This document shows positions 1 through 64,000 of a stretch of DNA of 64,000 nt, in pieces. The stretch is from contig JACJIB010000007.1 in NCBI GenBank assembly GCA_014138645.1, forward strand, positions 340,930-404,929, read 5' to 3'. Under the pieces are notes generated by a model. The model made no database searches. It worked only from the letters and a program-made list of their open reading frames with translations, and was not told where the DNA came from. How positions within the stretch are numbered: the first letter of the stretch is position 1; each line of letters opens with the position of its first letter. This DNA is from Methylorubrum thiocyanatum (GTDB lineage: Bacteria; Pseudomonadota; Alphaproteobacteria; Rhizobiales; Beijerinckiaceae). A program made the position numbers and the translations under genes.

Positions 1-349
1 CCGCGTCGGAGTGGGTGGCGGCTTGGCCGAGGGCCAGTAGGACCGCCGGGTGGAGCCCTTGGCGCTCGATGCGGTCGCGTTGCGTCGTGCGCTTGTTGAG
101 CCCGAAGGCGGCCGGCAGCGCATGCGTCCAGCCGCCCGGCCAGACTTTCATCCCGGCGCGATCCACCGCGGCGACCAGGGCGTGGTTGACGACGTCGCGT
201 TCGAGCGGGATCGGCTCGCCCTCGCCGACGAGGAACGGCTGACGCTCGGGGTCGTAGGCGAGTGCGAGGTGGCCGACGAGCCCGACGGCGGTCCATCCCT
301 CGGGGCGGGGCCAGAGCTCCGGGTCCACGTACTGTAGTGTGATCTCCAT
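1..349 (-). CDS. Phage-like hypothetical protein, C-terminus cut by window edge
   Basis: The open frame starts at ATG 349 and runs off the left end with no stop, so only about 116 residues are visible. It begins MEIT and later has a basic stretch (NKRTTQRDRIERQG) that could be a helix-turn-helix, but I recognise no family. The neighbouring gene (382-735) also starts MEIT and shares the same 29-bp start region, so the two probably belong to one set of small mobile-element genes transcribed leftwards, with 32 bp between them. The function is unknown. The start rests on the shared leader and on continuous GC-rich codon use. Confidence 0.55.
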   Translation of the reverse strand, partial: MEITLQYVDPELWPRPEGWTAVGLVGHLALAYDPERQPFLVGEGEPIPLERDVVNHALVAAVDRAGMKVWPGGWTHALPAAFGLNKRTTQRDRIERQGLHPAVLLALGQAATHSDA

Positions 350-367
350 GGCGCCCGGGATAGCACG
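339..367 (-). repeat. Repeated gene-start leader, copy 1
   Basis: These 29 bp are identical to 725-753. On the minus strand they read from the 5' leader through the ATG of the gene at 1-349 into its fourth codon. Because the repeat includes the start codon and stops soon after it, it looks like a duplicated translation-initiation or regulatory cassette, not duplicated coding sequence. Confidence 0.7.
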
Positions 368-381
368 GCCAGGGTCTGGCG

Positions 382-735
382 CTAGCGCTCCGTCGCGTGC
401 GCGTCGCACCGGACGCCGGGCCCGGGGATGCGCGGCCGGCCGGGCGCGCCGCAGGCCTCGCACGTCTCCCGGCTGCGGTCGCGGGCGCTGTCGACGACGC
501 GCCCGGCGACGGCGTAGGCCTCGTCCGTCCACGCCTCCCGGGGGCGCACGCCGAGCCGCAGGCCGGCCCCGTGGTCCCGCACGGCGGTGACGACGACGGG
601 ATGCCCGGCCAGCGCCGCCAGCGCCTCGTCGATGATGGGGCGCCACCCGGTGCCGGCCCAGACGCTCGCGTCGGGCGCGAGCAGGTCCGCTTGGCGAGCG
701 GCGAGGTCCTCGGCGGGGATGCGGGTGATCTCCAT
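382..735 (-). CDS. Small Cys-containing phage-like hypothetical protein
   Basis: This encodes 117 residues starting at ATG 735 (MEITRIPAEDLAARQ). A longer frame upstream is rejected because it crosses the inverted repeat at 782 into the inserted element. The C-terminus has a C-x2-C-G followed by C-D-A-H, which could hold a metal ion. No family was recognised. It lies directly upstream of the gene at 1-349 and shares its 29-bp leader, which suggests co-regulation. The region resembles the short accessory genes of tailed-phage or genomic-island cargo. Confidence 0.55.
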   Translation of the reverse strand: MEITRIPAEDLAARQADLLAPDASVWAGTGWRPIIDEALAALAGHPVVVTAVRDHGAGLRLGVRPREAWTDEAYAVAGRVVDSARDRSRETCEACGAPGRPRIPGPGVRCDAHATER

Positions 736-753
736 GGCGCCCGGGATAGCACG
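725..753 (-). repeat. Repeated gene-start leader, copy 2
   Basis: This is a perfect 29-bp match to 339-367, covering the ATG at 735 and the sequence just upstream of it. See copy 1. Confidence 0.7.
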
Positions 754-781
754 CATGGCGTTGTCGAGGTGTGCCGGAGCG

Positions 782-801
782 GGGTAGTTGGTCAGTTTGA
801 A
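782..801 (+). repeat. Left terminal inverted repeat of the element
   Basis: This 20-bp end matches the reverse complement of 4422-4441 with one mismatch at position 8. It is preceded by GGAGCG at 776-781. Confidence 0.75.
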
Positions 802-856
802 TTTTTGTCTCCCACGAGGCATGCGGTAGCATGGCGCGATTGATGCGGAGCTACCT

Positions 857-1507
857 ATGGGCATAATCCACGCCAACAAACGGAGCATCAGCTTCCGATT
901 GAACGATGCCCCACTTTCAAAACAAGGCAAGAAGCAGCGGCGGGAGGGCTTACTTAAATCAACCTCTGAAGAACTCAATAAAATACCATTTTTATTTTCG
1001 GACGATGTTGAGATTACTATCGAATTGTTTCTCCATGAACAAAATCGCTACGAAACCGACAGATCCGCTGACATAGATAACGTAGTAAAGCCGTTACTGG
1101 ATGTTATGACAGGCCCAAATGGCCTGATGATTGATGACAATCAGGTGCAAAGTATTCGTAATTTTTGGGTAGATACCGATGAGTCAGAGCATGCCATCGT
1201 CACAGTCAGCCCACTGCTGGAAGGCACAGTGCAAAAGGGCGGGCTTGTGTTCGTCAATATGTGGAAGCAGATGTATTTTCCACTGAATGAAAAGCTGCCG
1301 CCAAAGGCGGTAAGTTTGTTCCTTGACGCTCTAAGCGGTCATATAAAGACAAGAAACTATCTTGAGCAAAATGGAGCGGACTATAATACTCTAAGAAGAA
1401 TGCTCCCTATTCAGCGCTTGTTTCACAAAACTCGGATTACGGCATTTAATGTGAAAAGCTTCGACGAAATGCGCAATCTTTTCCCAACGACTAAACCGGA
1501 TGTCTAA
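857..1507 (+). CDS. RusA-like Holliday-junction endonuclease with C-terminal extension
   Basis: This 216-residue protein has the RusA core around residues 65-105: ADIDNVVKPLLDVM, then GLMIDDNQV. RusA enzymes use this D-x-D-N...K and later DD pattern to bind metal and cut four-way DNA junctions. Typical RusA proteins are about 120 residues. Here roughly 100 extra residues follow, with no recognised domain. The gene is AT-rich, unlike the GC-rich flanks, and is the first gene inside the left terminal repeat. A GGAG precedes the start at 857. The 3' end overlaps the convergent transposase by 17 bp, so the C-terminus may have been altered by the IS insertion. Phage RusA acts in recombination; a role for this protein inside a transposon is inferred only. 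Confidence 0.75.
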   Translation: MGIIHANKRSISFRLNDAPLSKQGKKQRREGLLKSTSEELNKIPFLFSDDVEITIELFLHEQNRYETDRSADIDNVVKPLLDVMTGPNGLMIDDNQVQSIRNFWVDTDESEHAIVTVSPLLEGTVQKGGLVFVNMWKQMYFPLNEKLPPKAVSLFLDALSGHIKTRNYLEQNGADYNTLRRMLPIQRLFHKTRITAFNVKSFDEMRNLFPTTKPDV

Positions 1508-2378
1508 CAGATTTCTTATAGGAGCCACGCTTCGCTGGCCCCGCATCTCTTGCCTCGACCAGCGCCACAATATCGCTGATTTCCCAAAGCCGGTCGGTGA
1601 TGCCCGCCGCCATCGCAGGGCTTACCCGCAGCTTCGCGTGGACTCGGACAAAGTTGTAATACATGAAGTGCAGCGCCACGGCGTAGGCGTGGTTCTCCAC
1701 CTTCTTAGAAAATGCGTTCGTGAGCCGGGTGAAGCGGCGCATGTGCATCCGCATCGTGAGGTTCTGGCGCTCCACGTAGGACGTGGAGACGTGCTCAGGA
1801 TCGGGCTGGCCTTCGATCTGACGCTTGATGGCGCCCGTGCAGATCGGCGGGCTGTAGCGGCCCTGTTTGGCCTCAGGAGCCGTGCCATAGGTCTTCTGTA
1901 GGACGGCGAAATCGATGTCCGCGCCGAACGCGCCCTCAACGGCTTCGAGGTACGGCTTGTGCCCATCGGACGTGAGCTGCACCCGGCCTTTCAGCCGATC
2001 CGCCACGTCGAGCATGAACGCGTTAGCGTACTCGGCGTCCCGGCCGCCGACGAGGTAGGCCAGCACGAGCTTGGTGTCGGCATCAATGGCCGTCCACGTC
2101 CACACGTCGCCAGCATCGTCCGGCGACGCCTTGGCGGTCGCTACGTTCTTCTGCTTGCAGTGGGTGAAGGCCCAAATCTCATCGACCTGCACCCGCTTCG
2201 CTTGAACGCCCCGAACGTGCTCGTCGTGGTAGGCGGCGCACGCTTTGCCAGCGTCCACGAGCAGCTTCGCAATCGTGTTCTTGCTGATGTCCGTCGTCCG
2301 CACCACCGCGCGGATCGACATGCCCTCACAGAGGAGGTGCAGGACGCGCGCACGGTCGGCCGAGGAGAGCTTGTTCAT
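1491..2378 (-). CDS. IS1-type DDE transposase
   Basis: This 295-residue protein has an N-terminal helix-turn-helix (MSIRAVVRTTDISKNTIAKLL) and a DDE catalytic core with VQVDEIWAF and WTAIDADTKLV. It matches what are usually annotated as IS1-family transposases in alphaproteobacteria. A strong GGAGGG lies just before ATG 2378. The last residues (KKSVRHPV) probably read into the IS end. Clear terminal repeats of the IS itself could not be fixed: an imperfect ACAGA-containing pairing exists near 1505 and 2410. The gene sits between the stop codons of two converging passenger genes, so the IS either inserted there or is the native transposase of the whole 782-4441 unit. Confidence 0.9.
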   Translation of the reverse strand: MNKLSSADRARVLHLLCEGMSIRAVVRTTDISKNTIAKLLVDAGKACAAYHDEHVRGVQAKRVQVDEIWAFTHCKQKNVATAKASPDDAGDVWTWTAIDADTKLVLAYLVGGRDAEYANAFMLDVADRLKGRVQLTSDGHKPYLEAVEGAFGADIDFAVLQKTYGTAPEAKQGRYSPPICTGAIKRQIEGQPDPEHVSTSYVERQNLTMRMHMRRFTRLTNAFSKKVENHAYAVALHFMYYNFVRVHAKLRVSPAMAAGITDRLWEISDIVALVEARDAGPAKRGSYKKSVRHPV

Positions 2379-2393
2379 GGCCCTCCTTCAATA

Positions 2394-2429
2394 TGACCCT
2401 TATGCTTGTCTGTCAAGCAGAATGGGTCA
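2394..2429. repeat. Imperfect palindrome at the junction of IS and passenger operon
   Basis: The arms TGACCC..TGCTTG and CAAGCA..GGGTCA pair around a 5-nt loop. The stop codon of the gene at 2413-2604 starts in the loop. There is no T-run after the stem, so it is not a convincing intrinsic terminator. It may be part of an IS end or a transcription-blocking hairpin at the end of the operon. Confidence 0.5.
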
Positions 2430-2604
2430 ATTTCCTTACCGCGCTTCGCAGCTCGTTGCGATGACGATCCATGACGCTTTTTGTTGCAAGCTCAGCGTCA
2501 AGCGACGCAGAGACGGACGGCTTGTCAAGAAATGTCTGCAGATCACGCGGAATTTCCACAGCATTCTCATCCTTAGTGCCCGTTTTGAGAAGCTTTGCCG
2601 TCAT
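2413..2604 (-). CDS. 63-aa protein, last gene of the Ntn-hydrolase operon
   Basis: This small charged protein (MTAKLLKTGTKDENAVEIP...) has no recognised domain. It starts 2 bp after the stop of the proteasome-like gene, so the two are very likely translationally coupled and functionally linked. Its base composition matches that gene. It ends in the palindrome next to the IS, so its C-terminus could have been changed by the insertion. Possible roles such as substrate, inhibitor or adaptor of the hydrolase are guesses. Confidence 0.6.
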   Translation of the reverse strand: MTAKLLKTGTKDENAVEIPRDLQTFLDKPSVSASLDAELATKSVMDRHRNELRSAVRKLTHSA

Positions 2605-2606
2605 TA

Positions 2607-3899
2607 CTAATTCTCCGCTTGTTTATATCTCCGCGCAAAGAACCGAGAGTTTAGCTCCGGCGGGAAATAGTGCTTCCTCTTTACCCAAACAAACCCCTCT
2701 GACTTTGATATAACGGCAACATCAACATCACCACCAACTGACTCTTGCTCCCTAGAAACCTTGCGCTTAAGCGAGGTAAGCTCAATGAGTGCACGGGCCA
2801 TATTGGCAAGCTCTTGTTTTGGCATGTGCCTAATCATATCGAAGATAGGCTTGGTGTACTCTTTTTGCTTGTACGCTTCGAGCTCCTTCAGCTGGTCGGC
2901 CTTGATTTTTTCTATAATTGACACAACGGCCGCCGGGAGGCCAGTGCCCGTTGAAGTGCTACCTGTGAATGCTGCAATAAGTTCCTCAGAAATCTGCTCA
3001 ATTGATTGTTTTATGATTTCCTGGCTAAACTCGTAGAGCTCCGGATCAATGCCGTGCATGAAGCGGTCGATCATATCACTTTGAGCAAATCCAAGAGCCT
3101 CAGCGTGGGGACCGCGGCGACCTACATCAACCGATGCCCCTTCTACGTACTTCAAATTGTTGCCGATTATTCCTTCCATTTCAAATCGTTCTAAGGACGG
3201 GCACCTTTCGTCGTCGCCAAACCCCGCAATAACGACGCCACTGCTGTAAGATGAAAGGTGCTCACACGATAAAGCCATAACCACTAACTTATGAAGAGCT
3301 TCCCTTGTTTTCTGACTTGGAACTATTCGATTAAAAAATAGCGACACAGCTCGATTTATCGAAGGGCCGTAATCAGCCTCAATCATTCCGATATACGCCT
3401 TGGAGGCGTAGGGCAATCTTTTCAAGACACCAAGTTCATCTGTTTTTTCTTTTATCACCCCCTGAGCTATAATATTATTTTTGCTCTTCAGGTACTTACC
3501 TTGGCGGTCTATCTCCTGATAAATTTTTTCATCGATTTTTTGGGTGAGCTCCTCAATGATATCAGCAGTAATCATGAGCACGATTTGATCTTTATCAGGC
3601 TTGTCTACCGGCACTTTCCCGGACAGGTATTTTATAAAGTCATCTTTATAATCGACTATCTTGGGAAAAGTGTCTGTACTCAACTGTCGTCGGTATTCTT
3701 TAATGATTGTCTCGAGGGGTAGGCCCATAAAATCAAGCCTGCCGTAAATCATTATTCCTACTGGAGCAGACTCATGTAGTTCAAATATCTTGCTGACGCT
3801 ATTGTAGATTTTTGCCGACGCACCTCTGCCAATTGTTACGGCGCTATCCGCAGCCAACGCGACAGCAGACTTATTTAAAACCGCAATTTCAGCTGTCAT
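2607..3899 (-). CDS. Proteasome-like N-terminal-threonine (Ntn) hydrolase
   Basis: This 430-residue protein begins M-T-A-E-I-A-V-L-N-K. Removing Met would expose Thr1. Asp17 follows in AADSAVTIG and a lysine in SKIFEL (36 from Thr1), which are the positions of the Thr1-Asp17-Lys33 triad of proteasome beta subunits and HslV, with a three-residue insertion. The next segment, APVGIMIYGRLDF, also fits that fold. The remaining ~300 residues are helical and charged and unlike HslV (about 175 aa). No ATPase partner is visible nearby. It overlaps the upstream gene by 11 bp and is followed 2 bp later by a 63-aa gene. It is AT-rich relative to its surroundings. The likely activity is a peptidase or amidohydrolase; the substrate is unknown. 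Confidence 0.6.
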   Translation of the reverse strand: MTAEIAVLNKSAVALAADSAVTIGRGASAKIYNSVSKIFELHESAPVGIMIYGRLDFMGLPLETIIKEYRRQLSTDTFPKIVDYKDDFIKYLSGKVPVDKPDKDQIVLMITADIIEELTQKIDEKIYQEIDRQGKYLKSKNNIIAQGVIKEKTDELGVLKRLPYASKAYIGMIEADYGPSINRAVSLFFNRIVPSQKTREALHKLVVMALSCEHLSSYSSGVVIAGFGDDERCPSLERFEMEGIIGNNLKYVEGASVDVGRRGPHAEALGFAQSDMIDRFMHGIDPELYEFSQEIIKQSIEQISEELIAAFTGSTSTGTGLPAAVVSIIEKIKADQLKELEAYKQKEYTKPIFDMIRHMPKQELANMARALIELTSLKRKVSREQESVGGDVDVAVISKSEGFVWVKRKHYFPPELNSRFFARRYKQAEN

Positions 3900-4134
3900 C
3901 TTTGCGCCACCTTGCGGCGGCGGCCTGACGAGCGATACGCGAGCGTTCTTCGGGCGATAGACTCTCAGCCCGCGCTCTTCCTCCCTTCAAGCCGCCGCTT
4001 CGTGCGAACTCGGTTGCGGGAGAGACTGGAACAGCATTCTCAGGTTGTCGAGTCGATTGTTCATCGCCCGTCACTGCATCCACGATGAACTTGGCGAGCT
4101 GGTTGGGATCGCGGGGACGCCTGGGAGTGGTCAT
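3889..4134 (-). CDS. 81-aa histone-H1-like/KGG-type basic protein
   Basis: The N-terminus (RPRDPNQLAKFIVDAVTG) and C-terminus (GGLKGGRARAESLSPEERSRIARQAAAARW) match a widespread bacterial small-protein family often labelled histone H1-like or KGG. These have conserved RxRDPNQLAK and basic GGLKGG motifs and probably bind nucleic acid; no member's role is certain. Its start overlaps the stop of the upstream gene in ATGA (4131-4134), and its stop overlaps the start of the Ntn hydrolase by 11 bp, so it is the second gene of the coupled operon. Confidence 0.7.
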   Translation of the reverse strand: MTTPRRPRDPNQLAKFIVDAVTGDEQSTRQPENAVPVSPATEFARSGGLKGGRARAESLSPEERSRIARQAAAARWRKDDS

Positions 4135-4364
4135 AGCAGCGCGTCCGGGTGACGGGTTTGGGTGCCGGCGAAATTGTAGGCGAGCTTGCAGCCCGTATGC
4201 GCAACGAGATGCCCAAAGTGCGGTTTGCCGCCGACGCCAGTCCAGGGCGCAACAGCCCCGTGGCAGGCTGGGCAGCGGAGGGGTACTCCGCTCAGCGACG
4301 TGGCTTCAGCCGGGCTGACTGGCGTCCAGGCTTCGCCCTGTTTTGCTTCGGCTTCCAGTATCAT
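4131..4364 (-). CDS. 77-aa CoiA-like zinc-binding protein
   Basis: The sequence CPACHGAVAP...FGHLVAHTGC gives a C-x2-C then H...H...C arrangement. It resembles the N-terminal zinc motif of CoiA-like competence proteins and of small phage proteins. At 77 residues it lacks any nuclease domain. It overlaps the next gene by ATGA, making it the first gene of the four-gene operon. It starts about 60 bp inside the right terminal repeat of the element, so the promoter must lie within or across that repeat. Confidence 0.6.
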   Translation of the reverse strand: MILEAEAKQGEAWTPVSPAEATSLSGVPLRCPACHGAVAPWTGVGGKPHFGHLVAHTGCKLAYNFAGTQTRHPDALL

Positions 4365-4421
4365 TCCCCGACCATGCCACGGGCACCCGCCGGGACCAAG
4401 GCCGGGTCAAGCGAGGCGGAT

Positions 4422-4441
4422 TTCAAACTGACCCACTACCC
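4422..4441 (-). repeat. Right terminal inverted repeat of the element
   Basis: This is the inverted partner of 782-801. It is followed directly by GGAGCG (4442-4447), matching the hexamer before the left end. Confidence 0.75.
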
Positions 4442-4556
4442 GGAGCGGCCTCCGGTCCCTCTTCGCGGGTGCGTGACGAGGGGTTTGCCATCCCGCATGC
4501 CGGGGAAGATCGCCCTCGAATCGGCGCGCCGCAAGGCCCGTGCATCTGGTCTGATG

Positions 4557-4595
4557 GTGGTACGCTGGTGGTACGCTCGGTTTCTGGCGTACCAC
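4557..4595 (+). other. Putative integrase arm sites, left of the att core
   Basis: GTGGTACGC occurs at 4557-4565 and 4568-4576, an 11-bp period, and in inverted orientation at 4587-4595. Related GTGGTATCC copies lie on the other side of the tRNA fragment. Short iterons at helical spacing next to a tyrosine-integrase core are typical arm-type binding sites. Confidence 0.55.
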
Positions 4596-4622
4596 GGTCC
4601 CCGGCTAAGTGCTTGAGGGGAT

Positions 4623-4672
4623 TGGAGCGGGCGATCGGGATCGAACCGACGACATTCAGCTTGGGAAGCTGA
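4623..4672 (-). tRNA. 3' half of tRNA-Gly(CCC), attachment-site core
   Basis: On the minus strand this reads an anticodon stem-loop TCAGC-TTCCCAA-GCTGA (anticodon CCC), a variable loop, a T-arm with GGTTCGATCCC, and the acceptor strand ending CGCCCGCTCCA. The D-arm and 5' acceptor strand that should follow above 4672 are absent. This is therefore a tRNA fragment and not a working gene, as left by site-specific integration into the 3' end of a tRNA gene. The integrase starts about 150 bp away. By orientation the element interior lies to the right. Confidence 0.8.
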
Positions 4673-4790
4673 TAAGTCTACTTCGCGCCGCGCCGGCTGA
4701 TCTGTCTATCGTTAACCCTGGCCTTGATCGATATAGCCTTTTCCCGCCTCTCGGTAGCCCGCACCGTTGCGCCGCCCCCCAAAGCCGGGC

Positions 4791-4810
4791 GTGGTATCCC
4801 CGTGGTATCC
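4791..4810 (+). other. Putative integrase arm sites, right of the att core
   Basis: GTGGTATCC occurs at 4791-4799 and 4802-4810, again with an 11-bp period, just upstream of the integrase start. Together with the copies at 4557-4595 they flank the tRNA-derived core on both sides. Confidence 0.55.
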
Positions 4811-4824
4811 GGGCTGACGATCGA

Positions 4825-6315
4825 ATGGCGACGGCGAATTCCAGGGGCTCCTACGCGGCGCGCGAGCGGACCCGCCTCACCCAGCAGCACGTGGCGAAGG
4901 CCCGGCGCCTGATCGCCGGTGACGCTCTGCAGGGCCGCGGCCTCGACCTCGCCGACACCGAATGCCAGGGCCTCGTGCTGCGGGTGACGCGCCGGTCCGG
5001 GACCTGGCTCCTCAAGCACCGCGCCGGCACGGTCCGCCTCGGGGACATCGAGGCGCTGGCCGTCGACGCCGCGCGCGTGGCCGCCGACCGGGCCCGCCTC
5101 GCCCTGAAGGAGGGCCGGGACCCGAGCGTGGACGCGCGGGTGTTCGAGGCGGCGCAGGCCCGGGGCATGTCCATGGAGGACGCCCTCGACGCGGCCTATC
5201 CAGTCGAGGTCGAGGTCCAGTCCGACGAGGACCGGCTCCGGGACGGGCCCTGGCAGTGGGGCGACCTCATCGACCAGTTCCTCGCGGCGAAGCTCCCGAC
5301 CCTCAAGCCCCGCTGGTCGGCGCAGTTCGAGCGCCACTTGCTCCGGGCGGCGGAGGGCCCGCTGCGGCACCGGCTCGTCGCCTCGCTGGCACAGCGGGAC
5401 ATGCTGGCCGTGCGCGACCGCGTGGCGAAGGCGCGGACCCTGAGCGCCGCGGCCGACACGGTCGAAGCGGTGAAGGCGTGCCTCTCCTGGGGCAAGCGGT
5501 TCCACGGCCACCTCACCGGCCTGCGGGGCCATCCCTGGTGGCAGGACGAGCTTGAAGTCGAGTGGGCCTCCACGCCCCGGGACCGGACGCCGACCCTGGA
5601 GGAGCTCGGCCGCACGCTCGCCCTGGCGGAGCGGCACAAGGCGCTTGGCGCCACCGGCAAGGAGACGGCGCCCGGCATGCTCGCGGCGCTGTGGGCCGTC
5701 GTCCTGACCGGGCAGCGGGCCGGCGCCCTGACGGGCACGCTCCGGAAGACCGTGAGGCCGTGGCCGGAGCGGCCGGGCTGGGAGATCTGGTCGTGGACCG
5801 CGGCCGAGATGAAGGGCGGCCGCCCCCACGCGGTGCCGGTCCCGCCCGAGGCGCTGGCCGCCATTCGGCGTCACCGGACCGACCCGACGAGCCCCCACCT
5901 GTTCCCGAGCCGCCTGCCGGGCAAGAGCGTGACGCCCGTCGGCATGACGCAGTGGTTCGATCGGATGCAGGGGAAGGAGAAGGCGACCAAGGGCGGGGGA
6001 CGGACGGGGCGCCCGGCCGGCGACTTGTTCGCCCAGCACGACATCCGCCCGTGGACGCCCCATGACGTGCGCCGGACGCTCGCCGCCTATCTCGACATGG
6101 AGCGGCTCGGCGGGGCGGCGTCGGCCATCCTCGCGCACCGGCCGCCGTCGGTGAAGGGGGATCCCGGGCAGGAGCGCGAGCTCGCGCAGGCCATCACCTT
6201 GCGCCACTACATCCACTCGCAGCGCCTCGACCTCAAGGCGGAGGGGATGTCCGCCTGGGTCGCAGCGATCCTCGCCGCCTACGAGGCGGAGGCGGCCGCC
6301 CTGCATAGCTCGTGA
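4825..6315 (+). CDS. P4-type tyrosine integrase
   Basis: The 496-residue product starts at ATG 4825 (MATANSRGSYAARERTRL). The frame extends upstream only through the att site, which cannot be coding. The N-terminal part (LADTECQGLVLRVTRRSGTWLLKHR...VRLGDIEAL) is a DUF4102-like arm-binding domain. The catalytic part has the tyrosine-recombinase residues: Arg in LTGQRAGALTG, Lys in EMKGGRPHAVPVP, H-x-x-R in HDVRRTL, His in ILAHRPP and Tyr in LRHYIHSQ. It integrates and excises DNA at the tRNA-Gly fragment beside it. GC content and codon use match the 6.5-13.3 kb block, which I take to be its cargo. Confidence 0.92.
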   Translation: MATANSRGSYAARERTRLTQQHVAKARRLIAGDALQGRGLDLADTECQGLVLRVTRRSGTWLLKHRAGTVRLGDIEALAVDAARVAADRARLALKEGRDPSVDARVFEAAQARGMSMEDALDAAYPVEVEVQSDEDRLRDGPWQWGDLIDQFLAAKLPTLKPRWSAQFERHLLRAAEGPLRHRLVASLAQRDMLAVRDRVAKARTLSAAADTVEAVKACLSWGKRFHGHLTGLRGHPWWQDELEVEWASTPRDRTPTLEELGRTLALAERHKALGATGKETAPGMLAALWAVVLTGQRAGALTGTLRKTVRPWPERPGWEIWSWTAAEMKGGRPHAVPVPPEALAAIRRHRTDPTSPHLFPSRLPGKSVTPVGMTQWFDRMQGKEKATKGGGRTGRPAGDLFAQHDIRPWTPHDVRRTLAAYLDMERLGGAASAILAHRPPSVKGDPGQERELAQAITLRHYIHSQRLDLKAEGMSAWVAAILAAYEAEAAALHSS

Positions 6316-6493
6316 AGAATTTGCCCCGGATCCGATAACGCTAGGCCCCCGGCCAGGGGTTCAGTAACCCGGCCGTGCCACGGTGGCGATTCCTGTCCGA
6401 GGTCCCGATGCGAAAACCCGCGCCGCTCCCGCTCATCCCCGTCCCTACGGAGGCGTGACGCCGCGCGCGCAGCCTCCCGATTAGAGGCTGCCC

Positions 6494-7063
6494 GTGACCA
6501 CCTTCTTCTGCGCCGACTTGCACCTGGGCCACGCGACACTGCTGACGAGCGCCGTCGCCAGGCCCCGCCCGTTCGCCTCCATCGAGGAGCATGACGAGGC
6601 GATCATCTCCCGCTGGAACGCGACCGTCCGGCGCGCCAGCGACGACGTCTACGTCCTTGGCGATTTCGCCCTCGGCCTCGATGCCGCCGCCCTGGAGCGC
6701 GCGTTCCGGCGCCTGCGCGGTCGCAAGCACCTGATCATCGGCAACCACGATGCCAAGCGGACCATCCGCCTGCCGTGGTCCTCGAAGCCGGCGGACCTGC
6801 GCCGTATTGCCGTCGACGCCGGCGGCCATCGGTACGACGTCACCCTCTGCCACTACCCAATGCGGGCCTGGAACAGGATCTACCATGGGGCGATCCATCT
6901 GTTCGGGCACACGCACGGCAGCCTCCCCGGCACCCGGCGGTCCTGCGACGTCGGCGTAGACGTCTGGGACTTCCGGCCGGTGACGCTGACCGAGATCCTC
7001 GACGCCATGGCGCTCGCGAACACGTGGCCCGAGGAACTCCAGGGCATCGAGGACCGTGGCTAG
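6494..7063 (+). CDS. Phage-type metallophosphoesterase
   Basis: This 189-residue protein carries the calcineurin-like metal-binding series DLHLGH, GDFAL, GNHD, CHYP and GHTHG in order, so it is a dinuclear-metal phosphoesterase. Short versions of this family are common in phages and islands; the substrate is unknown. The start is GTG at 6494 (MTTFFCADLHLGH), giving an N-terminus that runs straight into the first metal motif. It converges on the next gene with a 4-bp overlap. Confidence 0.85.
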   Translation: MTTFFCADLHLGHATLLTSAVARPRPFASIEEHDEAIISRWNATVRRASDDVYVLGDFALGLDAAALERAFRRLRGRKHLIIGNHDAKRTIRLPWSSKPADLRRIAVDAGGHRYDVTLCHYPMRAWNRIYHGAIHLFGHTHGSLPGTRRSCDVGVDVWDFRPVTLTEILDAMALANTWPEELQGIEDRG

Positions 7064-7509
7064 ATCCCCTCCATCGCAGGCGCGTCATCGCCATACTCGG
7101 CGAACCGCCCGAGGCGCCCGCGGGCCCGCTCCTCGGGCGGGTTGAGGATGACGTTCACGGCCTCCTGCAGCGATGGGTAGACGTAGAGCCGGGTATCGTG
7201 CCCCGGGGGCGCGACGAGCATCCACGGCCGGTGCGGGCCGAGGATGTGGGGGCCGATCCCCCGCACTCTAGGCCCCAACGGCCACTTGGAGATCAGCCAC
7301 GGCTTGTCGGTGCCGGAGCCTATCAGGATGACCTCCCAGCCGTGCGTGTGATCCCGTTCACTGTCCATATGCCTGAGAATGGGCTTGTACAGAGGGTGAT
7401 TGATCCAGTTCTCATGGCACCGCGGATCCCCCCAGACCGGGATCTTGACCCTCTGGCCGGCGATCTCGACAGACGTCGCCCGCGCCGGTGCAAATGAAAT
7501 CCGCGCCAT
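7060..7509 (-). CDS. Hypothetical protein with hairpin-sequestered start
   Basis: This encodes 149 residues starting at ATG 7509, preceded by AGGAGGACAG. I recognise no family. It is rich in Pro, His and Trp and has no signal peptide or membrane segment. It is probably a cytosolic accessory protein of the element. The ribosome-binding site lies in the 3' arm of a perfect inverted repeat (7511-7535), so translation may be controlled. Confidence 0.6.
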   Translation of the reverse strand: MARISFAPARATSVEIAGQRVKIPVWGDPRCHENWINHPLYKPILRHMDSERDHTHGWEVILIGSGTDKPWLISKWPLGPRVRGIGPHILGPHRPWMLVAPPGHDTRLYVYPSLQEAVNVILNPPEERARGRLGRFAEYGDDAPAMEGI

Positions 7510-7510
7510 C

Positions 7511-7535
7511 CTGTCCTCCTCTTCCAGGAGGACAG
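7511..7535 (-). promoter_or_regulatory. Perfect 10-bp hairpin masking a Shine-Dalgarno
   Basis: CTGTCCTCCT (7511-7520) and AGGAGGACAG (7526-7535) pair around a 5-nt loop. In the mRNA of the gene starting at 7509 the AGGAGG lies in the arm next to the ATG, so folding would hide the ribosome-binding site. Confidence 0.6.
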
Positions 7536-7615
7536 GCGTATCAGGGCCGCATGAATCGACCCGGCGCGAATCGCGTCAAATGCCGGTCGCGCCTTTCACG
7601 TCCCGTTTACCGCGT

Positions 7616-8476
7616 TCACCGTGCGGACCGAAGGGTGTAACGGGTGAGCCGGGTCCGCGGCGCGGCCGCCCATGCCTTCATGGCCTCCACGAGCTCGGAC
7701 GTCACCGTGACCGTGGCGCCGTCGCAGTACCAACCCCGATAGTGGAGCTTCGGTTCGACGCCGGCGGCCCGGGCGAGCCGGAACGCGGTCGACCGCGAGC
7801 ACCCGAGGGCCTCCTGGATGGCGTAGACCTCGCGGACCGCGCCGACCTCAGGCGGCTCGATCTCCAGGGGCAGCCGGGCGAACGCGTTGACAGCCTGCAG
7901 CAGCCGCGCCTGCCGCCGCCCGGCCTGCTCGCTGGCGAACGCCCGGCCGCGCTCCCGGGACGGCCGGTCCTGGCGGACACGGCGAGCGCGCTCCTCGTCC
8001 TCCCAGGCGGCGAACGCCTCCCGCCGCACGCGGTCGATGTGCTTGCCGTGCAGGGCGGCCGCCGCGGGCCCGACGAGCAGCTCCCTGGCGGACCAGGCCT
8101 CGCCGTCGCCCCCGTTCGCGACGTAGGTCCGCAGCGCGACGCCGGCGTCGAGCGGACCCGCCACCTCGGCCGCCACGAATCGCGGCAGGTGCCCGAGGCG
8201 GATCCCGTTCCGCCGCCACACCTCCACGGCGTTCAGATCGTACGGGTTCGCCGGCTCGCGCACGAGGTGGAGGTGGTCGCCGGCGACCGGGATCAGGGGC
8301 TCGCCCGTGAGCTCGTCCGTCAGGCCGTAGTCGTAGAACTGCAGGCCGGCGATGGACGTGTCGAGCCACGGCTCGCCCGCCCGCAGCGCCGGGAGCTCGG
8401 CGGCTGCGTCGGTACCATTGAGGCCAGTGAGGTTGGGAAGGAGGTCGGGCGAGACCGCCGGGGAAGCGTCACGCAT
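7616..8476 (-). CDS. HIRAN-domain protein
   Basis: The 286-residue protein has a HIRAN domain at about residues 40-125: AGLQFYDYG, GEPLIPVAGDHLHLVREPANPYDLNAV, then NGIRLGHLPR. HIRAN domains bind DNA ends or stalled forks in HLTF-type enzymes and also occur alone in phages and islands. The C-terminal third (VREVYAIQEALGCSRSTAFRLARAAGV) looks like a helix-turn-helix. It is the last gene of a minus-strand operon running down from 11054 and overlaps the upstream gene by 8 bp. Confidence 0.8.
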   Translation of the reverse strand: MRDASPAVSPDLLPNLTGLNGTDAAAELPALRAGEPWLDTSIAGLQFYDYGLTDELTGEPLIPVAGDHLHLVREPANPYDLNAVEVWRRNGIRLGHLPRFVAAEVAGPLDAGVALRTYVANGGDGEAWSARELLVGPAAAALHGKHIDRVRREAFAAWEDEERARRVRQDRPSRERGRAFASEQAGRRQARLLQAVNAFARLPLEIEPPEVGAVREVYAIQEALGCSRSTAFRLARAAGVEPKLHYRGWYCDGATVTVTSELVEAMKAWAAAPRTRLTRYTLRSAR

Positions 8477-8810
8477 CGGGAGCCTCCGCCGGCGGCACCG
8501 CGACGGCCGCCATGCGCCGCCCCATCTCGGACTGCTGCCATTCCTGCGTCCGCCGGCGGATCCTCGCCAGGGAGGCGTCGAGGTACGCGCGCGACGAGGA
8601 GTAGACGACGGGCTCCGACCCCCACGCCGCGCCCGCGTTCCGGAGCGCGGCGCGGGGGGCGCCCCGGCGCCGGGCGAGCGAGACGGCGTTCCGGACCTGC
8701 CACGCCGGCAGGCCCAGGGTGACCGCGATCTGCACCGCGGTCCGGCCGGCGGCCCACGCGTCGAGGATCGCCTCGCGGGCGCGCGCCGTGAGGGATGTCG
8801 GCCTAGCCAT
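8469..8810 (-). CDS. Small HTH DNA-binding protein
   Basis: This 113-residue protein starts at ATG 8810 (MARPTSLTARAREAILDAW). Residues ~8-40 (AILDAWAAGRTAVQIAVTLGLPAWQVRNAV) fit a helix-turn-helix of the homeodomain-like or resolvase type. An upstream extension of the frame was rejected because it is only Arg/Ser-rich shadow sequence. GGAGG precedes the ATG. It probably regulates or packages element DNA. Confidence 0.65.
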   Translation of the reverse strand: MARPTSLTARAREAILDAWAAGRTAVQIAVTLGLPAWQVRNAVSLARRRGAPRAALRNAGAAWGSEPVVYSSSRAYLDASLARIRRRTQEWQQSEMGRRMAAVAVPPAEAPDA

Positions 8811-8995
8811 GGGCGGGATCCTCCTGGTGCATGGTGTCGATTTTCCTCGCCAACTCGCGGAGCTCGGCCCCCACGGGCGCGAGCGTCCCGACGTCCGCGA
8901 GCTCCGATTTCCTGGACGGCCTGGCATGCCCCCTTGCGGACGGCGGCCGCCTCCGTCGGCGTGAGGTCCGGCTTCTCAGGGGTCTCCGCAGGCGG
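8803..8995 (-). pseudogene. Possible small gene with frame change
   Basis: The 3' part reads sensibly as SELADVGTLAPVGAELRELARKIDTMHQEDPAHG ending at 8803. The 5' part reads sensibly only in another frame (EKPDLTPTEAAAVRKG). No good start was found in either frame. This could be a frameshifted small gene, a sequencing error, or a short gene starting at an internal GTG. It overlaps the next start by 8 bp, as real genes of this operon do. Confidence 0.25.
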
Positions 8996-9215
8996 CCTCC
9001 GGGCGGTCGGCTTCGAGGACGCCGGCGGCGTGGCCGACGACGAGCACGAGGAAGAACACGGCCCACCAGGCCAGCCCGACCGCGGCCATGACGGCGCCCG
9101 CCCAGAGGAGGACGCCGCCGTATTCGGCGACGACGGCGGCGATCAGGGTGAGGGCGGCGGCGGTGACCATGCTCGCGCCCACGGTCCCGGCGGTCGTCTG
9201 CAGGAAGGCGCGCAT
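8976..9215 (-). CDS. Two-helix small membrane protein
   Basis: This encodes 79 residues starting at ATG 9215, which overlaps the upstream stop in TGATG. Two hydrophobic segments are evident: MVTAAALTLIAAVVAEYG and GVLLWAGAVMAAVGLAWWAVFFLVLVV. It has no recognised family. Small two-helix proteins in phage regions can be holins or superinfection proteins, but nothing here decides that. Confidence 0.65.
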   Translation of the reverse strand: MRAFLQTTAGTVGASMVTAAALTLIAAVVAEYGGVLLWAGAVMAAVGLAWWAVFFLVLVVGHAAGVLEADRPEAACGDP

Positions 9216-9850
9216 CAGGCGTTCCCCCGGGTATCGACGACCTGCGACACGAGGGCGGAGATCTCGTCCGCGGCGAGCGTCACCCTGGCCTTCGCCAGGG
9301 CCTTCATCAGGCCATAGCGGGCCGCGGCCTCCGCAGCGCGCTTGCCAGCATACTCGGCTAGGTAACGGCGGACGCCCTTCAGGATGCGCGCGAGCTCTGT
9401 CGCCTCGGTGCCGGCGTGGCGCCGCCACCTCGCCTCCTGGCCAGCCAGCACCTGCTCGATCATTTCGAGGTCCACCTGCCCCTTGAGGCCGGTCGTGCGG
9501 AACCACCAGCAAGCGGTGCCGTAGGTCATTCCGGCGATCTCGGCGAAGCCGGTGGACGTGACCCGGATCGTGCCGTCCTCCATCTCCTCGATGTCGTCGG
9601 GCCCGTCCGCGTCCGGCGCCGCCTCGCGGGCGAGCTCCTCCAGGCCGGCGAGGTGAGCGGCGGCCGCTTCCTCGTCCGTCTGGGCGCGTTCGTCCTCCTC
9701 ATCGTAGGCGGGCGGATCGAGGGACGAGAGGAGCTCGGAGACCGCCTCGTGCCCGAGGACACGGGCGGCGCGGTACGAAAGGCGGCTCGCCTCCACACAG
9801 TCGCGGACGGCGAGGGCTCGGGGGTCGATCTGGGGGGCTTCGGTCTTCAC
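9215..9850 (-). CDS. Hypothetical acidic protein
   Basis: This 211-residue protein (MKTEAPQIDPRALAVRDCVEASRL) has an acidic, Glu/Asp-rich middle section (about residues 50-95), then MTYGTACWWFRTTGL and a long helical C-terminus. I recognise no family. It is coupled to the downstream membrane-protein gene and lies in the element operon. Confidence 0.6.
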   Translation of the reverse strand: MKTEAPQIDPRALAVRDCVEASRLSYRAARVLGHEAVSELLSSLDPPAYDEEDERAQTDEEAAAAHLAGLEELAREAAPDADGPDDIEEMEDGTIRVTSTGFAEIAGMTYGTACWWFRTTGLKGQVDLEMIEQVLAGQEARWRRHAGTEATELARILKGVRRYLAEYAGKRAAEAAARYGLMKALAKARVTLAADEISALVSQVVDTRGNA

Positions 9851-9931
9851 GGCAGATCCTGAGATGGGGTTACGGCCGTGGCCTGGCCGCGAGCGGTTGT
9901 GTCCGGGGAGGCCGCGCCCTGCGCGGCGGGG

Positions 9932-10486
9932 TCACCACGGGATGTCCGCGTCCCCCGGATCGAGCAGCGGCGGGGGCGTGTCCAACTTGTGCGGCAGCTT
10001 GGTCCCGGGCTCGATCCGCCGGCGCGGCGCCCCGTCATCCGGTATCTGGATCGTGGACCAGCCTAGCTGGGGCTTGGGCGGCGGGGGTGACTGCCAGGCG
10101 GCCTTCGCCGGCTCGGGCTGCTCGGGCGGGCCGTCCTCGACGGGCTTTCGCTTCAGGGCACTCAGCCGGCTCGGCGCGGGCGCGGCGGCCGCCGGCCGCG
10201 GGGTGGGCACCGGGGGCATCGGCGCCGGGTGGGGCGCGGGAGCCGCGGCGGGCTGCACCGGGGCGGGAGCGGCCGTCTCCGGCAGCGCGGCGACCACCGC
10301 TCCGACGGCTGCGCGCATCGCCGCGACGACGAGGGCCTGCTGCTCGATCAGGGTGACGTAGACCGGGTGCGCCGTGTCGCCGGCGGCCGCCGCCAGCGCG
10401 AGCTCGCGCGCCTTGACGAGGCGGTCCCGGAGCGGAGCGCCGGTGAGGGCGTCGAGGCCTTCGAGGAGGGGATGCGTCGCGCTCAT
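9932..10486 (-). CDS. Pro/Ala-rich protein with SSB-like C-terminal tip
   Basis: This encodes 184 residues. The N-terminal ~70 are helical (HPLLEGLDALTGAPLRDRLVKARELALAAAAG). A long Pro/Ala-rich linker follows, and the protein ends LLDPGDADIPW. Acidic residues followed by a final hydrophobic I-P-aromatic is the pattern of the SSB C-terminal tip (DDDIPF) that recruits repair and replication proteins. There is no recognisable OB-fold. It overlaps the upstream gene by ATGA. Confidence 0.6.
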   Translation of the reverse strand: MSATHPLLEGLDALTGAPLRDRLVKARELALAAAAGDTAHPVYVTLIEQQALVVAAMRAAVGAVVAALPETAAPAPVQPAAAPAPHPAPMPPVPTPRPAAAAPAPSRLSALKRKPVEDGPPEQPEPAKAAWQSPPPPKPQLGWSTIQIPDDGAPRRRIEPGTKLPHKLDTPPPLLDPGDADIPW

Positions 10487-10842
10487 GCGGCCTCGCGGAA
10501 GAAGAAGGTAAGCTGGCGGGTGCAGGGGCGACCGCGGCGAACGCCGAGGTCCAGGCCGTGGCGGTGGGCCCGCTGATGGACGGCGGCGCGGGTGACGCCG
10601 AGGCGCTCGCAGACGTCACGGACAGTCTCGTCACCGGCCATGATCGAGAGGAGGTCCTCGACCCGCACTCGGGCGCGAGACGGCATGCGCAGCCCGAGGG
10701 CGAGCAAGTGCTTCTGCACGGTCGAGACCGACCAGCCTTCGCGCGCGGCCATCTGGGCAAGCGTCAGCCCCTCCGCGATGTAGCGCTCGCAGCGTGCTCT
10801 CGGGATGCGGCAGGGCGGACGGCCGCCCGGATCCCGGTTCAC
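10483..10842 (-). CDS. Tandem helix-turn-helix protein
   Basis: This 119-residue protein has two predicted HTH units: LTLAQMAAREGWSVSTVQKHLLALGL and TVRDVCERLGVTRAAVHQRAHRHGL. No enzyme domain is present. ATGA overlaps on both sides place it in the element operon. It is probably a transcriptional or DNA-organising protein. Confidence 0.65.
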   Translation of the reverse strand: MNRDPGGRPPCRIPRARCERYIAEGLTLAQMAAREGWSVSTVQKHLLALGLRMPSRARVRVEDLLSIMAGDETVRDVCERLGVTRAAVHQRAHRHGLDLGVRRGRPCTRQLTFFFREAA

Positions 10843-11054
10843 GACAGCGCCTCCGCAGCGACGAACCGCACGTCCCTCTGGACCCCCAGCAGAGCCAGCA
10901 TCGCCGGCCCGATGTCCCGCTTGCCGTGCAGGACGTCATTCAGGTGCTGTGGCGAGACGCCGGCCTCCACGGCGACGGCCTGCTGCGAGACGCGCTCCGC
11001 GACCCTGCTCTTGAGGCGCTCGATCACCTCCGCCTGTGTGAGCTCCACGACCAC
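10839..11054 (-). CDS. Cro/CI-type HTH regulator
   Basis: This encodes about 71 residues starting at GTG 11054 (VVVELTQAEVIERLKSRVAERVSQQAVAVEAGVSPQHLNDVLHGKRDIG), a canonical XRE/Cro-CI helix-turn-helix. A longer frame to 11213 was rejected because it runs through the palindromic intergenic DNA and is not coding-like. As the first gene of the minus operon next to a perfect 13-bp palindrome, it is the obvious candidate autoregulator of both divergent operons. The GTG choice rests on the upstream GGAG and is tentative. Confidence 0.6.
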   Translation of the reverse strand: MVVELTQAEVIERLKSRVAERVSQQAVAVEAGVSPQHLNDVLHGKRDIGPAMLALLGVQRDVRFVAAEALS

Positions 11055-11329
11055 TGCTCTTCTTCTCCGCAACTCGGCTGATGAGATGATGGATCGGAGG
11101 CTCGAAGATTTCCAGGGGGTCAGGCCCCCTAAGGTTAAATGTTTTTCTGAACACTGTTCATGGCAATCAGTCCTTCTGGGTGCATATTGCTGCATCAAAC
11201 AGGTAGGCGCCATTTCAACAACGCTTATTACCGCACCATGTTGAGGAAATCGTGAGGTAAATACGGGTGTTGTCGGCGCCGCGTGCGGGATTATACTGGC
11301 AGCAGTTCAGCCGAGTTGTGGAGATCGTT
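11055..11329. promoter_or_regulatory. Divergent control region with palindromic operator
   Basis: The region separates the minus operon (from 11054) and the plus genes (from 11330). It contains a perfect 13-bp palindrome, TGAACACTGTTCA, at 11148-11160, and a GGGGG/CCCCC hairpin at 11114-11130. The sequence around the palindrome is AT-rich, as expected of promoters. The likely binder is the Cro/CI-type protein encoded next to it. Confidence 0.55.
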
Positions 11330-12223
11330 ATGCCTGATGGGATCGAGGACGAGGTCGCGGTGGAGCCGGCCTTCGAGGGGCCGCCCGAGCATTTCGGCCT
11401 GCGGTGGGGGCCGCCGCGGATCGTCGTCACGCGCCGAGGCGAGCGCCAGCTCTCCAGAGCGGCCGCCCCGACGCGTGCATTCGAGAGGGCCTGGAGCCTC
11501 GCGACGGATGAACTCTCCGAGGCGGGCTACGCGTGGGAGAGGGGGAGCGTCCTGTTCTGGGAGCGGCGGGACCTCGACCGGGACGCGCTGCAGAGCCTGA
11601 TCGATTCGCTGCCCGAGCGCGCCGCCCAGGCGCAGGTCGAGGCCGCGCGCCTGGAGGAGGAGCGCCGCGAGCGCCAGGCGCGCGAGGAGGCCGAGCGTAC
11701 GGAGCGGGACAGGCTCTACATCGAAGCCGCGCGGGTCGCCGCCAGGGTCTCGCTTCGCGACCGGCGGTGGAGCTGGGGCAAGGCCGTATTGATCGACGAG
11801 GCGGAAGGGCTCCTCGCCCGGCCCGATCTCGACCGTGCCGACGCGGTCCGGCTCCTCGATCTCGTCGATCAGGCGGCCCGGAACGTCGCCCGGTCGGAGC
11901 AGCGGACCGCCGCCCTCCACAAGCCCGAGATGGGCCGGGCGGAGGATCCCGAGATCCAGGCGGCCGCGTTGGCAGGGGTCCGCCACATCACAGGGTTCGA
12001 CGCCGACTGGGCCTTGCTCCAGAACGGGGTCGGGTGGTCCAAGTCGACCACATGCGACGGGCACGTGCTGGCCGGGCTCGACCGCCTCACCGTGGAGCAG
12101 ACCTCGCACGCGCTCCGCTTGCTGCGCGTGCACCAGCGCCAGCTCCCGAACCGGCTGCTCCTGCAGATCTTCTCGCCGCGCCCCCCGGGGCAGGCCGCGT
12201 TGTCCCTTTCGCCGGCGGCGTGA
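11330..12223 (+). CDS. Coiled-coil hypothetical protein
   Basis: This 297-residue protein starts at ATG 11330 (MPDGIEDEVAVEPAFEG) after a GGAG; the longer frame from 11267 is rejected. A strongly charged coiled coil occupies about residues 95-140 (AQVEAARLEEERRERQAREEAERTER). The rest is unassigned. It is the first gene of the plus-strand unit of the element. Confidence 0.6.
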   Translation: MPDGIEDEVAVEPAFEGPPEHFGLRWGPPRIVVTRRGERQLSRAAAPTRAFERAWSLATDELSEAGYAWERGSVLFWERRDLDRDALQSLIDSLPERAAQAQVEAARLEEERRERQAREEAERTERDRLYIEAARVAARVSLRDRRWSWGKAVLIDEAEGLLARPDLDRADAVRLLDLVDQAARNVARSEQRTAALHKPEMGRAEDPEIQAAALAGVRHITGFDADWALLQNGVGWSKSTTCDGHVLAGLDRLTVEQTSHALRLLRVHQRQLPNRLLLQIFSPRPPGQAALSLSPAA

Positions 12224-12257
12224 TCATCGGGACGGCAACAGCCACAAGGATCCCGTC

Positions 12258-12845
12258 ATGCGCCTCCTCGCCGTCCTCGCCTCCGCCCTCCGCGCGGTCG
12301 TCCTCGTGCCCGTCCTCGTGTTCGAGGCGGGTCGGTGGATCCTCCGCTCCGTCGCCCGGCCGGATCCCGTGCTACCGGCGACCGCCACCGCCGCCGATTA
12401 CCTCGACGCCAGCGCAGCGGCCGCCCCCGCCGCGGCCCAGGCCGTGCCGCATGTCGGAGGCAGCCGGGCGCTGCATCCCACGGGCGTCGCGCTCGTCATG
12501 CACGCCCGCCACCTCACTGGCGCCGGCCCGGCCATCGACGTGTCCGGCCTGAGCGACGAGGTCCAGGTCTGGCTCGCGAGCCTCGGGCGCGACGAGCTCG
12601 CCGTGCTGGCGAAGACGATGCCGTACGAGGCCCAGGCCTTCGCCAGCGGCGGCGCCGACCTGCCCGGCCTGCCGCCCCTCCGCGCGGACGCGGCGGGGCA
12701 GGAATCTGTGACGCGGCTAGAGGAGGACGCGTCCGAGGAGGCGGAGCCGGCGTACGTCTGGCCCTACCGCGACCAGCGCGGGGACGCGGCGATGCGGGAT
12801 CTCCTCGCGCACGTGGAGAGGCAGCATCGCCGCCGGGTCGCCTGA
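12258..12845 (+). CDS. Hypothetical protein with N-terminal membrane anchor
   Basis: This encodes 195 residues starting at ATG 12258 after AAGGA. The N-terminus (LLAVLASALRAVVLVPVLVFEAG) is a single hydrophobic anchor, followed by an Ala-rich linker and an acidic soluble part. It has no recognised family. It lies 34 bp after the previous gene and just before a strong terminator. Confidence 0.6.
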   Translation: MRLLAVLASALRAVVLVPVLVFEAGRWILRSVARPDPVLPATATAADYLDASAAAAPAAAQAVPHVGGSRALHPTGVALVMHARHLTGAGPAIDVSGLSDEVQVWLASLGRDELAVLAKTMPYEAQAFASGGADLPGLPPLRADAAGQESVTRLEEDASEEAEPAYVWPYRDQRGDAAMRDLLAHVERQHRRRVA

Positions 12846-12873
12846 TCCCCCCTCACATCCCCCGGACGTAAAC

Positions 12874-12909
12874 GGGCCCGCCGGAACCTCCCGGCGGGCC
12901 CTCTCTTTT
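12874..12909 (+). terminator. Strong intrinsic terminator
   Basis: GGGCCCGCCGG (12874-12884) pairs perfectly with CCGGCGGGCCC (12891-12901), followed by TCTCTTTT. It ends the plus-strand transcript of 11330-12845. Confidence 0.85.
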
Positions 12910-12970
12910 GTCTCGTCCCTTGCCCTGTGCGGCCGCGCGAGGACGCAGCGGGGCCGACGTGCGTCCTCCG

Positions 12971-13264
12971 TCAGGCCGCGGCCCGGCGCCGGAGCCCGAG
13001 AAGCTGCCCCTCGGCCCGGCAGGCACGGGCGCGCTGGGCCTGGACCTCGGCCTCAAGCTCGGCGATGCGGGCGATCAGGGCGCGCTCGCTCGCCTGGGAG
13101 CGGAGCAGGCGCTGGCCGAGGGCGTGGACGGCCTGCTCTGCCGCGGCGTCGGCACGGGCCCATGCCTGCGCCTCGCGGGCCTGCCGGAAGGCGCCGTCGA
13201 CCGCCAGCAGGGCCGCGCCAAGGCCGAAGCCGATCTCGCCCGTGGCTGCGCGTGCATGGCCCAT
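12971..13264 (-). CDS. Small coiled-coil protein
   Basis: This 97-residue protein has an N-terminal GEIGFGLGAALLAVDGAF segment and then a long helical, heptad-like stretch ending ERALIARIAELEAEVQAQRARACRAEGQLLGL. It could be a phage accessory protein; no family was recognised. It converges on the terminator at 12874-12909. Confidence 0.5.
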   Translation of the reverse strand: MGHARAATGEIGFGLGAALLAVDGAFRQAREAQAWARADAAAEQAVHALGQRLLRSQASERALIARIAELEAEVQAQRARACRAEGQLLGLRRRAAA

Positions 13265-14042
13265 GACCCGTCTCCCCTCTGTCTCGCCCCCATAGATTCA
13301 GTTCCACCCCGCCTCCGCAACGGCAGGCTGTGCGTAGCGTCAACGAAGTCCTGGGCGCTGTGGAAAACCGGGCCAAAACCGCGACGCGTCACGTCATTGG
13401 AAAAGCGTTGCCTGCCTGTGGATCTACGTTGCCGCGCGTAGGAGTAACGGGGGGAGAGCCAGGGCACCCGAAAAAGTCGCCCTCGGACGCGGCTCGCCGG
13501 TTGCAGGGGTCTGAGGCACCCTGCCGGGCATGGCTTTCAGGATCACCGTCGTGACAGAGTCGGTCGGCCGGGACGAGCTCACGCCCGTCGACCTGCAGGT
13601 CGCGCCCGTGGACAGCATCAACGACTTGGCGCCCTACACGCTGCGCGGCATCAGGATGCGCAAGGCCAAGCCCGGGGCGCAGCAGCCAGCCGCCGAGGTC
13701 GACGTCCTGCCATCCAGATCGAAGGATGGAAGGTCCAGAACGGGTCAGGTGTTCGCATGCCGCCGGTTCGGCTATGCGCCACATGCAGACTTTCACTCTT
13801 GCGCAGCGGCTGGTCTGCTGTTGATCCGTGGTCGGACCTGACGGTGATAGCATGACCTCAGAACGCCCAAGCTTGCGGCCGGCCGCTGGTCCCAGATGTA
13901 GGACCTGAACCCTGGAAGAAGCTGTGCGACAGTCCCGTTTGATCGGGGTGCGATCCGACCGCTTGCGACGATAGCGAGGCTTCTGGTTGGGCCTCAAGGC
14001 CGGACCTCGGAAGTCCAACGGCCCTCAGCCCCAATGCGGCCG
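13265..14042. other. Mostly non-coding boundary of the mobile region
   Basis: No convincing complete gene is present. A plus frame starting MAFRITVVTESVGRDEL at 13530 gives about 65 plausible residues and then runs into the dispersed repeat at 13729-13794, so it may be a truncated gene. A long minus frame over the same DNA looks like a shadow. The integrated region probably ends here. Confidence 0.4.
13729..13794 (+). repeat. Dispersed intergenic repeat, copy A
   Basis: This is a copy of a ~66-bp unit with the core GGGTCAGGTGTTCGCATGCC followed by a GCGCCA block. Related copies are at 19964-20030, 43706-43738 (partial) and 53905-53970. In the best copies the ends carry GTCCG and CGGAC-like arms, so the unit can fold. 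Confidence 0.75.
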
Positions 14043-14573
14043 TCACTTGATCAGCGCGACGGCCTCGCGGAACCGGGGATGCTCGCAGGTGGCGAGCCAC
14101 TCGAACACCACCATCTCGGTGGTGACGGTCTCGGCCCCGTGCCGCTCCATCCGGCGGAGCGCCGTCTCCTTGCTCTCCGCCCGGCGCGCCCCGAGAGCGT
14201 CGCGGACGACGAAGACCCGCCGACCCTGCGCCAGGAGCCCGAGCACGGTCTGCAGCACGCAGACATGCGCCTCGCAGCCGGCCACCACGAGAGTCTTCTC
14301 GGCCGGCAGGGCATCCAGGAAGCCGTGCTCGCGAACGGCGTCGAAGGTCATCTTATGCGCGGTCGGACCCGTCGGCCCGAGTTCCGGCACCGTGGGCCCA
14401 AGCCCGGCCGGGTTCTGCTCCGTGAACAGCACGGGGACCTTCAGCAGCGCCGCGGCGTCGAGGAGGCGGCGAGCGTTGGCGACGGCGGCGGGGCCATCCG
14501 CGATATGCGGCATCAGCCGGCCCTGGAAGTCGATGACGAGGAGGGCTGAGCTCTCGCGGTCAAGGGTGAGCAT
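14043..14573 (-). CDS. Isochorismatase-family cysteine hydrolase
   Basis: This 176-residue protein has the family triad: Asp in LLVIDFQ, Lys in THKM-like TAHKMTF, and Cys in VVAGCEAHVCVLQT. These enzymes cleave amides or isochorismate-like vinyl ethers. Without the carrier domain of EntB this is a general hydrolase of the YcaC/nicotinamidase type. ATG 14573 overlaps the TetR stop in TGATG, so it is co-transcribed with its likely regulator. The substrate is unknown. Confidence 0.85.
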   Translation of the reverse strand: MLTLDRESSALLVIDFQGRLMPHIADGPAAVANARRLLDAAALLKVPVLFTEQNPAGLGPTVPELGPTGPTAHKMTFDAVREHGFLDALPAEKTLVVAGCEAHVCVLQTVLGLLAQGRRVFVVRDALGARRAESKETALRRMERHGAETVTTEMVVFEWLATCEHPRFREAVALIK

Positions 14574-15202
14574 CACCGGCCTCCCCGGGTCAGCCGGCCG
14601 ATGCTGTCGTCGACATAGGTTTCCATGCGCTCGGACGCTGACGCGCCGAACATCCGGATGCGTCCGGTGTGAAGCAGGAGCAGCACCCCCGTAGCGTGCG
14701 CGAATGTGTCGACCATCAGAAGCTCCGCCTCCGATCGCGGGGCGCCGAGCGCCTGAGCCGCGTCGGCGATGGGCCGCAGCGCCGCTTCAAGGTTGGCGTT
14801 GAGGGCCTCGTCGCGCTCCCGGCCGAGCCCCTTCGGCCTCATGCCGCCGCGGAGGAGATAGAAGCCCAGGTCGAGATCGCGCGGTCGCTCCGCGTAGAAA
14901 CGGAAGAAGGCCATCGCGGCGGCGCGCAGCCTACTATCGGCGCCCCGCGCCTTCTGCACCGCCTCGTCGACGTGCCGACCGAGCGCGGCGAGCGAGCCCC
15001 GCAGCACCTCCGCGTAGATCGTCTCCTTCGAGTCGAAGTGGAAGTACAGCGCCGCAGGCGTGTAGCCGGCCCGCGTCGCGATGGCGCGCAGGCTCGCACC
15101 TTCGAGCCCCTCGGCCGCGAACACCTCGCGGGCCGCCTCCAGGATCAGCGCACGCTTGTGCTCGCTGACCGCCTGCCGTCGCTCCGCCCGTCGCACCGCC
15201 AT
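14573..15202 (-). CDS. TetR-family repressor
   Basis: This 209-residue protein has the N-terminal TetR helix-turn-helix (ILEAAREVFAAEGLEGASLRAIATRAGYTPAALYFHFDSKETIYAEVL) and a helical ligand-binding domain. It is divergent from the oxygenase/dehydratase-like gene at 15286 and co-transcribed with the isochorismatase-like gene. It most likely represses both through the intergenic region, where an imperfect inverted repeat sits in the promoter spacer. Confidence 0.9.
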   Translation of the reverse strand: MAVRRAERRQAVSEHKRALILEAAREVFAAEGLEGASLRAIATRAGYTPAALYFHFDSKETIYAEVLRGSLAALGRHVDEAVQKARGADSRLRAAAMAFFRFYAERPRDLDLGFYLLRGGMRPKGLGRERDEALNANLEAALRPIADAAQALGAPRSEAELLMVDTFAHATGVLLLLHTGRIRMFGASASERMETYVDDSIGRLTRGGR

Positions 15203-15229
15203 GTCGGACCTTCCACTTGCAAATGAGCC

Positions 15230-15259
15230 TTGACAGAAAATCTAACACCGTTCGACAAT
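15230..15259 (+). promoter_or_regulatory. Promoter with TetR-operator-like repeat
   Basis: TTGACA (15230-15235) and GACAAT (15254-15259) are 18 bp apart. Between them TCTAAC-ACC-GTTCGA (15241-15255) is an inverted repeat with one mismatch. It sits upstream of the 15286 gene and divergent to the TetR gene, a standard repressor layout. Confidence 0.55.
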
Positions 15260-15285
15260 TAAAACATAAGGCGAAGGAGGAAGCC

Positions 15286-16842
15286 ATGCTGATGGACGCC
15301 GCCGCATACCGAGAGTCCCTGCGCGCCTACAAACCTCGGGTCTTCGTCAATGGCCGACGGGTCGAGAGCGTGGCCGACGAGCCCTTGCTCGCGCCCGGCA
15401 TCAACGGCGTCGGCGTGACCTACGACTTCGCCCATCGGTCCGAGCACGCTGCGCTGATGACCGCACGCCAGGGCACCTCGGGCAAGACCGTCAACCGGAT
15501 GCTGCACATCGACGAGACGTCGACCGACCTGCTCGCCAAGCTCGAAGCGGTCCGCCTCGTCTGCAAGGTTTCGGGCTGCGCCCAGCGCTACCTCGCCCAT
15601 GACGCCCTCAATGGCCTCTATCAGGCGACCCGGAGGACCGACGCGGCTCGCGGCACCGATTACGGCCCGCGCTTCCTGGCCTACCTGCACGACGTGCAGG
15701 ACCGGGACCTGACCCTCGGCATCGCCATGACGGACGCCAAGGGCGACCGCGCGAAGCGTCCGGGTCAGCAGGCCAACCGGGACGCCTACGTCCACATCAC
15801 GGAGCGGCGACCGGACGGCATCGTCATCCGCGGCACCAAGGCCATCGTGACCGGTGCCCCCTACATGCACGAGTTCCTCGTCATGCCCTGCCGCACCCAC
15901 ATGCCGGAGGATGCGGATTTCGCGGTCTGCTGCGCCGTGCCGGTTGACGCGCCCGGCGTCACCATCGTGGCCCGACCGGCCGGACGCCCCGGCGAGGCGG
16001 CAGCCAAGTTCTCGGCCAAGTACGGGCAGTCGACCGGGGTGGTGATCTTCGATGATGTGTTCGTACCCCACGACCGCGTCTTCCTGGCCGGGGAGACCGA
16101 GGAGGGCGGCCTTCTCACCACCGCCTACGCCACCCACCACCGCCATTCCTGCATCGGCGCGCGCGCGGGCTTCGGCGACCTGCTGATCGGGGCCGGCGCC
16201 CTGATGATTGAGGCGAACGGCCTCGACCCCGACCGCCACGGGCACATCCGCGACGCGATGGTCGAGCTCATCACCATCACGGAGGGCTTCTACGCCTGCG
16301 GCGTCGCCGCCTCGGTCTACTGCGCGAAGGATCCGGCGGGCTCCGTCATGCCCGACGCCGTGTTCTCGAACATCGGCAAGCTCCTGCTCGCCACCAAGAT
16401 CTACGACATGCACAAGCTCGCCCACGCCGTCTCGGGCGGCCTGATCGTGGCGCTGCCGGGGCCCGACGAGGACCACAACCCGGAGACGGCCGCCTCGCTG
16501 GCCGAGGTGCTGGGCGGGCGCGCCGACATCCCGGCCGACCGGCGCCTGGAGGTTGCGCGCTTCATCGAGGACCTGACCGTGTCGAACCAGGCCGGCTGGT
16601 ACTCGGTGATCTCGCTGCACGGGGGCGGCTCGCCCGAGGCGATGAAGCGGGAGATCTGGCGCAACTACCCGGTCATGGAGAAGGTCGCACTCGTCGAGAG
16701 CCTGCTCGACCGCGGCGTCCTCGACCAGGGCCAGCGCGTCTCCAAACAACCCGGGCGCTGCTGCGCCACGGGCTGCGAGGTCCCGAGCCTGCCCAAACCG
16801 CCCGAGGCAACTCCGACCGAACTGGTCGACGCCGCCGGATAA
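15286..16842 (+). CDS. 4-hydroxybutyryl-CoA dehydratase/HpaB-family flavoprotein lacking two cluster ligands
   Basis: This 518-residue protein starts at ATG 15286 after AAGGAGG. Its whole length matches 4-hydroxybutyryl-CoA dehydratase (AbfD), a member of the HpaB acyl-CoA-dehydrogenase-like fold: SLRAYKPRVFVNGR, AMTDAKGDRAKRP, VIRGTKAIVTGA, VFDDVFVPHDRVFLAGE-like segments. AbfD binds a [4Fe-4S] cluster with C99, C103, H292 and C299. Here the equivalents are C98, Y102, H285 and A292, so two cysteines are gone. It probably binds flavin but cannot hold the normal cluster. It may be an isomerase or a flavin-dependent hydroxylase. Control is by the divergent TetR gene. Confidence 0.8.
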   Translation: MLMDAAAYRESLRAYKPRVFVNGRRVESVADEPLLAPGINGVGVTYDFAHRSEHAALMTARQGTSGKTVNRMLHIDETSTDLLAKLEAVRLVCKVSGCAQRYLAHDALNGLYQATRRTDAARGTDYGPRFLAYLHDVQDRDLTLGIAMTDAKGDRAKRPGQQANRDAYVHITERRPDGIVIRGTKAIVTGAPYMHEFLVMPCRTHMPEDADFAVCCAVPVDAPGVTIVARPAGRPGEAAAKFSAKYGQSTGVVIFDDVFVPHDRVFLAGETEEGGLLTTAYATHHRHSCIGARAGFGDLLIGAGALMIEANGLDPDRHGHIRDAMVELITITEGFYACGVAASVYCAKDPAGSVMPDAVFSNIGKLLLATKIYDMHKLAHAVSGGLIVALPGPDEDHNPETAASLAEVLGGRADIPADRRLEVARFIEDLTVSNQAGWYSVISLHGGGSPEAMKREIWRNYPVMEKVALVESLLDRGVLDQGQRVSKQPGRCCATGCEVPSLPKPPEATPTELVDAAG

Positions 16843-16899
16843 CGGGCACTTGGTGCAGGCCGTCGCACCGAGGCGCGGGGGCCAGCGCCGCGCATCATC

Positions 16900-17556
16900 T
16901 CATCGGGCTCCCAGGGGCGTGACCATGCCGTGCCGCATGCAGAAGTACACCAAGTCGATGTCTGACGAGACGCCGAGCTTGGACTTGATGGCGTAGTGGT
17001 AGTTGGCGACGGTCTTGGGCGTGAGGTGGAAGGCGACCGCGATCTCCTCGGTCGACCTCGCGTCGACGATCATGCGCAGCACCTCGAACTCCCGGGGCGA
17101 CAGCTGATCGAGGGCGGACGCTTGGTCCTCCAGGCGGCTGGTCGCCAGGGCTTCCGAGATCTCTGCGCAGAGGGTCAGCTTGTTCCGGAACACGTTCCGC
17201 ACCGCCTCGACCATCAGGTCCGAGGCGCTGCTCTTCGTGATGTAGCCGCGCGCGCCGGCACGGATTGCCTGGACGGCATAGCTGACCGTGGCGTGCATGC
17301 TGAAGACGAGGATGCGGGCCTCGGAATCCAACTGCCGGATCTGGCGTATGGCATCGATGCCGCCCCGGCCCGGCATGCTGATGTCCATGATCACGACGTC
17401 CGGCGCGGTCTCCCGGAACCGGAGGTAGGCTGCGCCCGCGTCCTCGGCCTCGGCGACGACCTCGATGTCGGGCTGTTTCTCAAGGAGGCGCCGGTAGCCC
17501 TCCCGGACGACGGCGTGGTCGTCGACGACCAGCACCCGGATGCGCTTCCCCGTCAT
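16900..17556 (-). CDS. NarL/FixJ-type response regulator, MoxX-like
   Basis: This 218-residue protein has a receiver domain (VLVVDDHAVVREGY, phospho-Asp in DVVIMDISMPGRGGID, Lys in YITKSSA) and a C-terminal LuxR helix-turn-helix (LSPREFEVLRMIVDARSTEEIAVAFHLTPKTVANYHYAIKSKLGV). It overlaps the upstream kinase gene by ATGA, so the two form one signalling pair. The kinase type suggests the MoxYX family that controls alcohol or methanol oxidation genes in Paracoccus and methylotrophs; the target genes are not visible here. Confidence 0.9.
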   Translation of the reverse strand: MTGKRIRVLVVDDHAVVREGYRRLLEKQPDIEVVAEAEDAGAAYLRFRETAPDVVIMDISMPGRGGIDAIRQIRQLDSEARILVFSMHATVSYAVQAIRAGARGYITKSSASDLMVEAVRNVFRNKLTLCAEISEALATSRLEDQASALDQLSPREFEVLRMIVDARSTEEIAVAFHLTPKTVANYHYAIKSKLGVSSDIDLVYFCMRHGMVTPLGAR

Positions 17557-18971
17557 GGCACGGCCCTCGTCTTAAGCTCAGTCGGGAAGCTGATGCGCAA
17601 TCGCAGTCCGCTCGCGGGGCCGGCCTCAGTCGTCATCCGGCCACTCAGGGCGTAGACGCGCTCGCGCATACCGATCAGACCGAAACCCGTCCCAAGCCGG
17701 CGCAGGTCCTCCGGCGCCGCGCCGCGCCCGTCGTCGGTGACCGTCAGGTGGACCTCGCCGGTCGGGGCCGTAGCAAGGGCGACCTCGACGTTGCGGGCCT
17801 CGGCGTGGCGAACCGCGTTGGTGAGACCTTCCTGAACGATCCGGTAGACATGCGCCGCCGTCTCGGCCGGCAGCGCGTCGAGGTCCCCGTCCGTGCGCAG
17901 GGCGAAGACCATCCGTCCCGCGTGCCGGCGGTTATGCTCGGCGACCAGTTCCTGCAGGCTTACCGCGAGGCCGAGGTCGTCGATCTCCGGGGGGCGGAGA
18001 TGGACCAAGGCGTCGCGCAGCGACCTCATCGTGCCGGCCGCCATCGCGGCCAGTTCGGCGCTTTCGGCCGCGACGCCCGGGTTCGTCGCGCCGACGCCGT
18101 CCTTGATCGAGCGGGCCAGGAAGGTGAGCGCGGTCAGGCGCTGGGCGACGTCGTCGTGCAACTCGCGCGCGATGTGGCCGCGCTCCCGCTCCTGCGCGTC
18201 GACGAGCCTCCGGGCAAGCTCGGCCCGCTCCCGTGTCGTGGTCTGCAGGCGCTCGGCCATCCCGTTGAACACCTCCGAGATGCGTTGGAGTTCGCTCAGG
18301 TCGAAGGGCGGCAACCGGCTCGACAGGTCGCCGTCGGCGAGGCGATTGATGCCGGCGAGGATCTGCCCCGTCGGGCGCAGGGCATGCCCCACGACGACGA
18401 AGACGAGCAGGCAGAGCACCGCGACGAGGGCCGCCAGCAGCCCGAGCAGACGGGAGAGCTCGCCCCACGCCTGCCGGGTGACGGCGTCGGGGTCGGTTGT
18501 CACCACGATGCGCCCCCTATCGACGCCGCGATGCAGGAGCGGCCGTTCGATGTTCGATTGGCTCAGGAAGAGCAGCCGGTAGGCATGGACGAACCAAGAA
18601 GGCGCCGTGCCGCGCTCGTCGACGCCGACGCAGTTCGAGTTGGTGCGCGGCGGGTCGGCCTGGATCAGGGAAACGCACTGGCCCGAGCTCAGTGGATGGC
18701 TGGTGACCGCCTGCCAGTCGGGGAAGCGTTCGGCGCGGTCCAGCGCCGTGTCGATGCGGAAGAGCTGCAGCCGGAGCTGCTTCTCGACCGTCGCCGCGAC
18801 CTCCTCGTTCCGCAGCCGGGCCCCGGCGGCGACGTTGTTCATGACGACCGCGGTCGCACCAACCACGCAGAGCAGCCCGACGGTGAGGATCCGGCGGACG
18901 AGGGCCCATTTGAGGTTCAGTTCGCGTCGCCCCCTCGCGGGCGACGCCGTCCCCCCACCGACCTCGGCCAT
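17553..18971 (-). CDS. Membrane sensor histidine kinase, MoxY-like
   Basis: The 472-residue product starts at ATG 18971, six bases after GGAGG. Layout: TM1 (RILTVGLLCVVGATAVVMNN), a ~120-residue periplasmic domain of LapD/MoxY type with two Cys, TM2 (LLGLLAALVAVLCLLVFVVVG), HAMP, a HisKA_3 box with the phosphorylated His in RGHIARELHDDVAQRL, and an ATPase domain with GLTNAVRHAEA, VTDDGRG and GFGLIGMRERV. It should phosphorylate the regulator encoded next. The divergent secreted protein at 19166 may be part of the same sensing system. Confidence 0.9.
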   Translation of the reverse strand: MAEVGGGTASPARGRRELNLKWALVRRILTVGLLCVVGATAVVMNNVAAGARLRNEEVAATVEKQLRLQLFRIDTALDRAERFPDWQAVTSHPLSSGQCVSLIQADPPRTNSNCVGVDERGTAPSWFVHAYRLLFLSQSNIERPLLHRGVDRGRIVVTTDPDAVTRQAWGELSRLLGLLAALVAVLCLLVFVVVGHALRPTGQILAGINRLADGDLSSRLPPFDLSELQRISEVFNGMAERLQTTTRERAELARRLVDAQERERGHIARELHDDVAQRLTALTFLARSIKDGVGATNPGVAAESAELAAMAAGTMRSLRDALVHLRPPEIDDLGLAVSLQELVAEHNRRHAGRMVFALRTDGDLDALPAETAAHVYRIVQEGLTNAVRHAEARNVEVALATAPTGEVHLTVTDDGRGAAPEDLRRLGTGFGLIGMRERVYALSGRMTTEAGPASGLRLRISFPTELKTRAVP

Positions 18972-19165
18972 TCCCATCCTCCCGTCAGCGGAAGCATAAG
19001 GGCGGGATGGGCGGCCCGCATAGGCGGGCGGGGCATCTCGTGCGATTTGCCCAAGGATCGGCGGGCAATCCGCTGTGTCGAGTTTCCCTGAGGGGCGATA
19101 GCCTTGGTCCACGAACACGAGATCGCGTCTCGCGCGATCAAGGCAACCCTACGGAAGGAACGCCC

Positions 19166-19702
19166 ATGAGGGCTCTCGCACGCCTCGCCGTCCCGCTGTC
19201 GGCGCTGCTCGGTGCCACCGCCGCGCAGGCCGAGCCGCCGAGGGCGGCGGTCTTCGACTTCCAGTTGGCCAACCTCGGCGCCCAGGGACCCACCGACGAG
19301 GACGTGGCCAGGCTGGGCCCGATCAGCGACCTGTTGCGGGCCCAACTCAAGGATTCCGGCCGCTACAGGCTTGTCTCGACGGACCCGGTGAAGGAGGAGG
19401 TCGCCAAGGGGGCCGACCTGCGCAAGTGCGGGGGCTGCGCCGAGGACTACGCCCGCAGGCTCGGCGCGGACGTCGCCATCACCGGCGAGATCCAGAAGGT
19501 CTCGAACCTCATCCTCAACATCAATGTCTACGTGAAGGACCTCCGGAGCGACGCTCCCGAGAAGGCCTACAGCGTCGACATCCGAGGCAACAACGACCTC
19601 TCCTTCCAGCACGGGGTGAAGTACCTGGTAAAGAATAACCTTCCGCCGGCGGAAGGCGCCGCACCCGGCAACGTCGACCCGAAGCGCGACACGAAGGGGT
19701 AA
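19166..19702 (+). CDS. Secreted DUF2380/DUF3280-like protein
   Basis: This 178-residue protein has an N-terminal signal peptide (MRALARLAVPLSALLGATAAQAEPP) after GGAAGGAA. The mature part (AAVFDFQLANLG... LLRAQLKDSGRYRLVS ... CGGCAEDYARRLGADVAITGEIQKVSNLILNINVYVKD) matches periplasmic DUF2380/DUF3280 proteins often found near quinoprotein dehydrogenase and MoxYX-type genes. A role linked to the divergent sensor kinase is inferred. Confidence 0.75.
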   Translation: MRALARLAVPLSALLGATAAQAEPPRAAVFDFQLANLGAQGPTDEDVARLGPISDLLRAQLKDSGRYRLVSTDPVKEEVAKGADLRKCGGCAEDYARRLGADVAITGEIQKVSNLILNINVYVKDLRSDAPEKAYSVDIRGNNDLSFQHGVKYLVKNNLPPAEGAAPGNVDPKRDTKG

Positions 19703-20203
19703 GGGGCGGAGGCAACGAACCCGGCCCTGGCCGGCAAGCTCACGGAGGCGCCGGCACGCATCCATACCGTCTCCGAGTGCGGTCGTACCGCGACGAGGTA
19801 CGTTTGCCGGCGCCGGCGACCGCTGCAAAGGAGACAAAGACCTGACGGGATCTGGACGAGGGCGATGGCACGGGAGGAAAATGGGCCATGACATGCTGAT
19901 GTCATGGCCGCCGCTTTCAGATCCGCTTTTCTCTTCAGAGCGGACGTCCGAAGAGGCAGGGAGGAAGGTCCGAAAGGGGTCAGGAGTTAGCATGCCGACT
20001 GGTCAGCTACGCGCCATTAGCAGACATCCGACTCTTCGTACGCGAAGGTCCGCTATCGACGTAGTAGCAGAACTTGACAACAACGCGCCGGAGGTTGGCA
20101 ATGCCCAGGAGCCAACTATCTACTCGCCAATCTTGATTCACCCTGTACGCCCGCCATATAGTCCGGTTCAAATCAGCGTGACACCAACAGACTCTTGTAT
20201 CAT
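19703..20203. other. Gene-free stretch with dispersed repeat
   Basis: No credible coding frame is present. It holds a small hairpin near 19922-19943 (TCCGCT/AGCGGA arms) and copy B of the dispersed repeat at 19964-20030. AT content rises toward 20203. Confidence 0.6.
19964..20030 (+). repeat. Dispersed intergenic repeat, copy B
   Basis: The core GGGTCAGGAGTTAGCATGCC followed by GACTGGTCAGCTACGCGCCA matches copies at 13729 and 53905 with scattered differences. Confidence 0.75.
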
Positions 20204-21031
20204 TTAAAGGGTGATGCGGCGCGTTACTATCTCCGCCAGTAGCTTACCATCCTCCGTTGACAGAAGCGCACGATGGCAGCAACTCGCCTCGTGGCCCGAA
20301 GCCAGCATCCGCACCAAAAGACTGTCACCCATTTCGACGTTCGCGTGGAACAAAGCTCGACGAACACGGGTGGCGTAGTTGCCTGAGCGGCTCCCGAGGA
20401 AGCGCCACTCGGCCCGATCAACGGCGGCCACGAAGCTGCTGAAGTACAGGAGGCCGGCCCCGTTGAAGTCTAGGTGAGGACATGGCTCGACGACCATCGT
20501 TCCGAGCTCGCGCTCTTCCGGCGCCGCGACAGCTTCCAGAAACTCGTGCTCGGTGATGGACGGCTGAATGGGCATGGCCGCGAGAACGGGCTTGGCGTGC
20601 CCCCGGCCCTCGATCCTCACCCGGGCGATGGAACGGTTCACGCCCTCGGCCTGGCGCCTCACGAAGACGGAGGTCATCTCCACGTCCGCGACCAGCCGGT
20701 CTCGGCACGCCGCGACGTGCCGGCTTACGACCCGGGTCTCCGAAAGGTACGTGACCGTCGAGCGCACCTCCAACGCGTCGTTCTCCCGAACGCTGCCAAG
20801 GTCGCCCCTCTGCAGGGAGATCCTCCGGAACGCCGCGTAGACGGGCGGCTCGCCCACCGGCCCGAACCCGGCCTCGGCCCTGCCGAGCGCCTTGGCGATC
20901 AAACCCCAGTGCCTGTGTCCCAGCTCCTTCCAGAGCCAGTTCTCGGAAAGCCCGCTCGGGCAGAGATGCGGCATGCCCAGGACATGGCGGCAGGCATCCG
21001 TCAGGGGCGTGTCGGCCCCTTCGAGCCTCAT
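20204..21031 (-). CDS. LnmK-like (Pnap_2097 family) hotdog-fold protein
   Basis: This encodes 275 residues starting at ATG 21031 (MRLEGADTPLTDACRHVLGMPHLCPSGLSENWLWKELGHRHW). The pattern LGMPHL..GLSE.WL.KELGH.HW is typical of the Pnap_2097/LnmK-type family of biosynthetic hotdog proteins; LnmK is a bifunctional acyltransferase/decarboxylase of polyketide assembly. No polyketide genes are nearby, so the substrate is unknown. The longer frame to 21337 is rejected as non-coding Arg/Ser-rich sequence. Confidence 0.7.
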   Translation of the reverse strand: MRLEGADTPLTDACRHVLGMPHLCPSGLSENWLWKELGHRHWGLIAKALGRAEAGFGPVGEPPVYAAFRRISLQRGDLGSVRENDALEVRSTVTYLSETRVVSRHVAACRDRLVADVEMTSVFVRRQAEGVNRSIARVRIEGRGHAKPVLAAMPIQPSITEHEFLEAVAAPEERELGTMVVEPCPHLDFNGAGLLYFSSFVAAVDRAEWRFLGSRSGNYATRVRRALFHANVEMGDSLLVRMLASGHEASCCHRALLSTEDGKLLAEIVTRRITL

Positions 21032-21206
21032 GTGCAGACCCAACGGCCTTCTCCTTCGGGAAAGGGCGGGACCGGGTGGTGGTAGCTGTTGAGACTTGGC
21101 CACCCGGTCCCTGTCGAAGCGTGATCCTTGGGAAGGAGTGCACTTCGATCTCGGCCGCGCCTCCGGCGTCACCTCCAAACGGGACGCCGGGCCGCGGGAA
21201 CGTTCC

Positions 21207-22142
21207 TCAATACTTGCGCACGAGGCTGACGGGCACGGGCTCGGCGGCCTTCGGCGCGGAGTAGAGCGGCGCGATGAGGCGGATGAAGCCGTCGGTCGAC
21301 TCCGTGCCACGGGTCCGGACCGCGACGTCGCGGGCAACCATCAGCTGCGCGGTGAACGGCCCGAAGTCGTAGCCGATCAGGCCGCCGACCGCGAAGCGTC
21401 CGGCCCGGGTATAGCCTTGCGCGGAGGCGCGCGCGAAGTCGCGGCCGCCGAGCGGCAGGTCCGTCACCCCGTAGGCCACGGCGCCGATCTCGAACTTGCC
21501 GAACTTCTTCGTCGCGGTGAGGTCGAGCAGGAGGGCGTCCGCGAGGTAGAGCGGGCCAATCGCCCGACCGACGGCACCCTCGAACCGGCCGGGGGAGTCG
21601 TAGAAGTTATGGGTCAGATTGGCCGTGAGGTTCCACCCGTCGGCGGTGTAGCTGGCGGCGAAGCCCTGGCGGTAGGTGTTGGAGGAGAACTGCGGCAGCC
21701 CGCGGCCGGCGTCGAGGTCGTTGAGGTGGACTGCCGCGAGGTAGCTGACGCCGAAGCCGTTACCGAGATCCCAGGCGAAGATCGACCCGACCAGGGTACC
21801 GACGTTGACCGAGAAGTCGCGGTTCGGCACGCCCGCAGGGTTGTTGGGGAACCCGAACACGGTCGGCTGAGCGAGCAGGGGCTGGATGTTGGCGCCCAGG
21901 AACTTGAAGCCGGTCGACCAGACCAGGACCGGCACGTTGATCGCCGTGTCGGTCGAGAAGCGGGTATCGTTTCGCCGGTAGATGAAGGTGTCGATGGCGT
22001 AGATGCCCTCGGGCAGCGGGGCGCCGACGGCGAGGCCGACCTGCTCGCCCGGGATGGTGGTGGCCTGGGCGAACGAGGCGGTCGCGCTCAGGGTGACCGC
22101 GGCGAACGCTCCCGCCACGGCCGCGAATTTCATCAGCATCAT
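21207..22142 (-). CDS. Outer-membrane channel of the MetA/transporter family
   Basis: This encodes 311 residues starting at ATG 22142 (or 22139) after AAGGGG. A signal peptide (MKFAAVAGAFAAVTLSATASFAQA) precedes a protein full of alternating beta-strand segments and ending SLVRKY. It fits the phenol-degradation MetA-like transporter family (PF13557) of outer-membrane proteins that may admit aromatic or nitrile substrates. It lies next to the Nit1C cluster. A 33-bp palindrome upstream suggests tight regulation. Confidence 0.7.
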   Translation of the reverse strand: MMLMKFAAVAGAFAAVTLSATASFAQATTIPGEQVGLAVGAPLPEGIYAIDTFIYRRNDTRFSTDTAINVPVLVWSTGFKFLGANIQPLLAQPTVFGFPNNPAGVPNRDFSVNVGTLVGSIFAWDLGNGFGVSYLAAVHLNDLDAGRGLPQFSSNTYRQGFAASYTADGWNLTANLTHNFYDSPGRFEGAVGRAIGPLYLADALLLDLTATKKFGKFEIGAVAYGVTDLPLGGRDFARASAQGYTRAGRFAVGGLIGYDFGPFTAQLMVARDVAVRTRGTESTDGFIRLIAPLYSAPKAAEPVPVSLVRKY

Positions 22143-22480
22143 CGGTCCCCTTCTTGGTCTTCGTTTTGGCCAGCCGCCAGCGTTCACCGAAATGCATCGG
22201 CGCCGGCGGCATCTAAATGGAAAGTTCAGTCGAATGATCTTGATTGCATGGAAATGCGTACAATCTGTATGTATTTCCATCAATGCTTATATTCTGCACT
22301 GCAATAAAGAAGAGTCTACTGCAGAATCCTTGGATGATGCTTGGATGGCTAGCTTGTTGCAGGAACGGCACAGGCTTCGGATGGCCCGGGCCTATCGAGA
22401 CGGTGCCGCCGCGGATCGGGCTTGCGGGCCGGAGTACAGATGCCGGCCGCGGGGTAACCAAGGCTTGAGCGTCGGTCGGG
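22143..22480. other. Intergenic region upstream of the channel gene
   Basis: No gene is seen. The left part is AT-rich and contains the palindrome at 22248-22280. The right part is GC-rich non-coding DNA before the convergent end of the flavin oxidoreductase. Confidence 0.6.
22248..22280. promoter_or_regulatory. 33-bp interrupted palindrome, likely operator
   Basis: ATGGAAAT-3-TACA-3-TGTA-3-ATTTCCAT is symmetrical about 22264 with no mismatch in the listed arms. It includes a TGTATG box like those before the two MocR genes. It lies about 106 bp upstream of the channel gene's start. Confidence 0.65.
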
Positions 22481-23749
22481 TCAGACCGCGAACTTCAGGG
22501 TGAACCGGTCGGCGCCGAGGCGCTTCTGGATCACCTGCACGATATGCTCGGCGTCGCGACCGACCGCCCCGAAGCGCCCCGAGCCCCAGGTGTTCAGCCA
22601 GGGCAGGCCGATGAAGTAGACGCCGTCCTCATTCGTGACGCCGCGCTTGTGCTTCGGGTTGCCCGCGCCGTTGAACACCGAGGCGTCGAGCCAGCGGAAA
22701 TCGGGCGTGAAGCCGATGCACCAGACGATGCTGGTAATGCCGGAGCCTTCGAGGGGCAGGCTCGTGACCGGCTCGCCCGGCTCCCAGACCGGGGTGTAGT
22801 GCTCCTGCGCCGGGGCATCAATGCCCTTCTCGGCGATGTACCTGTCGATGGCCGCGTTGATGCCGTTGTAGGTCCGGTCGGCCCCATCGAGCGAGCGCTT
22901 GAGGTCGTCCCGGAAGCGCAGGGCGCCGTCCTGGTAGTCCTCCATCAGGCCGTATAGCTTCATGCCTTCGATGGCGAAGCGGCGTAGGTCGATGTCGCGA
23001 CCGCCGTCGCGGCCCGTCACGTAGTGGTTGGTGTTGTCGCGGACGCCGTCGCGCAGCGGATGGTTGTCGACGGTCATCTCGTAGTAGCCCATGTCGGCGA
23101 GCCACGTGACGACGTCGCGACCGCGGTAGAAGCGGGCGCAGCGGGGCGCGTCACCGACCGCGAGGTGCACCTTGCGGCCGGCGAGGTGCAGATCCTCGGC
23201 GATCTGCGCGCCGGACTGCCCCGAGCCCACCACCAGCACCTCGCCCTCGGGCAGCTGGTCCGGGTTGCGATACTGGTTCGAGTGGATCTGCGTGATCGAG
23301 CCCGGCAGCTTCTCGGCCATGCGCGGGATGATCGGGGTGTGATAGCCGCCGGAGGCCACCACGACCTCGTTCGTGGTGTAGCCGCCCTCGGAAGTCTGGA
23401 CCGAGAAGAGGCCGTCCGCGCGCCGCTCGACCCGCGTAACCGCCACGCCCTCATGGATCGGCGGGTCCACCTTGGCGACGAAAGCCTTGAGGTAGGCGAC
23501 GATCTCGTCCTTCCTCATGAACCCGTCCGGGTCCGGACCGTCGTAGCGGTGGCCCGGCAGGTCGCACTGCCAGTTCGGCGTGACGAGGCAGAAGGTGTCC
23601 CAGCGCTGCGTCGCCCAGGTATGCGCGGCGGTCTTCTTCTCGAAGACGAGGTGCTCGATGCCGCGCTGCTTGAGGTGGTAGCTGACCGAGAGGCCGGCCT
23701 GGCCACCGCCGACGATGACGACGGGGACGTGGGGGGTCGTGGAGGTCAT
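22481..23749 (-). CDS. MSMEG_0569-family flavin monooxygenase (Nit1C NitH-like)
   Basis: The 422-residue product starts at ATG 23749 after AAGGAG. FAD-binding GGGQAGLSVSYHLKQRG at the N-terminus and a second nucleotide motif (VVGSGQSGAQIAEDLHLAG) in the middle define a flavin-dependent monooxygenase-like oxidoreductase. WNTWGSGRFGAVGRDA-type sequence near the C-terminus is typical of the family found only in Nit1C clusters. It is the last gene of the cluster. In Pseudomonas fluorescens NCIMB 11764 the Nit1C cluster is linked to growth on cyanide; the reaction of this enzyme is not known. Confidence 0.85.
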   Translation of the reverse strand: MTSTTPHVPVVIVGGGQAGLSVSYHLKQRGIEHLVFEKKTAAHTWATQRWDTFCLVTPNWQCDLPGHRYDGPDPDGFMRKDEIVAYLKAFVAKVDPPIHEGVAVTRVERRADGLFSVQTSEGGYTTNEVVVASGGYHTPIIPRMAEKLPGSITQIHSNQYRNPDQLPEGEVLVVGSGQSGAQIAEDLHLAGRKVHLAVGDAPRCARFYRGRDVVTWLADMGYYEMTVDNHPLRDGVRDNTNHYVTGRDGGRDIDLRRFAIEGMKLYGLMEDYQDGALRFRDDLKRSLDGADRTYNGINAAIDRYIAEKGIDAPAQEHYTPVWEPGEPVTSLPLEGSGITSIVWCIGFTPDFRWLDASVFNGAGNPKHKRGVTNEDGVYFIGLPWLNTWGSGRFGAVGRDAEHIVQVIQKRLGADRFTLKFAV

Positions 23750-23786
23750 GGCTCTGGCTCCTTGAGGGGAAGGGAAAGGCTTCGGC

Positions 23787-24068
23787 TCAGGGTTCGAAGG
23801 ACTCGACCGTGACGCGGCCGCCGGGCTCCTGCCGCTGCGCGGCGGCCTCGATGCGGACGAGCTGGTCCATGGCGGACGAGCAGGCGAAGCCATACTTCTC
23901 GCGCACCCGCTCGCTCGCGATGTTGAGGGCCGTGCGGGTCTTCTCGACGAAGTCGTCGACGGCGTAGCTCTCGCCCGGGGTGAGGAAGTCCTTCACCACT
24001 AGGGAGGGCGAGTAGCAGGCCTCGCGCCGCCCGTCGGGCCAGCGGACATGGAAGCGCATCTCAGGCAT
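23787..24068 (-). CDS. MSMEG_0570-family small protein (NitG-like)
   Basis: This 93-residue protein (MPEMRFHVRWPDG, CYSPSLVVKDFL, ASERVREKYGFACSSAMDQLVRIE) matches the small conserved Nit1C protein usually described as a nitrogen-starvation response protein. It overlaps the upstream glycosyltransferase by 8 bp. Its function is unknown, but the invariant Cys and charged residues suggest a cofactor or partner role. Confidence 0.85.
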   Translation of the reverse strand: MPEMRFHVRWPDGRREACYSPSLVVKDFLTPGESYAVDDFVEKTRTALNIASERVREKYGFACSSAMDQLVRIEAAAQRQEPGGRVTVESFEP

Positions 24069-25236
24069 GGATCAAATCCTGTCGGGTACGGGCGCAGGCC
24101 GCGTAGGCGTCGAGGTGGCGCACCGCGCAGGTGCGCCAGGAATGGGCGGCGGCCCGCGCGAGGCCGGAGGCGCGCAGGCGGGTTCGGGTGTCCGGCGACA
24201 GGGCCGCAGCCATCGCGCCGGCGATGTCGTCCGAGTCTGCGGGATCAACGAAGAGGGCGTCGGCCGGCGCCAGGTACTCGGTGAAGGGCGGCTGGCGAGA
24301 CACGATGGCGGGCGTGCCGCAGGCCATCGCCTCCAGCACGCACAGGCCGAAGCCCTCCTTCCAGGAGGGGAAGGCCAGGACGTCAGCGACCCGGTAGAGT
24401 GCCGGCATGTCGGCCTGCGGGAGGGGGCCCGTCTCGATGACGGCCGAGCCCCTGTCGACGACCAGGCCCGCGGACGCCAGGGCCGCGCGGCACCGGGCAC
24501 GGTAGCTGGCATGGTCGAGCAGCGAGGCCCCACCGGCGACGACGAGCTGCGCCTCAGGATGGTGCGCACGGAGGCGGGCGAAGGCCTCGATGATGCCCAG
24601 CGTGTTCTTGCGCTCTTCGAATCCGCCAACGGAGAGGATTACCGGCCCGGGGCCGAGACCCCAGCGCTCTCGCACGGCCGCGTCCGCCTTGGTCGGCTCG
24701 GTGCGATAGGCCGACAGGTCCACCCCGTTCCCGACCACGTCGGCCCCGGCGCCGAACTCGTGCCCGACCCAGTCGGCCCAGGTGCGGCTAACGCAGAGCA
24801 GGCGGGCGGCCTCGCGGATCGAGCGGTCTTGCCACTCCGCGAGCGGCGGGTCGGAAAAGTTTTCGACGTGGTGCACGGTGCGGACGAAGTTCGGGATCAG
24901 GCGCCGGTGCCTCAGGGTCGCGAGCGCGTTGCCGCCGATGCCGTCATGGGCGTGGAAGACGTCGAAGTCGCAGGCGGCCGGTGTCGAGAAGTGGCGCAGG
25001 TAATCGTTGATGCGAGCCCGCACGAGGGCGACGGTCCCGCCGGCGACGGCCTTGGCGGCCACCGTCACGGTCGGGCAGGCCGCATCCCGGAAGAAGCCGC
25101 GGCCTGCGGGGTCGGGCGCGTGGACCACCGCCTCTTGGCCGAGGGCGCACAGGGCCTCCGCCAGGGCGAGGCAGTGGGCCACGCCGCCGCGGGGGTTGGT
25201 GGAGTGGGTCAGGATGGCGATGCGCAGGCCGCTCAC
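24061..25236 (-). CDS. MSMEG_0565-family glycosyltransferase
   Basis: This is a 391-residue GT4-type enzyme starting at GTG 25236, which overlaps the upstream stop in GTGA. The N-terminus (LRIAILTHSTNPRGGVAHCLALAEALCALG) and the donor-binding part (PSWKEGFGLCVLEAMACGTPAIV) are diagnostic. This glycosyltransferase occurs in a subset of Nit1C clusters, which suggests the pathway makes or uses a glycosylated intermediate. A frame of 675 residues covering this region is an artefact of missing stops. Confidence 0.85.
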   Translation of the reverse strand: MSGLRIAILTHSTNPRGGVAHCLALAEALCALGQEAVVHAPDPAGRGFFRDAACPTVTVAAKAVAGGTVALVRARINDYLRHFSTPAACDFDVFHAHDGIGGNALATLRHRRLIPNFVRTVHHVENFSDPPLAEWQDRSIREAARLLCVSRTWADWVGHEFGAGADVVGNGVDLSAYRTEPTKADAAVRERWGLGPGPVILSVGGFEERKNTLGIIEAFARLRAHHPEAQLVVAGGASLLDHASYRARCRAALASAGLVVDRGSAVIETGPLPQADMPALYRVADVLAFPSWKEGFGLCVLEAMACGTPAIVSRQPPFTEYLAPADALFVDPADSDDIAGAMAAALSPDTRTRLRASGLARAAAHSWRTCAVRHLDAYAACARTRQDLIHA

Positions 25237-26228
25237 GACGTGGCCTCCGCTCCGTCCCGGCCGCAGCCGATCAGCGGGCTGGCCACGAAGTCCCAGACCA
25301 CGGCCTCTTCGCCCACGCCCTGCCGAACCCTGGCGACACGGCTCGCGTCCAGCCTGCCGATGGAGGCCGCGGCGATGCCGCGCTCCGCGAAGCGCGCGAG
25401 AACGGCCGGCGTGCGGCCGGGGCGGACGCTCACGAGGTAGCCGAAGCTCGGGAAGGCGGTCAGCCAGCGCGCGAGCGGGACGTCGTCGGGGCGCGGGATC
25501 GCGTCGAGGTCGATGAGCCCGCCCACCCCCGAGCATTCGAGCAGCATCAGCGCCGTGCCGACGACGCCGGCCATGCTGATGTCCTTGGCGGCGCAGGCGA
25601 GCCCTTCCTCGGCGAGCCCGGGCAGCAGCGCGAGATCGCCACGCAGGCGCTCGCCCGGGCTGCCGGTCGAGGCGTCCCAGTACGGGTGCGGCTCGCGGAA
25701 GCGCCCGCGCAGGTCGATGGCCGCCACGAGGTCGTCGCCCGGAGCCGCGTCGAAGCTCGTCAGGAGGCGTGGGCCCGCCCGGCCGAGCACGGCGACCGCG
25801 AGGTTGCCGGCAGACGCGCGGGTGTTTGTGTGGCCGCCGACCACCGGCACGCCGTAGAGCGCGGCGGCGTCGGACAGCCCGGCCAGGATCGGGTCCGCCG
25901 ACGCGGCATCCCGGCTCCAGAGGGCGTCGACGACGGCGAGCGGGCGACCGCCCATGGCGGCGACGTCGCTCAGGTTGACCATGATCCCGCAATAGCCCGC
26001 GAAGTACGGGTCGGCGGCGACGAAGCCGTCGAGGAAGCCCTCGATGGCGAAGAGCAAGTGGCCGTCGCCGTCCGGGATGGCGGCGCAATCGTCGCCGACC
26101 GGGACCGCGGAACGGCGGCTGCCCAGCCCGAGCCGCGCCACCACGGCGTCGATGTCGCGCTTGTGGGCGACGCCGCGCGCGTCCCGAATCTGGCGGGCCA
26201 GCGCCTGGAGGTCGAAGCCCGCGCTCAT
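25233..26228 (-). CDS. AIR-synthase-like protein, sll0787 family (NitF-like)
   Basis: This 331-residue protein has the PurM-type ATP-binding features VGDDCAAIPDGDGHLLFAIEGF, MVNLSDVAAMGGRPLAVVDALW, VVGGHTNTR and AAKDISMAGVVGTALMLLE. PurM-like enzymes activate an amide or carboxylate with ATP. In Nit1C the substrate is unknown. It overlaps its neighbours on both sides (TGATG; GTGA). Confidence 0.85.
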   Translation of the reverse strand: MSAGFDLQALARQIRDARGVAHKRDIDAVVARLGLGSRRSAVPVGDDCAAIPDGDGHLLFAIEGFLDGFVAADPYFAGYCGIMVNLSDVAAMGGRPLAVVDALWSRDAASADPILAGLSDAAALYGVPVVGGHTNTRASAGNLAVAVLGRAGPRLLTSFDAAPGDDLVAAIDLRGRFREPHPYWDASTGSPGERLRGDLALLPGLAEEGLACAAKDISMAGVVGTALMLLECSGVGGLIDLDAIPRPDDVPLARWLTAFPSFGYLVSVRPGRTPAVLARFAERGIAAASIGRLDASRVARVRQGVGEEAVVWDFVASPLIGCGRDGAEATS

Positions 26229-26773
26229 CACGCGGCCCGCCGGAAGGTGACGAGCCCGTGCTCGGGATCGTGCATCGGCGGGTAGGCCGCGAGGTCCGCC
26301 TGCATCAGGCTGTGCGGGCGGCCGTGAAGCTCTACCGTGTCGCGGCTCTTCCAGTGCAGGGACTCGAACAGCGGTACGTTGCGCTCCTGCACGTGGGCGA
26401 GGAAGCGCGTGCAGCCCCGCGCATGGGCGGAGGAGACCGCGACCTGGATGAGCCCGGCCCCCAGGGCGGCGGTCCCGCGGAATGCCCTGGCGACGGCAAG
26501 GCGCGAGCCCCACCACTCGCCGGGACGGTCCGCGACCTCGTGAATGCGCACCGTGCCGACGACGGCGTCGGCGTCGCCGCCCAGCGTCGAGAGGGCGCAG
26601 ATCGGGATGGCGTGCGCGTCGATGGCGTCGCGGTCGTCACCTTCGAAGATGCCCTGCTCGGCGCAGAAGACCTGTCGGCGCAGCGCCGCGCAGGCGCGCC
26701 GCTCCCACGGCGCGACCGCGAACTTCACGCGGAAGTGGCTCGGCCGGTACGGCGGGACGGGTTCGAGGATCAT
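26228..26773 (-). CDS. GNAT acetyltransferase, MSMEG_0567/sll0786 type (NitE-like)
   Basis: This 181-residue protein starts at ATG 26773, which overlaps the radical-SAM stop (ATGA). GNAT signatures are the RRQVFCAEQGIFEGDD N-terminal motif and the acetyl-CoA loop region SRLAVARAFRGTAALGAGLIQVAV. It is a standard member of Nit1C clusters. The acceptor is unknown. Confidence 0.85.
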   Translation of the reverse strand: MILEPVPPYRPSHFRVKFAVAPWERRACAALRRQVFCAEQGIFEGDDRDAIDAHAIPICALSTLGGDADAVVGTVRIHEVADRPGEWWGSRLAVARAFRGTAALGAGLIQVAVSSAHARGCTRFLAHVQERNVPLFESLHWKSRDTVELHGRPHSLMQADLAAYPPMHDPEHGLVTFRRAA

Positions 26774-27939
26774 GCCGCCGCCCCCGCGCGCTCGTAGGTA
26801 GAGAGCGCCGAGCAGGCGCCGCAGCGACCGCAGCCGGCCTTGATGTCGGTCGAGCGCAGGTTCGCGCCGGCGAGCATGTCCGCCAGCGGCTTGAGAATGG
26901 CGTGCATGAAGTCCGGGCCCGGTGCCGGGTGGCTCTCCAGCGGCGTGCCCGAGATCGGCACGAAGGGCACCACGAAGGGGTAGACGCCCATCCCGACGAG
27001 CCGCTCGGCCATCTCCAAGATGGCCTCGGGGGCGTCGCCGAGGCCGGCGAGGATGTAGGTCGAGACCTGGCCGCGACCGAAGACCGGCACGGCGGCCGCG
27101 AAGGCCTCGTAGTACCGCTCCAGCGGCACGCTTGCCTTGCCGGGCATGATCCGGGCGCGGACCTCCGGAGTGACGGCCTCCAGGTGCATGCCGAGGGCGT
27201 CGATCCCGGACGCTTTCATCCGCTCGAACCAGCGGTCGTCGTCGGGCGGCTCGCACTGGGCCTGGATCGGCAGGTCGACCGCCGCCTTTACCGCGAAGGC
27301 GCTCTCGCAGAGCACGGCGGCGCCCCGGTCGGTGGCGTTCGGCGTCCCGGTGGTCATGACCATGTGCTTGACGCCGTCGAGCAGCACCGCCGCGCGGGCG
27401 ACCTCGGCCAGTTGCTCGGGCGTTTTGCGCGCGACGGTGCGACCGGCGGCGAGCGACTGGCCGATGGAGCAAAACTGGCAGGTCTTGGCGCGGCTCGCGT
27501 ACCGGATGCAGGTCTGCAGCACGGTCGTCGCCAGCACGTCCCGCCCGTGCAGCACCGCGATCTTCGAGTAGGGCACGCCGTCGAAAGTAGAGAGCGCGTA
27601 GAAGCGCGGCTTGCCCGGGAAGGTCGCCTGCCCGATCACCACGCCGTCGTGCTCGATCACCGAGACCCCGTTGGCGTCCGGGCGGCGCACCAGGAAGGGC
27701 GACTCGAAGGCGGTCTCGGTATGGACCGGCACCATCACGGTGCGGCCCGCGATGGTCATCGCCTTGTGGTCGGAGGGGCCCGCCCCGCCGCGGCGGCTCG
27801 GCGCCCCGGCGCGGCTGTCGGCAAGCCTAACGCCGTAGGACTGCAACGCGTTGATCAGCCGCTCCGTCGGCATCCCGACCAGGCCCGCCACGACCGGCGG
27901 GAGCGAGGGAAGGCTCGTCGGAAGCGGGCTGCTGCTCAT
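26770..27939 (-). CDS. MSMEG_0568-family radical SAM protein (NitD-like)
   Basis: This encodes 389 residues. The cluster region reads [18 protein letters not shown], a C-x9-C-x2-C arrangement and not the common C-x3-C-x2-C. It ends with a second Cys set, GCGRCGACS, which may hold another iron-sulphur cluster. [15 protein letters not shown] and the later [13 protein letters not shown] are typical for the family. GGAG lies 8 bp before ATG 27939. A start at 27873 would avoid a 113-bp overlap with the nitrilase gene and is possible. Confidence 0.85.
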
Positions 27940-28903
27940 GGTCGAGGCTCCGGGAAACGGACTGGGAACGGATCGGCTGGTGCACGAACGAGGCCGGACG
28001 GTCGTCGTGGAGGAGGCTGAGGAGCTCAGGGCGCGCGTAGTGGCCGACCGCGTCCATCATCCGCTTGCGTTTCGTCACCAGCGCGAGGTCCATGTCGGCG
28101 ATCAGGATGCCCTCGCCGGGGCCGAGCGGGTCGGCGAGGTGCTTGCCCTCGGGCGAGACGATGGCGGTGCAGTTGCCGCCGCGGCAGGCGCCGCGCAGGC
28201 GCTCGTCCGGGCAGACCTGCGCCACCTGCTCGTCCGTGAGCCAGCCGGTGGCGTTGACCACGAAGCAGGCCGCCTCCAGGGCATGGTGGCGGATCGTCAC
28301 CTCCATCTGGTCGGCGAAGATCTGGCCGACCAGCGAGCCCGGGAACTGGGCCGCGTGGATCTCCTCGTGGCGCGCCATCAGGGCGTAGCGGGCCAGCGGG
28401 TTGTAGTGCTCCCAGCAGGCGAGCGCCCCGACGCGGCCGACCGCGGTCTCGACCACGTCGAGGCCGGCGCCGTCGCCCTGACCCCAGATCATGCGCTCGT
28501 GGTAGGTGGGCGTGATCTTGCGGCGCTTGAGCTTCAGGCTCCCGTCCGCGTCGAAGATCAGCTGCGTGTTGTAGAGCGAGCCGTGGTCGCGCTCGTTCAC
28601 GCCGAGCACCACCACGGCGCCGTGGCGGCGGGCTGCGGCCGCAACCGCCTGGGTCAACGGGCCCGGGACAGTGGGCGCCCGCTCGTAGAGCTTGAGGTGC
28701 TCCGCGCCCTGCATCGCCGGCGGCAGCACGAAGGAGAAGTACGGGTAGTAGGGCACGAAGGTCTCGGGAAAGACCATGAAGCGAGCGCCCTTGGCGGCGG
28801 CCTCGTCGATGGCGTTGAGCACGCGCTCCAGGGTGCCGTCCGGCCGGTCGAGGTCCGGCGCGATCTGGACGGCGGCGGCCCGCACGATCCGGTTCTCTGA
28901 CAT
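27827..28903 (-). CDS. Nit1C nitrilase (sll0784/NitC-like)
   Basis: This 358-residue protein has the catalytic triad Glu47 (FPETF), Lys129 (KRRKITPT) and Cys163 (ACWEHYNPL). The close family is the Nit1C nitrilase, which can hydrolyse aliphatic nitriles and is credited with cyanide hydrolysis in cyanotrophic pseudomonads. The start is ATG 28903. The last ~38 residues ([15 protein letters not shown]...) overlap the radical-SAM gene out of frame and look like read-through beyond the family's normal end. Product and substrate are inferred. Confidence 0.9.
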
Positions 28904-28986
28904 GGATGATCCTCCGGCTGTGACGGCGGCCGCGTCGCGCGCGGCCGCCGGATGCGACGTCCCGGTCGACGGACTCGAAGGCCCGC

Positions 28987-29469
28987 TCAGACGGTCCAGG
29001 TGTCGATGATCACCGCGTTGTCGCGCTTGTGCAGGAGGATGCAGTCGAGGACGTCGAGGGGGTTGATCATGCGGATGCCCTCGATGAAGGCTGCCTCGCC
29101 GTGCCCGTACAGGGCCTGGGTCGAGAACCGGCACGCATAGACCTTGCCGCCCTCGGCCATGAACTTCTCAAGCTGGTTGTTGAAGTTGAGGTGGCCCGGG
29201 AAGGCCTCGTCGCCGAGGCGCGGGAAGCCGCGCTGGACGCCCAGCGTGATGCCAGGGCCGTAGAGCAGGATAGAAGTGTCGAAGCCCTTGCGCTGCAGGC
29301 GGGTGGCCTGGAGCAGGTTCACGAGACCGATCGATCCCTCGAACGCGACGGTGTGGAAGGTGACCAGCGCCTTCTGTCCCGGCTCGGCCTTCACGTCCTC
29401 GAAGACTTTCTCCTCGTAGTCGACCAGGAAATCGCCCTTCTTGTGGGGTTCGCGGTTCACGGCAGGCAT
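28987..29469 (-). CDS. MSMEG_0572-family protein (NitB-like)
   Basis: This 160-residue protein starts at ATG 29469 after AAGGAG. It has a DsrE-like look ([40 protein letters not shown] ... [36 protein letters not shown]). It is the first gene of the Nit1C operon. It is conserved next to the nitrilase across many phyla and is described as nitrogen-starvation responsive; its biochemical role is unknown. Confidence 0.85.
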
Positions 29470-29829
29470 TGATCTCGCTCCTTGAAGGATGGGCCGCGAC
29501 AGGCAGAGCTGCGAGCGGTCACAGGACCTTCATGGCAAGCGGTGTGCCAAAACCCCGCCGATCAATGCACCAGTCAATGCACCGAAGTAATATGCATACA
29601 ATAATGCTAGCAATAATTCCGATTTCGCTGTTGCGCATCGACCGAATGGAGCCCATTCTGGAAGCAGCATCTGCGCATTTCATCGCCACGATATGCACGT
29701 TCGAGGCGCAACCATTGCTGACATTGTATGGATACCATGAACATCATCCTCTGGTATTGTTGCGGTATGACGCTTGCTAGCCATACAATCGAACATTGAT
29801 CGCATGTTGATGGTGCAGGCGCAGAGCGG
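29470..29829. promoter_or_regulatory. Divergent control region of Nit1C and the first MocR gene
   Basis: This AT-rich 360-bp region has TTGTATGG at 29724-29731 and its inverted partner CCATACAA at 29781-29788. It also has an ATGG-ATA-CCAT palindrome overlapping the first box and a TATGCATACA box at 29591-29600. MocR-type regulators bind such direct or inverted boxes near their own divergent promoters. Confidence 0.65.
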
Positions 29830-31269
29830 ATGAAGGCGATGAAGTGGGGAGGGCCGACGAGCTCCCAGGATGGTATGACCGGGGGTTGGACGCCGGACCT
29901 GAAGCGCTGGGGCAAGCCGCACTACCTGGCCATCGCCGAGGCCTTGGCGGATGACATCCGGACGGGGCGCCTGACGCCGGGCACGCGTCTGCCGACCCAG
30001 CGGGCACTGGCCGAGGCGCTCGACCTGAACTTCACGACAGTGTCGCGCGGCTATGTCGAGGCTCATAAGCGCGGCCTGATTGAGGGGCGCGTCGGCCAGG
30101 GCACCTTCGTGATCGATCCGGCCCTCTCTGCCCGCTCAGGGGGTGCCGCCGGTGCGCCACGGGTCGGACCGGTCGACTTCACCATGAACCTTCCTCCGGA
30201 GCCCGACGCACCGGCGCTGCGGGCGCGCATGCAGGCCTCGTTCGCCGAACTCTCCGGCGACCTCGCCAACATGCTGCGCTACCAGGGCTTCGGCGGGACC
30301 GACGACGACAAGGAAGCGGCGCTGCGGTGGCTGAAGGGCCGCGGGGTCGAGACGACGCGGGAGCGCCTGCTGATTTGCCCCGGGGCCCACAGCGCCCTGT
30401 TCAGCGTGCTGGGCCAGGTGGCCCGGCCAGGTGACACCGTCTGCGCGGAGCGCATCACCTACCCGGGCATCCGCGCGCTCGCCGCGCATCTGGGGCTGCG
30501 CCTCGTCGACCTTCCCATGGACCGCCACGGGGTCGATCCCGACGCCTTCGCAGCGGCCTGCACCAAGGTCGCGCCGAAGGCCATCTACCTAAACCCGCTG
30601 CTGCAGAACCCGACCACCGCGACCCTGTCCCGCACGCGGCGGGAGGCCATCATCGCGGTAGCGCGGCGCTATGCCGTCACCATCATCGAGGACGATGCCT
30701 ACGCACGCATCTGCCCGACGCCGCCGCCGAGTTTTGCCGAACTCGCGCCCGAGATCACCTACTACGTGGCAGGGGTGGCCAAGTGCCTGGGCGCCGGCCT
30801 TCGCCTTGCCTTCCTAGTCGCCCCGAGCGCCCGTTCCGCCCTGCCGCTCGCGGGTGCACTGCGGGCCGCGACCGTTATGGCCTCGCCGATCTCGACGGCC
30901 CTGACGACGCGCTGGATCATGGACGGCACGGCGGATGCCATCGTCCAGTTCGTCCGCGAGGAATCGGCCGCCCGCCAGCGCATCGTGGCCTCGTTGCTTC
31001 CGGCTGGGACCTACACCGCCGATCCGCACGGCTTCCACGTCTGGATCACGCTGCCTGAGGGCTGGACGCGCTCGGCCTTCGCCAGCCAGGGACGGTCGGC
31101 CGGGCTCGGCGTTGTCGGCAGCGACCCCTTCTGCGTGGCCGGGACACCGCCGGAAGCAGTACGTCTCTGCCTCGGCGGCCCCTCGACCCGGCAGCAGATC
31201 ACGCACGGCCTGGAAGTGCTTGCCCATGCCCTCGAAGGGTCGCCAGCACTCGCCTCTACCTACATCTGA
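29830..31269 (+). CDS. MocR/PdxR-type regulator (GntR HTH + aminotransferase-like domain)
   Basis: This 479-residue protein has an N-terminal winged helix (YLAIAEALADDIRTGRLTPGTRLPTQRALAEALDLNFTTVSRGYVEAHKRG) and a class-I aminotransferase-like domain with the PLP lysine in GVAKCLGAGLRL and the N-P-T motif (LLQNPTTATL). MocR proteins sense PLP-linked amines. It is divergent from the Nit1C operon, so it probably controls it. It shares layout and motifs with the second MocR at 39844. Confidence 0.9.
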   Translation: MKAMKWGGPTSSQDGMTGGWTPDLKRWGKPHYLAIAEALADDIRTGRLTPGTRLPTQRALAEALDLNFTTVSRGYVEAHKRGLIEGRVGQGTFVIDPALSARSGGAAGAPRVGPVDFTMNLPPEPDAPALRARMQASFAELSGDLANMLRYQGFGGTDDDKEAALRWLKGRGVETTRERLLICPGAHSALFSVLGQVARPGDTVCAERITYPGIRALAAHLGLRLVDLPMDRHGVDPDAFAAACTKVAPKAIYLNPLLQNPTTATLSRTRREAIIAVARRYAVTIIEDDAYARICPTPPPSFAELAPEITYYVAGVAKCLGAGLRLAFLVAPSARSALPLAGALRAATVMASPISTALTTRWIMDGTADAIVQFVREESAARQRIVASLLPAGTYTADPHGFHVWITLPEGWTRSAFASQGRSAGLGVVGSDPFCVAGTPPEAVRLCLGGPSTRQQITHGLEVLAHALEGSPALASTYI

Positions 31270-31440
31270 CACACCCAGCACTCACGCCGGCCGCCTTCCG
31301 GCAGGCTGCCGCGTGAAGCAGGGCAACATGGTTCGGCTTGTACCGGCCTCGAACGTCGCCGGAGCCGCAACTGTGTTCTTCGGGCCGCAGCGCGGGTCCT
31401 GGCCCGCCCAATCCGTGGAAGGACGGGCCCAGGCCAAGGG

Positions 31441-33240
31441 CTATCCCGCCTGGGCAGCGGCACCGAGCATGGACCCTGTTCGCTCATGGAAATCCGGCCC
31501 ATTCGTCGTGCTGGCTACGTGCCTAGCGCGCAGCAGGAAGTCTCCAAAGCGTTCGCCGTCAGCCCGCTCCGCCTTGTAAGCGCCCAGGAGCGGGTCAAGC
31601 GTTGCGACGATGGCTGAGGCGTGGACATCCTCGGCGTAGAGCTTGCCCAGTCGCGATCCGTCGAAGGCCGCGCCGAGATAGAGATTGTAGCGCTCCGGTC
31701 CCTTACCCACGAGGCCAATCTCGGCGATGTAGGGGCGCGCGCAGCCATTCGGACAGCCCGTCATGCGGATCGTGATATCATCCCCCGCGAGGCCGTGCCC
31801 GACCAAGCAGGCTTCCAGCTCATCGATGAGCGTTGGCAGGTAACGCTCGCTCTCGGCCAGGGCGAGGCCGCAGGTCGGAAGCGCCACGCAGGCCATGCTG
31901 TTGCGCCGAAGCGTCCCGGCATGGGCGGTAAGACCGTGCTCGGCCACGAGCGCCTCGATCTCGGCGCGCTTCTCGACCGGGACGTTTGCGACGAGCACGT
32001 TCTGGTTAGCCGTCAGGCGGAACTCGCCCTGGTGGACCTCGGCGATGCGACGCAGTCCGGTCAGCAACTGCGGGCCTCCCTCGAAGTCCCGCACGCGCCC
32101 GTTCTGGATGAACAAGGTGAGGTGGTGGCGACCGTCCTCCCCTTCGGTCCAGCCGTAGCGGTCGCCGTTGTTCTCGAACCTGAAGGGCTTGGGCTCGGCG
32201 AAAGCCTTGCCGACGCGCCGCTCGACCTCCGCGCGGAAGGCGTCGAGGCCGAACCGCTCGATGGTATACTTCAGGCGGGCGTTCTTGCGGCTCTTGCGGT
32301 TGCCCCAGTCGCGCTGGACCGTCATCACCGCCTCGGCGACCTTCAACGCGTCCCCTGGCTCGCAGAAGCACATCACGTCGGCCGTCCGGGGGAAGGTATC
32401 AACTTCGCCATGGGTCATGCCCATGCCGCCGCCCACCGTGACGTTCCAGCCCGCCAGAGCGCCTGCCTCGTCGAGGATGGCGATGAAGCCGAGGTCGTGC
32501 GCGAAGATGTCGACGTCGTTCGAAGGCGGTACGGCGACGACCACCTTGAACTTCCGAGGCAGGTAGGTCTTGCCATAGATCGGCTCGACCGTCTCATCCT
32601 CGCCCCCGACCACCTTCTCGCCGTCGAGCCAAATTTCGCGCCAAGCGCCCGTCCTGGGCAGCAGGTGATCCGAGATGGCCTTGGCAAGGTCGTAGGCGGC
32701 CGCATGCGCCTTGGACTGGTAGGGGTTGGAAGCGGAGAGCACGTTGCGGTTGACGTCCCCACAGGCCGCGATGGTGTCGAGCAACGCCCCGTCGATGGCC
32801 TTCATCGTCCGCTTAAGGTTTGACTTGATGATGCCGTGGTACTGGAAGGTCTGCCGCGTCGTCGCCCGCAGGGAGCCGTTGGCGTAGGAGCGGGCGATCT
32901 CGTCGAGGACAAGCCACTGCTTGGAGGTCAGCACGCCGCCGGGAATCCGCAACCGGATCATGAAGGCGTAGGCACGGTCGAGCTTCTTGCGCATCCGCTC
33001 GGGCCTAAGGTCCCGGTCGTCCTGGAGGTACATGCCGTGGAATTTGACGAGCTGGCCGTCGTCTTCGGAAACGGCGCCGCTCGCGGGCATCAGGAGGGCC
33101 TCAGCGAGCTTGCCGCGCAGGTAGCCACTGGCTTCCTTAATGTGCTCGTTGCGCGAGAGCTGGTCACGCTCGGCTTGAATAAGGTCTCCCCCGCCATCCG
33201 TCGCGGATGGCGGCGGCAGAACCTGACGGTCGTCTTTCAT
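31441..33240 (-). CDS. cysI: CysI-like sulfite/nitrite reductase haemoprotein
   Basis: This 599-residue protein has the four cluster cysteines in CVALPTC and TGCPNGC, the sirohaem-binding pattern of sulfite and assimilatory nitrite reductases. Flanking features such as RATTRQTFQYHGI, GDVNRNVL and IRMTGCPNGCARPYIAEIGLVGK are CysI-like. The flavoprotein partner is encoded next (33305). In the cyanide-degrading Pseudomonas pseudoalcaligenes a similar gene (sir) lies next to the cyanide-insensitive oxidase genes, so a cyanide-tolerance role is likely here. Confidence 0.9.
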   Translation of the reverse strand: MKDDRQVLPPPSATDGGGDLIQAERDQLSRNEHIKEASGYLRGKLAEALLMPASGAVSEDDGQLVKFHGMYLQDDRDLRPERMRKKLDRAYAFMIRLRIPGGVLTSKQWLVLDEIARSYANGSLRATTRQTFQYHGIIKSNLKRTMKAIDGALLDTIAACGDVNRNVLSASNPYQSKAHAAAYDLAKAISDHLLPRTGAWREIWLDGEKVVGGEDETVEPIYGKTYLPRKFKVVVAVPPSNDVDIFAHDLGFIAILDEAGALAGWNVTVGGGMGMTHGEVDTFPRTADVMCFCEPGDALKVAEAVMTVQRDWGNRKSRKNARLKYTIERFGLDAFRAEVERRVGKAFAEPKPFRFENNGDRYGWTEGEDGRHHLTLFIQNGRVRDFEGGPQLLTGLRRIAEVHQGEFRLTANQNVLVANVPVEKRAEIEALVAEHGLTAHAGTLRRNSMACVALPTCGLALAESERYLPTLIDELEACLVGHGLAGDDITIRMTGCPNGCARPYIAEIGLVGKGPERYNLYLGAAFDGSRLGKLYAEDVHASAIVATLDPLLGAYKAERADGERFGDFLLRARHVASTTNGPDFHERTGSMLGAAAQAG

Positions 33241-33304
33241 GGGCTTTACCGGTTTAGAGAAGCATCGGGGGCGACGATGCAGAAATCTGCGGGAGATTTG
33301 GCGG

Positions 33305-34234
33305 CTAGGGGTGCCGCTGGCTGAAGCGGCCCTGGCTCGCCAGATCCGCCACGTGATCGACGGCCAACTCCAACGAGCAGGCCTTAGTGTCGGCGATAGC
33401 CTTCAGGAGCCCGAAGTGGGCCCGGTTCGCGCTCTTCGGGGCGGCGCAGATTGAGAGGCTCGCGCCGTTTTCGATCCACTCGACGAGTTCTTCCCGTCGG
33501 TCGAGGAGATGGTCCTCGACGCCAATCCGCTCCGGCTGGTCATAAGAGAAGGCAACGTCCATCCGGGTCAGGGACCCATCCGCGAGGGCGGCCTGCCATT
33601 CGAGTTGGTAGAGGAAGTCATGGGTGAAGCGCCGGCCACCAAAGAACAGCCATGAGCGCCCGCCTGCCCCGAGCGCGCGCCGCTCCTGGATGAGTGCCCG
33701 GTATGGGGCAACACCCGCCTCGACGCCGATCATGATGACGTCGGTTTCCAGCTCGGCCGGCAAGCGGAACCCGGCGTCCTCCCGGATCCTGACTGTCACC
33801 TGCGAGCCGAGGCGAAGGCGCTCCACAATGGCGGCGTCACCGGCACCGACCGGCATCAACGCGTGTACCTCGTCGACGACCTCCCTGCGCGAGGACGCGA
33901 CCGGCAGGACGCGCGCGGGTACGCTCTCGCCGTCGATGCCGATGAGGTCGAGGACGGATCCCGGCCTGTAGGGAGGTGCGCCGTCTGAGAAGGCGACCGC
34001 CACGTGCATCGTCGAATGATCCGAGCGGGACGAGTTGAGATTGACGTACTCGACGACTTCCCCAACGGACACGTCCGCATCCCTCGTGCTTTGGGCCGGG
34101 AGGTTGATGCCGGCCGCCAGGTAATCCGAGAGCCACGTGCGCTGTACCCGGGAAGCGACCGCCAGCACTTGGTCGAGCGCGGCAAGGGCATCGTTCTCGA
34201 AAGGGGCGTGGCGGGGGAGAAGCCGTGTCGTCAT
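33305..34234 (-). CDS. CysJ-like reductase lacking the flavodoxin domain
   Basis: This encodes about 309 residues starting at ATG 34234 (MTTRLLPRHAPFENDALAALDQVL). The FAD/NADP-binding half of sulfite reductase alpha is present: APPYRPGSVLDLIG, MIGVEAGVAPYRALIQERRA, FFGGRRFTHDFLYQLEWQAAL. The N-terminal FMN-flavodoxin domain of CysJ (full protein ~600 aa) is absent. Electron delivery to the adjacent CysI-like protein must use another carrier or direct contact. TTG 34264 is an alternative start. Confidence 0.8.
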   Translation of the reverse strand: MTTRLLPRHAPFENDALAALDQVLAVASRVQRTWLSDYLAAGINLPAQSTRDADVSVGEVVEYVNLNSSRSDHSTMHVAVAFSDGAPPYRPGSVLDLIGIDGESVPARVLPVASSRREVVDEVHALMPVGAGDAAIVERLRLGSQVTVRIREDAGFRLPAELETDVIMIGVEAGVAPYRALIQERRALGAGGRSWLFFGGRRFTHDFLYQLEWQAALADGSLTRMDVAFSYDQPERIGVEDHLLDRREELVEWIENGASLSICAAPKSANRAHFGLLKAIADTKACSLELAVDHVADLASQGRFSQRHP

Positions 34235-34280
34235 CGTTGCCGTTCTCGGTTGCGCGGACTTCAATCGGGGGCCTTGGCTT

Positions 34281-35243
34281 CTAGGGACGAGCCGCGTGGG
34301 CGCCGGAGTCCGTCACAGTCACGGGTTCGAGCGGTCGCTCGTTTACGCTGAGGCTGAAGATGTCCGGGCGTGCGTAGTGGCCGACCACGTCGAAATCGAA
34401 CTTGCCGCGGACGATGTCCGCCCGGTCCAGTTCGGCCAAGCGCACGCTCTCGCCCTCGAAGTCGGGCTCTATCAGGACGTTCCCCAGGGGACCCACGATG
34501 CACGAGCCGCCCCGGATCAAGACCGTTGCCGGATTGTCGCCCTGGACCGCACCGTAATCGGCCGGACAATCCTTCCGGACGAGGTATTGACTGGCCGACA
34601 CGACGAAGCACCGGCCCTCAAGGGCGATGGTCTGCATCGTCGGTAGCCACGTGACGCGGTCGTCGACCGTAGGCGCGCAGTAGATCTCGACGCCCTTGGC
34701 GTACAGCGTCGTGCGCAGGAGCGGCATGTAATTCTCCCAGCAGATCGCGGTCCCGATTCGGCCGAGGGGAGTGCTGGCGACATCCAGCGTCGAGCCGTCA
34801 CCAAAGCCCCATACGAGCCGCTCCGAGGCGGTGGGCATCAGCTTGCGGCGGCGTGCCAGAAGGGCGCCGTCGGGCCCGAACGTCAGGGCGCTGCAGTAGA
34901 GGGTGCCGCCGGCCCGTTCGATCACGCCAACGACGATGTACAGGTGCCCGGCGCGGGCGACGGCGGCGATGGCCTCGGTGGCCGGACCCGGCACGTCGAT
35001 GGCGTTTGCGTGATAGCGAAGGAAGTCGTCCCGGCCCGCCGGCGTGCGGGAGCCGACCGTGGCGCCAAAGTCGAGCCCCTTCGGGTAGCCGCCGACGAAC
35101 GCCTCGGGGAATACTGCTAGGTCGGCCCCGCGCGCGGAGGCGTCGCTGGCGAGGTCCCCGAGCTTTTCCAACGTCCGCGCGGTGTCGAACAGAATCGACC
35201 CGGCCTGCACCACGGCGGCCATGACAACGGGCTTCGACGACAT
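34281..35243 (-). CDS. Second nitrilase
   Basis: This 320-residue protein has the triad Glu47 (FPEAF), Lys134 (RRKLMPTAS) and Cys169 (AICWENYMPLL). The sequence GGYPKGLDFGATVGSRTPAGRD is typical of classical aliphatic/aryl nitrilases and cyanide hydratase/dihydratase relatives. It differs from the Nit1C nitrilase at 27827. It lies next to the bd oxidase and sulfite-reductase genes, so cyanide or nitrile hydrolysis is a reasonable role. Confidence 0.9.
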   Translation of the reverse strand: MSSKPVVMAAVVQAGSILFDTARTLEKLGDLASDASARGADLAVFPEAFVGGYPKGLDFGATVGSRTPAGRDDFLRYHANAIDVPGPATEAIAAVARAGHLYIVVGVIERAGGTLYCSALTFGPDGALLARRRKLMPTASERLVWGFGDGSTLDVASTPLGRIGTAICWENYMPLLRTTLYAKGVEIYCAPTVDDRVTWLPTMQTIALEGRCFVVSASQYLVRKDCPADYGAVQGDNPATVLIRGGSCIVGPLGNVLIEPDFEGESVRLAELDRADIVRGKFDFDVVGHYARPDIFSLSVNERPLEPVTVTDSGAHAARP

Positions 35244-35292
35244 GAGAAGTTCAACTCTGAATGAGGAGAGGCCGGGATCGAAGAGCGGTGCG

Positions 35293-35436
35293 TCAGCTCG
35301 CCTTCAGCCAAGTTCTCAGGATGCCGGCGACAATTCCGAGTGAGAGGACGCTGCCGGCCCACAGCGAGGCGAACCAGACGAGGCGGCGCCACAGGGGTAG
35401 GGGTGTGGGGTGTCGGGGAGCGGAGGTAATGCCCAT
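35293..35436 (-). CDS. 47-aa DUF2474 small subunit of CIO-type bd oxidase
   Basis: This single-pass peptide (LWRRLVWFASLWAGSVLSLGIVAGILRTWL) starts at ATG 35436, overlapping the cioB stop in TGATG. DUF2474 proteins are the small third subunit of cyanide-insensitive oxidases, equivalent to CydX. The translational coupling strongly supports it. Confidence 0.85.
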   Translation of the reverse strand: MGITSAPRHPTPLPLWRRLVWFASLWAGSVLSLGIVAGILRTWLKAS

Positions 35437-36443
35437 CAGTGATACCCCGTTGCGTCGACCTTCCCGCGGAAGACCCAGTACGAGTAGGCCGTGTAGGCCA
35501 GGATGACCGGGATCAGGACGGACGCGCCCACGAGCAGGAAGACCTGGCTCGAATGCGGTGCCGCCGCCTCCCAGATCGTGATCCGGCCCGGCACGACGTC
35601 GGGGAAGATGCTGATCCCCAGACCGACGAAGGACAGAAGGAACAGACCGAGCGCCAGCAGGAACGGCGTTCTCTCCGCCCCACCGCGTAGCGAGCGGAAG
35701 AACAGGAACGACGCCACCGCTACGAGGAGCGGAACCTGGGCAGTGAGCAGCACGCTTGGCATCGAAAACCAGCGCTCCCAATATTTGCCTTCCAGGAGGG
35801 GCGTCGCCGCGCTGACGGCGGCGATGACGGCGACCGTGGCCGCGCCAAGCCAGAGCGAGAAGGCGCGCGACCGCTCCTGCAGGCTCCCCTCTGTCCGCAT
35901 CACCAGCCAGGTGGCGCCGAGCAGAGCGTAGCCGCAGACGATGCCGAGACCGACGAGCAGGCTGAATGGCGTGAGCCAGTCCCACCAGCCGCCCGCATAG
36001 GCGCGGCCCTCCACCTTGATGCCCTGCAGGAGGGCGCCGAGGGTGATGCCCTGGGCAAGCGCGGCGACGACGGAGCCCCCGGTGAAGGCGACGTCCCAGA
36101 GCGCCCGGTGGCCGGGATCGCGCCAGCGGAACTCGAAGGCGACGCCGCGGAAGATCAGCCCGAGCAGCATCGCGATGATTGGCGCGTAGAGGGCCGGCAT
36201 GATGACCGCGTAGGCCAGCGGGAAGACCGCAAACAGGCCGCCGCCGCCGAGGACCAGCCAGGTCTCGTTGCCGTCCCAGACTGGCGCGATGGAGTTCATC
36301 GCCGTGTCGCGCTCGTGCCCCGGTCGGAAGGCCGGGAACAGGATGCCGATGCCGAGGTCGAAGCCGTCCATCACGATGTAGGCGAAAACGGCGAAGGCGA
36401 TGATGAGCGCCCAAACGACCGTCAGGTCGATGTTGGCGAGCAT
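35436..36443 (-). CDS. cioB: Cyanide-insensitive quinol oxidase subunit II
   Basis: The 335-residue CydB/CioB protein has eight or nine transmembrane segments. It begins MLANIDLTVVWALIIAFAVFAYIVMDGFDLGIGILFPAFR, with the D-G-F-D-L-G motif of bd oxidase subunit II, and later WDGNETWLVLGGGGLFAVFPLAYA. GGAG precedes ATG 36443. It lies 10 bp after cioA and partners it in the membrane. Confidence 0.95.
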   Translation of the reverse strand: MLANIDLTVVWALIIAFAVFAYIVMDGFDLGIGILFPAFRPGHERDTAMNSIAPVWDGNETWLVLGGGGLFAVFPLAYAVIMPALYAPIIAMLLGLIFRGVAFEFRWRDPGHRALWDVAFTGGSVVAALAQGITLGALLQGIKVEGRAYAGGWWDWLTPFSLLVGLGIVCGYALLGATWLVMRTEGSLQERSRAFSLWLGAATVAVIAAVSAATPLLEGKYWERWFSMPSVLLTAQVPLLVAVASFLFFRSLRGGAERTPFLLALGLFLLSFVGLGISIFPDVVPGRITIWEAAAPHSSQVFLLVGASVLIPVILAYTAYSYWVFRGKVDATGYH

Positions 36444-36453
36444 GACGGGCTCC

Positions 36454-37881
36454 TTACTCGGCCGGGCTGAGGGTGCGGTCGAGGTCGACCGACGGCGCGG
36501 GTGTTATGCCAGCGGTGCGGATCGGCGCGCCGGGCTCAATCCCGTGTTCGCCACGGTGCGGCGACTTCGCCATCAGGTGCAGGATGTAGAGGATGCCCAT
36601 CCCGAACACGGCGAAGTAGACCAGCACAAAGGCGATGAGCGATGCGGCGACGGCGGGTGCGTGAAGCGGCGAGGCCGACTCCGCCGTGCGCAGGAGGCCG
36701 TAGACGGTGAAGGGCTGGCGCCCCACCTCGGTGGTGATCCAGCCGGCGACGACGGCGACGAAGCCGGCCGGTCCCATAGCGAGGGCGAAGCGGTGCAATG
36801 TCGCCCAGTCGTAGAGCTTGCCCTTGTAGCGGGCGAGCAGGCTAGCCACGCCGAGCAGCAGCATCAGCATGCCGAGGCTGACCATCACCCGGAAGGACCA
36901 GAACACCACGGGGACCGGCGGCCAGTTCTCCCGCGGCACGCTGTCGAGACCCTTCAGCGGCTCGTTCAGGCCGTGCTTCAGGATCAGCGAGGACAGCTTC
37001 GGCACCTCGACCGCGTAGCGGACCGTGCCGGCCGCTTGGTCGGGCAGGCCGAACAGGATTAGCGGGGCGCCGTCCGGATGGCTCTGGAAGTGGCCTTCCA
37101 TGGCCATGACCTTAATCGGCTGGTGCTCCAGTGTGTTCAGGCCGTGGGCGTCGCCAGCCAGGATCTGAATGGGAGCCACGACAGCGAGCATCCACATCGC
37201 CATCGAGAACATCGTCCGCGCGCCTTCGTTCGCGCGGTCGCGTAGCAGGTGCCAGGCGCCGACCGCGCCAACGACGAGGGCGGTGGTCAGGTAGGCGGCA
37301 AGGACCATGTGGACGAGACGATAGGGGAAGGACGGATTGAAAACGATGGCCCACCAATCGGCCGGCACGAACTGGCCGGCCGCGTTGACCGTGTGACCCT
37401 GCGGCGTCTGCATCCAGGAGTTCACGGACAGGATCCAGAACGCCGAAAAGAAGGTCCCAATGGCCACCATCAGGGTGGCGAGGAAGTGCAGGCGCGGGCC
37501 AACCTTGCTCATGCCGAAAAGCATGACGCCGAGGAAGCCGGCTTCCAGGAAGAAGGCCGAGAGCACCTCGTAGGCCATCAGCGGACCGAGAACAGGCCCC
37601 GTTTTGTCGGCATAGACGGACCAGTTCGTGCCGAACTGGTAGGACATGACTAGGCCAGATACGACGCCCATCGCGAAGGCGATGGCGAAGATCTTGATCC
37701 AGTACCGGAACAGATCGATGAACACTTGCCGTCCGGTAGCTAACCAGAGACCCTCCAGCACTGCCAGGTAGCTAGCGAGGCCGATGGAGAAAGCCGGGAA
37801 CACGATGTGGAAGGCCACCGTGAACCCGAACTGCCACCTTGCAAGCAGCAGGGCGTCAACGTTTGCCAGCATGTCGGTCAT
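36454..37881 (-). CDS. cioA: Cyanide-insensitive quinol oxidase subunit I
   Basis: This 475-residue subunit has the haem-ligand His in FTVAFHIVFPAF, the quinol-site motif GRQPFTVYGLLRT and a short Q-loop (KHGLNEPLKGLDSVPRENWPPVPVVFWSFR), the form found in CIO and related oxidases and not in E. coli CydA with its long loop. It oxidises quinol with oxygen and resists cyanide. Nearby nitrilases, CysI and ALAS genes form a cyanide-response set. Confidence 0.93.
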   Translation of the reverse strand: MTDMLANVDALLLARWQFGFTVAFHIVFPAFSIGLASYLAVLEGLWLATGRQVFIDLFRYWIKIFAIAFAMGVVSGLVMSYQFGTNWSVYADKTGPVLGPLMAYEVLSAFFLEAGFLGVMLFGMSKVGPRLHFLATLMVAIGTFFSAFWILSVNSWMQTPQGHTVNAAGQFVPADWWAIVFNPSFPYRLVHMVLAAYLTTALVVGAVGAWHLLRDRANEGARTMFSMAMWMLAVVAPIQILAGDAHGLNTLEHQPIKVMAMEGHFQSHPDGAPLILFGLPDQAAGTVRYAVEVPKLSSLILKHGLNEPLKGLDSVPRENWPPVPVVFWSFRVMVSLGMLMLLLGVASLLARYKGKLYDWATLHRFALAMGPAGFVAVVAGWITTEVGRQPFTVYGLLRTAESASPLHAPAVAASLIAFVLVYFAVFGMGILYILHLMAKSPHRGEHGIEPGAPIRTAGITPAPSVDLDRTLSPAE

Positions 37882-37918
37882 CTCTTGCGTATGTCGATGA
37901 GGCTGAGGGGACCCGCGG

Positions 37919-39145
37919 TCAGGCGGCCAGCGAGACCTCGCCCCACCCCAGACGTGAGCGAACCTCGACGAGCGCCCCCACGAGCGCCCGCATGTGCTTA
38001 TCCGTGTGAAGGGGAGTCGGGGTGATCCTCAGCCGCTCGCCGCCGCGCGGTACGGTTGGATAGTTGATGGGCTGGACGTAGATACCATGGCGCTCCAGCA
38101 GTTCCTCGCTGATCCGCCGGCAGAGGTGGGCGTCGCCGACCATCACCGGCAGGATATGGCTCTGGCTCGGCAGGACCGGCAGGCCAGCCTTGCGCAGCAT
38201 GGCCATCAAGATCGCCGCGGCTCGTTGCTGCGCAGCCCGTTCCGCTTGGCTATCCCTGAGGTGCCGCACCGCCGCCCGTGCGCCGGCGGCCAGGTGCGGG
38301 CACAGCGAGGTCGTGAAGATGAAGCCCGCCGCATGGCTGCGGATGACGTCGACGACCGTGGATGGCCCGGCGACGTAGCCGCCCATGACGCCGAAGGCCT
38401 TGCCGAGCGTCGCCTCAATCAGCGTGATGCGATGGCCAACGCCCTCGCGCTCCGCAATGCCGGCGCCGTGCGGGCCGTACATGCCGACCGCGTGCACCTC
38501 GTCGAGGTAGGTGAGCGCCCCGTGGCGCTCCGCGACGTCGCATATTTCGGCGATGGGCGCCACGTCGCCGTCCATGCTGTAGACGCTCTCGAACGCGACG
38601 ATCTTGGGCCGTTCCGGATCGAACTGCGCGAGCAGCCTGTCGAGCGCGGCGACGTCGTTGTGCGGGAAGATCGCCTTCGAGACTCCCGAGCGCCGGATGC
38701 CCTCGATCATCGAGTTGTGGTTGCCCGCGTCCGAGAGGATCACGCTGTCCGGCAGCACCTGGCCGAGCACGCTCAGAGCCGCGAGGTTCGAAACGTAGCC
38801 CGAGGTGAACAGGAGGGCGGCCTCCTTCCCGTGCAGGTCGGCCAGGTCGCGCTCCAGCAGTACGTGCTCATGGGCCGTGCCGGAGATGTTGCGGGTGCCG
38901 CCCGCACCGGCGCCATAGCGGTCCAGGGCCGCATGCATGGCGTTGATGACCTCGGGGCTGTGTCCCATTCCGAGGTAATCGTTGCTGCACCAGACCGTGA
39001 CCGGCCGGGGGCTGCCGTCCGGATGCCTCCAGACGGCGGCCGGGAATGTGCCGACATTACGCTCAAGCTCGATGAACGTCCGGTAACGGCCGTCCTCGCG
39101 CAGCTTCCGGAGGGAGGTCTCGAACACGTCGGCATAGGGGAGCAT
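37919..39145 (-). CDS. hemA: 5-aminolevulinate synthase
   Basis: The 408-residue product starts at ATG 39145 ([32 protein letters not shown]) with GAGGA upstream. PLP-enzyme motifs: [47 protein letters not shown], and the PLP lysine in [11 protein letters not shown]. It condenses glycine and succinyl-CoA in the C4 haem pathway. This is probably a second copy dedicated to the haem demand of the bd oxidase and sirohaem-type enzymes. Cys-Pro in SLCPHL could be a haem-regulatory motif. Confidence 0.93.
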
Positions 39146-39246
39146 CGTCCCGGTCCTCGTGAGGTAGGATGAAGTCACATCAAGCCCAGCAGCGGGCGGT
39201 GCCGCCGGCGCGTGTCCGCCCGGGACCGCGCGGCGGAGCGTCAGGG

Positions 39247-39651
39247 TCAGTCCCCGGACGTAGGACCCGTGTTTGGCGCTGGCGAAGTCGCTAGGCGGCC
39301 TTCTCCCGCTTTGTTGATGTACTGGCTGGCGATGAAGAGCCCCTTCAGCGGCCGGATGACCGGAACGCAGGCCAGCAAGAGAAGCGGAAGCGTTATGAGC
39401 GCATGGATCCACAGCGGCGGTTCGTAGGCGAGCTCCAGCCAAATGCCGAAGGCTGTGACTGGGAAGGCCATCGTCATCATGATGAAGAAGGCGGGTCCAT
39501 CGGCCGGGTCGGCGAAGCCATAATCAAGGCCGCACGCCTCGCAGCGTGGCTTCAGGGTGATGAAGCCGTCAAACAGGCGCCCCTCGCCACAGCGAGGGCA
39601 GCGGCAGCGCAGCCCAACGGAAAGCATTGATTGATCCGTCGTCCTTTGCAT
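39247..39651 (-). CDS. DUF983 membrane protein
   Basis: This 134-residue protein starts at ATG 39651 ([48 protein letters not shown]). It has two C-x2-C pairs of a zinc ribbon and then two membrane helices ([41 protein letters not shown]). DUF983 proteins are often near haem-copper or bd oxidase genes, but their role is unknown. Confidence 0.85.
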
Positions 39652-39710
39652 CGTCCACGTTCCTGAACCGCTTGCCGTACAGCGGCATGAAGGTTCGCCT
39701 TGCGCGGCCC

Positions 39711-39822
39711 GAATGTATGGCTTACATTTCCATACATTCGTGGTGGAAGCTGGCGGCTTCTGAGGCGCTTTCCTAGACAAAGCCACGTCTCGCCTTGCCT
39801 GTATGATGTATGTATGCATACA
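39711..39822. promoter_or_regulatory. MocR-box operators before the second regulator
   Basis: GAATGTATGG (39711-39720) and CCATACATTC (39730-39739) form a 10-bp inverted repeat around a 9-bp spacer. Downstream lie TGTATG (39800-39805) and the perfect palindrome TGTATGCATACA (39811-39822). The same TGTATG/CCATACA box occurs before the first MocR gene and the Nit1C operon. Confidence 0.7.
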
Positions 39823-39843
39823 CCGATGCGAGAACAGGGGTCA

Positions 39844-41232
39844 ATGATGGAATCTTGGAACCCGACAATCGCTGGCGACGCAGGCCCGAAGTACCTGGCT
39901 ATCGTGAAGGCGCTGGCCGAGGACATTCGCGCCGGCCGGCTCCCGCCGGGCGTGCGCCTGCCGCCGCAGCGCGCCCTTGCCAAGCACCTCAACGTTGACC
40001 TCACCACGGTCACGCGCGCCTTCAACGAGGCGCGCCGGACAGGCTTGATCGATGCCACAGCCGGTAGGGGCAGCTTCGTTCGCGGACCCACGCCGCCTAA
40101 GGAGATGCGCAGGCCGGACCCCTCCGGAAGCGTCGACTTCAGCATGAACATGCCGCCTCAGCCGGTCACGGCGCGTCTGGCCGAGCGTATGGAGGCAGGC
40201 TTGTCGCGACTTGCCCGCTCGCCGGGCTTCCTCGACCGCATGCAGTACCAGGACAGCGCCGGGAACATGGCCGACCGTACTGCGGCGGCGCATTGGCTCG
40301 GTGGCCGGCTCGGGCCGCTTCCGGTGCACCGCGTCCTCGTGGCAGGCGGCGCCCAGGTCGTGCTCGCCGCCGTGCTCGCCGCCACCCTCAGGCCGGGCGA
40401 TGCGCTCTGCGTGCCAGCCCTGACCTACCCGGGTCTGCGCATGGCCGCCGAGCGCCGCGGCATTCGCCTCGTTCCGGTGCCTTGCGACGCCGACGGGCTC
40501 GACCCGGACGCATTCTTGGAGAGCTGCAAGGCCGAGCGGCCGCGGGCCTTGTACCTTGTGCCGACGCTCGACAACCCGACGACCGCGACGCTGCCGCCGA
40601 CGCGCCGCGAACGAATCGCCGAGGTCGCGCGTTCGCACGGCGTCGCAGTCATCGAGGACGACGCCTACGGCGCGCTGCCGCCCGACGCCCCACCTCCCAT
40701 TGCCTCCCTGGCGGCAGACATCACTTGGCACATCGCGACGCTGTCCAAGTGCGTCAGCCCGGGCCTCCGCGTCGCCTACGTCGCCGTGCCTGGGACGAAC
40801 GAGGCGGTGCGGCTCGCCGCCGAGCTGCGGGCCATCAACATGATGGCCTCACCGCTTACGGCCGCGCTCGCCTCGCAGTGGATCGCCGAGGGCGAGCTCG
40901 ACGCGGTCGTCGCGGCCATTCGGCATGAGAACGGCCGCCGTCAGGCGGTCGCCCGCGAGGCCCTGCAGGGCCTCGACCTCCAGGCCCATTCCTGCGGGCA
41001 CCACCTCTGGCTCCGGCTTCCCGAGCCCTGGCGTCGCGGCGAGTTCGGGGCGCATGCGCGTCAGCTCGGGCTGTCGGTCATCCTGAGCGATGCCTTCGCT
41101 GTCGGACCTGCTCCCGAAGCCATCCGAGTCTCCCTTGGCGCGGCACCGGACGCCGAGACGCTGCGCTATGGCCTCAGCCTTCTGGCGACGTTGCTGACGC
41201 ATCCGCCCGGCGCGATCTCGACGGTCGTCTGA
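39844..41232 (+). CDS. MocR/PdxR-type regulator (second copy)
   Basis: This encodes 462 residues starting at ATG 39844 (MMESWNPTIAGDAGPKYLAIVKALAEDIRAGRLPPG). The winged-helix part (LPPQRALAKHLNVDLTTVTRAFNEARRTG) and the aminotransferase domain (PLP lysine in ATLSKCVSPGLRVAYV; LDNPTTATL) are intact. It is a clear paralogue of 29830-31269. It lies next to the DUF983 and ALAS genes, with operator-like boxes upstream, and probably controls the cio/hemA set. Confidence 0.9.
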   Translation: MMESWNPTIAGDAGPKYLAIVKALAEDIRAGRLPPGVRLPPQRALAKHLNVDLTTVTRAFNEARRTGLIDATAGRGSFVRGPTPPKEMRRPDPSGSVDFSMNMPPQPVTARLAERMEAGLSRLARSPGFLDRMQYQDSAGNMADRTAAAHWLGGRLGPLPVHRVLVAGGAQVVLAAVLAATLRPGDALCVPALTYPGLRMAAERRGIRLVPVPCDADGLDPDAFLESCKAERPRALYLVPTLDNPTTATLPPTRRERIAEVARSHGVAVIEDDAYGALPPDAPPPIASLAADITWHIATLSKCVSPGLRVAYVAVPGTNEAVRLAAELRAINMMASPLTAALASQWIAEGELDAVVAAIRHENGRRQAVAREALQGLDLQAHSCGHHLWLRLPEPWRRGEFGAHARQLGLSVILSDAFAVGPAPEAIRVSLGAAPDAETLRYGLSLLATLLTHPPGAISTVV

Positions 41233-41233
41233 C

Positions 41234-42253
41234 ATGGCGGACGTGGTGAGCGCATCCGGTGAGGAGGAAAGCTCGGCCAAACTCCGGCGGGAGTTCACCT
41301 GGCTTCGGTGGACCAGGGTGCCGGCCACCTTCTTCGGGATGGTCCTGGGGATCTGCGGCCTGGGCAACGGCTGGCGCGCCGCCGCGCGCCTCGGGTTGGC
41401 GCCTGCCTGGGTGGGCGAGGCGCTCTCGCTCCTCGGCGTGGCGGTCTGGGCGGCGTGGCTGGTCTTCTACGCCGCTCGGTGGCTGAACGACCGGGATACG
41501 GCCCTGTTCGAGGTGCGCGACCCGACGTCGTCGTTCTTCGCCTCGCTGGCTCCCGTCGCCACCATGATCGCGAGCGTGGGTCTCGCGCCGCACTGGCCGG
41601 GCGCCGCGTGGGCAATGGCTTTGGCAGGGCTCATCGGGACGACCCTCTTCGCCGTCTGGGGCGTGGGAGGCCTCTGGATGGGCGACCGGGCCTTCGAGGC
41701 GACGACGCCGATCCTCTACATGCCTACGGTTGGCGGGGGCTTCGTAGCAGCCATCACCTGCGCCGCGTTCGGCATGAAGGAACTCGGCCTGCTCTTCTTC
41801 GGCGCCGGCCTCCTCTCATGGCTGACGCTCGAATCGGTCGTCGTTCATAGGCTGATTCTGCAGACCCTGCCCGTATCGTTGCGGGCCTCGCTCGGGCTGC
41901 ACCTGGCGCCGCCCGCGGTGGCCTGCGTCGCCTACCTGGCGGTCACCGACGGACCGCCCGACCGGCTGGCCCAGATCCTGTTCGGCTACGCGCTGCTGCA
42001 CGCCTTGGTCATGGTGCGGCTGGTGCCCTGGCTGCGGCAGCAGCCGTTCTCGCCCGCGGCTTGGGCCTACACGTTCGGCGTCTCGGCCCTTCCGCTCGCG
42101 GCGTTGCGCCTGACGGAGCGAGGGCTGGAAGGCCCGAGCGCGTCTCTCGCCGTCCCGCTGTTCGCCGCCGCCAACCTCATCATCGGCTGGATCGCGCTCA
42201 GGACGCTGAGCCTGCTGCTGCGCGGCAAGCTCTTGCCGGTCCGACCTCTCTGA
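41234..42253 (+). CDS. SLAC1/TehA-family transporter or channel
   Basis: This 339-residue protein has about ten hydrophobic segments typical of the SLAC1/TehA anion-channel fold (RVPATFFGMVLGICGLGNGWRAAARLGLAPAWVGEALSLLGVAVW; HLAPPAVACVAYLAV). It starts 1 bp after the MocR stop, so it is co-transcribed. Possible cargo includes cyanide-related anions, nitrite or sulfite; nothing decides this. Confidence 0.8.
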   Translation: MADVVSASGEEESSAKLRREFTWLRWTRVPATFFGMVLGICGLGNGWRAAARLGLAPAWVGEALSLLGVAVWAAWLVFYAARWLNDRDTALFEVRDPTSSFFASLAPVATMIASVGLAPHWPGAAWAMALAGLIGTTLFAVWGVGGLWMGDRAFEATTPILYMPTVGGGFVAAITCAAFGMKELGLLFFGAGLLSWLTLESVVVHRLILQTLPVSLRASLGLHLAPPAVACVAYLAVTDGPPDRLAQILFGYALLHALVMVRLVPWLRQQPFSPAAWAYTFGVSALPLAALRLTERGLEGPSASLAVPLFAAANLIIGWIALRTLSLLLRGKLLPVRPL

Positions 42254-42288
42254 AGGCGGACGGATGTCTACGATTGACGTTGGTTCAC

Positions 42289-42795
42289 ATGATCGAACGG
42301 GTGACGCGCCCCTTCCGCCTTCCCTCACACAGCCAGCACGCCATGCTGCTCGCACTGGCCTTCCTCGTCACGGCCTGCTCGGATGATAGCCAAGAGCGCC
42401 GCCGTTCGCTGGGCGACACCCCGAGCTTCGGCGACTTCATGCGGGTGGCCGACGCTGGGCGAGGCGGCCGATTGTTCGGCCAGTGCGCCGCCTGTCACAC
42501 GGTCAGGATGGGGGCCGGCGACCGAAGCGGCCCCGGCCTTTACGACGTAGTTGGCAAGCCCGTCGCCACCAATAGCCGTCGCTTCGGCTACACCGGGTCG
42601 CTCCGGTCATTGGGCGGCGTCTGGACGCCGGAGAGGCTGGACGTCTGGCTTGCTGCCCCTGCGAAGTTCGTGCCGGGCACAAGCATGAGTTTCCGCGGAC
42701 TTCCGGACCCGCTCGACCGGGCGGATGTCATCGCATACCTCCAGACGCAGGCGGTTGAGGCCGAGGGCGTTGAGGCGCTGCCCTCGCGGCCTTGA
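42289..42795 (+). CDS. Lipoprotein cytochrome c
   Basis: The 168-residue product starts at ATG 42289. It has a lipoprotein signal ending LVTACSDD (Cys attachment site) and a haem site CAACH, with Met in GTSMSF as axial ligand: a class I c-type cytochrome. It probably carries electrons at the cytoplasmic or outer membrane for the oxidase-linked set. It lies 35 bp after the TehA-like gene. Confidence 0.9.
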   Translation: MIERVTRPFRLPSHSQHAMLLALAFLVTACSDDSQERRRSLGDTPSFGDFMRVADAGRGGRLFGQCAACHTVRMGAGDRSGPGLYDVVGKPVATNSRRFGYTGSLRSLGGVWTPERLDVWLAAPAKFVPGTSMSFRGLPDPLDRADVIAYLQTQAVEAEGVEALPSRP

Positions 42796-42876
42796 TCATC
42801 TACCTCCGACTTCTCCGGTGTCGGGGTGTGCGTCCAGCCATGTCGAGAGACTAAGCGGACCATGCATTGACGGGAG

Positions 42877-43341
42877 CTAGCTCTGCCGCTGTGGTTCCGC
42901 GGCATTGACCAGCGCCGCAGCGAGGCAGACAGCAGCGACATCCTCGGCGAGCCCCCAGGCGCGACCGGAGGCCGTGCGCGAGTCCGGTCCCCGAACCGCC
43001 CGGCCCAGGAGCGTGCCGGCAAGCGCACCCGCCACACCGGCCAAGGCACCGTGCTCGGGTGACGCGGGCTGACCGGCGAGCGCCAAGCCACCGACCGCGC
43101 CGATCACGAGCCGCGCCGCGAACGAGGGCGGGATACGGCGGTCAGGAGCGGAAGGCATCTTGTCCCCCGCCATCTCGGCCAGGGCCGCCGCAGTGGCGAG
43201 CGTGCGTGCCTCGGGGCTCGACGGAATGAAGCCGCCCCGCGTCCGGCCGGTCGAGGCTGCCCACGTCAAGGCCGCGCAGGCCGTCATGGTGCGCATTCCC
43301 GCCACGAAGCCGATCCCGAAGGATGTCGTGTAATCCTTCAT
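42877..43341 (-). CDS. DUF4126 membrane protein
   Basis: This 154-residue protein starts at ATG 43341 (MKDYTTSFGIGFVAGMRTMTACAALTWAAS). The GFVAGMRTMTACAAL opening and the Gly/Ala-rich membrane segments (LVIGAVGGLALAG; GALAGVAGALAGTLLGRAVRG) match DUF4126. The role is unknown. It converges on the cytochrome gene. Confidence 0.8.
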   Translation of the reverse strand: MKDYTTSFGIGFVAGMRTMTACAALTWAASTGRTRGGFIPSSPEARTLATAAALAEMAGDKMPSAPDRRIPPSFAARLVIGAVGGLALAGQPASPEHGALAGVAGALAGTLLGRAVRGPDSRTASGRAWGLAEDVAAVCLAAALVNAAEPQRQS

Positions 43342-43740
43342 CGTGCCCGTCCTTGCCCGCGGAGGTGTCCCCACGATGAAAGGCGCCGGCGGCGGCCGGT
43401 GTTCCAGCTGGCCAACAAGGGGTGTTGGCGCAGGGGTCGGGAAGGTCCCGGTCGAGAAGAAGATTGCCCTGCGATCCGCGGCCGCTGCATACGATGCGTA
43501 GCGCGTCCCACCTGCGAAGCAGGAGGTTTCCCGTCCCGTTTCTCGTGCCCTACCGAAAAAAGGTCAGTCGCGCCTCAGCATCACATGGTTTGGACGACCG
43601 TTATTGGCGGTCTGGTCAATCTACCGAGCTCGCTGTTCAGAATGCCGTTTGCATCTGGCATGTCCGCTTCCTCTGGCGAAGCGGACATCGAAAAGACTCG
43701 GGCTCAATGTCCGCAAGGGGTCAGGAGTATGCGGTCATGC
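43342..43740. other. Gene-free stretch with hairpin and partial repeat
   Basis: ATGTCCGCTTC (43660-43670) pairs perfectly with GAAGCGGACAT (43678-43688). A partial copy of the dispersed repeat follows at 43706-43738, just before the convergent catalase-like gene's stop. No coding frame is credible. Confidence 0.6.
43706..43738 (+). repeat. Dispersed intergenic repeat, copy C (partial)
   Basis: Only the left half is present (AATGTCCGCAAGGGGTCAGG and the next few bases). It stops near the end of the neighbouring gene. Confidence 0.6.
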
Positions 43741-44817
43741 TCAACACCCCGTAGTTGGCTCGTGGATCGGGCAGCCGTTGAACTTCTGCCGGAACTCCGC
43801 TGAATGCCTGTAGGGGGCATTGCGCGCCCGGTTGATGTTGCCGAGCGGACGGTGGGCGGCGAGGCCGGTCCAAACCGCGAACCGCATGCGCTCGTTCACC
43901 GCCTCTACGCGCTCGGCGTCCCAACTGTCCTGCGGTCGCACGGTGATGGTGGCGACCCGCTGGAACGGTGCCTCCTCCTCGTCCCACTGCACCGTCGGGT
44001 CCTCGACCGGCTGGCGTTCAAGGTCGCGGCACAGTTGCACTCGGAACTCCCAGACGCCCTCGATGCCGGCCATTTCCGACTGGACGGTCTCGCGGATCGC
44101 GTCGGGGCGGCCGGAGGCGTCGATCTCGGTGCCGGTCAGCGCCTTGAGCGCGGGAGCCACGGGCGCCACCGAGAACTTGGCGATGTGGTCGCCGTAGCGG
44201 AACGGGGTGACGCTGTAGTAGGTCTCGCCGAGTGGATCGACGTTCGGCGCGCCGCCGAGCGAACCCAGCGTCGGGCTCTCGATGCCGACCGCGGTGAGCG
44301 CCTTGTTGACCCCGCGCAGCACGGTAGAGGCGGCGACCTTCACATCCTCGATGCGGTCGGTGGTCTTGGCCAGCAGCTTGAGGCTGCCTAGGAACTTCTC
44401 GGTGTTCGGCGCCTGGAAAACTGGGCCGTTGACCAAGACGAAATCCTGCGTCGTTCCCTCCGCGCCGGCCAAGCGCTCGCCGGACACGTCCAGGACCTTC
44501 ATGGCGAGGCCGCGCGGCAGGGAGACGGCATCGGGCAGGATGTCGCCGGCATTGGTCGACATCCGCAGGTAGACCTTGTGTTCGCCCGCCGTCGCGAACA
44601 GCCCTTGCGCGAGTTCGGGAGGAAGCCCCGCGTCGATGCGCAGTACGCCTTCCAGGATGCCGTGTGACTTGGCGTGTACCGAGCGCACGGCATGCCCGGA
44701 ATCGTTCGCGACGGTCTCCAGAATGGTGTCGAAGGTTGCGTTGAGCTGCTCGATGGTCCGATCCTCGTCGGGCTTCACAACCTCGACGTCGGCGCTGTAG
44801 CGGACAGGTGCTTGCAA
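43741..44817 (-). CDS. Catalase-fold protein
   Basis: This encodes about 358 residues with a probable TTG start at 44817 after GAAGGA, chosen because the paralogue at 45089 begins at this point; ATG 44856 is the alternative. Catalase-like landmarks: the distal His in SVHAKSH, the asparagine region VLVNGPVFQ and the R-x3-Y haem-ligand motif in ARNAPY. The family is the short catalase-like group, not full monofunctional catalase. It may act on peroxides or fatty-acid hydroperoxides. Confidence 0.75.
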   Translation of the reverse strand: MQAPVRYSADVEVVKPDEDRTIEQLNATFDTILETVANDSGHAVRSVHAKSHGILEGVLRIDAGLPPELAQGLFATAGEHKVYLRMSTNAGDILPDAVSLPRGLAMKVLDVSGERLAGAEGTTQDFVLVNGPVFQAPNTEKFLGSLKLLAKTTDRIEDVKVAASTVLRGVNKALTAVGIESPTLGSLGGAPNVDPLGETYYSVTPFRYGDHIAKFSVAPVAPALKALTGTEIDASGRPDAIRETVQSEMAGIEGVWEFRVQLCRDLERQPVEDPTVQWDEEEAPFQRVATITVRPQDSWDAERVEAVNERMRFAVWTGLAAHRPLGNINRARNAPYRHSAEFRQKFNGCPIHEPTTGC

Positions 44818-45088
44818 GGTTCGTCGTCCTTCGTCGTTCGTCTTGGGACAGAACATGCCCGACGGATCGGCGTTCCGGATTGCGCGCCGCTCAATTGCCC
44901 GTGAACGACCCGTTGGGAACGTCCGAGCCGGCTGGCGTTTGTCAGGGCGACGGTCCGCCTGGACCCGCATTCCCGACCGTGTGGCCTCATGCCTTTAACG
45001 GTGCCGCTTCTGAGAGGCGCGCATTCGATGGAGCTCGGCAGCCTCTCTACCCCTGGCCCGGGGACGAGGCGGAAAGTGAAGGACGAGC

Positions 45089-46171
45089 ATGACCTACCTG
45101 CGTTACGCGCCCGACATCGAGCAGCCCGCCCCAGACGAGCAGGAGACCATCGACGGCATCATCCAGGGTATGACCCAGCAGTCGCAGACGGTGGAGAAGC
45201 GCGAGCACCATGCTGTGCGCGCCAGCCACGCCAAGAGCTCGGCCTGCGTCACGGGCGAGTTGACGGTTGCCGCCGGCCTGCCGCCGGAGCTGGCCCAGGG
45301 CCTGTTCGCGACGCCGGGTACGCACAAGGTGGCCGTACGTTTCGCGCAGGGCCCCGGCGAGACCCTCGGTGACCGAGTGTCCACCCACCGGGGCATGTCG
45401 ATCAAGGTGTTCGGCGTGCCCGGCGAGAAGCTACCCGGGCACGATGTCGAGACCCAGGACTTCGTGCTCGCCACCGGCACGACCTTCCCGTCCGGCACTG
45501 CGGCGGGCTTCCTGCGGGACGGGACGGTCATCGGCAAGTCGACGGGCCTGCCGGAAGGAGTGAAGAGCGCTGTTTCCTCGACCGCGCGCAACCTCAACAA
45601 GGTGTTGCACGCCTTTGGCACGGAGAGTGCCATGGCCGACTTCTTCGGCCATCCCTACAGCCACCCGCTGGCGGACAGCTACTTCAGCCAGGCGCCGATG
45701 CGGTTCGGTGACTACGTGGCCAAGCTCGGCGCGGTGCCCGCGACGCAGGCGCAACGGGACCTTGCCGAATGGCGCCTCGATCCGCACGAGGACGAGAACG
45801 GCTTCCGGCACGCCACGGTCGCGTTCTTCCGAGACGACGACGTGGTGTTCGAGCTCAAGGCGCAGCTCTGGGCCGATACCGAACGCCAGCCCATCGAGGA
45901 TTCCTCAGTCGATTGGCCGGTATCGATCAGCCCGTACCGCACGGTGGCGACGATCCGCCTGCCCCGGCAGGACGCCTACTCGCCCGGGCGGGTGCGCTAC
46001 TTCGACGAGGTGATGACCTTCCGGCCGGCTCACAGCCTCGCGGCGCACCGGCCGCTTGGCTCGATCATGCGGGCGCGCCTGCAGGTCTACCGGGCGCTGA
46101 GCGACTTCCGTCACCGCGAGAACGACGTGACCGCCGAGAACACCGCCTCGCCCGAGAGCATCCCGGCCTGA
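45089..46171 (+). CDS. Catalase-fold protein, divergent paralogue
   Basis: The 360-residue product starts at ATG 45089 after GAAGG. It keeps the distal His (ASHAKSS) and R-x3-Y (ARLQVY), but the segment equivalent to the distal Asn reads VLATGTTF, so that residue is lost. It is divergent from 43741-44817, to which it is paralogous. A PfpI-like and an SDR gene follow on the same strand. Confidence 0.75.
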   Translation: MTYLRYAPDIEQPAPDEQETIDGIIQGMTQQSQTVEKREHHAVRASHAKSSACVTGELTVAAGLPPELAQGLFATPGTHKVAVRFAQGPGETLGDRVSTHRGMSIKVFGVPGEKLPGHDVETQDFVLATGTTFPSGTAAGFLRDGTVIGKSTGLPEGVKSAVSSTARNLNKVLHAFGTESAMADFFGHPYSHPLADSYFSQAPMRFGDYVAKLGAVPATQAQRDLAEWRLDPHEDENGFRHATVAFFRDDDVVFELKAQLWADTERQPIEDSSVDWPVSISPYRTVATIRLPRQDAYSPGRVRYFDEVMTFRPAHSLAAHRPLGSIMRARLQVYRALSDFRHRENDVTAENTASPESIPA

Positions 46172-46209
46172 GGCGCCCCCCACCCACATCACGCAGAGAG
46201 GAATGACCC

Positions 46210-46779
46210 ATGACCCTTCAGGGAAAGACCATCGCCGTCCTGATCGCCCCCCGGGGGACGGAGGAGCCGGAATTCACCAAACCCCGCGAGGCGCTGCTCG
46301 CCGCCGGCGCGACCGTCACGGTGGTCGGACTTGAGGCGGGCGAGGCCGAGACCGTCAACAACGACCTCGACCCCGCCGGGAAGTACCCGGTCGACAAGGC
46401 CATCGACGGCGTGTCCGCCTCCGACTTCGACGGGCTCGTCATCCCCGGCGGCAGCGTCGGTGCCGACAAGCTCCGCGGCAGCGAAGCCGTGGTCAGGTTC
46501 GTGCGGGACTTCTTCGAGCAGGCCAAGCCGGTCGGCGTCATCTGCCACGGCCCCTGGACGCTGGTGGAGGCCGACGTCGTGAAGGGGCGCAAGCTGACGT
46601 CGTTCCCGACGGTGAAGACCGACATCCGCAACGCCGGCGGGGAATGGGTCGATGCGGAGGTGGTGGTCGACAAGGGCCTCGTCACCAGCCGCAACCCGAA
46701 GGACCTGCCGGCCTTCTGCGCCAAGATCGTCGAGGAGTTCGCTGAAGGGCGTCATCCGGACCAGGCCCGCAGCGCCTGA
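46210..46779 (+). CDS. PfpI/DJ-1-family protein
   Basis: This 189-residue protein has the nucleophile elbow GVICHGPWTL and the Glu in IAPRGTEEPEF, matching the class I amidotransferase-like PfpI/DJ-1 family. Such proteins act as deglycases, chaperones or peptidases under stress. It starts 38 bp after the catalase-like gene and is probably in the same transcript. Confidence 0.85.
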   Translation: MTLQGKTIAVLIAPRGTEEPEFTKPREALLAAGATVTVVGLEAGEAETVNNDLDPAGKYPVDKAIDGVSASDFDGLVIPGGSVGADKLRGSEAVVRFVRDFFEQAKPVGVICHGPWTLVEADVVKGRKLTSFPTVKTDIRNAGGEWVDAEVVVDKGLVTSRNPKDLPAFCAKIVEEFAEGRHPDQARSA

Positions 46780-46837
46780 GACCACCCTTCGTCAAGGCGT
46801 CGGGCGGGTTGCCCGGCGCACAGCCCCAGGAATCGCG

Positions 46838-47602
46838 ATGTCACGTTTCTCGAACAAGGTCGTCCTGGTCACGGGTGCCGCGTCCGGCATCGGCGAGGCC
46901 GCCGCGCGCCGCTTCGGCGAGGAGGGGGCGAGCCTCGTCCTCGCCGACATGAACGGCGAGGGCTTGGAGCGGGTCGCCGCCGAAATCGGGGCCGACAGAA
47001 CGCTTACGCAGGTCGCCGACCTCTCGAACGCCGACCGCTGCCGGGGGGTCGTCACGGCGGCAATCGAGCGCTTCGGCCGCCTCGACGTCCTCGTGAACAA
47101 TGCCGGGAAGGATCACCTGGGACGTGTCGACGACGGCGACATCGGGGATTTCTCGACAATCATCGAGACCGACCTGTACGGCGTCTTCTACATGACGCGC
47201 TTCGCCCTGCCGCACCTGCGCGAGAGCCGCGGCTGCATCGTCAACGTCTCGTCGGTGTCCGGGCTCGGCGGCGACTGGAACCACAGCTTCTACTGCGCCG
47301 CCAAGGGTGCGGTGACGAACTTCACCCGCGCGGTGGCGATGGACGAGGCGGCCAACGGGGTTCGGGTGAACGCGGTCAACCCGACGCTGGTCTACACGCC
47401 GTTCACCGCCGGCATGCAGGACCAGCCGGACCTCGTGGCCAAGTTCAACGAGCGCATCCCGATGGGACGGGGCGCCCAGCCGAACGACATCAGCGGGGTC
47501 ATCGCCTTCCTGGCGAGCGAGGACGCGCGCTTCGTCACCGGGGTCAACCTGCCGGTGGACGGCGGCCTCTCGGCCTCCAACGGCCAGCCGAAGCTCAGCT
47601 AG
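46838..47602 (+). CDS. Short-chain dehydrogenase/reductase
   Basis: The 254-residue product starts at ATG 46838. The NAD(P)-binding motif VTGAASGIGEAAARRF, VNNAG, and the catalytic Tyr-Lys in FYCAAKGA define an SDR. The substrate is unknown. It is probably co-transcribed with the PfpI-like gene. Confidence 0.9.
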   Translation: MSRFSNKVVLVTGAASGIGEAAARRFGEEGASLVLADMNGEGLERVAAEIGADRTLTQVADLSNADRCRGVVTAAIERFGRLDVLVNNAGKDHLGRVDDGDIGDFSTIIETDLYGVFYMTRFALPHLRESRGCIVNVSSVSGLGGDWNHSFYCAAKGAVTNFTRAVAMDEAANGVRVNAVNPTLVYTPFTAGMQDQPDLVAKFNERIPMGRGAQPNDISGVIAFLASEDARFVTGVNLPVDGGLSASNGQPKLS

Positions 47603-47965
47603 ATGAGAGCCCCGGCGCCGGTCGGCACCGCGTCCTGTCACCGTTGGTGAACCTTGCCTCCGTTCAAACAGCCTTAACCGGGCCAGCGACCTGCACGACC
47701 GCCTGCCCGAAGGCCGGCAGGTAGCCCTGGCTGACCTACTCGCAGTGCCGGGAGGACTTTCGGGACGTCCGCTTCCCACGTCGAAGCGGACTACGAAGGC
47801 CGCGGATGGGAGGGACAGCTATGGGTCAGAAGCTCCGGCACAGCCGGGAGGCACTGAAAGTCCGAGTGGGTTCGTCAGCGGCCCCACGGCGAGACGCCAA
47901 GCGAGCCGGGCATGTGCATGGGCGGGAATGCCAGCCTGCTCGGTCCTACTCGGGCGCGGCACGAG
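47603..47965. other. Gene-free stretch with small hairpin
   Basis: GTCCGCTTC (47767-47775) pairs with GAAGCGGAC (47783-47791). The same stem sequence is found at 43660. No credible gene is seen. Confidence 0.55.
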
Positions 47966-48715
47966 CTAAACGTCGAGGGTCTTGCGAGCGAAGCTCTCGA
48001 TGTAATCCACGAGCTTGTCCGACGCGGCGCCGGCGGCGTCGACGTCGCGTCGGGCGACCGCTTCGCAGACGTCAGCGTGGAGGTTGGCGGTCAGCGGCAG
48101 GTCGGCTGCCTGCTTGTAGTGCTGGTACCAGAAACGCCGTGACAGGCCCGCCATGCTCTCCAGGGAGCGCACCGCGAACTCATTGCGCGAGGCCGTCGCG
48201 ATGAGATCGTTGAACTGACGATCCAGGCGCATGAACGCCAGATCATCCGACGCCGAGGCCGCCTCCCGCATGTCCTGCGCGATTCCGGCAAAAACGTCCC
48301 GCTCCTCCTTCGTGGACCGCTCCGCAGCGAGGCGGGCGATCAATCGTTCCAGGACACGTCTGGTCTCCAGCAGGCGCAGCTGCGTGCGCACGTTGATGTC
48401 GGAGACGAGGATGCCGCGACGCGGCATGACCACGACGAGGCCGTCACGGGCGAGACGCTGCAGGGCTTCCCGGATGGGGGTGCGCCCGATCCCGAGGCGC
48501 TGGACCAGGTTCTGCTCGCCGAGCACCATGCCGGGCGGGAGCGCGAGCGTCGTGATCATCTCCTCCAACTGCTGGTAGGCCCTGTCGGTGAGCGTCAGGT
48601 CGGGCAGGTCTTCGCCGCCGACCTCATCGGGCGCACCCTTCACAGCCTTCCTGGCCCGCTTCTCGCCGTCCTTCGTAGCACGGACCGACGTCGTCTTCCC
48701 GGTCACGTAGTTCAT
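47966..48715 (-). CDS. GntR/FCD-family regulator
   Basis: This 249-residue protein has an N-terminal winged helix (GEQNLVQRLGIGRTPIREALQRLARDGLVVVMPRRGILVSDI) and an FCD-type all-helical ligand domain. It is divergent from the MFS transporter gene. Its targets are probably the GATATATC operators at 48805-48812 and 50375-50382, which control the transporter and the 50.4-53.4 kb genes. Confidence 0.85.
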   Translation of the reverse strand: MNYVTGKTTSVRATKDGEKRARKAVKGAPDEVGGEDLPDLTLTDRAYQQLEEMITTLALPPGMVLGEQNLVQRLGIGRTPIREALQRLARDGLVVVMPRRGILVSDINVRTQLRLLETRRVLERLIARLAAERSTKEERDVFAGIAQDMREAASASDDLAFMRLDRQFNDLIATASRNEFAVRSLESMAGLSRRFWYQHYKQAADLPLTANLHADVCEAVARRDVDAAGAASDKLVDYIESFARKTLDV

Positions 48716-48877
48716 GGACTCCCCCTGCCTAGCCCGGTCCGCTCACCACGCCGCCTGATGGCTGCATGGTGCCGAGCGCTTCTCTGCGCAAGGGTCATAC
48801 CTCTGATATATCTTGCATAGATTAGAAATATCCTGCAAAAGTGCCGGTCGCATACTAAGAACGTAGGGAGGCATCAG
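48716..48877. promoter_or_regulatory. GntR-linked promoter region with direct repeat
   Basis: GATATATC (48805-48812), then ATATCTTGCA (48808-48817) and ATATCCTGCA (48828-48837), form a 10-bp direct repeat 20 bp apart. A related site is at 50375. Confidence 0.55.
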
Positions 48878-50302
48878 ATGGTAGGGCAAATTGCGATACC
48901 CACCGGCGACGCACTGCCGGAACGGGCTACGACTGAGATCCCCGCTCTCGTCGCGGCAGGATCAAGCGCGGTGATCGCGGCACGGCTGGAGCGCCTGCCG
49001 ATGACGCAGTTCCAGCGCAACATCTTCCTCATCATCGCGACCGCATGGTTCTTCGACTCGATCGACCTCGGCTCGCTCACCTTCCTGCTCGGCTCGATCA
49101 AGACGGAGTTCGGCCTCTCGACCGCTCAGGCGGGCCTGCTCTCCAGTATGAGCTTCATCGGCATGTTTCTGGGGGCGGGCATCTCAGGGATGCTCGCCGA
49201 CCGCTTTGGCCGGAAGGTCGTCTTCCAGGTCAGCATGATCTTCTGGGGTCTGGGCAGCGTCTGGTGCGCCTACGCGCCCGATGCGACCGCGCTCGGCTAC
49301 GCGCGCCTGCTCCTCGGCTTCGGCATGGGCATGGAGTTCCCGGTGGCTCTCGCCATCGTCTCGGAGTTCCTACCGACGGCCAACCGCGGCCGCTATCTCG
49401 CAATCATGGAGGGCTTCTGGCCGCTCGGCTTCATCGCCGCGGGCTGCCTCAGCTACGTGCTGCTGAGCTACTTCGACTGGCGGGCCGTGTTCCTCGCGCA
49501 GGCAGTGCCGGCGTTGTTCCTGTTCGCGATCCGGTTCTTCGTTCCCGAATCACCCCGCTGGCTTGCTGATCGCGGTCGCTACGAGGAGGCGGACCGCGTT
49601 ATGCGTGAGATCGAGGCGAAGGTGGCCGCGCGCCTCGACGGGCGGTCGCTGTCCGAGCCGAAGATCCTCCCCGCACAGGCCCAGGGGGAACGTCGCTTCT
49701 CGTTCCTCGAACTTTGGAGCCCGGGCTACGCCAGCCGCACGGTCATGATCTGGCTGACTTGGTTCTTCGCGCTGCTGGGCTTCTACGGGCTGACCACCTG
49801 GCTCGGCGCGCTCCTCCAGGAAGCTGGGCATAGCGTTACCAAGTCTGTGGTCTACACCATCCTGATCTCACTGGCGGGCGTCCCGGGCTTCATCACCTCG
49901 GCGATCCTGGTCGAGCGCTGGGGCCGCAAGCCCACCGCCGTCCTGATGCTCCTCGGCAGCGCGGTCGCGGCCTATCTCTACGGCCACTCGCCCTCGTTCG
50001 GTTGGCTGATCGCCTTCGGGCTGGTGATGCAGTTCTTCCTGTTCGGCATGTGGTCGGTGCTCTACGCGTACACCCCCGAGCTCTATCCGACACGGGCGCG
50101 CGCCACCGGCGCCGGGTGCGCCTCGGCGGTCGGCCGGGTCGGCTCGCTCATCGGGCCCTACGCCATCGGCATCATCCTGCCGACGCTCGGCCATGGCGGG
50201 GTGTTCGCGCTGGGTGCCGGCTCCTTCGTGATCGCGGCCGCGAGCGTCGGCATTCTCGGTATCGAGACCAAGGGCAAGTCGCTCGAAGCGATCTCGCACT
50301 GA
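48878..50302 (+). CDS. MFS transporter
   Basis: This 474-residue protein has about twelve membrane helices. MFS signatures: GMLADRFGRKVVFQVSMI, FGMGMEFPVALAIVSEFLPTANRGRYLAIMEGFWPLG, VERWGRKPT and YTPELYPTRARATGAGCASAVGRVG. It fits aromatic-acid or niacin-type symporters. GGGAGG precedes ATG 48878. It is the first target of the GntR operator and feeds the downstream catabolic genes. Confidence 0.85.
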   Translation: MVGQIAIPTGDALPERATTEIPALVAAGSSAVIAARLERLPMTQFQRNIFLIIATAWFFDSIDLGSLTFLLGSIKTEFGLSTAQAGLLSSMSFIGMFLGAGISGMLADRFGRKVVFQVSMIFWGLGSVWCAYAPDATALGYARLLLGFGMGMEFPVALAIVSEFLPTANRGRYLAIMEGFWPLGFIAAGCLSYVLLSYFDWRAVFLAQAVPALFLFAIRFFVPESPRWLADRGRYEEADRVMREIEAKVAARLDGRSLSEPKILPAQAQGERRFSFLELWSPGYASRTVMIWLTWFFALLGFYGLTTWLGALLQEAGHSVTKSVVYTILISLAGVPGFITSAILVERWGRKPTAVLMLLGSAVAAYLYGHSPSFGWLIAFGLVMQFFLFGMWSVLYAYTPELYPTRARATGAGCASAVGRVGSLIGPYAIGIILPTLGHGGVFALGAGSFVIAAASVGILGIETKGKSLEAISH

Positions 50303-50310
50303 CCGGCCAG

Positions 50311-50339
50311 GCGGGAACGCCGTGCGCATGCGTTCCCGC
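50311..50339 (+). terminator. Hairpin downstream of the MFS gene
   Basis: GCGGGAACGC (50311-50320) and GCGTTCCCGC (50330-50339) form a perfect 10-bp stem. It has no T-run but is placed right after the transporter stop. Confidence 0.5.
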
Positions 50340-50365
50340 TGATCCGCCGATCCGGCATGACAATG

Positions 50366-50393
50366 TTGACAACTGATATATCAGTGATATTTT
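50366..50393 (+). promoter_or_regulatory. Promoter containing the GntR palindrome
   Basis: TTGACA (50366-50371) with TATTTT (50388-50393), 16 bp apart. The perfect palindrome CTGATATATCAG (50373-50384) lies in the spacer, so a bound repressor would block RNA polymerase. Confidence 0.6.
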
Positions 50394-50419
50394 CTGCGAA
50401 ACGAACCAGGGAGGGCGTC

Positions 50420-50605
50420 ATGTGCCAGACGGCTCGCAACGCGGAAGACGGCCAGCGTCGCTCCGTATATCGGGGATGCGGCGGATGTCCTGCCGACAAG
50501 CTCGTGCCTCCCGGGCGTCCCACGGCCAGGGAGCGGATCCGATCCCCGGCTGTGGCCGGACCTACCCTTGAAACGAACCCCGTCGTGGCGATGGCGCCCT
50601 GCTGA
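50420..50605 (+). CDS. Possible short leader ORF
   Basis: A frame of about 61 residues starts at ATG 50420 after GGGAGGG (MCQTARNAEDGQRRSVYRGCGGCPADK). It has several Cys residues but no known family, and it ends before the fatty-acid hydroxylase. It may be a leader peptide or not translated. Confidence 0.25.
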   Translation: MCQTARNAEDGQRRSVYRGCGGCPADKLVPPGRPTARERIRSPAVAGPTLETNPVVAMAPC

Positions 50606-50667
50606 ACATCGTCACGGAAGCGGTCGTTGCAACCGCCCCGAGAGCCAGCGAACAGAGGAGAGGCGCA

Positions 50668-51459
50668 ATGGAACTCGCAGTCACCAAGATGAGCGAGCGG
50701 CAGAGAAACTACCGGGCCAACTATCGGCAACGCGTCGCGGGCTGGTACAACGGCTTCCTGCACATCGCCATCATCTACACAATCGGTCTGACGGCGCTGT
50801 ACATCTACATCTCGAACATCAAGTCGCCGACCTGGGCGGAGCTCGCTACGGTGCCGGTCGTGTTCCTGTTCTGCAACTTCTTCGAGTGGTGGCTGCATCG
50901 CTACGTGATGCATCGCCCGCAGAGCAACCCGATCGGTCGCGCCGTCTACAACCGGCACACCCTCCAGCACCATCAGTTCTTCACCGACCACGAGATGCGC
51001 TTCGCCGACCATCGCGATTATCGGGTCACGTTCTTCCCGCCCTACGCGCTGGCGACCTTCACGCTCATGTCGATTCCGGGCGCCATCGTGCTCGGCAACG
51101 TGTTCACGCCGAACGTCGGCTGGCTGTTCATCACCACGACGACCAGCATCTACATGATCTACGAGTTCATGCACTTCTGCTGCCACGTCGAGGATAACTG
51201 GTTCGTCCGCAACATGCCGTTCATCAACACGAACCGGCGCCACCACACCGCGCATCACGACCAATCGATCATGATGGAGCGGAACATGAACCTGACGTTC
51301 CCGATCATGGACTGGCTGTTCGGCACCTCGGACCTCAACCGCGGTCTGCTCGGGACGCTCTTCAACGGGTACGACACGCGCCACGTGAAGACCGACATGC
51401 GCAAGACCTCGCGCACGCCGGGCGCCGCCGAGCCCGGCGCGATGCAGCCGGCCGAGTAA
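50668..51459 (+). CDS. Fatty-acid hydroxylase/sterol-desaturase superfamily protein
   Basis: This 263-residue integral membrane protein has the di-iron His boxes WWLHRYVMHR, RHTLQHHQFF, HFCCHVED and RRHHTAHHDQS between hydrophobic segments. Such enzymes hydroxylate lipid or hydrocarbon chains at a membrane di-iron site. It is the first clear enzyme of the GntR-controlled set. Confidence 0.9.
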   Translation: MELAVTKMSERQRNYRANYRQRVAGWYNGFLHIAIIYTIGLTALYIYISNIKSPTWAELATVPVVFLFCNFFEWWLHRYVMHRPQSNPIGRAVYNRHTLQHHQFFTDHEMRFADHRDYRVTFFPPYALATFTLMSIPGAIVLGNVFTPNVGWLFITTTTSIYMIYEFMHFCCHVEDNWFVRNMPFINTNRRHHTAHHDQSIMMERNMNLTFPIMDWLFGTSDLNRGLLGTLFNGYDTRHVKTDMRKTSRTPGAAEPGAMQPAE

Positions 51460-51522
51460 GCCCCCGCCACATGCGACGTGCGGCGCCGATGGGGCGCCGC
51501 CCCGACATCTGGGAGATCCTTC

Positions 51523-51912
51523 ATGAGCATGATCGAACCGAACGTGGCCGCCCTCGCGTGGTTCGCCCTCTTCGCCGGCGTCGCCAGCGTCGGCTTCTAC
51601 GTCCTCACGGGCATGTTCCCGCTCGAAACCCGCCCCGACCTGAAGGGCCGACCGCTCGGCCTGCTGCTGCTGGCGGCCAACGTCGTGCTTCTGCTGGTGC
51701 TGGTCGGCGGCGGCCTTGCCTACGGTGCCGCCAACCTGCGCTGGACGAGCCTCGTCATCGTGGGCGGCCTGGCCGTCCTGTTCGCCCCGGGGCTGTTCAA
51801 CGTCTGGCCCCAGCCCTGGCGTGACGGAATGGCCGGGCTTGCCATCATGCTGGGTGGGCTCGGCGGCGCGCTCGGCCTGCTACAGCAGGTCGGCTCCGTG
51901 TTCACGCTGTAA
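51523..51912 (+). CDS. Four-helix membrane protein
   Basis: The 129-residue product starts at ATG 51523. It has about four hydrophobic helices (ALAWFALFAGVASVGFYVLTG; LGLLLLAANVVLLLVLVGGGLAYGA; SLVIVGGLAVLFAPG; MAGLAIMLGGLGGALGLLQQVG). No family is recognised. It is probably a membrane partner of the hydroxylase. Confidence 0.6.
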   Translation: MSMIEPNVAALAWFALFAGVASVGFYVLTGMFPLETRPDLKGRPLGLLLLAANVVLLLVLVGGGLAYGAANLRWTSLVIVGGLAVLFAPGLFNVWPQPWRDGMAGLAIMLGGLGGALGLLQQVGSVFTL

Positions 51913-51940
51913 GTAAGACCACCGATCTGGGAGGAATCCG

Positions 51941-52159
51941 ATGCCGTTTCCCATCAAGTTCGGCTTGTCCGTCGCCGTCGCCTTAGCCGCGCTCGCGGGT
52001 TGGTTCTACATGGGCTACCTCGGCCAAATCGGCCCGCGCTGGGCCGTGGCCTTCCTCGGCCCCTTCATGGTTGTCAGCCTCTGGATCTTCCCCGAGGTGA
52101 TGCGCTCCCGCTCCGACGGCCGTACCCCGCGTCACCAGGTGAGGGAGGCCCGGCCGTGA
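51941..52159 (+). CDS. Small two-helix membrane protein
   Basis: This 72-residue protein (VALAALAGWFYMGYLG; WAVAFLGPFMVVSLWIF) has GGGAGGAA upstream. It overlaps the next gene in GTGA. It is probably part of the same complex as its neighbours. Confidence 0.6.
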   Translation: MPFPIKFGLSVAVALAALAGWFYMGYLGQIGPRWAVAFLGPFMVVSLWIFPEVMRSRSDGRTPRHQVREARP

Positions 52160-52452
52160 ACAAGGTCTACGTGGGGGACCGGACCATCGACGGGATCGTC
52201 GTCACGGTCGACGGCAAACCGCTTCCAGACATGACGGACGCCAAGCGCTACTCGCGCAACGGCTTCGAGTGGAGCTACGAGGGGCCTGAGCCCTCGCAGC
52301 TCGCCTACGCGATGCTGGTCGACCACCTCGGGGACACGGCCCAGGCGGAACGCCTCCAGCCGCAGTTCATGCGCAGCGTCGTGGCCAACTTCCAGAACGA
52401 GTGGGAGATGACGACGGCCGACATCGACCGCGTCCTGCAGCGCCTGCGCTAG
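52156..52452 (+). CDS. DUF6166-like small protein
   Basis: This 98-residue protein starts at GTG 52156, coupled to the previous gene by GTGA. DRTIDGIVVTVDGKPLP, GFEWSYEGPEPSQLAYAMLVDHLGD match the DUF6166 pattern. Its role is unknown. Confidence 0.65.
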   Translation: MNKVYVGDRTIDGIVVTVDGKPLPDMTDAKRYSRNGFEWSYEGPEPSQLAYAMLVDHLGDTAQAERLQPQFMRSVVANFQNEWEMTTADIDRVLQRLR

Positions 52453-52530
52453 GCGCGCGCCGAACTCGAATCGACCCCGGCGGCCGGGCTCGGTCGCCTC
52501 GACCGACGCACGTTTTCCGGAGGGGCGGAC

Positions 52531-53430
52531 ATGGGTGCCACCGCGGCGACTTCCTCGAACGAGCCGGCCAGGAAGGCAGGCAAGCGGACGATCCTCGACA
52601 TCCGCGCCGCCAAGCAGACCGGCGAGAAGTTCGTCTACATGTCCGTGCCGGATTACACCTCCGCCCGCTGGGCCGAGATGGCAGGCATCGACGTCGCCGT
52701 CGTCGGTGATAGCCTCGCCATGGTCGCGCACGGCCACGCCAGCACCATACCTGCGACGATGGACATGATGATCCTGCATGCGGGGGCGGTACGGCGCGGC
52801 GCGCCGGATACCTTCGTGCTCGGCTGCATGCCCTACCAGAGCTATAACACCGTCGACCGAGCCCTCGCGAACGCCACGCGCTTCATGCAGGAGGCGCTCT
52901 GCGACGCGGTGAAGCCGCAGGGTGGCAGGAGCCAAGCGCACATCCTGAAGGCCCTCGTTGACGCGGGTATCCCGACCGCCTCGCATATCGGGCTGACGCC
53001 GCACACCATCGCCAACTTCGGCGGCTTCAAGATCCAGGGACGCACCGCCGAGGCCGCGATGAAGATCCTGGAGGACGCGTTGGCCATCGAGGATGCTGGC
53101 TGCTTCATGTTGGAATTCGAGGCCGTTCCGGCGCCGATTGCCAAACTGATTTCCGAGCAGCTCACGATCCCGACCATCGGCATCGGTGCCGGCGCCGGGT
53201 GCGACGGCCAGATCCTGCTCGCCTACGACCTGCTGGGGGTCTTCACGGACTTCAAGCCGAAGTTCACGAAGCGCTACGCCAACCTGACCGAGGTCGCGGT
53301 GACCGGCATCCGCAAGTACGTCGAGGAGGTGAAGGCGGTAACCTTTCCCGACGACGACCACTCGTATCGCGTCGATCCAGCTGAGTACGAGAAGTTCCAG
53401 ACGCTGGTCGCCCGGCGCAAGCACGTCTGA
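52531..53430 (+). CDS. PanB-like hydroxymethyltransferase with altered metal site
   Basis: This 299-residue protein is PanB-like throughout: DYTSARWAEMAGIDVAVVGDSLAMV, STIPATMDMMILHAGAVRRGA, MLEFEAVPAPIAKLISEQLTIPTIGIGAGAGCDGQILL, and DLLGVFTDFKPKFTKRYANL. PanB binds Mg with Asp45, Asp84 and Glu114. Here the first Asp is kept (VGDSL), but the GDMP motif is GCMP and the usual KLEGG is KPQGG, so two ligands are replaced by Cys and Gln. It is probably not ordinary pantoate synthesis but a related aldol-type or lyase reaction, as the operon context also suggests. Confidence 0.8.
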   Translation: MGATAATSSNEPARKAGKRTILDIRAAKQTGEKFVYMSVPDYTSARWAEMAGIDVAVVGDSLAMVAHGHASTIPATMDMMILHAGAVRRGAPDTFVLGCMPYQSYNTVDRALANATRFMQEALCDAVKPQGGRSQAHILKALVDAGIPTASHIGLTPHTIANFGGFKIQGRTAEAAMKILEDALAIEDAGCFMLEFEAVPAPIAKLISEQLTIPTIGIGAGAGCDGQILLAYDLLGVFTDFKPKFTKRYANLTEVAVTGIRKYVEEVKAVTFPDDDHSYRVDPAEYEKFQTLVARRKHV

Positions 53431-53559
53431 GAAGCACGGGGACGGGTTCGGAATTTCCCGTCTCGCGTTAGTCGGCTGCTCGGCCGAATGCGAGTGGCGC
53501 GTGCATCGCCGCGCTGGCCATACGCCATCGGCCGCTCAGAGCCGGCATGGCGACCCAGT

Positions 53560-53736
53560 GGCGGCCAGAAGCGCGAGATCCGTTCCGGCGACGTGGTTTG
53601 GATCCCGCCGGGCGTTGAGCACTGGCTCGGCGCGACAACGATCAACGGCATGACCCATAGCGCCATCCAGGAGGCCGTCGACGGCAAGGTCGTCAATTGG
53701 CTCGAACGGGTCGAGTACGGGCAGTACCAGGACTAA
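53560..53736 (+). pseudogene. Cupin remnant
   Basis: The 3' end of a cupin gene is clear: [53 protein letters not shown]. This is the typical end of small cupins of the hydroxynitrile-lyase/carboxymuconolactone type, where the family motif is PPG-x-x-HWHGA. The 5' half is missing: before about 53560 the frame is unrelated sequence. It is a decayed fragment. Confidence 0.65.
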
Positions 53737-54529
53737 CAGGCCTCCAGGTCGCGCGAACGTCGACGCGCTCGATGGCCTCGAAGGCCGACCGACGTCCCGT
53801 CGACAGGCGCGACCGCATGTCCGGCAAGCGTCGATCCACACGCCGGCCTGGGATGTCGCACAACTGCTTCGACACCTTAAGCAGACCTTCCAGGGCACGA
53901 TGTCGAAGGTCCGCAAGGGGGCAGGTGTTCGCATGCCGACTGTTCGGCTTCGCGCCACTTCCGGACATTCTGCCACAACCGCTGGAATGGCCGCTCTTCG
54001 CGCGCAAGCGGCCTTTTCCGGAATGGTTGGGTCGAAAGGCTACAAGATCTTTGGGCTGGGAACGCCGCGCTCACCGCCCAGGACAATGCTGTCGAGGATG
54101 AGGTCGCACGCTTCCAGGCCCATCTCGACAAGGTCGAAGGCCAACTCGAACGGTTCCGGGCCGAGGAGCTCTGGGACCGCGTCATGCGGGAGGTAGCCAA
54201 GATCCTGACCGGACGCGGCGCTATGACCCCCGCCGAGATCCTGCCCGAACTCCGGGCCTGAACCGTCCGCGGCGCAGCCTTCACAAGGAGCCGCTCACCG
54301 CAGGCACCCTCAGGAAGAAGATGGACGTCCGGGTCTCGTTCGGGCGCTATTTCGAACCCGGCGACCAAGGTCGCTACGCCCGCCGGGCCGGCTGACGGCG
54401 CAAGACCACCGCTCCCGTGTAGCCGGCCTCCACGGAATCCCGCTGCGGCATCGCGACGGGTCCGTTCGCGCCCGGGCGCGTTGTCCCCCGCAGTCGCCGA
54501 CGCTATCCACGCGGCCGACCGGGGGGGCC
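53737..54529. other. Decayed region with repeat and coding remnants
   Basis: It holds repeat copy D (53905-53970). After it, a plus frame ending at 54261 reads like protein (NAVEDEVARFQAHLDKVEGQLERF; MREVAKILTGRGAMTPAEILPELRA) but lacks a start, so it is a gene fragment. Another fragment may end at 54393. The region looks like old mobile-element debris. Confidence 0.5.
53905..53970 (+). repeat. Dispersed intergenic repeat, copy D
   Basis: GAAGGTCCGCAAGGGGGCAG, then TGTTCGCATGCCGACTGTTC and a GCGCCACTTCCGGACATTC end. The GTCCGCAAG and CTTCCGGAC ends can pair, so the unit is palindromic at its borders. Confidence 0.75.
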
Positions 54530-56935
54530 ATGGACGCAGAGAACGAGAGGTTGCGACGGAGCGAACGCGAACTCGAAGAGCGCGTGGCGCGGCTGGAAGC
54601 GCAGTTGGAGACCAACCAGGGCGACGGCCTGCGGCGGCCGGGCCAGGGACAGCGCACCTCCGCGGCCTCCACCGACCTCCTTTTCACGGCGGCGGAAAAG
54701 ACCCGCATGCCGCAGATCATCACCGACCCCAACCTGCCCGACAACCCCATCGTCTTCGCCAACCGGGCGTTCCAGAACCTGTGCGGCTACGACGCCGCCG
54801 AGCTGATCGGGCGCAACTGCCGCTTCCTCCAGGGACCCGACACCGACCCGGCCGACATCGCCAAGGTCCGTGACGCCATCGCCGCCCGCCGTGACGTCGT
54901 CGTCGAGATCCTGAACTACCACCGCGACGGTACGCCCTTCCGCAACGAGCTCTACGTGAGCCCGGTCTTCGACCCCGACGGGCACCTTCGCTACTTCTTC
55001 GCGAGCCAGCTCGATGTCACGCGCTTCCGGACCACCGAGGGCGTGCTGGCCGAGAGCGAAGCCCGCTACCGCGCCCTGTTCAACGCCGTCGACAGCGGCT
55101 TTTGCGTCGTCGAGATGCGCTTTGACGCCGAGGGCCGCGCCATCGATTACCGCTTCGTCGAGGTGAACCCCGCCTTCGAGACCCAGACGGGGCTACGCGG
55201 TGCCGTCGGGCGCTGGATGCGGGAGCTCGCGCCCGCCCACGAGCAATCCTGGTTCGACACCTACGGCGAGGTCGCCCGGACCGGCCGGCCAGTGCGGTTC
55301 GAGAGCGGCGCCGTCGCGCTCGGACGCTGGTTCGACGTGCACGCCCTGCGCGTCGGCGAGCCCGAGCAGCACCGGGTCGCCATCCTGTTCAACGACATCA
55401 CCGACCGCCGTCGGGCCGAGACCACGCTCCGGGCGACCGCGGAGGAGAAGGCCACCGAGCGCGACCTCGTCTGGCGGGCCAGCCGCGACCTGCTGGTCGT
55501 CTGCGGCTTCGACGGCGTCTTCCACACGGCGAACGACGCGTGGACGGAGGTGCTGGGATGGGACCTCGCCGACGTCGTCGGCGCCCGCTTCGACGCCCTG
55601 GTCCATCCCGACGACCGCGAGACCGCGGCACGGGCCTTCGAGCGCGTCAGCGGCGGCGGCGCCCTCGCCGACATCGACGTGCGCCTCCGGACGCGGGACG
55701 GCGGCCATCGCTGGATCTCGTGGAACGCCATCCCGACCGGCGACCGCTTCTACGCCGCCGGCCGGGACGTCACCGAGAGGCGGGCGCTGGAGGAGCAACT
55801 GCGCCAGTCGCAGAAGCTGGAGGCCGTCGGGCAACTCACGGGCGGCGTGGCCCATGACTTCAACAACCTGCTCACCGTCATCAAGTCGTCCACCGACCTG
55901 CTCAAGCGACCCGACCTCGCCGAGGAGCGTCGGCTCCGCTACGTCGGCGCTATCTCCGACACCGTCGACCGGGCCGCCAAGCTCACCGGCCAACTCCTCG
56001 CCTTCGCCCGGCGTCAAGCGCTCCGGCCCGAGACCTTCGCGGTCGACCGTGCCGTGGTCGCCGTCTCCGACATGGTCGGCACGTTGACCGGATCGCGCGT
56101 CCACGTCGAGCTCGACCTGCCAGAGGGGGACAGCCGCGACCTGCACGTGAACGCCGACCCCAGCCAGTTCGACACCGCCCTGGTGAACCTCGTCGTCAAC
56201 GCCCGCGACGCCATGGACGGCCAGGGCAACCTGCGCATCCAACTTCGCCGCGCGACGGCGATCCCGGCCGTGCGTGCACACCCGCGCCAGCGCGGGGACT
56301 ACGTGGCGGTCTCGATCTCCGACACGGGCACAGGCATCGCGCAGGAGAACCTGGAGCGCATCTTCGAGCCGTTCTTCACGACCAAGACCGTCGGCCAGGG
56401 CACGGGCCTGGGGCTGAGCCAGGTGTTCGGGTTCGCCAAACAATCCGGCGGCGAGGTCACCGTCGAGAGCGCGCTCGGCGACGGCACGACCTTCACCCTC
56501 TACCTCCCGCGGGTCGCGGCGTCCCGCGCCGCCGGGCCGGTCGAGGAGCCGGAGGCTCTCGCCGACGGGCACGGCACCCGGGTCCTCGTCGTGGAGGACA
56601 ACCTCGACGTCGGCTCCTTCGCCGAGCAGGCGCTGCGCGAACTCGGTTACGACACGGTCTGGGCAATCGATGCGGAAAAAGCGCTCGCCGAGATCGAACG
56701 CGCCCCTTCCCGGTTCGAGGTGGTGTTCTCGGACGTGATGATGCCGGGCATGAACGGCGTCGAACTCGCGGGGGAGATCCGACGGCGGCGGCCGGACCTC
56801 CCGGTGGTCCTGACCAGCGGCTACAGCGACGTGCTCGCGGCCGAGGGCACCCACGGCTTCGACCTGCTGCGCAAGCCTTACTCGGTCGCCGACCTCTCGC
56901 GCATCCTTCGGCGCGCCGTCCAGCGTGCGCGGTAA
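54530..56935 (+). CDS. LOV-PAS hybrid histidine kinase
   Basis: This 801-residue protein runs: short N-terminal coiled coil; LOV domain with the flavin-adduct cysteine Cys97 in [14 protein letters not shown]; two further PAS domains; HisKA box with phospho-His in [17 protein letters not shown]; ATPase domain ([28 protein letters not shown]); and a C-terminal receiver domain with Asp in [17 protein letters not shown]. It is a blue-light-sensing hybrid kinase, and phosphate could pass to the receiver or to nearby response regulators. Confidence 0.92.
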
Positions 56936-57079
56936 GGAGGTGCAAGCCTCAACGGAGACCTTGGCCGAATCTACTCGGCAACCGTCACGCGACTGAACTC
57001 TGCCGCCGGGACGCTCGCCCGGAACCGGCGTACCCGCGCGGGACGCGTGGTCCAGGCCATCGTCGATGAAGCGTTCCGT

Positions 57080-57454
57080 TCAGGCCGCCAGCGCGCGCAT
57101 CGCGGCGGCGACCTCATCCCGGCGGTAGGGCTTGTCGAAGAAGCGGCCCCGGGGCGGAAGATCCTCCGCCCTGGGGTGGACCTTGCCCGACGTCATAATG
57201 ATCTCCACCGGAGGCCATCGGTCGCGTATCGCGTGAGCCAGCGCCAGGCCGTCCATGCCGATGCCGAGGTCGATGTCCGAGAACACGAGGAAGATGTCCG
57301 GACGCGTCTCTAGCAGGCGAACCGCCTCCGTGGCCCCGGTCGCCTCCAAGGCCTCGAACCCCGCCTCCTCGACGAGGTCGACCGCCATCAGGAGCATGAC
57401 CGGCTGATCCTCGATCACGAGGACCGCGTTCCGTCCCTCAACACCCACGGCCAC
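57080..57454 (-). CDS. Single-domain response regulator
   Basis: A receiver of about 124 residues starting at GTG 57454 after GAGGAG (MAVGVEGRNAVLVIEDQPVMLLMAVDLVEEAGFEALEAT). The phospho-Asp lies in LVFSDIDLG, Thr/Ser in MTSGK and Lys in FFDKPY. It has no output domain. It starts 10 bp after the HWE kinase stop and is probably its partner. Confidence 0.85.
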   Translation of the reverse strand: MAVGVEGRNAVLVIEDQPVMLLMAVDLVEEAGFEALEATGATEAVRLLETRPDIFLVFSDIDLGIGMDGLALAHAIRDRWPPVEIIMTSGKVHPRAEDLPPRGRFFDKPYRRDEVAAAMRALAA

Positions 57455-57464
57455 CGTGCGCTCC

Positions 57465-59975
57465 TCAACCGTGCTGCAGTTGGACGAGCGGGGCACGCAT
57501 CGTCGCCTCGAAGCCTGAGGAGGGGTAACGCAGGTCGACGCCACCCGATCCGGCCAATCCCATTCGGATGAGCCGCGACCCGAACCCGGCCCGCCTGGAT
57601 TGCGCTGGCGCAACAGGCGGAGGCCCGCCCCGCTCCACCCAGTCGAGGACGACCTCGCGACCCTCCGGGCCGTCGTCGAGGCGCCACGTCACCGTCACGC
57701 CGCCCTCGGGGACGGACAGCCCGCCGTACTTGGCGGCGTTAGTGGCGAGCTCGTGCAGCAGCAGGGAGACCGAGAGCGTCGCGCGCGGCCCGAGGTCGAG
57801 GTCCGGGCCGGAGACCGCGACCCGGTCGGCATGGCCGGCCGCCCCCAGGACGGCGGTCGCGACCTCGCGCATCGGAGCCGCCGTCCACGTCTTGTGCAGG
57901 AGCACGTTATGGGCGGTCGACAGCGCGTGGATGCGCCTCTCGAACGCCTCCACCGGCGCCCGGTCTGGCACGCCGCGCAGGGTCTGGGTCGCGATGGACA
58001 GCACCATCGCCAGCATGTTCTTAAGGCGGTGGGAGATCTCCTCGTTAAGGACGTGCTGTTCCTGCTCGGCCTTCACCCTGGCGACGCCGGCCTCGACCCG
58101 CTCGGCGACGTTGCGGATGAAGGCAAGCGTCTCGGCCGACCAGTGGTGGGGTTTGTCGTCCTGCACGATGAACACCGCAACGACGCGGCCACGGTCGCGC
58201 ACCGGCATGTTGACGAGAGACCCGACGCCGAGTTCCAGCATGGACCGGGGGGCGGAGCGCGTCCGCGCGTCGGTCCGCACGTCCTCGATGACGAGTGCCT
58301 CGCCGCGCCGCAGGTCCGCCCGCAGATCGCCGAAATCGGAGAAGCGGTGCCGGCCGGCGATGCTGGGGACGCCCGGCGCCGTCCAGTCGGCCTGGACGTC
58401 GATGAACTCCATGGCGGCGTCCACGTACCCGAATCCGGCCCGGGTCGATCCGAGGGTGGTCCCGACGATCTCGGCTGCGGCATGGATCATTTCGGGGATT
58501 GCCGTAAGGTCGCGCAGGCGGTCGCCGAGGGCAAGCAGCGCCATGCGCCTTGCATCGGCCTGAACCCGGTCCGTGACTTCCAGGAAGGTGACGGCGAACC
58601 GGTCGGCGCCGATTGCGAAGGCGCGGCCCTCGTACCAGCGGTCGAGGGTGGCCACGCGACGCAGGAACTCGCGAGGCTCGCCGGTCTCGACCACCTGCGC
58701 AAACTCGTCGACCCAGGCATCCTCGATGCCGGGCAGGATCTCGCGGATCGTCCGACCGACCACCTGGCGCACGTCCATGCCGACGAGCTCGCCCCAGGCC
58801 CGGTTGACCTCGACGTAGCGCCAGTCAACGACCCGTCCGGCCTCCCGCACGACCTCGCCGACGATGAATCCCTCGCTCAGGCGCTCGAATAGGCTGCGCC
58901 AGTAGGCCGCCGTCTCCGCCAGCGTGTCCTCGCCGTCGAGGCGTTCGTGGACCGCCGCCATCAGGCGGGCGAGTGTCTCGAAGAAGGCTAGCGTCTCCCC
59001 GTCGAACGCCGGCATCCGGGTCGAGACGAAGGCGATGACGGCGCGCACCTCGCCGCGGCTCTTGACGGGAAATCCGGCATACGCGTCGAGCCCGTGGCCC
59101 CGGGCGACGTCCCAACGGGGATCGTTCCCGGACTGCAGGCCTTCCAGGATCAGGGGCTCGCCGGTCTCGGCGACGATGCCGCAGAGCGGCGTCCCGAACG
59201 GCAGGCGCCGGATGTACTCACGCGCCTCGGGGGCGACGTTGACCGAATGGGTCAGGCGCAGGTGGCCACCATCCGGCGACACGTCGTAGAGGCAGGCCCG
59301 GTCGAACCCGAGTGCCTCGGCCCCGTCCCTCAGGATCGGTTCGAGGACCGCGGATGGATCCTCGGCGGTCAGGAGCGCCGAGGAAGCGGCGGCGACGACG
59401 TCGAGGCGATGCGCCCGACGCAGCTCCGCCGCCTGGAAGGCGACGACCTGGTCGCGATCCGCCACGGCGCGGCGCATCAGCAACTGGGTGACGACCTGGT
59501 CCGCCAGCGTGCGCAGGTCATCCCGCTGCTCCGGGGAAAGCCCGGCCGGCCTGGGCACGGTATCGATGACGCACAGCGAGCCGAGGACCTGCCCGTCCGG
59601 CATCCGCAGGGGCGCGCCGGCATAGAACCGGATGAACGGCTCCCCGGTAACCAGGGGGTTCGCCGCCGTCCTCAAGTCGGCGGCGAGGTCCGGCACGACC
59701 AGCAGGTCGGGCTCGGCCAGGGCGAACTTGCAGACCGACCGGTCGAGGTCGGTTTCGCACGAGGGGAAGCCGATCCTGGCCTTGAACCACTGGCGGTCGG
59801 CGGCGACGAAGCTGACGAGGCCGACCGGCGTGAGGCACAGCCGGGTCGCCAGTCGCACGATGCCGTCGAAGGCCTCCTCGGGCGGCGTGTCGAGGATGCC
59901 GTAGGACCGGAGCGCGGCGAGCCGGAGGTCGGCAGCAATCAGGTGCTCGACGCTGGGAGGGATCATCACGCTCAT
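57465..59975 (-). CDS. HWE-family histidine kinase with GAF/PAS sensors
   Basis: The 836-residue product contains GAF (residues ~25-165), GAF (~195-350), PAS (~365-480) and GAF (~490-640) domains followed by an HWE kinase: phospho-His in NEEISHRLKNMLAMVLSIATQTLRG, N-box HELATNAAKYGGLS and the WVERGGPPV W-x-E motif. It overlaps the Crp/Fnr gene by ATGA, so the transcriptional regulator, kinase and response regulator form one operon. Confidence 0.9.
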   Translation of the reverse strand: MSVMIPPSVEHLIAADLRLAALRSYGILDTPPEEAFDGIVRLATRLCLTPVGLVSFVAADRQWFKARIGFPSCETDLDRSVCKFALAEPDLLVVPDLAADLRTAANPLVTGEPFIRFYAGAPLRMPDGQVLGSLCVIDTVPRPAGLSPEQRDDLRTLADQVVTQLLMRRAVADRDQVVAFQAAELRRAHRLDVVAAASSALLTAEDPSAVLEPILRDGAEALGFDRACLYDVSPDGGHLRLTHSVNVAPEAREYIRRLPFGTPLCGIVAETGEPLILEGLQSGNDPRWDVARGHGLDAYAGFPVKSRGEVRAVIAFVSTRMPAFDGETLAFFETLARLMAAVHERLDGEDTLAETAAYWRSLFERLSEGFIVGEVVREAGRVVDWRYVEVNRAWGELVGMDVRQVVGRTIREILPGIEDAWVDEFAQVVETGEPREFLRRVATLDRWYEGRAFAIGADRFAVTFLEVTDRVQADARRMALLALGDRLRDLTAIPEMIHAAAEIVGTTLGSTRAGFGYVDAAMEFIDVQADWTAPGVPSIAGRHRFSDFGDLRADLRRGEALVIEDVRTDARTRSAPRSMLELGVGSLVNMPVRDRGRVVAVFIVQDDKPHHWSAETLAFIRNVAERVEAGVARVKAEQEQHVLNEEISHRLKNMLAMVLSIATQTLRGVPDRAPVEAFERRIHALSTAHNVLLHKTWTAAPMREVATAVLGAAGHADRVAVSGPDLDLGPRATLSVSLLLHELATNAAKYGGLSVPEGGVTVTWRLDDGPEGREVVLDWVERGGPPPVAPAQSRRAGFGSRLIRMGLAGSGGVDLRYPSSGFEATMRAPLVQLQHG

Positions 59976-60835
59976 GCCAACAGCGCCCTGCGCGTGAGCA
60001 ACGGACCGGGCGCCCCCTCCGGATCGAGTGACACCAGGGTGCCGTCACGGGCGTACGTGGCCCCCAGCACCAGTGAGAAGTGCTCCTGGACCCGGCGATG
60101 GCACTCGCAGGACGCGGCCTCCAGCGCCCGCCTGTCGCGGACCGTGATCCGCGCCCGGGCGATCTCGACGAGTCCCCGCTCGTGAAGCCGGTTCAGGATG
60201 CCGCTGAGGTAGGTCCGTCGCACGCCGAGCATCTCGGCCAGCAGGTCCTGGGTCACGGGCAGCACGTCGCTGTCCAACCGGTCGTGCAGAGTTAGGAGCC
60301 AGCGGGCGCATCGCCGCTCGATGGGGTGCGCGGCGTTGCAGGCGACCGACTGGACGACCTGCGCGAGGAGGCAGTCGGCATAGCGCACCATGGCGTTCCG
60401 GACCGGCAGCGATACGCGCTTGACCGACTGCATCTCGGCGGCGCCGACGCGCACGGCCGTCCCGCCCATCTGGACGACGGCGCGGTTGAACGCCGGCAGG
60501 AACCCCTCGCTGACGACGCCACCTAGCGCCCCCTCGCGTCCGACGGTGGCCGTCTCGATGGTGCGGCCTTCCTCCAGAGACACGACCAGCGTCACGACCG
60601 TGCCGTCGAGCGGGAAGACCACGGAGGTGACGTCGTCGCCCGGCTCGAACAGCACGTCCCCGCGGGTCAGGGCGACGACCTCCGCGTGCGGCGCGAGCCG
60701 TCCGCGTTCGCCCGGGGGCAGGGAGAACAGGAGGAGATTGCGCTCCATCTGGGTCGTCGGGATCGGCGGCATGTGTCGCGACAAGTTGGTGCCTTTGGCC
60801 CGCTCTAGCTCGGCGGACGCCCCGTGTCCGTTCAT
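59972..60835 (-). CDS. Crp/Fnr-family regulator
   Basis: A protein of about 287 residues with an N-terminal cyclic-nucleotide-binding-type domain (ALTRGDVLFEPGDDVTSVVFPLDGTVVTLVV) and a C-terminal HTH of the Crp type (PVTQDLLAEMLGVRRTYLSGILNRLHERGLVEIARARITVRDRRALE). It has no Cys set for an iron-sulphur cluster. The start could be ATG 60835 (MNGHGASAELERAKG) or ATG 60772 (MPPIPTTQMERN). GTTCA-4-TGAAC at 60830-60843 overlaps the first start. Confidence 0.85.
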   Translation of the reverse strand: MNGHGASAELERAKGTNLSRHMPPIPTTQMERNLLLFSLPPGERGRLAPHAEVVALTRGDVLFEPGDDVTSVVFPLDGTVVTLVVSLEEGRTIETATVGREGALGGVVSEGFLPAFNRAVVQMGGTAVRVGAAEMQSVKRVSLPVRNAMVRYADCLLAQVVQSVACNAAHPIERRCARWLLTLHDRLDSDVLPVTQDLLAEMLGVRRTYLSGILNRLHERGLVEIARARITVRDRRALEAASCECHRRVQEHFSLVLGATYARDGTLVSLDPEGAPGPLLTRRALLA

Positions 60836-60944
60836 CAGTGAACACTTCACGGTAAAAAGGCGGCGGAAGTTCGTGCCGGCGCGACCGGCGAACTCAGCAC
60901 CTACATCCCGCGGCGTGTCGCGCGCCGCGGGAGCCGATCCAAGC

Positions 60945-61085
60945 CTAATGCCGGTTTATGGGTCCGGGCGGCTGGGGCGCCGGGGGCTCGCCCGGCGGAT
61001 CGCCTTCCGGCGGGGCCGGGTCCGGGGGCGGGTCGCCGATGGGCGGCAACGGGTCGTCGCCTGGGCGAGGCGTATCGGATTGCAT
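60945..61085 (-). CDS. 46-aa proline-rich protein
   Basis: ATG 61085 follows GGAGGGACCGGC. The product (MQSDTPRPGDDPLPPIGD...GEPPAPQPPGPINRH) is almost all Pro, Asp, Gly and Glu. The strong RBS argues it is translated; the larger frame to 61196 is not. Role unknown. Confidence 0.45.
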   Translation of the reverse strand: MQSDTPRPGDDPLPPIGDPPPDPAPPEGDPPGEPPAPQPPGPINRH

Positions 61086-61296
61086 GCCGGTCCCTCCATA
61101 GCCCCTCGGATGGGGGCGGGCGTCAACGCGCGACGGTCCGGAGGGATGCGGCCCGGGGCGACGCAGCCTTCGATGGCGTGCGGGCAGGCCGGTCACGAAG
61201 AGGTCACAGTGTGCCTCCCTTCCTGCCGCTCCGGCAACCGTTTAGTGTGCCGCGAGGCGGGGGGCTCGCCGAAGAAGGCATTTGGCGGAACGAGGT
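61086..61296. other. Intergenic spacer before the second HWE kinase
   Basis: No gene or clear promoter motif is recognised. It is GC-rich. Confidence 0.4.
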
Positions 61297-63153
61297 ATGA
61301 CGCTGCACGCCAAGCTCGGCGCTGATGTCGGGCGGACCGGCTCGCTGCGAATGGTGGACCTGTTCCGCTCGCACGATTGGGGGGCGACCCTCCTGGGTAG
61401 GCGGGAGACGTGGCCGGCGGTCCTGCGCACCACCGTCGAACTGATGCTCGCCTCTTTGCACCCCATGTGCGTCATGTGGGGGCCGCGGCGCATCTTCCTC
61501 TACAACGACGGCTACGCAAAGATCCTCGGGGCGCGGCACCCGAGCGCCCTGGGCCTGGCGGGCGACGAGGTCTGGCCCGAACTGTGGGACGACCTGGTCC
61601 CGCTGATCGACCGGACCTTCAACGGCGAGAGCTTCGCCTTCCGCGACCAGCCCCTCACGATGACGCGCAACGGCTTCGAGGAACAGGTCTGGTACGACTT
61701 CGCCTATTCGCCCGTGCGCGACGAGCGGGGCGCGGTCGTCGGCCTGCTCAACGTCACCTCCGACTGCACGGCCCGGGTGGTCGCCCAACGGGAGCGCGAC
61801 GCGGCGGCCGAGCGGCTGCGGGCCAGCGAGGAACGCCTCGCCGCCCTCGTCGAGGCTAGTTCCGACAGCCTCTATTCGATGAGCCCCGACTGGCAGGAGA
61901 TGCGCACCCTGCAGGGCCGCGGCTTCATCGCCAACGCCGACGCGCCGAGCGTGCGCTGGATGGACGAATATCTGTTCCCGGAGGACCAGGCCGAGGTCCG
62001 CGACAGGATCGAACAGGCGGTCGCGAAGAGCGAGCCGTTCGAGATGGAGCACCGGGTTCGCCTCGCCGACGGCAACGCGGGCTGGATATTCTCGCGCGCG
62101 GTTCCAGTCAGGGACCAGGCTGGCCACGTCACCGAATGGTTCGGCATGGCCGCCGACGCGACCGCGAGGCATCGCGCCATCGAGCAACTTCGGGAGAGCG
62201 AGGCTTTCATGCGCGGCGTGCTCGCCGCCTCCAACGACTGCATCAAGGTTCTCGACCTCGACGCCAAGCTCGCATTCATGAGTGAGGGCGGCCAGCGGGT
62301 CATGGAGGTGTCCGACTTCAACGCCGTCGTCGGGTGTCCCTGGCCGAATTTCTGGGAGGGCGAGGGCAACGTCGCCGCCAAGGAGGCCATCGCCGCCGCC
62401 CAGGCCGGGGTCGCCCGTGGTTTCCAGGGCTACGCCGACACGATGAAGGGCAACCGGCGGTATTGGGACGTGCAGGTCTCCCCGATCATGGGGACGGACG
62501 GGAAACCCGAGCGCATCCTCTCGATCTCGCGCGACATCACCGACTTGAAGGCGGCCGAGGAGGCGCGCGCGGTGCTGGCCCAGGAACTGGCCCACCGCAT
62601 GAAGAACTCGATGGCCATGGTGCAGGCCATCGTGACCCAGACGCTGCGACAGGCGAGGTCGATGGACGAGGCGCGCGCGGCGGTCGGCCAGCGCCTGTCC
62701 GCCCTCGGACGGGCGCAGGACATCCTCACCCGCTCGAACTTCACCGAGGCCGACATCCACGACGTCGTCGAGGCCGCCATCGCTCCCCATCGCGTGGCCG
62801 AGGACCGCATCGTCTGGGCTGGGCCACACTTGGTCCTCACCTCGCAGCAGGCGCTCGGCCTGTCGCTCGCGACCCACGAGCTCGCGACCAACGCGGCCAA
62901 GTACGGGGCGCTGGCGAACGAAACCGGGCGGGTGTCGATGACGTGGCGGGTCGAGGACGGGGCGTTCGCCTTCGACTGGATCGAGACCGGAGGGCCGCCC
63001 GTCACCCCGCCGGCGGGCCGTGGCTTCGGCTCCAAGCTGATCGAGCGGATCGTCGCCTCGTATTTCGATGGCGAAGGCCGCCTGGACTTCGACCCGGCGG
63101 GCATCAGGTTCCGGCTGACGGGCGTGCCCGGTGGCGCGGCGGTCGAGGCGTGA
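61297..63153 (+). CDS. HWE-family histidine kinase with PAS sensors
   Basis: This encodes 618 residues starting at ATG 61297; the extra MAERG of a longer frame uses TTG. Three PAS-type domains (about 15-170, 175-300, 305-430) are followed by an HWE kinase with phospho-His in LAHRMKNSMAMVQAIVTQTLRQ, THELATNAAKYGALA and DWIETGGPPV. The response regulator at 63170 follows in the same direction after 16 bp. It is a paralogue of the kinase at 57465. Confidence 0.88.
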   Translation: MTLHAKLGADVGRTGSLRMVDLFRSHDWGATLLGRRETWPAVLRTTVELMLASLHPMCVMWGPRRIFLYNDGYAKILGARHPSALGLAGDEVWPELWDDLVPLIDRTFNGESFAFRDQPLTMTRNGFEEQVWYDFAYSPVRDERGAVVGLLNVTSDCTARVVAQRERDAAAERLRASEERLAALVEASSDSLYSMSPDWQEMRTLQGRGFIANADAPSVRWMDEYLFPEDQAEVRDRIEQAVAKSEPFEMEHRVRLADGNAGWIFSRAVPVRDQAGHVTEWFGMAADATARHRAIEQLRESEAFMRGVLAASNDCIKVLDLDAKLAFMSEGGQRVMEVSDFNAVVGCPWPNFWEGEGNVAAKEAIAAAQAGVARGFQGYADTMKGNRRYWDVQVSPIMGTDGKPERILSISRDITDLKAAEEARAVLAQELAHRMKNSMAMVQAIVTQTLRQARSMDEARAAVGQRLSALGRAQDILTRSNFTEADIHDVVEAAIAPHRVAEDRIVWAGPHLVLTSQQALGLSLATHELATNAAKYGALANETGRVSMTWRVEDGAFAFDWIETGGPPVTPPAGRGFGSKLIERIVASYFDGEGRLDFDPAGIRFRLTGVPGGAAVEA

Positions 63154-63169
63154 GGGTTTGGGTCGCGTA

Positions 63170-63559
63170 ATGGGACAGTCATTCGCCCCCTCACGGTTCG
63201 CCGTCCTCGTCGTCGAGGACGACGCCCTGCTACGCGCCGAGGCCGTCGACCTCTGCATCGAGGTGGGCTTCACGACCTACGAGGCGCGAAACGCCGATCA
63301 GGCCATACGCCTCCTGGAGCGCCACTCCGAGATCCGCGTCCTGTTCACCGACATCGAGATGGGGGGCTCGATGGACGGGCTGAGGCTGGCCCAGGCCGTG
63401 CGGGAGCGCTGGCCACCGGTCGCGATCATGGTCACGTCAGGGCGGCGGAAGGTCACGAAGGAGGACCTCCCCGAGAACGGCCTCTTCTTCGCCAAGCCGT
63501 ACCCGCCAGGCGACATCGTCAAGGCCCTCAATGGCATCGCCGCCCAGGTCATGGGCTAG
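63170..63559 (+). CDS. Single-domain response regulator
   Basis: A 129-residue receiver (FAVLVVEDDALLRAEAVDLCIEVGF) with phospho-Asp in LFTDIEMGGSMDG, Ser in VTSGRR and Lys in FFAKPYPPG. It is similar in shape to the regulator at 57080 and is probably the partner of the kinase at 61297. Confidence 0.88.
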   Translation: MGQSFAPSRFAVLVVEDDALLRAEAVDLCIEVGFTTYEARNADQAIRLLERHSEIRVLFTDIEMGGSMDGLRLAQAVRERWPPVAIMVTSGRRKVTKEDLPENGLFFAKPYPPGDIVKALNGIAAQVMG

Positions 63560-64000
63560 CCATCCGGCTCGGCAGGGCGGGTTCGCCTCGCCAATGTTGT
63601 CGGACGCTCAGCAACGCTTCCCGGCCAGAAGTCACGGACCTAGGCACGGAGCTTGTCGTTCGGCCCGCATAAGGCCTCAAAGGGTTTTCAGCGGCAGAAA
63701 CGTCGAAGGGCCGCCATCTCGATGGCGGCCCTTCGACACTTTAGGTTGCTGCAGCGCGGAACTTTGGTGTCTGTATGCAGAACACTGGCTCGGCTATCAA
63801 CAACTACGTGTCGGCATGGTCAGCGGCAACAAGGCGGTGATGTTGGTGATCTTGATTGCAGGGTTCACAGCACACGCTGCATCCGCCCTACTAGCGGGGC
63901 CATGATGAAGTAGCCCCCTAAATGACCGGACAGGGGCTCACGCTTGTGGAAGTGTGTGCCTATGACCGACCGTATGGTGAGTTCTAACGACCCGCCCCGC
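63560..64000. other. Gene-free right end with a perfect long hairpin
   Basis: No credible gene. A 16-bp perfect stem lies at 63702-63737 and the remaining DNA is non-coding by codon pattern. Confidence 0.55.
63702..63737. repeat. Perfect 16-bp inverted repeat
   Basis: GTCGAAGGGCCGCCAT pairs perfectly with ATGGCGGCCCTTCGAC around a 4-nt loop. No T-run follows. The GTCGAAGG start recalls the ends of the dispersed repeat, but it lacks that repeat's core. Confidence 0.7.

Follow-up and report, generated by a model that had tools for sequence, protein, structure and literature searches.

The window analysed here, a 64,000-nt stretch of the Methylorubrum thiocyanatum genome, contains between positions 783 and 4440 a single IS1-like transposon of 3,658 bp (Table 1). 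A transposon-like setting had been proposed in the sequence-only reading of this DNA, and it is borne out by the terminal inverted repeats (TIRs) at both ends and by a flanking 8-bp target duplication that is identical at all eight positions. The four minus-strand open reading frames described in that reading, of 77, 81, 430 and 63 aa, are real and are spaced as claimed, with a 4-bp ATGA junction, an 11-bp overlap and a 2-bp gap. The 63-aa gene is separated by 34 bp from the transposase gene on the same strand, and the RusA-like gene is convergent to the transposase gene. The GC content is 61–63% for the KGG and transposase genes, 44–45% for the hydrolase and RusA genes and 68% for the whole window. 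The first gene of the row encodes a Cys/His-rich protein as described, but its assignment as CoiA-like falls short of the Pfam cut-off (17.6 versus 26.3 bits). A Pfam scan of the element's six proteins found no ATPase domain, in agreement with the reported lack of an ATPase partner. The host genome carries a single copy each of the hydrolase and the transposase (E ≤ 0.001). An empty insertion site was sought in this genome and in 20 relatives, and the sole match was the right flank of the window itself. ARAGORN called no tRNA gene in these 64,000 nt, and promoter and terminator scans gave no excess over shuffled sequences.

Table 1. Features of the IS1-like transposon and its flanks (positions in the window).
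Feature	Position	Strand	Evidence
Left target site duplication copy, CGGAGCGG	775..782		8/8 identity with 4441–4448
Left terminal inverted repeat, GGTAGTTGGTCAGTTTGAAT	783..802	+	2 mismatches to family TIR; common to related elements
RusA-like endonuclease, 216 aa, second cargo, 44% GC	857..1507	+	Pfam RusA 28.6 bits, cut-off 22.8
IS1-like DDE transposase, 295 aa	1491..2378	-	Pfam DDE_Tnp_IS1
Small partner gene, 63 aa	2413..2604	-	2 bp past hydrolase stop; small-ORF survey and L002 homologue
Proteasome-like Ntn hydrolase (predicted), 430 aa, probably PMI-4	2607..3899	-	Thr2, Asp18, Lys37 and predicted fold
KGG-motif basic protein, 81 aa, transposon-family core gene	3889..4134	-	Present in 36/38 elements
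Cys/His-rich CoiA_N-like protein, 77 aa, variable first gene	4131..4364	-	Pfam CoiA_N E = 0.0028, under cut-off
Right terminal inverted repeat, GGTAGTGGGTCAGTTTGAAA (minus-strand reading)	4421..4440	-	0 mismatches to family TIR
Right target site duplication copy, CGGAGCGG	4441..4448		8/8 identity with 775–782

Predicted fold and conserved residues place the 430-aa protein among the proteasome-like Ntn hydrolases. Thr2, Asp18 and Lys37, which become Thr1, Asp17 and Lys36 once Met is removed, are present as originally noted and are invariant in all 75 non-redundant long homologues, as are E4, A16, S19, F39, M50, P61, G226, G228 and G283. The AlphaFold2 model is of high confidence (pLDDT 91.3, pTM 0.89), and in a Foldseek search against the PDB every one of the best 50 of 358 matches at E ≤ 10 is a proteasome or Anbu chain, which supports the proteasome-type fold and triad proposed earlier. 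The best of these matches has an E-value of 3.0e-5, and the TM-score by target is ∼0.35–0.53 among the 50 listed. Because the Foldseek rmsd is large (∼14–25 Å across gapped columns), the match leans on E-value, probability and TM-score by target. The top viral Foldseek match is a phage protein named proteasome beta, and the model of a second homologue likewise matches proteasome and Anbu chains.

Direct sequence comparison gave a fainter signal. A single-protein phmmer search of the PDB returned nothing meaningful, with one chance-like match at E = 0.52. A profile of 74 homologues ranked Thermoplasma proteasome beta first, at an E-value (0.013) near those of chance-like matches and with an alignment that takes in both the Thr end and the end with GG.iDVAvI..dG. 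Since these PDB sequence matches are weak, the fold assignment rests on the models and the invariant residues. The Pfam Proteasome family (PF00227) is absent from the hydrolase's matches at E ≤ 10 and is matched by 4 of 74 family members at E ≤ 0.1 (best 0.0012). The hydrolase reached no cut-off or useful E-value in Pfam, NCBIfam or PADLOC, and PADLOC models gave no match at all at E ≤ 1. PHROG 5990, listed with unknown function, covers it almost end to end (E = 1.4e-105; residues 1–423 against profile positions 1–426 of 427) and is the same family.

The hydrolase shares with 20S proteasome beta subunits and HslV the Ntn fold, the Thr1/Asp17/Lys33 arrangement and a GG..DVAVI..DG strand motif. 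It differs from them in being ∼200 aa longer through helical insertions, in having no propeptide, in placing the lysine at 36 rather than 33 and in belonging to an element without an ATPase gene. A large C-terminal extension had been proposed for the additional residues and is rejected; in the AlphaFold2 model the extra length consists of helices inserted between strands, at residues ∼100–210 and 286–357, within the fold itself.

This anatomy recalls a published group. Fuchs, Alva and Lupas described 22 new proteasome-like groups in 2021 (PMC8665760), among which two Proteasome homologs with Multiple Insertions, PMI-3 and PMI-4, carry long insertions in two places, after H1/H2 and between H3/H4. 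PMI-4 has no propeptide and is widely spread, including Euryarchaeota and phages; it is the largest PMI group, with 501 sequences at nr90, and the sole PMI group marked in phages (PMC8665760). In the model of the hydrolase, the two helical stretches fall after H1/H2 and between H3/H4, a feature that PMI-3 shares. With insertion sites, missing propeptide, broad spread and abundance all fitting the published description, the hydrolase is most probably PMI-4. Its authors report no genomic context that hints at a function and no AAA+ partner (PMC8665760); the small partner gene and transposon described below are additions to that account. A search of open-access literature by title and start of abstract returned no function for PMI-4 and no account of this transposon family; the part of PMC13022661 consulted likewise makes no mention of PMI-4.

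Of the neighbouring genes, the 63-aa gene is the only one whose presence follows that of the hydrolase. In 69 of 72 homologues, an ORF of 40–90 aa starts no more than 25 nt past the hydrolase stop (with ATG in 66), and 76 of 337 other long ORFs from the same loci are followed by such an ORF (with ATG in 45), an excess with a Fisher p of ∼3e-33 for limits that were chosen after inspection of the small-ORF sequences. Three of the 75 homologues, cut by a contig end, were left out. Differences between the small ORFs fall mainly at third codon positions in each of the four groups tested. The ORF is annotated as a gene in several records and left unannotated in others, plasmid tables being incomplete. 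Its products form clade-specific types, such as ELREWQKxFNP in enterobacterial prophages; the window's type also occurs in one sister element (L002, E = 5e-4) and, by eye, at locus L064. On gene order and codon pattern, the small downstream gene is the hydrolase's own partner. Because the small proteins differ greatly in sequence between groups, a single common role for them is an assumption. Hydrolase and partner folded as one AlphaFold2 chain showed no confident docking, with pLDDT 31–46 over most of the partner.

The transposase matches Pfam DDE_Tnp_IS1 above the cut-off (3.6e-8; 34.3 bits versus 24.1). The element is called IS1-like because the same protein misses the NCBIfam IS1 equivalog cut-off (62.9 bits versus 100). 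IS1 target duplications are 8–9 bp long. The DDE_Tnp_IS1 domain, the TIRs and the 8-bp duplication are shared with the IS1 family and with insertion sequences that carry passenger genes; a transposase of 295 aa in one frame, a near-constant KGG gene and variable cargo set the element apart. Relatives of the transposase (E ≤ 1e-60) occur in 39 of the 298 genomes of the host's family, its own included. The search gave 43 matches including the window, and regions were taken for 33; with five loci reached through the hydrolase (L002, L003, L012, L023 and L054) and the window itself, 39 loci were examined. TIR pairs were picked as the best combined match of duplication and TIR, the family TIR being GGTAGTkGGTCAGTTTGAAw. 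Paired TIRs with an 8/8 duplication were present in 32 of the 39 loci, the window among them; five (L156, L168, L176, L184 and L054) have TIR-like ends without an 8-bp duplication and two (L178 and L186) have no resolved boundaries. A locus added later, L198, also has an 8/8 duplication.

The KGG gene is found in 36 of the 38 elements compared, L198 included, and usually lies close to the left TIR. The two that lack it, L184 and L185, are outliers that also have poor TIRs (6/20 mismatches at each end). Outside the transposon family, KGG was seen at two loci only (L011 and L099). Transposase and KGG protein are thus the shared core of the family, and the remaining genes are exchangeable cargo. 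The sequence-only reading had joined the CoiA-like, KGG, hydrolase and 63-aa genes in one operon, which is rejected here: KGG belongs to the element, and the CoiA-like gene is not conserved, with no match at E ≤ 0.01 beside homologues in 117 loci (best 0.07). The proposed co-occurrence of the four genes therefore holds generally for the small gene, holds for KGG within the transposon family, and fails for the CoiA-like gene.

PMI-4 is the cargo of ten elements, namely the window, L002, L003, L012, L023, L054, L157, L162, L171 and L198. Because L002, L003, L012, L023, L054 and L198 came from the hydrolase search, only the share among resolved elements found by transposase alone, 3 of 31 (L157, L162 and L171), is unbiased; the other 28 carry different cargo. 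A PD-Lambda-2_B-like gene with a 155–176 aa gene fills the slot in six sister elements, and ClpP-like SDH proteases in three, one of them under the Pfam cut-off. In five elements a second KGG motif is fused to another cargo protein, the P63C domain having been tested in one and the rest assigned by similarity. Sister cargo also includes AAA proteins, SocA_Panacea, Bro-N, GmrSD, Schlafen AlbA_2, a Nal1-like protease and several proteins without annotation. Extra genes lie past the transposase in L002 (FRG/PDC-S15), L168 (Abi_2/PD-T4-5), L162 (GNAT) and L183 (NYN, a weak match).

Part of the cargo of the sister elements resembles known or suspected defence genes. When one main cargo protein was taken from each of the 28 non-PMI-4 elements, at least 9 matched PADLOC models at E ≤ 0.001, the output giving families and member numbers rather than members: six PD-Lambda-2_B (two at ∼1e-43), one HEC-06, one HEC-04 and one BstA (3e-118). 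The BstA-matching protein is very likely distinct from the PD-Lambda-2 members. SoFic and PDC-S13 models were also matched within the set. Leaving out the outlier L184, at least 8 of 27 match. The 28-protein set is a fairer count than a first batch of 10 cargo proteins, which was hand-picked. Among controls, the largest flanking protein of each of 10 regions, one of 10 matched, through a cyclase domain. The PD-Lambda-2 proteins are unrelated to the hydrolase, so that their kinship is one of slot and not of homology.

The hydrolase is not confined to this slot. Its relatives were found at 52 loci in GTDB genomes and 65 in IMG/VR, on 10 plasmids and in 13 phage records, nine of which are Streptococcus phages or satellites; the settings include prophages, Streptococcus satellites and plasmids. 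It is rare in the order of the host (8 of 297 genomes, its own included), and in E. coli 9 of 5,426 genomes contain a match that covers 80% or more of the query. Satellite ends and the stretch from Q to the lysis genes are typical positions of accessory genes. The hydrolase gene is close to the element end in two inspected Streptococcus satellites, and in an E. coli prophage it is next to the gene for antiterminator Q and points in the opposite direction to its neighbours. In an uncontrolled survey of 113 neighbour proteins from 36 non-transposon loci, which took in ORFs of 110–600 aa and had no matched control, strong defence matches (Avs1a at 1.7e-217, LmuA, NsnA, PD-T4-2_A and a DRT component) were found together with housekeeping neighbours such as chorismate synthase and ALAD. 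In some rhizobia, the hydrolase gene adjoins ubiquitin-like conjugation genes.

In a tree of 78 hydrolases, the element-borne ones do not form a single clade. Six changes were counted among labelled rows, at least five of them forced by supported branches, and ten if all other rows are scored as not element-borne. Because element-borne hydrolases are somewhat clustered (4 of 500 label shuffles were as low), part of the sharing is by descent. The scatter on the tree, taken with the GC contrast between core and cargo genes, makes the transposon cargo look exchanged rather than ancestral.

On balance, we favour the view that the hydrolase and its small partner are a mobile hydrolase/regulator module that protects its carrier from phages or rival elements. 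Among the possible roles, defence has the best support, which comes from the kinds of genes with which the hydrolase gene is associated, and the module is probably anti-phage or anti-element as judged from context. Of the defence or maintenance role put forward in the sequence-only reading, the defence-like context has thus been found, and the role itself continues to be read from that context. The transposon would carry the hydrolase and its 63-aa partner as one exchangeable cargo and the RusA-like gene as another. Made without a propeptide, the hydrolase would expose Thr1 on removal of Met, and Thr1, Asp17 and the following Lys are predicted to form a proteasome-type active site with hydrolytic activity. 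A standard double ring is unlikely because the two large helical insertions appear to occupy the contact sites between proteasome subunits, in line with the argument of Fuchs et al. (PMC8665760). The small protein is most likely a trans-acting regulator, such as an assembly factor, plug or substrate adaptor, that replaces the missing propeptide or ATPase and silences or aims the hydrolase. Most likely, the module would guard its carrier, be it a transposon, a prophage, a satellite, a plasmid or the cell, by acting on one specific protein, through limited proteolysis or through ligation.

That 69 of 72 loci pair the hydrolase with a second gene that is tiny and changes fast, and that sister elements carry TA-like cargo such as SocA_Panacea and PD-Lambda-2, would also suit a toxin–antitoxin or addiction system. 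Here the free hydrolase would be toxic, the small protein would neutralise it, loss of the element would kill the cell and phage protection would be a side effect. We regard this as unlikely, for the small gene is placed second and a Pfam scan recognised no DNA-binding domain in the 63-aa protein. One module can serve as both toxin–antitoxin and defence. The study cited for PD-Lambda-2 reports TA-like abortive defence (Vassallo et al., 2022; PMC9519451). A ligase or amidase of the connectase type, which would choose a narrow range of substrates through its helical insertions rather than act as a protease, is of low probability: connectase, which shares the active-site fold, is a monomeric ligase that owes its shape to a helical insertion, but the insertions of the hydrolase are at sites other than the S3/S4 site of connectase (PMC8665760).

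The frequent presence of homologues on mobile DNA, and the co-directional transposase gene only 34 bp away, could indicate that the hydrolase controls movement by cleaving the transposase or the repressors of elements or prophages. This is quite unlikely, as the hydrolase is not needed for transposition: of 31 resolved sisters reached through the transposase only, 28 hold different cargo, and a search of the 117 homologue loci from GTDB and IMG/VR, many of them cut by contig ends, detected no transposase of this kind at 112. Least probable, and in our view highly improbable, is a phage morphogenesis or lysis-region protease that was picked up later. The hydrolase gene does share the strand of the phage genes in two phages, being flanked by head and neck genes in Porphyromonas phage022a and lying in the interval from antiterminator Q to holin in Providencia phage PSTRCR_117lys, and at L194 and L197 it is close to genes that by eye resemble terminase or tape measure. 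Against this, it is transcribed against every neighbour shown in the E. coli prophage (from holins to DUF968), opposite to the lysis genes in Stenotrophomonas phage BUCT708 and opposite to the tail and capsid genes on a Pantoea plasmid; its place near the ends of the two Streptococcus satellites and its presence in a transposon without virion genes argue in the same direction.

A broader version of the favoured defence reading is put forward tentatively, as possible but rather doubtful. IS1-like transposons would shuttle interchangeable anti-phage cassettes beside the near-constant KGG gene, and one cassette would be a new form of immunity, an ATPase-free, proteasome-like threonine hydrolase that is restrained or directed by a tiny trans-acting partner in place of a propeptide. 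The rhizobial form would be the bacterial counterpart of an immune proteasome linked to ubiquitin.

The protein family itself is already known, and the partner gene, the transposon and the cargo logic appear to be new. PMI-4 ranks with the largest proteasome-like groups that await characterisation and came without a functional clue in the 2021 survey (PMC8665760); the context described here supplies a partner gene and a carrier for it, and with them a role that can be tested. If the defence reading is true, a self-contained threonine protease would be added to the anti-phage arsenal. KGG-bearing IS1-like elements would then also offer an inexpensive way to look for unknown defence genes, any gene between KGG and the transposase being a candidate.

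The KGG-motif gene, which encodes a small basic protein, is a near-constant member of the IS1-like transposon family, being present in 36 of the 38 elements compared; it may act in DNA binding, transposition, or control of the cargo. The KGG motif is fused to other cargo proteins in five elements. At one further locus (L011), the start of the proteasome-like hydrolase is reached in frame directly from the KGG end motif (RWRK|MTAEI), and a single fused KGG-hydrolase reading frame is possible there.

Among the ten transposon-borne hydrolases, only that of L012 lacks a small ORF, the 40–90-residue partner-gene candidate, near its stop codon; a long C-terminal tail is found in its place. Shorter relatives, with open frames of 274–330 residues and proteasome-like N-terminal and C-terminal motifs, occur at four loci (L049, L050, L051, and L117) and possibly constitute another PMI group.

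Genes for ubiquitin-like conjugation were observed near the hydrolase at five rhizobial loci (L008, L009, L020, L190, and L192). The hydrolase of L008 is immediately preceded, across a gap of ∼35 bp, by two genes, one ThiF/E1-like and the other DUF6527-like, and ThiF-like genes are located within 2.5 kb of the hydrolase in L009 and L020; the DUF6527 assignments in L008 and L009 were made by eye. The other two of the five loci are on Rhizobium plasmids and carry the gene row multiubiquitin-ThiF-DUF6527-ClpP, which starts ∼1.4 kb from the hydrolase.

Just beyond the transposon in the window, the start of a tyrosine-integrase-like gene adjoins a stretch resembling a tRNA remnant; ARAGORN found no tRNA in the window. 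Another element may begin at this place.

Coordinates of the KGG, possible fusion, conjugation, and integrase-like features
Feature	Location	Basis
KGG-motif gene	window 3889-4134	
Possible KGG-hydrolase fusion	L011:3641-5113	
ThiF/E1-like and DUF6527-like genes with hydrolase	L008:6374-9353	
Tyrosine-integrase-like gene	window 4609-6315	PHROG 1, 1e-16
tRNA remnant-like stretch	window ~4621-4685	by eye

The exchangeable cargo slot, which holds the proteasome-like protein in other elements, is filled by ClpP-like SDH serine proteases in L155, L166 (a match below the Pfam cut-off), and L181, and by a Nal1-like protease in L180. Proteases may be over-represented among the cargo of this transposon family.
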